Virus record (IMG/VR): IMGVR_UViG_3300042989_000010
Coordinates: 1-28,354 of that record
Strand: one strand, 5' to 3'
Source of the DNA: a virus
Length of the DNA: 28,354 nt
The notes under the pieces are model-generated. The model was given only the letters and a program-made list of their open reading frames with translations, ran no database searches and had not been told where the DNA came from. The position numbers were made by a program, and so were the translations under genes. Shown here piece after piece: positions 1-28,354 of the stretch; positions within the stretch are counted from its first letter, which is position 1, and each line of letters opens with the position of its first letter.

Positions 1-377
1 GTTGTAAATGCTACAGTTAAAATTACAAATGTTATTACAACTGAATCAACAACTATTATTGTATTCGCGCCTTGTGCCGCAATAATTTGAACAGCTGTAG
101 CGTTGGCAGCATTAAAATTTGCAGCAGTTATACTGACTTGAGCTGATACTAATCCTCCACCACCCGCAGCTTGAAAACTGGGCACCGCAGATGCGCCATT
201 GGAAGTCAGTACGAAACCCGAGGTACTAAGCCCTGTCGAAGCTACCTGTAACGGACCAGTCGCCGTTGTTCCTGCACAGATAGGAGCATAAGCAGTGGTC
301 ATCGTTGCAACACCTGTCCCTCCCGATGCCACGATAATGGGGGTTGATCCCGTATTTAATTGAGTTGTGACAGCCAT
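1..377 (-). CDS. Tail-fibre-like protein, partial (C-terminus outside window)
   Basis: An open frame runs leftward from ATG at 377 and leaves the window without a stop, so about 125 N-terminal residues are visible. A good Shine-Dalgarno (AAGGAGA) precedes the ATG. The protein is rich in Gly, Ala, Thr and Ser, and carries the short motif ASGGTGVA near its start and a GFVLTSNGASAVPSF-type segment followed by a Gly run. These motifs recur in the two fibre-like proteins further right (AFGGTGVANTG; ANGGTGASL), so this is probably a third member of the same family. Such low-complexity beta-rich repeats are typical of phage tail-fibre or receptor-binding proteins. It lies just after a free-standing HNH gene in the direction of transcription. 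The role is inferred from composition and position; no catalytic motif is visible. Confidence 0.7.
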   Translation of the reverse strand, partial: MAVTTQLNTGSTPIIVASGGTGVATMTTAYAPICAGTTATGPLQVASTGLSTSGFVLTSNGASAVPSFQAAGGGGLVSAQVSITAANFNAANATAVQIIAAQGANTIIVVDSVVITFVILTVAFT

Positions 378-398
378 TCCTATCTCCTTATTCTACGG

Positions 399-959
399 TT
401 ATATCCACTTTCTTTTTCCAGTCTCGGAATCTATTATCCAAGACTTTCCTTTGTTTCCAGATTTTCTCATATTTTCTTTATGTTGTTCAGACAGTTTCTT
501 TCCCAGCCAAGGGCTATTAGCAGCTATAATTCCCTTCGTTTTAACGCCTTTATTCCATGGAGCCTTCCCTATTTTTGCTTCACTTAATTTCTTTTTATGC
601 TCGTCTGTAAACTTCTTTCCTTTAGACCATATAGGAATAGGTTTAATTCTTCTATCTTCTTTTGTATGACAAACGCGACACAATGTTAATCCGTTGCCAA
701 TTTCAAACCTTAATTCAATACTATCTTCCCATGGAACAATATGATGCGACTGTAATGAAGCTGCTTCTTTTAAACCGCAATGTTTACATTCATATTTATC
801 TCTTTCCTTTACCAATCTGGCCCATTCTTTATATTTATAGCTTTTTCTTTTATCACTTGTAACTCGTTTTAATGCCCCTTGTTTGTCACTTTGTTGTTTG
901 CAATTGATACATAGAGCTCTTCCGGGGACAGTTACCCCACATTTCCTACATGATTTCAT
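399..959 (-). CDS. Free-standing HNH homing endonuclease with NUMOD3 repeats
   Basis: 186 aa with SD AGGAAG close to the ATG. The N-terminus is a zinc-ribbon-like region (C4, C7, C17, C20). A Cys-bracketed HNH domain follows: CKHC at 58-61, the HHIVPW core at 72-77, N89 in IGNGL, then CRVCH at 94-98. The C-terminal half has two NUMOD3-like DNA-binding repeats (about 114-138 and 153-172: GKKFTDEHKKKLSEAK and GKKLSEQHKENMRKS). This architecture is that of phage homing endonucleases of the HNH/NUMOD3 class, which nick or cut near their own insertion site in sister phages. It sits between two fibre-like genes without obviously splitting either, so it looks like an intergenic insertion and not an intron ORF. 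Unlike the HNH gene inside terL, it uses TTA leucine codons freely. Substrate and activity are inferred. Confidence 0.88.
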   Translation of the reverse strand: MKSCRKCGVTVPGRALCINCKQQSDKQGALKRVTSDKRKSYKYKEWARLVKERDKYECKHCGLKEAASLQSHHIVPWEDSIELRFEIGNGLTLCRVCHTKEDRRIKPIPIWSKGKKFTDEHKKKLSEAKIGKAPWNKGVKTKGIIAANSPWLGKKLSEQHKENMRKSGNKGKSWIIDSETGKRKWI

Positions 960-1012
960 AATACTTCCTGCTCAAATGTATTATTATAACATGCTGTTAT
1001 ACATTTATTTTG

Positions 1013-1999
1013 TTATGCTACAGCCACTCCTGAGCTAAGCACATAACTTGTACTCCAGGTGGTATTTGCAGTTATACAGACAACTTGTATCGCATCAAAT
1101 GCCGCTGCTGATGTTACGGAACCTGCTGTTGAAGTGGCAGTTTGACCAACCTGAATAGTTTGTCCTGCTCCTGCCGCTAAAATCCAACCAGCAGCGCCTT
1201 TACCTTGGATTGCCACTACAGAACCAAGTGCTGCCGTAGTTGGTAAAGTGATAGTCGTTTGGGACGCATTACCTACTACGTACCCTGTATTTACTGCTGC
1301 AGCCTGAGTTGTTCCTGCAATATTTGCCCATGCCATACCTGATGAGCCAGTAGCGGCAATACTAATGCTATTAGACCCTGGTGTTATGGAAATACCGGTT
1401 CCAGCTGTTAATGAGGCTGCTGCTGGACTACCTGCTGAGCTTCCAATAACTAGCTGCCCATCTGTTAAAGCAAGCCATGTGGGGACGCCAGTTGAATTGG
1501 TTGATAAAGAGGCACGATTCGTGGTTGCCAAACCAGAAACAGTATTAGCTGAGCCTGCATACAAAATTGTTGAGACCGCATAGGTATCAGCGTAGCTAGA
1601 TGTTGACCAAACTGGTATTGCAGCATTCGCTGATTGAAAAACACGACCAGCAGCAGCAGGATTGGCTAGCATGGATGGAACGCCGGTGTTATCCGTCACT
1701 AGTACGGACCCATTTGCGCCTGTTAAACCTGAAACGGTTGTTCCACTAGATGCATAATAAGCAATCTGATTTGCGGTTCCGCTATTCACTATCCCAGAAG
1801 CACCTGATGTTGTAGCCAATGTTCCTGATGTAGGGAAAGTTACGGCTGTGTTTCCTGTTATTGTACCTGCAAATGTAAATGCGCCTGAAAACGCAGTGTT
1901 CCCACCAACGGTAAAAGTGCCAGTATTAGCAACGCCAGTTCCACCAAATGCAGGTGTTAAGGGGACGGTTCCATTGTTTAAATTATTATTCAGTGCCAT
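1013..1999 (-). CDS. Tail-fibre-like protein, paralogue of the 405-aa neighbour
   Basis: 328 aa; SD AAAGGA precedes the ATG at 1999. The N-terminal part has fibre-type repeats (AFGGTGVANTG; then FPTSGTLATTSG). The last ~130 residues align by eye with the C-terminus of the next gene upstream: shared landmarks include SNSISI/SNSLTI, AAAVNTGY/AAAVNSGY, LGSVVAIQG/LGSVIAVQG, GWI and VVCITANTTWS/LVCVVANTAWS. This C-terminal beta domain recurs in phage fibre and structural proteins. The pair probably arose by tandem duplication and could provide alternative or co-assembled receptor-binding tips. There is no endosialidase or lyase motif I can recognise. Function is inferred from family resemblance and position at the tail end of a P22-like structural block. 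Confidence 0.75.
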   Translation of the reverse strand: MALNNNLNNGTVPLTPAFGGTGVANTGTFTVGGNTAFSGAFTFAGTITGNTAVTFPTSGTLATTSGASGIVNSGTANQIAYYASSGTTVSGLTGANGSVLVTDNTGVPSMLANPAAAGRVFQSANAAIPVWSTSSYADTYAVSTILYAGSANTVSGLATTNRASLSTNSTGVPTWLALTDGQLVIGSSAGSPAAASLTAGTGISITPGSNSISIAATGSSGMAWANIAGTTQAAAVNTGYVVGNASQTTITLPTTAALGSVVAIQGKGAAGWILAAGAGQTIQVGQTATSTAGSVTSAAAFDAIQVVCITANTTWSTSYVLSSGVAVA

Positions 2000-2017
2000 T
2001 TATAAAATCCTTTTATG

Positions 2018-3235
2018 TTAAGTAATAGTGTATCCCGAAGTAACAGGCCCGTACAGAGACCATGCCGTATTAGCAACAACGCAGACAAGTGTGATTGAGT
2101 CATATTGATTTGCTGATGCAATGGCGCCACCAGCACTGCTGGGAACAGAGCCAATGTGAACCACTTGCGCTCCTGGCGCCTGAATAATCCAACCACCCGT
2201 ACCGTATCCTTGTACGGCAATTACAGATCCTAAAGCAGCTGTTACTGGAAGTGTTACGGTGGTTAATGAGCTATTTGCTGTTATGTATCCAGAATTGACC
2301 GCAGCTGCTTGAGATGTTCCTGATACATTGGACCAAGCAAGGCCGCCACCACCCGCAGTTGCACTAATAGTTAATGAATTTGAACCTGCAGATACAGTAA
2401 TTCCGGCTCCTCCAGTTACTGATGCTGCTTGAGGTTGCCCACCTGTTGAACCCATAATAAGCTGCCCATCTAGCATGCTATTTGACCAAGTGGGAACACC
2501 CGCATTTGTGGAAACTAGAGAGGCTCCATTAGCGCCAGTGACTTGACCAACCACGTTCGCAGCAGAGCTATATAACAATCTATTGGCAGTTGTACTGGAT
2601 GGATAGGTCGCTGTCGTCCAATTAGGGGCGCTTGAGGAGCCTGATTGGAGTAATTGCCCAGCGGTGGCTGTTCCCGACAAAATTGCGCCTGTAGTAGCGT
2701 TACTATAAAAAATACCGCCATTGTCTGCAGTAAGGGACGCTCCTGTCCCACCGTTAGCTAGAGATACCGGAAATGTTGGAATAGAACTAGCAAGAGCTAA
2801 AATGCCTGATGTACTTGGAAGTTGGATTGTTGGTGTTCCAGCAACTGCCTGAGCTTTTAATGTGGCCAGACCACTTGTAGAGCCAGTAAATACAGCGGTT
2901 GTTATTCCAGAAATACTATTTAAGGAGTTAACAGAAACTCCATTTAAATTAACCGAACCGGTCCCTTTTGATTCTATATCCAGATTAATATTGGTATCAG
3001 CACCTAAAGCCGATATTGTTGGTGCAAATGTTGTATTCCCACTTTCAATAAACACATAATTAACTGCAGAAATTCCTGCGCTAGAATATCCTAAAAGCAA
3101 ATTACCGGAACTATCTTCAATCCCTGTGCCAGGAAAACTGAATTTATAGTTATCCGAGTTTCGAAGCCCAACTACAATGTCATCTACACGTACATTATTG
3201 CCAGCCGTAAACTGACTAAACTTAATATCTGCCAT
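2018..3235 (-). CDS. Tail-fibre-like structural protein
   Basis: 405 aa; strong SD (AAAGGAG) ahead of ATG 3235. It begins with a short non-repetitive segment (MADIKFSQFTAGNNVRVDD) that may attach to the tail, then a beta-rich Gly/Ser/Thr body containing PLANGGTG-like (LANGGTGASLTADNGG) and ATAGQLLQSGSSSAPNW segments of the kind common in phage fibres. The ~130-residue C-terminal domain is shared with the following gene (328 aa). It lies 18 bases upstream of that gene and 21 bases downstream of the 118-aa gene, consistent with one transcript. Probable role: receptor binding or fibre shaft. Composition and paralogy support this; no enzymatic motif is seen. Confidence 0.75.
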   Translation of the reverse strand: MADIKFSQFTAGNNVRVDDIVVGLRNSDNYKFSFPGTGIEDSSGNLLLGYSSAGISAVNYVFIESGNTTFAPTISALGADTNINLDIESKGTGSVNLNGVSVNSLNSISGITTAVFTGSTSGLATLKAQAVAGTPTIQLPSTSGILALASSIPTFPVSLANGGTGASLTADNGGIFYSNATTGAILSGTATAGQLLQSGSSSAPNWTTATYPSSTTANRLLYSSAANVVGQVTGANGASLVSTNAGVPTWSNSMLDGQLIMGSTGGQPQAASVTGGAGITVSAGSNSLTISATAGGGGLAWSNVSGTSQAAAVNSGYITANSSLTTVTLPVTAALGSVIAVQGYGTGGWIIQAPGAQVVHIGSVPSSAGGAIASANQYDSITLVCVVANTAWSLYGPVTSGYTIT

Positions 3236-3256
3236 TCTAGGCTCCTTTAGAAAATC

Positions 3257-3613
3257 TTAGTTATTTGTTCCTAATGCATACAGAATGACGCTTACATCCG
3301 TGGTGGCTGTTGTGCTAAAAAAATGTATTACATCGCCTGCCTTAACTTCACGGCATATATAATATTCACCAGTGAGCATCTCAGAAGTAGTAGATGCAAA
3401 AGTGGTCCCTGCTGTTGCTGCAGCTGTAGCATTTAGGGCCACCCAAACTTCGCCAGCTGCAACACATTTCATTAAAGCTTTGTATCGTGGAGCTACTCCG
3501 GGAACTGTCAATGTTGTATCTGTTGTGATAGCCAGTTTTGCACTGTATTTCAAATCGGCAAATCTTAAGCCAAAATCAGTAACAGTTTGTTGAGCGATAT
3601 ATGGTGTGATCAT
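3257..3613 (-). CDS. Small virion structural protein (118 aa)
   Basis: Starts at ATG 3613 after an AAAGGA ribosome-binding site. The 118-residue product is beta-rich, without a signal peptide or transmembrane helix. Features include PRYKALMKCVAAGEVWVALN, then an Ala/Thr-rich turn and YYICREVKAGDVIHF, ending in VSVILYALG. Small proteins of this shape occur near tail or head decoration genes in podoviruses, and I take it for a virion component (tail or decoration), but I cannot name the family. It lies between the large 745-aa tail protein and the fibre-like genes in a closely spaced series with the same orientation. Confidence 0.6.
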   Translation of the reverse strand: MITPYIAQQTVTDFGLRFADLKYSAKLAITTDTTLTVPGVAPRYKALMKCVAAGEVWVALNATAAATAGTTFASTTSEMLTGEYYICREVKAGDVIHFFSTTATTDVSVILYALGTNN

Positions 3614-3631
3614 AATTTAATCCTTTAAATG

Positions 3632-5869
3632 TTAAGCAATAATACCGAGACGACAATCGGCTGAGTAGTGAAAATTAATATAGCTCTCTTCTGTTCCGTC
3701 TTGAACATTAGATGCTGTTCCAATTACTATTTCAGAATTAGACCTATAAGTTACACCAAAGTGTCCATTGTTTAATTGAACCCATCCAATAATATTTGGT
3801 GTTAATCCAGCTTGTAATGGCTTGTCTACAGGATACCCTCCCGGGATGACGCCTTTCCATGAAAATGTATAATATACATTCGCTGCAGCACCTGAAGCTG
3901 GAGAATATAATACAACAGTAGGAGTTGTTCTTTTTGGAACATTATATGTAAATCCAAATGTTCGCGTTGCTATATCAGCATCCGAACCATTAGATGTAGG
4001 GTGAGCACCCTGTTGAGCACACAATGCTCCAGAAAGACTTACGTCGCCTGCTTTTGCTCCTGCATTATAACTTTTCTCATAATAGTACTGGCATTCAGAT
4101 AAAACATCTGAAGGTGTTTGGGCAGAAGGACGAGTTGGCAAATCTCCTTTATTCAAGGAAATAGACAGAACATTCAATACGGGTTTTGTAGTCCATGCAA
4201 AGGTAACAACAATAGCGAATTTATTTGTATCATTAAATTGAGCGCCATCTACTACTTCCCAGCCAGAGAATTGAATGTCATTGTCAGTTGTTGGATTATT
4301 TGCAGTGACAATATCGCGAGGCGTATCAAGTCCACTTCTTGGTATAAAACTCCATCCAGCTGCAGGCCCTGTAAATTCACCCGTCGCACTAAGAGACCCC
4401 AGTGTTGCAGGAATAATAGGAACTACTGAGGCCGCTGTCCCAACTAACAAATAAGCTCTTACCGTAGTAACACCTACATTGGCTGCTAAATAGGCAGCAA
4501 TATTAACACTAAGCCTTGAAAATAACATTTCCTTAGCTTGAGCACCTGTCAGAAATTGCATCAAATATACGGAATCATTATCGGATGCAGGCGTAAATTG
4601 CATTGCATTCGTTATTGAATTTCGCGCCACAGCCACATTGCCTACATTCCTACAGCAAATGGTTTGGTCCCATGTATAATCAGGAGTTGCCGCTATCGTT
4701 GCTACCGTTTCTCCAAATTGAGCAGGATTTAACGGAAAATCCCATGCAGTTAGCAAACTAGGAAGTGGGGATATAATCGTACGGGGAATATAATAATCCC
4801 CCATAAGTGCTTGGTCTCTATCTGATGATGTCTCATCATATTGAACTATATCTGCAGCGATTGCATTAAATGTCGGTATAACCTGAACACTGCTAAGTCT
4901 AACTTTTGCGCTGGGCTGCAAAGATATATAGATGTTTATAAATCCATTTGCGCCCGACAAAGCATTATCTGATTCAGGAATTGCGCTAGTGCTTCCACTG
5001 GAATATAAAGCATAATCTGCAAGACCCGGTATATTCTTCTCGAATATTTTTATGGGAACTGTAGACTCACTACCAGAAGAAGCTTGATAATACATCTTTA
5101 CGCTTGTATCTAAAACAAGCATATTCTTTGCTACTAAATTTGTTGACAAGAAAATTGTATTTTCAGATGTTGTAGACCACAATCCTGAATTATTAGCGAA
5201 CTTTTGCAACAATTTGCATGAAGATATCGTGGGGTCTACCGTAATCTCAATAACATAAGGTGGACTTGTGGCGATCTTTAAATCACCCGCTACCGCAATC
5301 CGTTCAACAGTTACATTGCCTGTCCCACTTAATAAAAAATTCCAATTAGGTGCAAACTCAAATACCTGATCTGGTCCTGCTGTTACGGTATATGTGGTAA
5401 CCGATGGCGTTAAAGTGGGAACATCGTTAATTAATATTTTAGTAAATTGGGGATTTGATACCTGATTTTGTACAGGCAATGAATTGATATTGCTTATAGA
5501 CTCATCGGCAATCACGCCATTTGGCCATGCTTCTCGAGTGAACTGCTCAACTCCATTGGAGTCTTTTACCACCACATAGTATAAGTCAATAGCGCTACCG
5601 TTATCATCATATGGATAATAATATATGACTTCATTGTCACCTCCGGCATTTTGGACTGTACCTATGGAACTTAATGTCAATGGATTATCTAATGGAATAT
5701 ATTGATAATTAGGAGGAGCCCCAGTAAGTTGATATACTGGTTTTGATGTTATCCTAGAAGCATCTCGATAAAATGTAATTGTTCCGCCAGCCAAAGGAAG
5801 GCCTGTATCTTTATCAAGAAATGCCTCTTCCAGAGGTCCATCGGTTATATAATGCGGGTCTAGTGCCAT
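3632..5869 (-). CDS. Large tail protein / fibre-type (745 aa)
   Basis: 745 aa with SD AGGAG upstream of ATG 5869. The N-terminal ~130 residues (LDKDTGLPLAGGTITFYRD, YQLTGAPPNYQYIPL, EVIYYYPYDDNG, VEQFTREAWPNG) form a recognisable phage tail N-terminal module that likely docks on the tail. The remaining ~600 residues are beta-rich with no recognised catalytic motif; a segment at roughly 590-720 (CQYYYEKSYNAG..., then WVQLNNGHFGVTYRSNSEIVIG) resembles C-terminal domains of tail or collar proteins. It follows directly the ejection-protein genes, where P22-like phages place tailspike or fibre genes. It could be a tailspike equivalent or a fibre adaptor for the downstream fibre genes; the sequence does not decide between these. 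Confidence 0.7.
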   Translation of the reverse strand: MALDPHYITDGPLEEAFLDKDTGLPLAGGTITFYRDASRITSKPVYQLTGAPPNYQYIPLDNPLTLSSIGTVQNAGGDNEVIYYYPYDDNGSAIDLYYVVVKDSNGVEQFTREAWPNGVIADESISNINSLPVQNQVSNPQFTKILINDVPTLTPSVTTYTVTAGPDQVFEFAPNWNFLLSGTGNVTVERIAVAGDLKIATSPPYVIEITVDPTISSCKLLQKFANNSGLWSTTSENTIFLSTNLVAKNMLVLDTSVKMYYQASSGSESTVPIKIFEKNIPGLADYALYSSGSTSAIPESDNALSGANGFINIYISLQPSAKVRLSSVQVIPTFNAIAADIVQYDETSSDRDQALMGDYYIPRTIISPLPSLLTAWDFPLNPAQFGETVATIAATPDYTWDQTICCRNVGNVAVARNSITNAMQFTPASDNDSVYLMQFLTGAQAKEMLFSRLSVNIAAYLAANVGVTTVRAYLLVGTAASVVPIIPATLGSLSATGEFTGPAAGWSFIPRSGLDTPRDIVTANNPTTDNDIQFSGWEVVDGAQFNDTNKFAIVVTFAWTTKPVLNVLSISLNKGDLPTRPSAQTPSDVLSECQYYYEKSYNAGAKAGDVSLSGALCAQQGAHPTSNGSDADIATRTFGFTYNVPKRTTPTVVLYSPASGAAANVYYTFSWKGVIPGGYPVDKPLQAGLTPNIIGWVQLNNGHFGVTYRSNSEIVIGTASNVQDGTEESYINFHYSADCRLGIIA

Positions 5870-5889
5870 TCCTTAGCTCCTGTTATTTA

Positions 5890-7905
5890 TTACGCGCCTT
5901 CTAATTTTTTATAATCTTCTTCTGTAAATTTATGGCCTGCATTTAAATCGGTAGCGCTTTTATGCCCTAAATATTTTGCTGTTATTTGCACTAATGCAGC
6001 TGCACGTTTAGATGGATCAGATATCTGCGCCAATTTTCGCATTTCTTGATGTGCATCAGGATTTAAAGATAAATGCATAGATGCTTTTGTATAATCTCCA
6101 TCAATGAAATTTTCAAGCACTTCTTTTGCTGTTTTCTTTGGATTGGTAATAATACCGAATACGGATTTATTCCCTAATGCTTCAGCCATTTTTTGCATAT
6201 CTACTTTTTTGATATTACCATTTATTAGTCGCAAATCACGATACCGTTGCTGTAATGCAGGATTTCCACGTGCTGATTTAATCAATTCATCGAATGAGTC
6301 AGGTTTTTTAAGACGCGCCGCAAATTGTTCTACAGTATCTGAATGTACCATATCTGAAAATACTTTATTTTCATATGTGCGCCTAGCTTTTGCATATTGT
6401 CCACCTTTAGATACTCTGTCTAATCTTTTAGTTAAATTATTTTTAACGTCAATTACCTTTTGTATTTCTGCTTCACTAGGCGCATTTTTTCCACCCAAAA
6501 CTTTTGCATCTCTCATATTTTTTATACGAGTATCTAAATTCTGTTTTATTTGATCTTGTCGTTGCAAGCTAAATTCAGGAGCGCCCTTTAATTTTGATAC
6601 TTGAGCATCATTACTATAAGTTTCTTTTCTAGCTGTGTTGTATACTTCATCTTTATGAAGACCTTGACCAACAGATTTTTCAATATCTTGTGGAGATGCG
6701 CCTTTATATGCTTTTTTATATTGATTGGTTACATCTTTTTCTGTTGGTCTTTGCATTTCAGCTGTATTTTGTTTTGCTTCATAAAGCTGATTTTGTTGAT
6801 TTTGTTGATAAGCATGTTTTGTTTTTATATTTTCTGGCGTTGTTCCATGTAACTTTTCTTCAGCAAGATGCAGAGGATTTTGTGTTTTCTGTCCAAATGT
6901 TGTATCTACCGGAACTTCCGCTTCATATAATCTTTCTTGTGCTGACTGAGACCTATTATAATTTTGCAAATCTCCAGGAGTCATATTTTTAAGCGAGCGT
7001 TCTGCATAAGGTTGCGCAAAATGTTCTTCACCTCCTCCAAAAATTTTCCTTCCTCCCTTGCCGATTTGATGACCTGCAACCAGCCCTGTCATCCCTCCGA
7101 GAAGTTTTTGCCACATTGGCACATGTTCTCCTTGAATGTTATATCCAGTATATGCTCCAACAGAACCAGGCAATATTCTTTTCAAGAATCTGCCACCTGG
7201 ATTATTCGCCATTGTCATATCTGCAATGACACTAGCGGGAGCTGCATATTTTGCCTGCTCTAATCCACTTTCTGTTCTAGATTCTGGATTAAATCCCATG
7301 CCTAAAGAGCCTTGGAATAATGTCTCTCCTAAAGCATTAAGCACTCCCCTTGCCAAAGGTCCCGCTAAACGACCGCTTACATTTGATGCAAACTTACCAA
7401 GCCCTACATTTGGCGCACCTACCATTGATGCAAGTTCAGGTATTTTCTGAATCGCTTCACTCCGATTTTCATCATTAATACCAAACATTTTTTGATAATC
7501 TTGCCTTGATTCCGGCCCTAGGTGCAATCTAGGGTCTGAACGACCACCAGCACTGTGCCTTATTTCATTTAAATTAGGAAGTTGATCAGTTATATTTCTA
7601 ATAGACTCAAGCGCTCCTGCTCCCAAATTTCTGAAAACTTTACCTACCGCAGGTGCCTTTCCAAAATTACCGGTATTTAATTGCTCTCTTTCTTCCATGG
7701 ACATTGATCCTCTTGGACCCGTAGGGCGTCCTGGGACATTTTCACTTCTAGGACCTTGTCGTAAAAATGACATGTTTTTTCGTTTATCCTGTTGATGGGC
7801 CATTTGTGAAACAAAAACATTAGCTTGTCTAAACATTTCTTCATCAGGTGTATTATCTGCAAATTCCAGTTCTACACCATTTGGCATTTCAAATATTTTA
7901 GTCAC
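5890..7905 (-). CDS. Ejection / internal virion protein (P22 gp16-like position)
   Basis: About 671 aa from the GTG at 7905. I prefer this start because GGAAGGTGGG lies just upstream, it overlaps the previous stop as GTGACTAA, and the product then begins VTKIFEMPNGVELEF, typical of this class. An ATG at 7923 (677 aa) is the alternative but lacks a ribosome-binding site. The protein is largely helical, charged and Gln/Lys-rich, with a central Gly-rich patch (LLGGMTGLVAGHQIGKGG) that could interact with membrane, and long coiled-coil stretches (roughly residues 330-520). It is third in a series of three ejection-type genes, matching the gp7-gp20-gp16 order of P22. The likely role is to leave the capsid with the DNA and help form a trans-envelope conduit. 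The role is inferred from order and composition. Confidence 0.68.
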   Translation of the reverse strand: MTKIFEMPNGVELEFADNTPDEEMFRQANVFVSQMAHQQDKRKNMSFLRQGPRSENVPGRPTGPRGSMSMEEREQLNTGNFGKAPAVGKVFRNLGAGALESIRNITDQLPNLNEIRHSAGGRSDPRLHLGPESRQDYQKMFGINDENRSEAIQKIPELASMVGAPNVGLGKFASNVSGRLAGPLARGVLNALGETLFQGSLGMGFNPESRTESGLEQAKYAAPASVIADMTMANNPGGRFLKRILPGSVGAYTGYNIQGEHVPMWQKLLGGMTGLVAGHQIGKGGRKIFGGGEEHFAQPYAERSLKNMTPGDLQNYNRSQSAQERLYEAEVPVDTTFGQKTQNPLHLAEEKLHGTTPENIKTKHAYQQNQQNQLYEAKQNTAEMQRPTEKDVTNQYKKAYKGASPQDIEKSVGQGLHKDEVYNTARKETYSNDAQVSKLKGAPEFSLQRQDQIKQNLDTRIKNMRDAKVLGGKNAPSEAEIQKVIDVKNNLTKRLDRVSKGGQYAKARRTYENKVFSDMVHSDTVEQFAARLKKPDSFDELIKSARGNPALQQRYRDLRLINGNIKKVDMQKMAEALGNKSVFGIITNPKKTAKEVLENFIDGDYTKASMHLSLNPDAHQEMRKLAQISDPSKRAAALVQITAKYLGHKSATDLNAGHKFTEEDYKKLEGA

Positions 7906-9130
7906 GGGGCACCCACCTTCCATTTACTTGAATATAACGCTTTGCAGGTTTTTTATTTTCAGCAGATTTAGATTCAGATTCTTTAGGGAGCATTTTTTTA
8001 GCCTCAGATTGCTGCCTTTTAATTTCGGCCATATTGTCTTTTTTATTTATTACTCTCTCAGTGTTTTGAGCGAGAGCATTAATAGTGTCATTGTGTGCTC
8101 CACCACCTTGCGATCCTGTGAAGTTTTCAGATGGCACTAATGTTCCGGTAACTCTTTGAATTTCAGAATTTTGATACAACATTCTATCCAAGAATGTTTG
8201 ATGTTCTTTTTCAAATATATTTTTTATAATTTCAAACTCGCCTTTCATTATATTTGGATTTGTGAAAAATCTTGGATCATGTAGTAATTTTCTTAATCTT
8301 GTTTGCGCTGCATTTGCTGCGGGAGTTCCATAGAAGACACCTGCTTGATCAGCCAAAGCCTCTAAACCTTTCAAGCTTCTTTCGTAATCTGCATAATCTT
8401 TAGATTCAAGACCTAATGGAGATAAAAGTCTTTGTCCTGTTAACCACGCGCTCCCTTTTGCTCCGGAACCCTTCAGGAGAACATCATAATCTATTTCCTT
8501 CATTGTTTTTTGAATGTTTTCACCTGCATCAACTTTATCCCTTATAGCTGGATCTCCACTATTTTTAAGAGCAGTCATCTGGATAGATCGTATCGTTCTT
8601 TGCGCATCTGATATTTCTTTTTTAGATGCCCCAGGTTTGTTCATTGCTTTCTCAGCATCGCTTATTGCATTTTGCAATCTAACTGGTGTTGGTAGCCTCT
8701 GACCAAATAAAGTATCATTTCCATATATCACTTTTTTAGTTCTAGGATCGTTTACTCCCCACATTCTTTTAGCTTGCTCTTCTCCCTGAACAAGGCCCAT
8801 AGCTCCAGGAAATTGCATTCCACCAATTGCAGCCATCGCCTCGGCTTTTTTTATTTCAGCTTCAGACATTCTAGGAGCAAAATTAGCTGTATTCTGAAGG
8901 ATGGCGGCTTGATTCATTGCATTTTGACCTGTAAAGGGAGTTTCAGCTTGTTCTTGCATCCCTCTTTCACGATTTAAAATATTCGCAAACTTTTCCTTCT
9001 CAGCTTCTCTAAGTAATCTTTGTGGCTCATGATATAACTGCATCCCACGATTTAGAAGCGCGCCAAAGTCCTTCTCCCATGGGCTTTTAATTAATGAGTC
9101 GCCAATTACGTTAAATGGTTGATATGGCAT
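7898..9130 (-). CDS. Ejection / internal virion protein (P22 gp20-like position)
   Basis: 410 aa; ATG 9130 preceded by TAAGGAG. The N-terminus (MPYQPFNVIGDSL, then FGALLNRGMQLYHEP) is followed by helical, Ala/Gln/Lys-rich sequence with no transmembrane segment, and a Lys-rich tail ending in YIQVNGRWVPRD. Its 3' end overlaps the next gene by 8 bases when that gene starts at GTG. It sits between a gp7-like Gly-zipper protein and a large ejection-type protein, the position of DNA-injection protein gp20 in P22. Function is therefore inferred as virion-internal DNA-delivery protein. No lytic transglycosylase or peptidase motif is visible. Confidence 0.62.
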   Translation of the reverse strand: MPYQPFNVIGDSLIKSPWEKDFGALLNRGMQLYHEPQRLLREAEKEKFANILNRERGMQEQAETPFTGQNAMNQAAILQNTANFAPRMSEAEIKKAEAMAAIGGMQFPGAMGLVQGEEQAKRMWGVNDPRTKKVIYGNDTLFGQRLPTPVRLQNAISDAEKAMNKPGASKKEISDAQRTIRSIQMTALKNSGDPAIRDKVDAGENIQKTMKEIDYDVLLKGSGAKGSAWLTGQRLLSPLGLESKDYADYERSLKGLEALADQAGVFYGTPAANAAQTRLRKLLHDPRFFTNPNIMKGEFEIIKNIFEKEHQTFLDRMLYQNSEIQRVTGTLVPSENFTGSQGGGAHNDTINALAQNTERVINKKDNMAEIKRQQSEAKKMLPKESESKSAENKKPAKRYIQVNGRWVPRD

Positions 9131-9141
9131 TTAATATCTCC

Positions 9142-9783
9142 TTATTTCATCCATTTCCAGCTAGTTGGCATTCCTTCAGATGCTTTGTACATATCATTTT
9201 CACCAGAAGTTCCATTTATTGCTGAACCAACACTGCTTCCTATAGATGCACCCTTAACTGCACCCGAAGGGCCTCCAGCCATACCACCAATGACAGCGCC
9301 ACCACCCATCCCAATTAATTGCATTATGGCGTTTTTAAAGGCACTTTGGTCAGCACTCTTTTGTTTCTGGTCCTGATATGCAAGCTGACCTTGCTGACCC
9401 ATCACATTTCCCATATCGCCTGTAAATGATTGAGTTGCGCCTAGGCCACCTTCATGTAATCTAAACATATTACTTAGCCAATCTTTCATACCCTGATCTG
9501 AGAGAGATGCAGACAAATTAGCCTGATTTTGTTGATCACTAGGTGTCCCAAGCATTCCAGCTGCCGCAGCAGAACCTTGAGCGGCACGCATGGCACGTTC
9601 GTTGCGCTGTGCCGTATAAGGGCTCTCATTATATTGAGACATCCATCCTTGCATAGTTTCCGCAGGATTTCTTCCGGCTTGCAAATACGGATTGTAATTT
9701 TGCTGCAGCATCGGTGGAATTTGATTAATGTATTCCATTCCTTTTGATGCTGGACTTGGTCCTGAATCTCCAAAAAATCCCAT
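9142..9783 (-). CDS. P22 gp7-like ejection protein with glycine zipper
   Basis: 213 aa, near the P22 gp7 size; SD AAAGGA before ATG 9783. It starts MGFFGDSGPSPASKG, contains a Gln/Asn/Met-rich helical middle (about 20-150), and near the C-terminus has a Gly-zipper stretch at residues 157-190 (IGMGGGAVIGGMAGG...) that could insert into or span a membrane. This layout is common in podovirus internal virion proteins delivered first during DNA ejection. It is the first of three ejection-type genes and follows the gp10-like and 98-aa genes. The name rests on order, size and the Gly-zipper. Confidence 0.65.
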   Translation of the reverse strand: MGFFGDSGPSPASKGMEYINQIPPMLQQNYNPYLQAGRNPAETMQGWMSQYNESPYTAQRNERAMRAAQGSAAAAGMLGTPSDQQNQANLSASLSDQGMKDWLSNMFRLHEGGLGATQSFTGDMGNVMGQQGQLAYQDQKQKSADQSAFKNAIMQLIGMGGGAVIGGMAGGPSGAVKGASIGSSVGSAINGTSGENDMYKASEGMPTSWKWMK

Positions 9784-9795
9784 ATTTTTATTCCT

Positions 9796-10092
9796 TTAAA
9801 CGCTTTGTATTGTTTCTATTGTGCTTGCAGCCGTCTTCACCTGTAACTTCATTGCATCAGTACTAAACCAAACTGTGCCCACAGGGACATTTGTATCGGC
9901 TCCTAAAACAGCTATTTGTGCTGTTGTTTTTCTTGGAAACTGAAGCCCATCATTAAAAAACTCAACCACCTGATTTAAAATTTGATATGTAATATCATTA
10001 AATAGCTGAGCATTTGGTGTTAACGACCTATCTTCATCTACATACTTCATATTGAAGAATGGGGGCAAGTGCGGAACTTGTAAGTCAGCCAT
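9796..10092 (-). CDS. Small virion-associated protein (98 aa), unknown
   Basis: The ATG at 10092 is coupled to the upstream gene by a TGATG overlap, which decides this start over the TTG at 10095. The product is 98 residues: an N-terminal segment (LQVPHLPPFFNMKYVDED), a probable amphipathic helix (FNDITYQILNQVVEFFNDGLQ), then a short beta-like region (QIAVLGADTNVPVGTVWFST). It occupies the place where P22 has gp26 (tail needle) and gp14. It is much shorter than a tail needle and lacks a long coiled coil, so it may be only an adaptor or needle-tip remnant. I do not recognise the family; a structural role is inferred from position only. Confidence 0.6.
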   Translation of the reverse strand: MADLQVPHLPPFFNMKYVDEDRSLTPNAQLFNDITYQILNQVVEFFNDGLQFPRKTTAQIAVLGADTNVPVGTVWFSTDAMKLQVKTAASTIETIQSV

Positions 10093-11675
10093 CAATATAT
10101 CTCCGCAATTCCGTCTGTAACCGTGAATCTATTCAAACCCCAGAATCGCAACTGTATTGTCAGTTCATTTGCTTGTCCTATTCTGTGCCATCTAATCTGA
10201 TTTCTAAACTCTGACATCTCATTTAAAGGGCGGCTGACAATATTGCTGAATGACTGATTTCCATTTTTAGAGAAAGACATATCGACTCTTGGGCGATTAT
10301 CTTCAAAAACACACAAACCAAACTCTCCCAATATCTTTTTACCGGACTCCGTCACAATAGGTTCTTCTGTAATTTCAGTTATCAACTGACCATCACATAC
10401 TTCCTCAGAAAAGAACGTATTTACGCCCTGCTCTATCCAGAATGTGAACATACCACATCTAAAGGTGGATGAATCTATTTTTCTAATTGTTTTACATATT
10501 CTAATGCGTGGTATGACCACTCCAGCATTATCGTTATTAATACTATAGTTGTAAGTATCAAATTCGTCGCCTATTTCATATATTGCGGCATCATTTAAAG
10601 ATATAAAATATGATTTTGTATTGAAATAAACAATGTCTCTTGCAATATGGTAATTAAGATTTTCATCTGACAAATGAAAGAATTTTCCATTCGTAAAGTC
10701 ATGTAGCAATGTTAAATTATCTTCCGCATTGAAGAATGTTAACTGGTAAAATAAATGACCATTCAATCTATAAAAGAATGCTGTTGATTGCTCAGGATGC
10801 TTAATACTTTCCATAAGATGGTCAATACCATCCGTAGAAATCTGTTTTGTCTCCGAACCATTGGTAACCATAATAACTGGTGAGTTTGCTTCATTGACTG
10901 CCAGCCATGCGATGGTGTCTTCACCCGCCGCTATGGTTGATACGGATATACATCCATTATCTATATTGTATGAATTGACGCGTATGTAGTTTCTATCTAT
11001 TCCATCAACCGTATCCCCACCAACCTGATTCCATACTTCTGCAACAGTCTCGCCTAAAACAAGAACGTTATTGCCTCGACCTGGAATTCGACGAACAGCA
11101 AGTGCCGTATCGGGCTTAGTGGATATACTTTGAGTAGATGCTACAACTATTGTATTGTTATCAAACCTTGTAAATGCATACCATTGAGCACGGTTTGGAC
11201 TATTAACAGTAGAAGATATTAAAAAATAAGTGTTATGAAAAGAAACATAACCTGGAACAAGGGCGGACATTGCTGTCTGTTTTGTTAATGTTCCCGTCGT
11301 TCCAGAATAAAAGTAAATGTAGGCATTTTTACCGTCTACAATACATATCTGGCTTGCTAAATTTTCATCTATGAAACATTCGCCCGTAATTGTTTCAATA
11401 TTTCCTATAAATTGAGGAGCTAAATCAGCGCCTACTCTAAAAACAGCCGAACCAATAACAACGATAAGAAATCCGCCCCGAACAGAACGGAACATAGCGC
11501 GACCTTCTCCTGTTAAATTAGGTAATGCGCGCTTTCTATATCCGGGAGAACCAATCATCCACTCATCGGATTCGTACATGTTATAGGTCTTCTCAAGGCT
11601 TATTTTTGGTGATACACCAAATTTTGAGCTGCCTTTAACATTGATTGGTATCTGTTCAGCTAATTCTGTTGACAC
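10092..11675 (-). CDS. Tail hub / DNA-stabilization protein, P22 gp10-like
   Basis: 527 aa starting at GTG 11675, directly after the previous TAA (TAAGTG); a G-rich stretch in the preceding gene's end may serve as ribosome-binding site. The sequence looks like a beta-propeller: repeated strands such as GGFLIVVIGSAVFRVG, QICIVDGKNAYIYF, NVLVLGETVAEVWNQVGG and IAWLAVNEANSPVIMV. The N-terminus (NVKGSSKFGVSPKISLEKTYNMY) and the early PGYRKRALPNL segment match the style of P22 gp10 and relatives (472 aa in P22), which cap the portal-gp4 channel after packaging and bind the tail. The position between a gp4-like gene and small tail and ejection genes agrees. Confidence 0.7.
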   Translation of the reverse strand: MSTELAEQIPINVKGSSKFGVSPKISLEKTYNMYESDEWMIGSPGYRKRALPNLTGEGRAMFRSVRGGFLIVVIGSAVFRVGADLAPQFIGNIETITGECFIDENLASQICIVDGKNAYIYFYSGTTGTLTKQTAMSALVPGYVSFHNTYFLISSTVNSPNRAQWYAFTRFDNNTIVVASTQSISTKPDTALAVRRIPGRGNNVLVLGETVAEVWNQVGGDTVDGIDRNYIRVNSYNIDNGCISVSTIAAGEDTIAWLAVNEANSPVIMVTNGSETKQISTDGIDHLMESIKHPEQSTAFFYRLNGHLFYQLTFFNAEDNLTLLHDFTNGKFFHLSDENLNYHIARDIVYFNTKSYFISLNDAAIYEIGDEFDTYNYSINNDNAGVVIPRIRICKTIRKIDSSTFRCGMFTFWIEQGVNTFFSEEVCDGQLITEITEEPIVTESGKKILGEFGLCVFEDNRPRVDMSFSKNGNQSFSNIVSRPLNEMSEFRNQIRWHRIGQANELTIQLRFWGLNRFTVTDGIAEIY

Positions 11676-12383
11676 TTAGTTAGTAAACCCCCTTCCTAAG
11701 TTAATATAAGCCCAGCTATAGGATTGACCGTTATTTCTAAGAGATGAAACTTTGTCAATTCTCAAATCAAGTAGTTTGGATTTCTTGTTAATCCATCCCT
11801 CATATTTTCCTAATTGCTTAACAACATTAGGAGGCGTTACATAGTTAAACTCAGCACATATTCTCTCTGCTAGAGCATAACGTAAGTATGTCATATAAAA
11901 TCTATCGAGCGTCAGGCTCAAATCTTGAAAAAGAGCCACTTCAGCCAACCTGAAAGTACCATGCAACTCCATTGGATATGCTTGATCTGGCGAGAAATAG
12001 ATATATAAATTTCCACCACCCTTTTGCCTTTCAAAGTACCACTGATAAGGAAGTGTTCTAATATTCTCAACCCTATTTGAGCCGAAATAATTATTTCTTT
12101 TGTTATAAGTCATGCTGAAACGTACGGAATTCAGAAAGAAAACCAACGTATCTATAGCTATTAAATTCGGAATTACATAAACTTCTTGTCCTGGAACAGC
12201 AGTGAATGTATAGCTTGATTCATATGGAATCATCCCATCATCAACCACTTTCTCGCTAATAATATCATTCAGCCAATTAAGGCCGTCCCCGATTTGGCTG
12301 CCACTTACTGTCTCAAACTCACGTGAAATCACGCCGGACGCATAATAAGCGCCTGTTATTAGTTCATTAGTTGTGTATGCCAT
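11676..12383 (-). CDS. Tail accessory / head completion protein, P22 gp4-like
   Basis: 235 aa with a near-perfect SD (AAGGAGG). It opens with an N-terminal helical region (TNELITGAYYASGVISREFETVSGSQIGDGLNWLNDIISEK), typical of gp4-like tail accessory factors, followed by YVIPNLIAIDTLVF, WYFERQ and LYIYFSPDQAYPMELHG segments. It is longer than P22 gp4 (166 aa), as many relatives are. This protein binds below the portal ring and starts tail assembly. It is translationally adjacent to the gp10-like gene, its expected partner. No peptidoglycan hydrolase motif is evident by eye. Confidence 0.72.
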   Translation of the reverse strand: MAYTTNELITGAYYASGVISREFETVSGSQIGDGLNWLNDIISEKVVDDGMIPYESSYTFTAVPGQEVYVIPNLIAIDTLVFFLNSVRFSMTYNKRNNYFGSNRVENIRTLPYQWYFERQKGGGNLYIYFSPDQAYPMELHGTFRLAEVALFQDLSLTLDRFYMTYLRYALAERICAEFNYVTPPNVVKQLGKYEGWINKKSKLLDLRIDKVSSLRNNGQSYSWAYINLGRGFTN

Positions 12384-12404
12384 ATCGGGTCCTCCTTAAA
12401 TCAC

Positions 12405-13151
12405 TTACGCTAAGCTGTCTCTATACCCAGCTACTAAGATAACCAAAGCATCCGATGCTGAAGTTTCTTTGTGCGTAATAGTTGGAGCTGTAGCATTCAA
12501 AGCAGTTGGGACAGTCACAACGCCTTGTTGGGCCGCAGCTACACCGCTTCCAACTACAATCATTCCCGCTGTGGCTGTTGAGCCAAAGGGAGCCATGGTT
12601 GCAATGTTAGTCGCGCTATTAGCAGTATAGGTGTATTTCAAATATGCTTGCGGCGCAAATAATGCTGGAATACCGGCAGCTAAAGACTGGCTTGCATACG
12701 CTGTACCCGTTGTGATTGCTGGGGTTGCGATAGCTGTGTCGTACCACATATCTCTTTCTTGAGCGTGGCCATACTGCCAAAACTTAAGAAGCAAAGCTGA
12801 TGAGTCAGTCAGGATATAACCTACACGACGGAACATGTCATAACCAAAAGGCAACGAAGGTGCTGTTGCGCTAAGTGACAACAAGCTTGCAGTGGGTTGA
12901 TACCCAGTTGAATCGCCGATAACGTACACGGCATAAAAGCTGCTCAATACAGCTACAGCTCTGTCTACGCCATTGACGCCGACTGATGAGATTGTGTTGG
13001 TCACAGGGGCACTTAAAACAATATCATTGATATTGGTTGAGTTGCTTGCAGAACCAGCAGCCATAGTAAATGTTGTGGTTGTTGCATAGGCAAGCTCAAG
13101 ACCATTCACGTATTTAGTACGCGCATTTATAATTGGGATATTTACAGACAT
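12405..13151 (-). CDS. Virion structural protein (248 aa), head fibre/decoration candidate
   Basis: 248 aa; SD AGGAGA before ATG 13151. A Ser/Thr/Ala-rich beta protein with a recognisable core: SSFYAVYVIGDSTGYQPTA, LPFGYDMFRRVGYILTDSS and LLKFWQYGHAQERDMWYD. This kind of protein is common in podoviruses and siphoviruses next to coat or head-completion genes and is annotated as structural or head-fibre-like. It lies between coat and the gp4-like gene. Between it and coat is an inverted repeat (13182-13214) that may reduce read-through. It may decorate the capsid, by analogy with immunoglobulin-like or head-fibre additions; this is inference. Confidence 0.65.
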   Translation of the reverse strand: MSVNIPIINARTKYVNGLELAYATTTTFTMAAGSASNSTNINDIVLSAPVTNTISSVGVNGVDRAVAVLSSFYAVYVIGDSTGYQPTASLLSLSATAPSLPFGYDMFRRVGYILTDSSALLLKFWQYGHAQERDMWYDTAIATPAITTGTAYASQSLAAGIPALFAPQAYLKYTYTANSATNIATMAPFGSTATAGMIVVGSGVAAAQQGVVTVPTALNATAPTITHKETSASDALVILVAGYRDSLA

Positions 13152-13181
13152 TCTTTGTCTCCTAATTTATTTTTATTTAGA

Positions 13182-13214
13182 TTGCCCTTCAGACACGGAC
13201 GATCTCAAGGGCAA
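13182..13214 (-). terminator. Hairpin after the coat gene (possible partial terminator or processing site)
   Basis: TTGCCCTT at 13182-13189 pairs with AAGGGCAA at 13207-13214; four further inner bases pair with one mismatch, giving a 12-bp arm around a 9-base loop. On the minus strand the stem is followed by TCTAAATAAAAATAAA, not a clean U-run, so an efficient intrinsic terminator is unlikely. Its place just downstream of the coat gene suits transcript attenuation or 3'-end protection of the abundant coat mRNA. Confidence 0.45.
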
Positions 13215-13233
13215 AATCGATCAAAGGTCAGAC

Positions 13234-14478
13234 TTAAAGCGGAAGAGCCACCATCATTGAATATTCATCAACTAATGTACTTCCCCAAATAACGTCATTC
13301 ACCATACCGCGTTGATTCTGACCAAAGAGCGAACCATAGTAAGTTCTTAAGCTTGCACCAGATGCAGGATCCATTGTGTTCGCTGTTGGGAACGGTACTT
13401 CTTCAGGAAGTTTTGGCATCGCTAGAAACAATGGATTTCCAGCCATAATCAAACCGCATCTATGTGATGGCAACACAGTAACCTGCATACCGGCAACGAT
13501 TGGGTTGTTTAAGTTCTGATCTTGTCCTGCATTCGCTTGTAAAGGTGGGTATAAACTCACGGTTACTTGAGAGCCTGCAGTTGAAGTCGCGCTAGCAGTT
13601 GCACGGAACTGAACAGGAGACTGAGAAGGCTTATGACCAATAAAAGTTAAGAAGCGCATGTCAGGCTGTCCACTGACGCCATCACTGAACTGGAATTTAT
13701 CGTAAATTTTAATTGAGTTAACATCATTAGCAGCATTGGTACCACTGAATGTAATAGCAATCACAGCACCGCTGGAATCTAAAGTAGTCGATACAACGGT
13801 TAAGGTTGAACCGGCATTACCTTCAGTACCTGAGATGTGGGTTTTTAAAAGATTGGATTGGTACCATTCGCATTTACTGAAATCGCCAATTTCCCATGAC
13901 ATTGCTTCACGATTACCACGGTCCATGGTGAACTGATTTAAACCACTGTTAACAATGAGAGGGAATGTTAAATCAGACAAGTAACCTTTGGTGTCAGTTT
14001 GAGCCGCGCCAAAGTTACGGAAGAACGCCAATGCATTAGCCAATTGAAGATAGCTATTTATTGGATTAATTCCATCCCCGAAGAATCTGAAGGTATTAGT
14101 TTCAGCTAATTCAGCAACGTTAGATTCAACTTGCGTTCCTAATTCAGCTACAGCAGATTTACCAAACGTTTTCATATAATCACGAACGTTAAAAATAAAT
14201 TGTTGTGCAGTGAATTCGTATGCAGTTGAAGCCTGTTGGTTTACCGTCAAGTTTTGAACACGCTGAACAGCTGGTTGAAATGTGACAACCAAAGAGTTTG
14301 TTGTGGTAAAACGTGGAGGCAAATCAAACGATACAGTGTCACCTAAGTTTTTTGGCACTGAGTCGTTAAATCCGACAAACTTTTTATTTGAGGTGCTTAA
14401 GAAGCAATATGAGTTTAAAAGTAGCGCAAGGTTACTCTCGTTATAAGTAATAACCTGTTGCAAAATATTATTTGCCAT
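13234..14478 (-). CDS. Major capsid (coat) protein, P22 gp5-like
   Basis: 414 aa, close to the P22 coat length (430 aa). ATG 14478 has SD CGGAGA. The N-terminus (ILQQVITYNESNLALLLNS), the GDTVSFDLPPRFTT strand and the STAYEFTAQQFIFNVRDYMKTFGKSAVAELGTQVESNVAE region (near residues 75-130) follow the P22-type HK97-fold coat pattern with its long spine helix. A beta-rich insertion follows in the middle (about residues 200-320). It is immediately downstream of the scaffold gene, as in P22. It builds the icosahedral shell on the scaffold; the identification rests on order, size and these segments. Confidence 0.85.
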   Translation of the reverse strand: MANNILQQVITYNESNLALLLNSYCFLSTSNKKFVGFNDSVPKNLGDTVSFDLPPRFTTTNSLVVTFQPAVQRVQNLTVNQQASTAYEFTAQQFIFNVRDYMKTFGKSAVAELGTQVESNVAELAETNTFRFFGDGINPINSYLQLANALAFFRNFGAAQTDTKGYLSDLTFPLIVNSGLNQFTMDRGNREAMSWEIGDFSKCEWYQSNLLKTHISGTEGNAGSTLTVVSTTLDSSGAVIAITFSGTNAANDVNSIKIYDKFQFSDGVSGQPDMRFLTFIGHKPSQSPVQFRATASATSTAGSQVTVSLYPPLQANAGQDQNLNNPIVAGMQVTVLPSHRCGLIMAGNPLFLAMPKLPEEVPFPTANTMDPASGASLRTYYGSLFGQNQRGMVNDVIWGSTLVDEYSMMVALPL

Positions 14479-14528
14479 TTACAATCTCCGTTTGTTTTTA
14501 ACAAAGGGAGCATTGCAGTGATGTTAGA

Positions 14529-15242
14529 TTACGCGCGTAACCATGGTTGTTTACGCAAATCATCCACCGTCATCTTGCCATTGCTCCCCGAAACTCGGGA
14601 AGGTTGCAATGGATTTAACGGCGCTAAAGTAGGATTCTGTTCTGCTTCTTGTCTTGCAATATAATTTTGCGAGATAGATTGAGACAGTTTCGCTAATTCA
14701 GCTTGTGCTAGCCGCGGAGACCGCTGCGCTAACGAATCTAGTGTGACGAGCTTATTAGGATTCTTGCTGAGGTCATATATGATATCTCCGGCATTTTCCA
14801 ACCCTGAAACTAACCAGAGTAATTGTGGGAATGCGCCGGGATCAAAATCTTTTGTCACCTCATCGAAATCGTCATAGGCTTTGCGACCAGTTTCCATTTT
14901 GGCATGATAGGCGTCTGCTAGATTGTTCATTTCGGTTTGAAATTGGCGCTCTTGCATTTCCCTATTAAAGCGTTCTTGGACTTGTTGATAGACAGCATCG
15001 GTTTGAGCTTCAGTAGGTGCCTGCATGGCGCCTCTGGGCTGTTCCTGGGTCTGAGGTTGCATATTTGCTTGCTCAGCACGTTGCTGATACTCTCTTTCAA
15101 CATCTTGTCTGGCGCGGGCCGCAGCTGCTTGTTTTTCACGAGCAATAAGTGCATTCACTTCAGACTGCGATAACATCTTTTCAGATGGTGCAGTTTGTTG
15201 TAAATCAGGCTGAGTTCCACTCACTAAATTCTGTTCATCCAT
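14529..15242 (-). CDS. Scaffolding protein
   Basis: 237 aa from ATG 15242, chosen because AGGAAGG lies 8 bases upstream; a TTG two codons earlier is not needed. The protein is hydrophilic and mostly helical: a Gln/Ala/Arg/Glu-rich coiled region (about 20-100, with SEVNALIAREKQAAAARARQ) and a DDFDEVTKDFDPGAFPQL segment, then helices to a C-terminal basic tail (TVDDLRKQPWLRA). It sits directly before the coat gene and after the portal block, the standard place for a P22-like scaffold, which guides coat polymerisation and leaves through the shell. The C-terminal helices would bind coat, as known for P22 gp8. Upstream is an unusual 170-base leader with a palindromic promoter and a hairpin. Confidence 0.78.
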   Translation of the reverse strand: MDEQNLVSGTQPDLQQTAPSEKMLSQSEVNALIAREKQAAAARARQDVEREYQQRAEQANMQPQTQEQPRGAMQAPTEAQTDAVYQQVQERFNREMQERQFQTEMNNLADAYHAKMETGRKAYDDFDEVTKDFDPGAFPQLLWLVSGLENAGDIIYDLSKNPNKLVTLDSLAQRSPRLAQAELAKLSQSISQNYIARQEAEQNPTLAPLNPLQPSRVSGSNGKMTVDDLRKQPWLRA

Positions 15243-15307
15243 AAACAATACCTTCCTATTTGCACATTTTACCCGCGTGCTGCGGTAGACCTCTTTCGAT
15301 GAGTTCG

Positions 15308-15328
15308 CCAGCTTATTCCTTAAGCTGG
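15308..15328 (-). other. Hairpin in scaffold-gene leader
   Basis: CCAGCTTA (15308-15315) and TAAGCTGG (15321-15328) are perfect 8-bp arms around a 5-base loop. The hairpin lies inside the transcribed leader between the candidate promoter (15381-15409) and the scaffold start. It is flanked by a 7-base direct repeat (GTAGACC on the plus strand at 15285-15291 and 15332-15338). There is no U-run after it, so it is not a terminator; a leader RNA structure is more likely. Confidence 0.5.
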
Positions 15329-15380
15329 AAAGTAGACCAGGTGTTTAAAGTGCCCTGTACACTGTTGAACTACTATCTTT

Positions 15381-15411
15381 ATTTTAGTTGACTGTTAAAA
15401 CTAAGTCAACT
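15381..15411 (-). promoter_or_regulatory. Candidate sigma70-type promoter with embedded operator palindrome
   Basis: On the minus strand TTGACT (15404-15409) is followed after exactly 17 bases by TAAAAT (15381-15386). An inverted repeat, AGTTGACT at 15386-15393 and AGTCAACT at 15404-15411, covers the -35 box and the end of the spacer, so a DNA-binding protein sitting there would block or modulate RNA polymerase. It lies directly after the excisionase-like HTH gene and 140 bases before the scaffold start, and would give scaffold-coat its own transcript. Box match is seen; regulation is inferred. Confidence 0.55.
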
Positions 15412-15603
15412 TTATTCAGAAGTGCTATTTTTTAATCCATGACCTGAGAACCATTCATCTGTTTCCTTTATTGGGTATAGAATTTTTCCTCGGATTTTTA
15501 AGAATTGTGGCCCATTTCCGGCCCAGCGACAGCGCTGAAACCAGAATTTTGAATATTTGTAACGAAGGGAAGCTTCAGTTTCTGTTATGTATATTTCATT
15601 CAT
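15412..15603 (-). CDS. AlpA/excisionase-like helix-turn-helix protein (63 aa)
   Basis: 63 aa from ATG 15603; the ribosome-binding site is weak. The sequence follows the winged-helix excisionase/AlpA pattern: a first helix ITETEASLRYKYSKFWFQR, then CRWAGNGPQFLKIRGKILYPIKETDEWF, i.e. the GPxFxKIxGxxxYP wing of this family. Such proteins bind DNA to regulate transcription or bend attachment sites. Here it is inside the structural gene block, downstream of a YoeB/YefM pair and directly before a promoter carrying a palindrome, so local regulation of the scaffold promoter is plausible. No integrase gene is in the window, so an excision role cannot be judged. Confidence 0.65.
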   Translation of the reverse strand: MNEIYITETEASLRYKYSKFWFQRCRWAGNGPQFLKIRGKILYPIKETDEWFSGHGLKNSTSE

Positions 15604-15636
15604 AGTGAATATCCATCAATTGTTACACGTGGAACG

Positions 15637-15903
15637 TTAAAGATTCTTATAATGAGTCCATGCCCTAATAACTTCAATTGTGATAATTTCATCATAAACA
15701 GAATAAACCAGTCTATGCTTTTTATTTATCCTTCTTGAATAAGTTTCTTTTTTATATCCTCGTAGGCGTTCAATGTGATCACCTTCACAATATGGATTGT
15801 CTTTTATCTTTTCTATTAATTTATTGAATTTATCATAAAGATTAGACGTTTTAAGCCTTTCTACATCTTTTTTAGCTTGTGGAGACAATATAATCTTAAA
15901 CAT
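15637..15903 (-). CDS. yoeB: YoeB/RelE-superfamily mRNA interferase toxin
   Basis: 88 aa, usual for Txe/YoeB toxins. Family residues are visible: E45 in the IERLRGY segment, R57/R58 in YSRRINKKHRLVYSV, R64, and the C-terminal WTHY with H84 and Y85, equivalent to the catalytic His-Tyr end of E. coli YoeB. The known activity is ribosome-dependent mRNA cleavage in the A site. The ATG follows the antitoxin TAA directly (TAAATG), so both are one operon with antitoxin first, as usual. In a phage it may stabilise the prophage or block competing phages. All expected catalytic positions appear intact. Confidence 0.88.
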   Translation of the reverse strand: MFKIILSPQAKKDVERLKTSNLYDKFNKLIEKIKDNPYCEGDHIERLRGYKKETYSRRINKKHRLVYSVYDEIITIEVIRAWTHYKNL

Positions 15904-16167
15904 TTATATTATTTCCGATCGTAAGAATTGTTGCTCAGGTATATATTCTTCGAATGAAGAAGTGTCTTTCAGTTGCTCTTCCAAATAGTCATTAGCAATT
16001 CCGCCCCAAACCCTTAATGATTCCATAAGGTTTTCATAATGTTCTTCTGACATTACTACAGCCTTGTAATCGCTGTCTAGAATCCAAACGATATCCTCAT
16101 CTTCCTGAACATCTTTTATTATTTTAGGCAAGAACTCTTGCGCTTTTTCTGTGATATATATTTCCAC
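15904..16167 (-). CDS. yefM: Phd/YefM-family antitoxin
   Basis: 87 aa beginning at GTG 16167, with AGAGG 5 bases upstream. The Phd/YefM fold is shown by the central KAVVMSEEHYENLMESLRVW segment (about residues 35-54), the hallmark avVmSxeeYxxLxEtl motif. The N-terminal DNA-binding part reads MEIYITEKAQEFLPKII and the C-terminal acidic tail (LEEQLKDTSSFEEYIPEQQ) would neutralise YoeB. The gene directly precedes the toxin. An imperfect palindrome upstream (16195-16210) is a candidate for autorepression, the usual regulation in this family. Confidence 0.87.
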   Translation of the reverse strand: MEIYITEKAQEFLPKIIKDVQEDEDIVWILDSDYKAVVMSEEHYENLMESLRVWGGIANDYLEEQLKDTSSFEEYIPEQQFLRSEII

Positions 16168-16194
16168 AATTACCTCTGATATGTTTATTTTTTA

Positions 16195-16210
16195 GTATAT
16201 TACAGTATAC
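16195..16210 (-). promoter_or_regulatory. Candidate operator palindrome of the toxin-antitoxin operon
   Basis: GTATATTACAGTATAC is an imperfect palindrome (GTATA arms, with one further internal pair) placed 28 to 43 bases upstream of the antitoxin GTG. On the minus strand it contains TATACT, usable as a -10 box, so antitoxin binding here would give autorepression, as known for YefM. No strong -35 box is seen. Confidence 0.4.
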
Positions 16211-16244
16211 ATTCAAAGGCATTAAAAAGGAATTATATTTTAAG

Positions 16245-16391
16245 TTATTTTTTCTTTGTCTTTTTTGACTTTCCCGCCAAGCTTAAAGCAATCGCTATAG
16301 CCTGACGCCTGGGCTTTGTCTTAGATTCAGCTTTTATATTAGCTGCCATTCCTGGCTTAGTTCTGGCTCGTGGCCCTTTAATTAATGGCAT
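16245..16391 (-). CDS. Small basic phage protein (48 aa), DUF6496-like
   Basis: A 48-residue frame from ATG 16391, sharing one base with the previous TAA (TAATG). Product: MPLIKGPRARTKPGMAANIK, then a KPRRQAIAIALSLAG segment and a Lys-rich tail. The pattern MPxIKG...N(I)K.E...GKP.(K/R)QA.AIAL is what I know from tiny phage proteins of the DUF6496 type, often encoded next to portal or terminase genes. Function is unknown; the basic charge suggests nucleic acid binding. It ends about 78 bases before the antitoxin start, so it is the last gene of the portal cluster before the toxin-antitoxin insertion. Confidence 0.72.
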   Translation of the reverse strand: MPLIKGPRARTKPGMAANIKAESKTKPRRQAIAIALSLAGKSKKTKKK

Positions 16392-16576
16392 TATTTCTTC
16401 CCCAATTTCTTTAATGTCATTGCCAATGTCGCACGCTTTTTCATCATTGGAGATTTGCTCTTCTCAGCTTTCTCTAGCTTGGCTTCAGGGATTTTTTCAC
16501 CCTTTTTTATATGAAGAGCCTGTCTCAAAGCTCCGGGATGCTTTATGGCTTTTTTTATAAAATTCTTTTCTTTCAT
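16391..16576 (-). CDS. Small basic phage protein (61 aa), conserved hypothetical
   Basis: 61 aa, start overlapping the portal stop as ATGA, so translation is coupled. Sequence: NFIKKAIKHPGALRQALHIKK, then GEKIPEAKLEKAEKS and RATLAMTLKKLGKK. The KKPGALxxALHV...GEKIP...KLxKAxxS...RAxLAxTLKK pattern recurs in phage genomes close to portal or terminase genes. It is very basic and helical; function unknown. Placed between portal and the DUF6496-like gene, both linked by start/stop overlaps, suggesting fixed stoichiometry with portal. Confidence 0.75.
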   Translation of the reverse strand: MKEKNFIKKAIKHPGALRQALHIKKGEKIPEAKLEKAEKSKSPMMKKRATLAMTLKKLGKK

Positions 16577-18723
16577 TCTGCTCTTGCCTCTGTTCTTTCA
16601 AATGTATCCGCCATTGCCGTGATATCTCGCACTAGCTCACGTGCCGTCTCTGCATCCTGCTGGGCACCCTTTTGTTCTATCTCAAGGCCTTGCATCTGAA
16701 TCTTAGCCATCGTCTCCATAAACTTGGTTTCTGAATCTCTTTCTTTCAGTGCCAAGTTGGCTGCATCGAGTCTAGATTTCTCTTGTATGGACATAAGGCC
16801 GAGCTCCTCAATGCTCGGATCCTGTAGAGAGCGCTGTGCCTGGGCCATTTCCATTTCCTGGCGCTGTTGATCCATTTGCGCTTGATGTTGCATTTGCTGA
16901 GCCTGCATCTGTTGTTGTTGCTGCTCGCCTTGTTGTGCTTGTTGTCTTTGCTCTGCCATTTGTTTTTCAAATTCGGCCGCTTTCTCTTTGAGGCCTTCGA
17001 TTCCTCGAATTTCAATATTATCCAAGAGGATTTGCAGACCCTGCTCATTCATAAATTGACCGAAAATAGGAGATGCCTGCATTAAGCTTGTGATAGTGTT
17101 AAGCGCAATTTCTTTTTGCATTGCAAAGTTGACGCCTGTCTCGACTTTGACCTCCAAAGAGTTGGGGTCGTAATTCATAAAGATGGAGCCCTTTTTATTT
17201 ATTTCTACATGAGAACGTTTCCCATCTGGCAGAATAATCGGCAGACTTCTTGGGGTTCTATAATATTTAGGAATTAAATCTAAAACAATTTGAGCGATGC
17301 GATTAAGCCCTTTAATATAGCCAACCACATAGGGCATCGATGCGTTATTGCTTTGTAGTGCTGAACGAGCGAATGCAATGCCTGACATATTCTGTTGATT
17401 CTGACCTGCTGCCCCATCGTATGAACCCAAAATAACCTGCGTTATCTCGTCTGACATTCTGAACGTTTGACTAATTTCGGGGGGTATTGGAGTACGATTA
17501 ACCTCGCGAGGGGGAGGCAGTTGTACGTCTGGACTGCGACTGTCCAAGAAATGATTATAAATAAGAGTATCCGCTTTCTGCACATTCTGATATGCAGTTT
17601 GGTAATCCTCTGGAATCGACTCGATAGCAACGATGAATTTATGCTGAATAGTATTTTCAAGCTCATTAGCCAAGGACTGACCAGCGTAGTTTTTAAGTCG
17701 CTGTATTCCTTTCGCGTGATAGACATAAGGTCTCGTCATCTGTCCTGATGAGCCACCTTCGCTAATGTTGACTGAGTTGCCGTCTACAAATACGAGGGGC
17801 AAATGCTTAAAATCCGTCTCAACATATTCTAGCACTTGTGATTCACATAAGCGATATCGACAGATGGTTTCAAATGTTGTTATACGAGGTTCGCCTACTG
17901 GAATAGGGGGTTGCTCTATATTTCCTTGAGCTTCCCACATTTCCATGAATTTCTTATAGGCTTTCTCCGTTACTGTGTGCCCATTAGAAAGTTTTACAAT
18001 CTTTTCGCGCTTGCATTTTTTCTCGTAGAAATCACAGACTAGGACAATGTCTTCTGATTCATTCTTAAAAGACCAATTAAAGCCAGCAAGAGAACGTGTA
18101 AAAGTCATCTTGCTGGTAGCATCCTTGCCATACTGCTCCTCGAAACTGTCGCGCGTCATTGGGGATAGCTCTCCGCAATAGCGCCCATCTCCTTTGTGGC
18201 TATCTCTAGCTAAGGGATCGAAAAAACATAAAGTGGGATCAAAAACTCTGGTGACGCAAATCTTCTGCTCAAAAGACATCTCGTTAACATAATCGGTCAT
18301 CACTTTGACTACAGAGAACCCGCCTGCCAGCTGGTCGGTCATTACATTATAGGCAAGCATGTCATTGGAGGATTCAGAAAAGATAGCGCCTAGGTGTCCT
18401 TCTAATACTTTCAGGGTCTCGGTAAACTCGGGGGTCAAAGAAGAAAGCGGGATACCATCGGCTGCACGAACATTTATAGAGGGCTGCTGTTTGGCAAATT
18501 CGCCACGTAAACGGGATATATAGGCTTCTAGGATGTTAAATTCTATGGTGGGTCTGTTTGTGGTTTCTAGAGCCGCAATTTCTTGCTGGTTCATAGAAGA
18601 CCTGAAGACGAAGGTCATAAACTCGTTGAACCGGTCGACGTTTTCGCTAAAGTACTCTTGAGCTTCCTCAACTGTTTTCTTTAGGTCAACTAAACGGTCA
18701 GAATATTTTTTGGCTACTTCCAT
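16573..18723 (-). CDS. Portal protein, P22 gp1-like
   Basis: 716 aa, nearly the same as the P22 portal (725 aa). ATG 18723 lies inside the 3' end of terL (26-base overlap), with AGGGAA upstream. The order of segments follows P22-type portals: N-terminal helices with NRPTIEFNILEAYISRLRGEFAKQQPSI, the DQLAGGFSVVKVMTDYV region, a wing with RVFDPTLCFFDPLARDSHKGDGRYCGE, and a stem/crown region (QVILGSYDGAAGQNQQNMSGIA). The C-terminal part is Gln-rich coiled coil (about residues 577-625). It forms the dodecameric DNA channel at the unique vertex, where TerL docks. The neighbour relation terS-terL-portal is classical. Confidence 0.9.
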   Translation of the reverse strand: MEVAKKYSDRLVDLKKTVEEAQEYFSENVDRFNEFMTFVFRSSMNQQEIAALETTNRPTIEFNILEAYISRLRGEFAKQQPSINVRAADGIPLSSLTPEFTETLKVLEGHLGAIFSESSNDMLAYNVMTDQLAGGFSVVKVMTDYVNEMSFEQKICVTRVFDPTLCFFDPLARDSHKGDGRYCGELSPMTRDSFEEQYGKDATSKMTFTRSLAGFNWSFKNESEDIVLVCDFYEKKCKREKIVKLSNGHTVTEKAYKKFMEMWEAQGNIEQPPIPVGEPRITTFETICRYRLCESQVLEYVETDFKHLPLVFVDGNSVNISEGGSSGQMTRPYVYHAKGIQRLKNYAGQSLANELENTIQHKFIVAIESIPEDYQTAYQNVQKADTLIYNHFLDSRSPDVQLPPPREVNRTPIPPEISQTFRMSDEITQVILGSYDGAAGQNQQNMSGIAFARSALQSNNASMPYVVGYIKGLNRIAQIVLDLIPKYYRTPRSLPIILPDGKRSHVEINKKGSIFMNYDPNSLEVKVETGVNFAMQKEIALNTITSLMQASPIFGQFMNEQGLQILLDNIEIRGIEGLKEKAAEFEKQMAEQRQQAQQGEQQQQQMQAQQMQHQAQMDQQRQEMEMAQAQRSLQDPSIEELGLMSIQEKSRLDAANLALKERDSETKFMETMAKIQMQGLEIEQKGAQQDAETARELVRDITAMADTFERTEARAE

Positions 18724-21331
18724 AGTTTTTAGCGTTCCCTGCTATCAATCGATCGTTAAATGTCTTATTCAACTTGCTTAAGATTCCACTCCGTGTGTCA
18801 TCTTTCTTATCTATACTATATACGGTCTTGTCTATTAGTGCCAGTCGTATGGCATCTGCGGCCGTATCACAAATATCATCAGTTTTATGACTTTCATTGG
18901 CTGTTATTGATGTCATATGCTTTATACACATCGACTTATGCTTGGCATCTTCAGTAAATGATAATAATTTGGTTGCTATATATGGCTGAATCTCAAGGAA
19001 ACGCTGCGTCTTACTTCCACTTGCTCTCGTCCTTTCTATTTCTCTTATTGTTATTCCACGCATCTCTTTAAGAACGCTCACCAATGTAACGCCAGTTGAT
19101 TTCTTCTCAATAGCGGCCATAATTGGAGGTAATCTATGTCGCGTGCATTCCGTATAAAATTCAATGAATGCGTCTTTTAAATCTTTAGGTTCAATTCTTA
19201 TTTCTGTGCAATCCAGCCAGTGCAACCCCAATTCTCCAGATTTTTTTCCAAAATTAACAATTTCATATACACCCCAAAATGAAAATACACTAGCATCATT
19301 CCATGATTTAGATGTTTCTGCCGTGTCACACGTAATAAATGTAACCAACATCTCTGGCTCTTCATCGAGTGTTATAAACCACTCGGGTTTGAATAATCCA
19401 CCAGTAGCAGGTATAGGATTTTGCTGGAATTGAGATGCAAACACATATGGATCGGTCTGCTCTTTAATAAGAAGCGATTTTAAAGGGAATGCTTCTGGAT
19501 ATAACGCATTCCCAACAGAATCAATACTTTTCAAAATAACTTGTTCCCACTCATATCCATCTTTTCCATCCAGGAGATACGCTGCAAGGTCTGCTTCATG
19601 CACCCTTTGCCCTATGTATATGTATGGAACGTTCACACCCCTAGCGCGCTGCTGGATGGTTTCCTTGTAATTCGCTATGACGTTTTCCCTCATAGATTCC
19701 GAGTGCACCTCGTCTATTTTGTGTAAGTCATCGCAATTACTTACTATTACAGGGTCATATTGACCACATCCAATCAAAAAGTTATGATTATCCTGTATTT
19801 CTAAACAGTAGGTTTTGTCCGTATGACCAATATTTTCAACGAAGAGTGGCGTCCTGTACCCGGATACGAAGGTCTTTATTCTGTTTCTAATCTTGGCAAT
19901 ATTCGAAGCGAAGATAGAATCGTTTTTTACCCTAAAGGAACCAAAAGGATTGCTAAAGGAAAAATTAAAAAACAAACTCCTGGCCACCAAGGAAAATATT
20001 GGAGGGTTACTATGACCTGTAGCGAAGGAGTCCACAAAAATAGGAGTGTCCATCAGGTGGTATGCTGGGCGTTTATAGGCCCACAAACAAAAGGAGTCGA
20101 AGTGAGACATAAAAATGGAAATGGACATGACAATAGACTTGAAAATCTTTGTTACGGAACTAAGGTTGATAACATGCAGGACGCCATTAAACATGGAACA
20201 TTTCAAATGGGAGAAAGCCACTCTGACGCCAGATTTAGCACGAAAGATGTAGTTCATTGGGTTATGAGTGACAAAAGTGCCAAAGAACTGGCTCTTGAAT
20301 ATGGAACTAGTGATGTTTATATTCAAGCAATTCGAAGGGGGCGAACAAGGGCCAGAGAAACTGAAGGCGCTAGAAGAATAAAAGTAAGACTTAAACATCC
20401 TTCCAAGTTCGATCTTCTTTCTGATTATCATCTTCGCATTATTAAAGATTTCTCTATAAAGCAAAGAGATGCCGCTCTTATTATTGGTGTGCCTCAAAGA
20501 ACGATATGGAGATGGAGAAATTATCCTGCTATTACTGCTCAATAAATCCTTTGCCTGAGTCCACCCATCTTCGGTTAATATTTTATGACAAGGCGTGCAT
20601 TCTATATAACTTTCATCGCTCAGTTTTATCTTTAATATTTCGCTTCCGGCATTCTCGAACCAATTATTAATTTTCTTAAGTTCTGCTGTCTTTGTTTTTA
20701 AATTATAAGACCAAATTTTGATATCCAACTTTTTTGTAACTATATCACCAATTGATATTGATCCCATCTCTGTTCTTACTAACTGGTTATAAGGAAAGCA
20801 GATTATTGCCCCAGAGAATCTATCTAGACCAGGTAGCCCACCATCCTGCCCAACAATAGCCCCAGCTGAACCAAAAGCTGCAATAGAACCGCCAGCTGTA
20901 GTTTGAAAGAATTCTTTTGCTTTACTATCCCAACGTATAGATACATCGAATAAGTACTTATAATGACGCAACCCAATAATACGCTTAATAGTCTCGGTAT
21001 GCTTAGCAGCGAGAGACTTTGAATAGGATATATACAGATACCTAGAATCAGGATATTTAGACAGAGTCCAAGCCACCCACATGCATAGGAAAGTCGACTT
21101 ACCGTGACCTGGAGGCACGTTGATAATGAGTCGTTGAGAGTTAAGTTGTAGTCTGGCGGCTCTCGTGAGGGCTCTTGAGATGGTAATGGCATGTGCTTCC
21201 CTTCCTATAGGTTGGCTTATGATAAAATCTCGACCTGTTAAAAGAGGATAGAATACCTTGCAGAACTCCAGAAGGCTACCTTGAAGCTCTGCGACCATTG
21301 TTTCTCGGTCTAGGTCAACTTTCATCTTCAT
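18698..21331 (-). CDS. terL: Terminase large subunit interrupted by an in-frame intein
   Basis: 877 codons; without the intein (residues 178-532) the protein is 522 aa, near P22 TerL (499 aa). The ATPase half has Walker A at 73-80 (PPGHGKST), TTAGGSIAAFGSAGAIVGQDG before the insertion, and Walker B GAII|CDDLHK restored across the splice (I177/C533). IYIGQRVHEADL (571-582) resembles the coupling motif. The nuclease half has D669 (TCDTAE), E742 (AAIEKKSTG) and D819/D822 (KTDDICDTA), the RNase H-like acidic set. It cuts and pumps DNA into the prohead. It overlaps the 139-aa gene upstream by 17 bases and portal by 26. Splicing is required, because the insertion separates the Walker B aspartates. 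The start is a matter of choice between two close ATGs. Confidence 0.92.
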   Translation of the reverse strand: MKMKVDLDRETMVAELQGSLLEFCKVFYPLLTGRDFIISQPIGREAHAITISRALTRAARLQLNSQRLIINVPPGHGKSTFLCMWVAWTLSKYPDSRYLYISYSKSLAAKHTETIKRIIGLRHYKYLFDVSIRWDSKAKEFFQTTAGGSIAAFGSAGAIVGQDGGLPGLDRFSGAIICFPYNQLVRTEMGSISIGDIVTKKLDIKIWSYNLKTKTAELKKINNWFENAGSEILKIKLSDESYIECTPCHKILTEDGWTQAKDLLSSNSRIISPSPYRSLRHTNNKSGISLLYREIFNNAKMIIRKKIELGRMFKSYFYSSSAFSFSGPCSPPSNCLNINITSSIFKSQFFGTFVTHNPMNYIFRAKSGVRVAFSHLKCSMFNGVLHVINLSSVTKIFKSIVMSISIFMSHFDSFCLWAYKRPAYHLMDTPIFVDSFATGHSNPPIFSLVARSLFFNFSFSNPFGSFRVKNDSIFASNIAKIRNRIKTFVSGYRTPLFVENIGHTDKTYCLEIQDNHNFLIGCGQYDPVIVSNCDDLHKIDEVHSESMRENVIANYKETIQQRARGVNVPYIYIGQRVHEADLAAYLLDGKDGYEWEQVILKSIDSVGNALYPEAFPLKSLLIKEQTDPYVFASQFQQNPIPATGGLFKPEWFITLDEEPEMLVTFITCDTAETSKSWNDASVFSFWGVYEIVNFGKKSGELGLHWLDCTEIRIEPKDLKDAFIEFYTECTRHRLPPIMAAIEKKSTGVTLVSVLKEMRGITIREIERTRASGSKTQRFLEIQPYIATKLLSFTEDAKHKSMCIKHMTSITANESHKTDDICDTAADAIRLALIDKTVYSIDKKDDTRSGILSKLNKTFNDRLIAGNAKNYGSSQKIF
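19736..20800 (-). mobile_element. Intein in TerL Walker B, with antisense homing endonuclease gene
   Basis: Residues 178-532 of the TerL frame. N-terminal splicing part (178-262): Cys1 in CFPYNQLVRTEMGSISIGDI (block A), TPCH at 246-249 (block B TxxH), then GWTQAKDLL. C-terminal part (504-532): YCLEIQDNHNFLIG (block F) and DPVIVSN ending in N532, followed by Cys+1 (C533). The Hint part is about 114 residues, the size of a mini-intein. Between these parts the sense frame has no LAGLIDADG or HNH motif. It is instead the exact antisense of a complete HNH gene. The penultimate residue is Ser instead of the usual His. Splicing competence is inferred from conserved Cys1, TxxH, block F His, Asn and Cys+1. 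Confidence 0.93.
19823..20545 (+). CDS. NUMOD4-HNH homing endonuclease, antisense inside the terL intein
   Basis: 240 aa. NUMOD4 at about residues 8-29 (EEWRPVPGYEGLYSVSNLGN). HNH_3-type domain with H77 (VHQVVCWAF), H96 (VRHKNGN) and N104/N108 (NRLENL). A helix-turn-helix follows (about 138-173: STKDVVHWVM...YIQAIRRG), and a second one at 202-233 (RDAALIIGVPQRTIWRW). This is a full-length homing endonuclease of the NUMOD4/HNH class. The gene lies wholly in the intein, opposite to terL, with codons aligned triplet to triplet; its ATG is antisense to H503 and its TAA to L263. Only a weak ribosome-binding site (AGG about 11 bases upstream) is seen. None of its 11 Leu or 14 Ser codons is TTA, CTA or TCA. 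It would cut intein-free terL alleles; activity is inferred. Confidence 0.92.
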   Translation: MTNIFNEEWRPVPGYEGLYSVSNLGNIRSEDRIVFYPKGTKRIAKGKIKKQTPGHQGKYWRVTMTCSEGVHKNRSVHQVVCWAFIGPQTKGVEVRHKNGNGHDNRLENLCYGTKVDNMQDAIKHGTFQMGESHSDARFSTKDVVHWVMSDKSAKELALEYGTSDVYIQAIRRGRTRARETEGARRIKVRLKHPSKFDLLSDYHLRIIKDFSIKQRDAALIIGVPQRTIWRWRNYPAITAQ

Positions 21332-21734
21332 CTTTTACGTTGTAAAAAGTTTTCAATCTGTCTTCCGCCGTTTCCCATAACGAATATTCATCCCAAAATC
21401 CATGCAGGGAATCTTTAAATCCATTTTTTTCCATGTAACTTAAGTTTTCTTCCATATTTAAAAGCAATTCTTTAACTTGCAATACTGCTTCGTAATAATA
21501 TTTTTTTAGAGCATTACCTGGAATAGGAAATAACATTGGAAACTTTAATTCAATTTCTTGCGCTTCTCTTAATGAGGTTATAACAACCTCTTTCTCAGCA
21601 GGTGAAACTTCATTAACAGAATCTAAGTACTTAGATAGACCTTTTTTTATTGCGCCCAACAAACAATATTGGTTAGTTTTATTTATATTGTCTACGTCTA
21701 TATCATCTAAAAAGTGTAATTTTTCTTTTTGCAT
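21315..21734 (-). CDS. Hypothetical helical protein (139 aa) before terL
   Basis: ATG 21734 with AAGG ribosome-binding site; ends by overlapping the start of terL by 17 bases, so coupled translation is likely. The 139-residue product is acidic and mainly helical (EVSPAEKEVVITSLREAQEIELK; NALKKYYYEAVLQVKELLLNMEENLSYME), with no transmembrane helix or known catalytic motif. I do not recognise the family. Its place between the tiny genes after terS and terL suggests a packaging accessory or unrelated small gene. Confidence 0.6.
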   Translation of the reverse strand: MQKEKLHFLDDIDVDNINKTNQYCLLGAIKKGLSKYLDSVNEVSPAEKEVVITSLREAQEIELKFPMLFPIPGNALKKYYYEAVLQVKELLLNMEENLSYMEKNGFKDSLHGFWDEYSLWETAEDRLKTFYNVKDEDES

Positions 21735-21766
21735 CTCTAACCTTTTTTGATTTTATATTTAAATCA

Positions 21767-21884
21767 TTACAAACCATTATCATCAATGGCTTCTGCGTGC
21801 TTATACATCTGCAAACTGCTTTAGACCTGCTTCCATACGCCTGTCTTTTAGAGTAAAATCTAAATCTTTATCTGTTATTGGCAT
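21767..21884 (-). pseudogene. Short ORF, perhaps split by a frameshift
   Basis: From ATG 21884 (GAGG in the preceding sequence) a 27-codon frame (MPITDKDLDFTLKDRRMEAG...) ends at TAA 21801. A second frame starts inside its last codons (ATG 21808) and runs 13 codons to 21767 (MYKHAEAIDDNGL). Read with a one-base shift they would give one about 40-aa hydrophilic peptide. It may be a real tiny gene, a decayed gene, or two overlapping short ORFs. Evidence is limited to the ribosome-binding site and placement just after the stop of the 118-aa gene. Confidence 0.3.
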
Positions 21885-21886
21885 TT

Positions 21887-22243
21887 TTATACCTCACTCT
21901 CAGCGTCAATCTCCGCCATCCCCTCATTCAGCTCCTTAACAATTCGCTCTTGATCGAGCCGGTTCGCTTCGCGTCTCGCAAAACCTTCCTCAGATGCGTC
22001 GAAGTCTGATAATCTTTTGACGGCCACCAGAATATCGTAGACACCAGAACCCGGAATCGCTTTGTCGATAGCGCCTCCTAGGAATGCCGTGACACGAGTC
22101 TTAAGAGCCGAAACATCTTCCTCAGTCTCACCCTCTATACTCAGCTTCTGCCAGTATGCATCCTTGTATTCATCTATGTTGGTTGGCTCATTCTTACCAA
22201 CTACGCGTTCGAATAGTGCTGCTATTTTTTCTTCTCTAGTCAT
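21887..22243 (-). CDS. Hypothetical protein (118 aa) in terS-terL interval
   Basis: ATG 22243 preceded by AAGGAAA and overlapping the end of the 61-aa coiled-coil gene by 8 bases. Sequence is acidic and helical: MTREEKIAALFERVVGKNEP, SALKTRVTAFLGGAIDKAIPGSGVYDILVAVKRL, REANRLDQERIVKELNEGMAEID. No membrane segment, no zinc ligands and no known catalytic motif. It is more GC-rich in codon choice than its neighbours (CTC, CGC, GAG use), hinting at a different origin. Function unknown; the position suggests a DNA-packaging accessory or moron. Confidence 0.65.
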   Translation of the reverse strand: MTREEKIAALFERVVGKNEPTNIDEYKDAYWQKLSIEGETEEDVSALKTRVTAFLGGAIDKAIPGSGVYDILVAVKRLSDFDASEEGFARREANRLDQERIVKELNEGMAEIDAESEV

Positions 22244-22421
22244 TTTTATTTTCCTTGTTTACTATAAAACTATGCCTCGTATTCCCAGCCTGAATCTTAC
22301 CAAGTCTCTCCAGTATCATCAGCTGTGTCTTTTGAAGAGCAACCAGCTGCCTTTGCAGGTCGAATACGGTGAGCTGAAGAGATGCTATCTTTTCTTTGTT
22401 TGTCAGTGGTTCGCCAATCAT
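22236..22421 (-). CDS. Small coiled-coil protein (61 aa)
   Basis: Start ATG 22421 overlaps the stop of the 42-aa gene as ATGA. The product contains a leucine/isoleucine heptad region from about residue 8 to 45 (KIASLQLTVFDLQRQLVALQKTQLMILERLGKI), a clear coiled coil, then a polar tail. No transmembrane segment. The tandem of a single-membrane-helix protein and a coiled-coil protein, coupled to each other and to terS, could form one small complex, but the function is not known. Confidence 0.65.
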   Translation of the reverse strand: MIGEPLTNKEKIASLQLTVFDLQRQLVALQKTQLMILERLGKIQAGNTRHSFIVNKENKND

Positions 22422-22546
22422 TCTTTTTCCATTATCTTATTAATGCGTTTCCAGTCCTGTAACGTATCCAATACGCTCATAATTACGCATACGATGATAC
22501 TTCCAGATATCGTATACATAAGAAACGCAAATGCAGTATCAATCAT
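22418..22546 (-). CDS. Single-membrane-helix miniprotein (42 aa)
   Basis: A 42-codon frame starting at ATG 22546, coupled to the terS stop as TGATG, and ending in a TGA that overlaps the next ATG (ATGA). The sequence has a hydrophobic helix from about residue 5 to 26 (AFAFLMYTISGSIIVCVIMSVL) and a short charged C-terminus (QDWKRINKIMEKE), so an inner membrane protein with N-out or N-in topology not decided. The double start/stop overlap strongly suggests translation. It could be a small holin-like or membrane-anchor peptide; this is a guess. Confidence 0.6.
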   Translation of the reverse strand: MIDTAFAFLMYTISGSIIVCVIMSVLDTLQDWKRINKIMEKE

Positions 22547-23178
22547 CAGTATTCCTTCTTATTAACTTCTGCCAACTGCGCCTTTAAAGCCATAAGCTCG
22601 GCTTTAATTGCCTCGTTCTCGCCTTGTAATTGCTCTACAGCTTTTCGGTCACCAAATACTGTCGGGTTAAGTTTGCTAGCATGCCATTTTTTCGTATCGA
22701 CAATTAGGCGTCTTGAAGCAATGAAGCCAGGATCTACTTTTTGAGACCCCTGTTGGTCAGAAATATATTCAATTTCTTTTGAAACTTCTTCGCAATCTTC
22801 GGCCATTAATTCTGTTTGATGTAATTTAGCTAACCTGTAAGCGGCGGAAAAGTCAGGATAATCCCAGCGCCATTCATTAATAGTTGAGCGATCAGGCATC
22901 CTATTGTCGGAGGCACAAAGGTCTTTTAAGCTCATCTCGCTAGATGCAACACGCCTAATAATATACTCGGATAACTCTTGTGTATATTTCGTAGGCCTTC
23001 CATTAAGTGGTTTTTCTTTTTCTTTGCGCTTCATAATTTCTTTAAAAGCAGCCGTCTTTCGATCGTTATATTCTTTTAAATGTGCCGGTGGAGGACGTTT
23101 TGGCTTATCAGTATTCTTTGTCGAACTCGGTTTGGATGTGCTCTTTGGCTTTTCTAGGTTTTCTCTTTTCTTTGTCAT
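22546..23178 (-). CDS. terS: Terminase small subunit
   Basis: 210 aa. After a basic, Pro/Lys/Ser-rich N-terminal tail (1-55) comes GRPTKYTQELSEYIIRRVASSEMSLKDLCASDN, then MPDRSTINEWRWDYPDFSAAYRLAKLHQTELMAE, the helix-turn-helix region typical of Sf6/P22-type small terminases, and later VDTKKWHASKLNPTVFGDR, another family hallmark. The C-terminus (about 181-208) is a coiled coil (EQLQGENEAIKAELMALKAQL). The protein recognises the phage pac site and recruits TerL. The usual long basic N-tail could bind DNA. It overlaps the upstream zinc-ribbon gene by 71 bases. In P22 the pac site lies inside this gene; no pac sequence can be told here by eye. Confidence 0.88.
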   Translation of the reverse strand: MTKKRENLEKPKSTSKPSSTKNTDKPKRPPPAHLKEYNDRKTAAFKEIMKRKEKEKPLNGRPTKYTQELSEYIIRRVASSEMSLKDLCASDNRMPDRSTINEWRWDYPDFSAAYRLAKLHQTELMAEDCEEVSKEIEYISDQQGSQKVDPGFIASRRLIVDTKKWHASKLNPTVFGDRKAVEQLQGENEAIKAELMALKAQLAEVNKKEY

Positions 23179-23392
23179 CTTTTTTCTCTTCTATCTTATC
23201 TGGTGTTGACTCAATCTTCGGAGGAATTACATCAATAAGCCCCTTTCCTAAGCATAGAGGGCAATCCTGCAGTGTACCGCCTGAGTTTTCATGGCTCCAA
23301 CCTCCACGCACCTTATACATCTTCTTTCGGCCAGAGCACCTGATACAGCGTCTCTTGCCTTTTTTTACTTCCGATCCTTTTCTAAGGTCCAT
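23108..23392 (-). CDS. Zinc-ribbon protein with DnaJ-like CxxC motifs (94 aa)
   Basis: ATG 23392 with AAAGGA. N-terminal half holds two CxxC knuckles, C16-C19 (CIRCSGRKKMY) and C44-C47 (CPLCLGKG), with Gly after the second Cys as in DnaJ-type CxxCxG zinc fingers, so one zinc site is likely. The C-terminal half is an acidic/Lys-rich tail (DKIEEKKDDKEKRKPRKAKE). The last 71 bases overlap terS, a long overlap that is nevertheless in agreement with a real gene since the CxxC part is outside it. Function unknown; DNA- or protein-binding accessory to packaging or late transcription is possible. Confidence 0.62.
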   Translation of the reverse strand: MDLRKGSEVKKGKRRCIRCSGRKKMYKVRGGWSHENSGGTLQDCPLCLGKGLIDVIPPKIESTPDKIEEKKDDKEKRKPRKAKEHIQTEFDKEY

Positions 23393-23481
23393 AAAATATC
23401 CTTTTTTGTATATACCTATATAGACTCTATCACAAGACTGACTTTGGTTTGAAGTTTTTAAATATAAAAATGTTTAGATAA

Positions 23482-23850
23482 CTAGGTTTTGAGATATTTT
23501 TTTATCTCATTTTGCGCTTCTTCGGCACTGTATGAAATGACAATGGTATAATTCTGGGCGTGCAACTTATCATGAAATTCTTTCTGAATTTTAGATACTT
23601 TTCCCTTGGGCGATTTCATTTCAATAAATAGGCCTGGGATCACTTTAGCAGTAATTTTATCAAAACGGGGCACCAGCAACTGTAAATCGGGCACCCCTGC
23701 AGTTAGGCCCATAGCCTTTGCACGAACACGCTGCATCACCGCAAGATTAACCCCAGCTGGGTAACCTATTAAAAGGTCGCCAATCTCGGGATATTGCAAC
23801 TTAAACCATCTCAAAAGCGCTATCTGCTCTTGAGACTCTTTATATACCAT
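23482..23850 (-). CDS. VRR-NUC domain nuclease
   Basis: 122 aa, the size of a stand-alone VRR-NUC protein. Motifs: ESQEQIALLRWFKLQYPEI at the N-terminus, GVPDLQLL with D55, LFIEMKSPKGKVSKIQ with E77-x-K79 and Q89, then helix and strand (YTIVISYSAEEAQNEI). This is the PD-(D/E)xK core with the usual D...ExK plus Q. Such phage nucleases are often Holliday-junction or flap type enzymes resolving branched DNA before packaging. The place upstream of terS fits a late DNA-processing role. Substrate preference is inferred. Confidence 0.88.
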   Translation of the reverse strand: MVYKESQEQIALLRWFKLQYPEIGDLLIGYPAGVNLAVMQRVRAKAMGLTAGVPDLQLLVPRFDKITAKVIPGLFIEMKSPKGKVSKIQKEFHDKLHAQNYTIVISYSAEEAQNEIKKYLKT

Positions 23851-23872
23851 CTAAGCATCCATGCTTTTATAT

Positions 23873-24052
23873 TTAGAATCTTTCCTGGACGGGTTGTGTC
23901 ATCTTTTCAAAGTCCTCATCTGATCCCTCTAACACAACGTAAAAGCGAATCATGTTCTTATCGTCCTGCTTAAAGTACAACAACCCGCTTTCAGAGCAAA
24001 TAAGCTCCCCACCTGAAACATCCTTTATTTGCTCGTCTTTTAAATCTATCAT
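23873..24052 (-). CDS. Small acidic protein (59 aa), hypothetical
   Basis: A 59-codon frame from ATG 24052, supported by a good SD (AAGGAG). Sequence begins MIDLKDEQIKDVSGGELICS, followed by GLLYFKQDDKNMIRFYVVLEG and an acidic tail. Soluble, beta-rich in the middle, no known motif. It lies between a VRR-NUC gene and an 80-aa gene in the same orientation. No function can be assigned. Confidence 0.62.
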   Translation of the reverse strand: MIDLKDEQIKDVSGGELICSESGLLYFKQDDKNMIRFYVVLEGSDEDFEKMTQPVQERF

Positions 24053-24082
24053 TCTAGTCTCCTTAATTAAATCGTTCTAAGA

Positions 24083-24325
24083 CTATATCGCACTAATCCT
24101 TAAAAGGGGATACTTTTTTTTAGCTGGCGTAAATTTTTTAAGTCCTTCATCGAAATTTCTTTTAGATCGCCTTTGGATCTTATTGAGCTCTTTAAAGAAT
24201 CTATCGGTGTAGATCAATTCTTGCTCATCCTCGCTTAAGCTAGATGACTCTATTGCTGCTAAAGCCAGCTTATGTGCTCTCATGTGTCCACCATCTTCAT
24301 CCCAATCTAAGTTGATTTTCTTCAT
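24083..24325 (-). CDS. Hypothetical charged helical protein (80 aa)
   Basis: I take ATG 24325 (MKKINLDWDEDGG) because AAGGAG lies about 8 bases upstream; an earlier in-frame ATG at 24403 has no ribosome-binding site and would overlap the replication-like gene. The 80-residue product is highly charged: an acidic start, a helix (MRAHKLALAAIESSSLSEDEQELI), and a basic C-terminus (KIQRRSKRNFDEGLKKFTPAKKK). No known domain. The charge split suggests a nucleic acid or protein binding accessory. Confidence 0.58.
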   Translation of the reverse strand: MKKINLDWDEDGGHMRAHKLALAAIESSSLSEDEQELIYTDRFFKELNKIQRRSKRNFDEGLKKFTPAKKKYPLLRISAI

Positions 24326-24389
24326 TTGTCTTCTCCTTTTTAATTTTAAAGTCGGTCCATTCGAAAATAATTTAGCATGTGATTGGGTT

Positions 24390-25466
24390 TTAGTTATCCA
24401 CATTTTCTGTGGGTAAGTCTGTGGGATAAAGACGTTTCAAATATCTTCTCATAATTGAATTGGCAAATGCCTCAAAGTTCAAAACTTTTTCACCCTTCAA
24501 GTATTGCCTCGTCATAGCTGCCTTAACGCATTCAATTATGCTGATTTTAGTTGCTTGACATTCGTTTGTCATCAAAAGCAATTTACACAAAATGTCCGCT
24601 TGTTCGTCCCTGAAATTCTTGTCAAGCATTTGGAAAACGGCATGGGGAAGCATTGTGTCGTTTTTCCGAATCGTGCTCAAACGCATACCTTCTTGCAGTT
24701 TCTCGGTCCAATGCACGTCAGGCTCGTTAGCTGCTTTTGGCTCGATTTTTTCCGGGTATGGACAAACATTTGCGTGCAAATGGGCTCCCTGAAGTTCTTC
24801 GTAGCTGAGCGGAGGCGCATTGAGGTCAATTTTCCTCTGCGTTTTGATTTCGTTCATACGCGTATTTTCCATATCCATATCCGGAAGTGTTTTTAAACAA
24901 AACCCCATATCATGGCGGACATTTTCTTTTTTTAGTTCTGGAACTTCATCTAAAACTATTGAATTTATTGGCTTTTGGGGTTCTCTGTTCATTTTGGCTA
25001 AACGGACGTTTGAACGGTTACTTAGGATGATATAACGATAAACATCCATACCGAGTTGAGTGGGAACGGCGACCTTCACTTCCTTAAATTTTCCATTGAC
25101 TGAATAATAATTTATTAGACCTTTTTCACTTAAGGTTGTAAGCAGTCTTCTTACTTGTCTTTCCCCTACTGACTTATTATGTTGAAAGAGAGGCAAAGAT
25201 TTACCTAGGTTGATTTGATTGGTCTTGCACATTTTCCATTCACCATGCAGATGCCTGCCGCAAATTAATTTTAGCAAAGCGAAGACAGAGGATTTTTTAC
25301 GAGTTCTATGATGCTCTAATAAAGGATGACGAAAGCTTTCAATATGGTCGAGCTGCTCTTGAGTACGATAACTTACATTGAAACTGGGTTTTTTTGAGGT
25401 ATTTTCGCCAATAAAGCTGGATACTTGATTCGGGAGGTTGACTTGTAGGTTTTTCTGGTTTATCAT
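24390..25466 (-). CDS. Putative replication / winged-helix DNA-binding protein (358 aa)
   Basis: ATG 25466 with AGAAGAG. The middle (about residues 70-150) looks like a winged helix: SVFALLKLICGRHLHG, then SVGERQVRRLLTTLSEKGLINYYSVNGKFKEVKVAVP, with helix-turn-helix (SVGERQVRRLLTTLSEKGLI) and a beta wing. A linker with many polar residues follows, and a helical C-terminal region (DEQADILCKLLLMTNECQATKISIIECVKAAM) ends with a basic patch. Plasmid- or phage-type replication initiators and regulators have this layout, but I see no family-diagnostic motif. First gene of the long leftward series, beside a 318-base intergenic region with several inverted repeats, which could contain its binding sites or an origin. 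Confidence 0.5.
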   Translation of the reverse strand: MINQKNLQVNLPNQVSSFIGENTSKKPSFNVSYRTQEQLDHIESFRHPLLEHHRTRKKSSVFALLKLICGRHLHGEWKMCKTNQINLGKSLPLFQHNKSVGERQVRRLLTTLSEKGLINYYSVNGKFKEVKVAVPTQLGMDVYRYIILSNRSNVRLAKMNREPQKPINSIVLDEVPELKKENVRHDMGFCLKTLPDMDMENTRMNEIKTQRKIDLNAPPLSYEELQGAHLHANVCPYPEKIEPKAANEPDVHWTEKLQEGMRLSTIRKNDTMLPHAVFQMLDKNFRDEQADILCKLLLMTNECQATKISIIECVKAAMTRQYLKGEKVLNFEAFANSIMRRYLKRLYPTDLPTENVDN

Positions 25467-25541
25467 TTGTTCTCTTCTTGCGAGGAAGTATCATTTGTTA
25501 AAGGGTCTTAGAAAACAGCGTCTAACTGTGATCTAAGATGA

Positions 25542-25563
25542 AATAATTCTCTTAAGAATTATT
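25542..25563. repeat. AT-rich inverted repeat (9-bp arms)
   Basis: AATAATTCT (25542-25550) and AGAATTATT (25555-25563) are perfect 9-bp arms around CTTA. On the plus strand it is followed by ATTTATTTTTCGG, so it could also act as a weak rightward terminator, or be an operator of a symmetric repressor. Confidence 0.5.
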
Positions 25564-25644
25564 ATTTATTTTTCGGTCCCGTACATGTTACGACAATTTT
25601 GAAAAAAGTAAAATCCTTTCAGATAAGTCGTAAAATGTTTTGGT

Positions 25645-25683
25645 CGGTTTGCTTATACTTGTTAGTCCTCGTTCTGCAAACCG
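25645..25683. repeat. Inverted repeat with 8-bp arms around a TATACT box
   Basis: CGGTTTGC (25645-25652) and GCAAACCG (25676-25683) are perfect arms separated by 23 bases that include TATACT (25654-25659). The centre-to-centre distance is 31 bases, about three helical turns, which would place two half sites on the same face of the DNA. Candidate operator pair for a regulator of the rightward gene. Confidence 0.45.
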
Positions 25684-25742
25684 GTCATCTAATCCTCTTT
25701 CTAAAATCTAATTATAAATCTTCATTTTTTTCTCTCTTTGTG

Positions 25743-25764
25743 TAATGCTGGAAATACAGCATTA
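25743..25764 (+). repeat. Hairpin just upstream of the 79-aa gene's ribosome-binding site
   Basis: TAATGCTG (25743-25750) and CAGCATTA (25757-25764) are perfect 8-bp arms with a GAAATA loop, ending five bases before AAGGAG. In RNA it would sit directly at the ribosome-binding site and may affect translation of the GTG-start gene; as DNA it could be an operator. Confidence 0.5.
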
Positions 25765-25784
25765 ATAACAAGGAGCGTTTATCT

Positions 25785-26024
25785 GTGCCATTCTTCAAAC
25801 TTCTAAGCGAAAATCCCGAAGATTATGACTCCGAAGATAATCTTCCAGAACATACTGAAATTGAGCCTGATTTTGACATGTCAGAATGCGATAACAGAGA
25901 ATATATAGAGCTTTTACTAGATACAGGGGAGCTATTTTCTGTGCCCTTAGATTGGCTTATACAAGCTTCTAGGTACTATAGCTTTCACAAGGAAACAGAT
26001 CACAGCAAAGGTGTCATGCATTGA
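25785..26024 (+). CDS. Acidic hypothetical protein (79 aa)
   Basis: Starts at GTG 25785, decided by AAGGAG 9 bases upstream. Very acidic N-terminal half (SENPEDYDSEDNLPEHTEIEPDFDMSECDNREYIE), then a hydrophobic strand/helix (LLLDTGELFSVPLDWLIQASRYY). No known motif. The charge resembles DNA-mimic or anti-repressor type phage proteins, but this is only a possibility. It is convergent with the RHH-like gene, overlapping its 3' end by 25 bases. Confidence 0.6.
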   Translation: MPFFKLLSENPEDYDSEDNLPEHTEIEPDFDMSECDNREYIELLLDTGELFSVPLDWLIQASRYYSFHKETDHSKGVMH

Positions 26025-26200
26025 TAACCATGTTTTTCTTGTCTTTTTATAAGATCATCTATGCCTTTCATAATTTTTTCATATGCGAACATCGCAGGCT
26101 TAAGCTCGTCTCTATAGCACGCGCGTCTAACTTTGGCATAGTCTGCCTCGGTCATTCTAATAGTCATTGTTACCTTTTTAACGTCGTCTTTTTGTTTCAT
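26000..26200 (-). CDS. Ribbon-helix-helix-like putative repressor (66 aa)
   Basis: I choose ATG 26200 because AGGAG is 8 bases upstream; an ATG six codons earlier lacks this. The product starts with a basic segment and a beta-strand-like KKVTMTIRMTEADYAKVRRA followed by helices (MFAYEKIMKGIDDLIKRQ), the general shape of ribbon-helix-helix regulators such as Arc or MetJ-like phage proteins. It is transcribed leftward from its own promoter (26227-26255), which faces the rightward promoter of the recombination operon (26289-26317) with 33 bases between the two -35 boxes. This arrangement suits a small repressor controlling both. Confidence 0.58.
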   Translation of the reverse strand: MKQKDDVKKVTMTIRMTEADYAKVRRACYRDELKPAMFAYEKIMKGIDDLIKRQEKHGYQCMTPLL

Positions 26201-26226
26201 AGCTTTTCTCCTGTGCATTTAAGTGT

Positions 26227-26255
26227 AATGTATTCCTATTTTAAAACTCTGTCAA
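26227..26255 (-). promoter_or_regulatory. Leftward sigma70-type promoter for the RHH-like gene
   Basis: On the minus strand TTGACA (26250-26255) is separated by exactly 17 bases from TACATT (26227-26232). The -35 hexamer is a perfect consensus match. Its first downstream start is the ATG of the RHH-like gene at 26200. Confidence 0.65.
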
Positions 26256-26288
26256 CCTTTTTTAAATCATTCTTTTATAAAAAAACAC

Positions 26289-26317
26289 TTGACACTCGTG
26301 ACACGGAAAGATAAGAT
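26289..26317 (+). promoter_or_regulatory. Rightward sigma70-type promoter for the recombination operon
   Basis: TTGACA (26289-26294), 17 bases, TAAGAT (26312-26317): perfect -35, good -10. The spacer contains the short palindrome CGTGACACG (26297-26305), a candidate operator. The leader of about 45 bases leads to a 21-codon ORF and then the small genes, YqaJ and RecT. Confidence 0.75.
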
Positions 26318-26343
26318 GTCCTTAGTCGCCAATTGTGGAGACA

Positions 26344-26362
26344 AAAAACGAACGAAGGACTA
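26344..26362 (+). repeat. 19-base direct repeat, copy 1 (ribosome-binding segment)
   Basis: AAAAACGAACGAAGGACTA is present here and again at 27833-27851 without any mismatch. In both places its AAGGA serves as Shine-Dalgarno for an ATG 7 to 8 bases further on (the leader peptide here, recT there). Confidence 0.85.
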
Positions 26363-26366
26363 AAAA

Positions 26367-26432
26367 ATGAAAGTATGCAAATGCAATATATATAAAGAAT
26401 TGTCAGTCAATTTGAACCAAGGAGGGTTTTAA
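26367..26432 (+). CDS. Leader peptide, 21 aa
   Basis: ATG 26367 follows AAGGA by 7 bases. The 21-codon frame begins MKVCKCNIYK and ends in GGF, TAA at 26430-26432. The codons for its last residues contain the AAGGAGG Shine-Dalgarno of the next gene, whose ATG is at 26434, so ribosomes finishing the leader would be positioned at that site. It carries a CKC motif. A translated leader coupled to the operon is a reasonable reading; no attenuator hairpin is seen. Confidence 0.5.
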   Translation: MKVCKCNIYKELSVNLNQGGF

Positions 26433-26433
26433 T

Positions 26434-26586
26434 ATGTGCATGGAAATGTATCATGGTGACGAGGATTTCATTGAATCAGAGCGTGCATATGACGCAGAAT
26501 GTTCATGGAATCTACAAGGGGACTCTAGCTACTATTATTTGCTAGAAGATACGAAGATTAACAATGACCCACAATGGGCGGCTTAA
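26434..26586 (+). CDS. Small acidic protein (50 aa)
   Basis: 50 codons from ATG 26434 with a strong AAGGAGG ribosome-binding site (inside the leader-peptide frame). Acidic and polar: MCMEMYHGDEDFIESERAYD, then a Tyr-rich patch (SSYYYLLED), ending in DPQWAA. It lacks a membrane segment or known motif. Its TAA lies next to AAGGAG of the following gene. Function unknown; early-gene position, first large frame after the promoter. Confidence 0.6.
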   Translation: MCMEMYHGDEDFIESERAYDAECSWNLQGDSSYYYLLEDTKINNDPQWAA

Positions 26587-26596
26587 GGAGATGGAC

Positions 26597-26782
26597 ATGA
26601 TTGATTATGCATTAATGACGATACCCGTTGCTATTTTTGTTCTGACAATTTCTCTTGGTATATCTACGATATTCATGTGCAAAGATATATATAGACAACT
26701 GCGAAAACCAACTAAAAAAGCCAGCAATATTGCATTTCATTGCAGAGAAGACTTTATGACTTCCGAACAGAGGATTGCATAA
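26597..26782 (+). CDS. Single-membrane-helix protein (61 aa)
   Basis: I start at ATG 26597, 6 bases after AAGGAG; two earlier ATGs in frame (26564, 26591) are too early relative to the ribosome-binding site. One hydrophobic helix at about residues 3-26 (DYALMTIPVAIFVLTISLGISTIF), then a basic region (DIYRQLRKPTKKAS). Short N-terminus outside, basic C-terminus in the cytoplasm by the positive-inside rule. Function unknown. It shares one base with the next gene (TAATG). Confidence 0.6.
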   Translation: MIDYALMTIPVAIFVLTISLGISTIFMCKDIYRQLRKPTKKASNIAFHCREDFMTSEQRIA

Positions 26783-26937
26783 TGTCAAAGGAAAACATAA
26801 TAGGGATTTTATGTATGTTAATTTTATATACTGCTTTTTTTTACGTGTATGGACTGCATGTTCAAAGCTTAAAAAGAAAAGAAGAGCTGATGCAAAAAGC
26901 AGAATCAGCAGTCGATGAAAATAAAGGTGAGTCATGA
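26782..26937 (+). CDS. Single-membrane-helix protein (51 aa)
   Basis: ATG 26782 overlaps the previous TAA (TAATG). The 51-aa product has one hydrophobic helix at about residues 5-22 (NIIGILCMLILYTAFFYVYG), then a charged cytoplasmic helix (SLKRKEELMQKAESAVDENK). It ends with an ATGA overlap to the YqaJ exonuclease gene. Two tiny membrane proteins next to each other in a phage early operon could form a pair, for example in exclusion or membrane anchoring; this is speculation. Confidence 0.6.
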   Translation: MSKENIIGILCMLILYTAFFYVYGLHVQSLKRKEELMQKAESAVDENKGES

Positions 26938-27860
26938 GTTTAACGGCAAAACAGCTAGAGGAAAGATTGGATTATATATGCGGCTCGGATGCCGCAACGA
27001 TTTGTGGTATATCCCCATATGGGGATAAGATCAAATTATGGCAGGAAAAGACAAGACAAATTCATGCTGAAGACATTTCAGATAAGCCTTATATAAAGGC
27101 TGGCAATTTCTTGGAGCCAGCGGTAAGAGCCTGGTTTGAAAAAGAAACTGGAATGACTGTGACCTTGGACCCAAAATTAATTGTACATAAAGATATTGCA
27201 TATATGGCCGGCAACATAGATGGATGGGTTGGAGATGATGCCATATTCGAAGCAAAAACCGCCTCTTTTGATACAGGCTGGGGTGAACAAGGAGATAATA
27301 CAATTCCTGATCACTATCTATGCCAGGTCTCTCATTATATGGCAGTATGCGATGTTAAGCGTGCATATGTAGCTGTTTTAATCAGAGGAAATGATTTTAG
27401 GCATTATGTGATTGATAGAAATTATAAGCTTGAAGAGATGCTCCTGCGGACTCAGAAATCATTCTGGGATTGCGTAAGAACGAGGGTTGCACCTCGACCT
27501 GCAAGTGGAGCTGAAGTAATTAGCCTGCATGGATACAAAAGTATTGAAGAGCCCGTTGTGGCAAATGGGGATATACAGCAAGATTTAATACAACTAGAAA
27601 AGGTGAAACAAACTATAAAAAAGTTGGACTCTCAAAAGTCAGAACTCGAAGACAAGATTAAAATATTTATGGGGCAAAATGATACTTTACTGTCCCAGTC
27701 AGGTAAAATAGCAGTTACGTGGAAATCTGCAAAGAGTACTAAACGTTTTGATTCTGCATCTTTAAAAGAAGATGATGTCGAAACTTATAGCAAGTACGTT
27801 AAAGAATTTTCCGCATCACGTCGATTTATTTTAAAAACGAACGAAGGACTAGAACTATGA
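26934..27860 (+). CDS. YqaJ-like (lambda Exo-type) alkaline exonuclease
   Basis: 308 aa; ATG overlaps the preceding stop (ATGA). YqaJ core: GSDAATICGISPYGDKIKLWQEKT (17-40), GNFLEPAVRAWFEKETG (57-73), D96 (NIDGWVG), E106-x-K108 (FEAKTAS) and Q131 (HYLCQVSHYM), the conserved PD-(D/E)xK residues. The tail (about 210-255) is coiled coil, and the last part (VTWKSAKSTKRFDSASL) is a family-like C-terminal extension. It degrades one strand of double-stranded ends to give single strands for the RecT annealing protein that follows. ATGA overlap with recT agrees with partnership. Its last codons hold the second copy of the 19-base repeat. Confidence 0.92.
   Translation: MSLTAKQLEERLDYICGSDAATICGISPYGDKIKLWQEKTRQIHAEDISDKPYIKAGNFLEPAVRAWFEKETGMTVTLDPKLIVHKDIAYMAGNIDGWVGDDAIFEAKTASFDTGWGEQGDNTIPDHYLCQVSHYMAVCDVKRAYVAVLIRGNDFRHYVIDRNYKLEEMLLRTQKSFWDCVRTRVAPRPASGAEVISLHGYKSIEEPVVANGDIQQDLIQLEKVKQTIKKLDSQKSELEDKIKIFMGQNDTLLSQSGKIAVTWKSAKSTKRFDSASLKEDDVETYSKYVKEFSASRRFILKTNEGLEL
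27833..27851 (+). repeat. 19-base direct repeat, copy 2 (recT ribosome-binding segment)
   Basis: Identical to 26344-26362. Here it is inside the last codons of the exonuclease gene and supplies the AAGGA Shine-Dalgarno for recT (ATG 27857). Confidence 0.85.
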
Positions 27861-28354
27861 GCGAAGAAACAACAAGAATTAAAGTACATGCATATCCAAC
27901 ATTACTCAGAATGGAAGATTTGCTCGGCAATATTATCCCAGCGGAAATGTGCGTAAAAAGACTTATACGCCTATTTTATGTCGAACTTGCTAAAAATCCC
28001 ACATTAAATAGCTGTAGCACTGAATCAATCTGTGGTGCTATAATGTCCTGCGCTCAATATGGACTCGAGCCCGGAATAGCAGGGATGGTTTATTTAATCC
28101 CTCGTGGCGGAAAGGCTGCATTTATGTTGGGGTATAGAGGAATGATAGAATTAAGCCGCAGATCAGGAACATTAACTTCTATAGAAGCTTCTTGTGTATA
28201 CGAAAAAGACCACTTTAAAATAAAGAAAGGAACTCGACCAGACTTAGACCATGAGCCGGCTATCATTGATCGTGGCGAGATTATCGGAGTATATGCAGTA
28301 GTAACACTAAAAGACGGCTCAAAACAATTTGATTTTATGAATATGAGCGATATT
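27857..28354 (+). CDS. recT: RecT-family single-strand annealing protein, partial
   Basis: 166 codons are visible; the frame leaves the window. Hallmarks: CVKRLIRLFYVELAKNPTLNSCS (31-53), SICGAIMSCAQYGLEPG (the family's GI..CAqlGLePg motif), GMVYLIPRGGKAAFMLGYRGMIELSRRSG (Y-P...gyrGli.La.rsG) and IEASCVYEKDHFKIKKG. It anneals single strands made by the preceding exonuclease, giving recA-independent recombination. The ATG overlaps the exonuclease stop (ATGA). Leu codons TTA are frequent, which is a useful contrast to the HNH gene in terL. Confidence 0.93.
   Translation, partial: MSEETTRIKVHAYPTLLRMEDLLGNIIPAEMCVKRLIRLFYVELAKNPTLNSCSTESICGAIMSCAQYGLEPGIAGMVYLIPRGGKAAFMLGYRGMIELSRRSGTLTSIEASCVYEKDHFKIKKGTRPDLDHEPAIIDRGEIIGVYAVVTLKDGSKQFDFMNMSDI

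Follow-up and report, generated by a model that had tools for sequence, protein, structure and literature searches.

The locus described here raises the question of whether the two functions of a mobile intein, splicing and homing, can be divided between two proteins that are encoded on opposite strands of the same stretch of DNA. Usually, mobile inteins are regarded as fusions of a splicing domain and an endonuclease domain. We propose that the phage gene for the terminase large subunit, terL, carries a mobile intein together with its homing endonuclease, the latter being the product of a separate, fully overlapping antisense gene, a reading to which we assign a probability of roughly 0.84 and in which splicing, expression and cleavage are inferred. 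Counting against it, there are no splicing, transcript or cleavage data.

The terL intein and the gene on its opposite strand

The window, i.e. the whole stretch of DNA analysed, comprises 28,354 bases and is a virus record from IMG/VR. Its terL gene (18698-21331, minus strand) is, by ORF translation, a single open frame of 877 codons, coding for a terminase large subunit precursor of 877 aa (PHROG 38 terminase large subunit, 4.4e-78) with an intein in frame. The surrounding genes are those of an ordinary phage and were identified by profile search as a P22-like portal (16573-18723), an Sf6-like small terminase (22546-23178), a VRR-NUC nuclease (23482-23850) and a YqaJ-type recombinase (26934-27860).

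The intein comprises 355 residues from Cys1 to Asn355, followed by a cysteine at position +1 (19736-20800, minus strand; TerL residues 178-532), and is matched by the profiles Pfam Intein_splicing (2.3e-10) and NCBIfam TIGR01445 intein_Nterm (7.6e-11). The initial annotation of this DNA had placed an intein at the same coordinates, and the profile search of the sense frame bears this out. The N-extein (residues 1-177; 20801-21331, minus strand), which ends with FSGAII in the Walker B region, was delimited by alignment with the intein-less relatives L014-L016 and L001 (TerL identity 74-83%), in which the site is empty; L016, for example, reads LPGLDRFSGAVIIDDCHK where the window has FSGAII/CDDLHK (the slash marks the insertion point). 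The C-extein (18698-19735, minus strand), likewise delimited by alignment, starts with CDDLHK. Structural modeling of the intein using AlphaFold yielded a confident Hint domain, composed of Hint-N (intein residues 1-97; 20510-20800, minus strand; block B TPCH; pLDDT mostly 82-93) and, from about residue 311, Hint-C (residues 311-355; 19736-19870, minus strand), in which blocks F and G were also recognized as motifs. A Foldseek search with the Hint model matched DnaE and RecA inteins. The linker in between (residues 98-310; 19871-20509, minus strand), a read-through of the antisense gene, had a pLDDT below 50 and is predicted to be disordered, for which the prediction alone is weak evidence. 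The alignments behind the structure models left out the row of Escherichia phage BUCT618. An earlier partition of the intein into 85, 241 and 29 residues thus holds with regard to the layout of Hint and linker, while its sizes have to be replaced by those of the modeled domain.

Among 13 members of the family described below, C1, T69, H72 and N355 are invariant, and the +1 cysteine occurs in 13/13. The in-frame Hint fold and profile, the splice residues and the empty site meet the criteria for a class 1 (Cys1) intein, and it is inferred, in the absence of splicing data, that the Hint domain splices itself out of TerL. Neither Pfam nor the structure model matched an endonuclease family in the sense frame of the window intein, in line with what had been noted previously for the linker. 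That terL is a pseudogene was ruled out by the conservation of exteins and splice residues. The alternative raised along with the first description, a simple inserted gene that breaks terL, was not seen either: exteins, splice residues and frame are intact in 15 records.

On the plus strand, positions 19823-20545 code for a putative NUMOD4-HNH homing endonuclease of 240 aa (Pfam, AlphaFold), the codons of which are exactly opposed to those of terL and extend into the coding sequence of both Hint halves. The protein consists of a NUMOD4 domain (residues 7-63; 19841-20011, plus strand; Pfam 1.3e-13), an HNH_3 nuclease domain (residues 76-119; 20048-20179, plus strand; Pfam 5.9e-11; 3.5e-8 to 1U3E, I-HmuI) and a helical, HTH-like C-terminal extension (20399-20527, plus strand; weak HTH_17 match), and its AlphaFold model (mean pLDDT 84.6) matches I-HmuI. 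Both the complete 240-residue antisense protein and the distribution of two proteins over two overlapping frames had been proposed from the letters alone, and both are now backed by family profiles, Hint in sense and NUMOD4-HNH in antisense. A chance antisense ORF was ruled out by the Pfam scores, the codon test described below and the recurrence in 15 members. Long antisense ORFs do occur opposite free-standing HNH genes, mostly in the same phase; those opposite four such genes (L146, L153, L167 and L173) did not match any family.

Putative expression signals of the antisense gene reside in the Hint-C coding sequence. In the window, the HNH start codon ATG (19823-19825, plus strand) lies opposite the codon for His326 of the intein (CAT), and is preceded by an SD-like AGTAGG (19807-19812, plus strand) opposite the T-Y-C codons of block F and by a promoter-like TTGACC-17-TATGAT (19760-19788, plus strand) opposite block F-G codons. 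The latter is not significant in the window alone, where a promoter scan scored no better than shuffles.

Recurrence of the layout in other phages

IMG/VR and a genome collection were scanned, and subsequent HMM searches of six-frame ORFs identified 14 more intact cases. As far as can be judged from sequence, what had been described as a single odd locus is a recurrent family with evidence of horizontal movement. In addition to near copies and a fragment, the family comprises at least 15 distinct intact members, which derive from BUCT618, IMG/VR contigs and a Clostridia MAG (L093, the only member from the genome collection) and were found in distant terL genes. In each intact member TerL is one continuous frame, and in 15/15 every HNH codon lies exactly opposite a codon of terL. 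Five insertion points are used, i.e. directly before CDD (window, L013, L093, L107), CIDD (L009, the locus of which is truncated by the contig end downstream of the intein), CLVDD (L061, and L182 as judged by its sequence) or CIIIDD (L004, L010, L062, L076, and L233 as judged by its sequence), and, farther upstream, between GFG and CG (L067, L108, L110).

In Escherichia phage BUCT618 (L004, OM735461.1), the TerL of which is ~30% identical, the TerL intein and the NUMOD4-HNH ORF on the opposite strand were detected by tblastn. The GenBank entry lacks the HNH gene (L004:3685-4356, corresponding to OM735461.1 1001-1672), which codes for 223 aa, and describes TerL as a single protein of 789 aa with no intein noted. 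No further member was found among the isolated phages scanned, and the BUCT618 intein was not found in E. coli genomes; plasmid matches to the HNH protein covered less than 80% of it. The fragment mentioned above, L243:1-914, is a contig-end piece of a terL intein with antisense HNH, in which Hint-N is spread over two frames by a frameshift or an assembly error. Gordonia phage Clown (L177:1817-4576) has a TerL intein in a similar region without an in-frame endonuclease family (Pfam), and no antisense HNH of the NUMOD4-HNH kind was found at this locus.

The boundaries of the antisense gene are fixed with respect to the Hint domain. In 13/13 members examined closely the HNH ATG is located opposite a Hint-C His codon (e.g. 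FVEYIG[H]VDETYC), and in these 13 the stop codon is opposite Leu or Ser, inside or just beyond block B. SD-like and promoter-like sequences are found upstream of HNH, within the block F-G coding sequence. When the Hint-C peptides were kept and their synonymous codons resampled according to the codon usage of each locus, none of 300 resamples reached the observed sums, which were 56 for SD (resampled, 26.7; sd 6.5) and 120 for the promoter (resampled, 102.4; sd 3.5). As the members are related, these results are not independent trials, and a clear SD is lacking in L107, L108 and L110.

Evidence for movement between phages and for selection on both frames

An indication of mobility comes from L182 and L061, whose DNA is 89% identical within the intein and 71-74% identical in the exteins, with the shift in identity located at the intein borders. 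About half of the extein codons differ at the third position, as against about a quarter of those in Hint and HNH. Such a pattern is a homing signature, suggesting that the whole intein has moved. L108 and L110 differ by ~22% in their exteins and share a tract of ~470 bp with only 5 differences, which spans the front half of HNH and Hint-C and ends 5 nt past the intein; no further such tract was present in the 5.4 kb compared. As the intein is only partly included in this tract, the tract shows recombination between alleles and not simple homing. Where groups are supported, the trees of Hint and HNH are congruent with each other and conflict with the extein tree: both join L067 with L108/L110 and L062 with L004/L010, while the extein tree places L108/L110 with L093 (100/99), L067 with L061/L009 (97/96) and L062 with L076/L107 (100/100). 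As deeper Hint and HNH branches are weak, agreement is demonstrated for these two groups only. Taken as phylogenetic evidence, the intein appears to have been transferred between phages.

An alternative would be nested parasitism by two separate selfish elements, one of them a free-standing HNH gene that invaded a mini-intein in reverse orientation and does not mobilize it, its own target being elsewhere, perhaps in the intein itself. The L108/L110 tract, which is not an entire intein, would fit this, as would the locus of L007, which comes from a phage related to that of the window and in which a free-standing HNH gene resides beside an intact terL (1908-4034). The L007 protein is 45% identical to that of the window and lacks the C-terminal helical extension present in embedded members; a quick tree that includes both embedded and free enzymes clusters the window HNH with it (SH-aLRT 95) and not with other embedded ones. 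However, of 80 loci identified by terL extein patterns, five have a Hint domain and all five of these have the antisense HNH, the start and stop of which lie at fixed places within the Hint coding sequence, and the unit that moved in L182/L061 was a whole intein with edges at the intein borders. We thus regard nested parasitism as unlikely.

Other free-standing NUMOD4-HNH genes are found near terminase genes in L178 (410-3473) and L203-L209; together with that of L007, they place such genes near intact terminases in several unrelated phages, as if homing on the terminase region. A terL-targeting enzyme may have been captured by an intein, or may have escaped from one; both are possible. Based on the fixed phase and the fixed start residue, we favor, as an inference, a single origin of the layout with the endonuclease sometimes exchanged later. 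The free-standing relatives beside intact terL offer a way to test how a lone homing gene may become a mobile intein. Apart from terminases, the DNA polymerase III alpha gene of Klebsiella phage vB_KpnS_p4727 (L175:123-4378) is seemingly in two pieces, the first with an odd tail, separated by a same-strand NUMOD4-HNH gene, possibly a fractured gene. The ribonucleotide reductase gene of Campylobacter phage vB_CcoM-IBB_35 (L180:1571-4856) has three annotated intein stretches, one of which contains a same-strand CDS of unknown function.

Given this phase, any TTA, CTA or TCA codon in the HNH gene would place a stop in the terL frame. None occurs in any of the ten members tested, where 2.8-16.6 would be expected for each from the codon usage of the locus (window, 8.7 expected, P about 10^-4.8; summed log10 P of -46.6 over the ten genes, uncorrected for relatedness). 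The HNH genes of L182 and L233 are likewise free of them; by comparison, each of six free-standing HNH ORFs contains 2-7. Comparison of close pairs further revealed which frame is constrained. Between L182 and L061, differences at terL positions 1/2/3 amount to 101/66/249 in the exteins, 10/4/30 in Hint-only sequence and 53/5/8 in the overlap, where they mostly correspond to HNH third positions, and HNH is 93% identical compared to 74% for the linker. For L108 and L110 the respective values are 81/35/194 in the exteins, 13/2/32 in Hint-N only and 32/8/7 in the overlap. By this pattern of substitutions, the overlap is constrained in the HNH frame, and Hint and exteins in the terL frame. In most member pairs linker similarity equals the expectation from the HNH protein alone; extra selection on the linker was considered and rejected, as the excess in L004/L010 and L108/L110 is explicable by unsaturated synonymous sites. 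The linker suggests that an intein can bear ~200 residues that are selected solely against stops. Overall, the comparative evidence indicates that the antisense protein has been under selection while the sense frame was kept open.

These data also bear on the possibility that the HNH gene is decaying and only the splicing function of the intein persists. Homing genes often decay once they are fixed, as described by the homing cycle, and Arg95 occupies the position of the I-HmuI Asp that precedes the catalytic-type His, so that nuclease activity is not assured. The catalytic-type residues His96 and Asn104 are invariant, and the Arg is also found in free-standing relatives. Strong constraint in the HNH frame of two close pairs, intact HNH frames in 15/15 members, conserved motif residues and recent transfer render such decay very improbable. 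Least of all do we expect that antisense transcription mainly regulates terL with the HNH protein being incidental since, although a transcript would overlap terL mRNA and the promoter-like signal recurs among members, this leaves both the conservation of a nuclease-type protein and the transfer with edges at the intein borders unexplained.

We therefore return to a mobile intein with an antisense endonuclease gene. In the proposed mechanism, the terminase carries a Cys1/+1Cys intein in its Walker B region, with a linker that is read-through of the NUMOD4-HNH gene. The terL mRNA would be translated through the intein, and Hint would excise itself together with the unstructured linker to yield active TerL. 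The antisense gene would be expressed from the promoter-like, SD-like and ATG signals in Hint-C; the signals are seen in the sequence, their use is inferred. The free HNH protein may then nick or cut intein-free terL near the Walker B codons, an enzyme action that is likewise inferred, and repair would copy the whole intein into the cut allele, a transfer for which sequence comparison provides the evidence. The need for TerL would keep the linker frame free of stops, and selection on the endonuclease, presumably for homing, would keep the HNH protein intact. With more reserve, we think it rather probable that such elements are widespread: dual-coded mobile inteins of ~1 kb with opposite strands in fixed phase and with promoter, RBS and start of HNH in the codon choice of Hint-C, which home across distant terminases at several sites near Walker B.

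Comparison with known systems

No report of an antisense homing endonuclease gene (HEG) in an intein was found in the open-access literature, in keeping with the initial annotation, which knew of no well-described example; an earlier description elsewhere is not excluded. The gene pair is unusually long and fully nested, with comparative evidence for selection on the antisense protein. With regard to the enzyme, embedded HNH proteins share domain order and fold with I-HmuI (PDB 1U3E), which is intron-encoded, and differ from it by the added C-terminal helical domain and the Arg in place of Asp. An HEG opposite in strand to its mobile splicing element is known from nuclear rDNA group I introns, where I-DsqI is expressed and active (PMC9548176). 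These elements, however, are RNA with no frame to keep open and carry a His-Cys box enzyme (PMC9548176), whereas the terL element is a protein intein with both strands coding; the insert reads as a continuous Hint intein in frame with TerL and, as judged without an RNA-family search, does not qualify as an RNA intron.

Full-length mobile inteins such as TliVMA carry the homing endonuclease in frame (PMC8966425). The terL element similarly unites Hint and endonuclease inside a host gene that is conserved, and the endonuclease DNA occupies its usual place in the gap between Hint-N and Hint-C. In contrast, the endonuclease is encoded as a protein of its own on the opposite strand, the linker is without a family match and predicted to be disordered, and the criterion of an endonuclease fused in frame with Hint is not met. 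In fractured genes, an HEG resides between the halves of a split intein (Dassa et al. 2009, cited in PMC3229294). Splicing domain and endonuclease are separate proteins from one locus there as well, but TerL and its intein form an unbroken frame which the endonuclease gene overlaps on the other strand, and the criterion of host gene and intein in two ORFs is not met. Thus, the partnership of endonuclease and intein would here be kept by two independent proteins from one DNA stretch, a third solution beside fusion and fractured genes.
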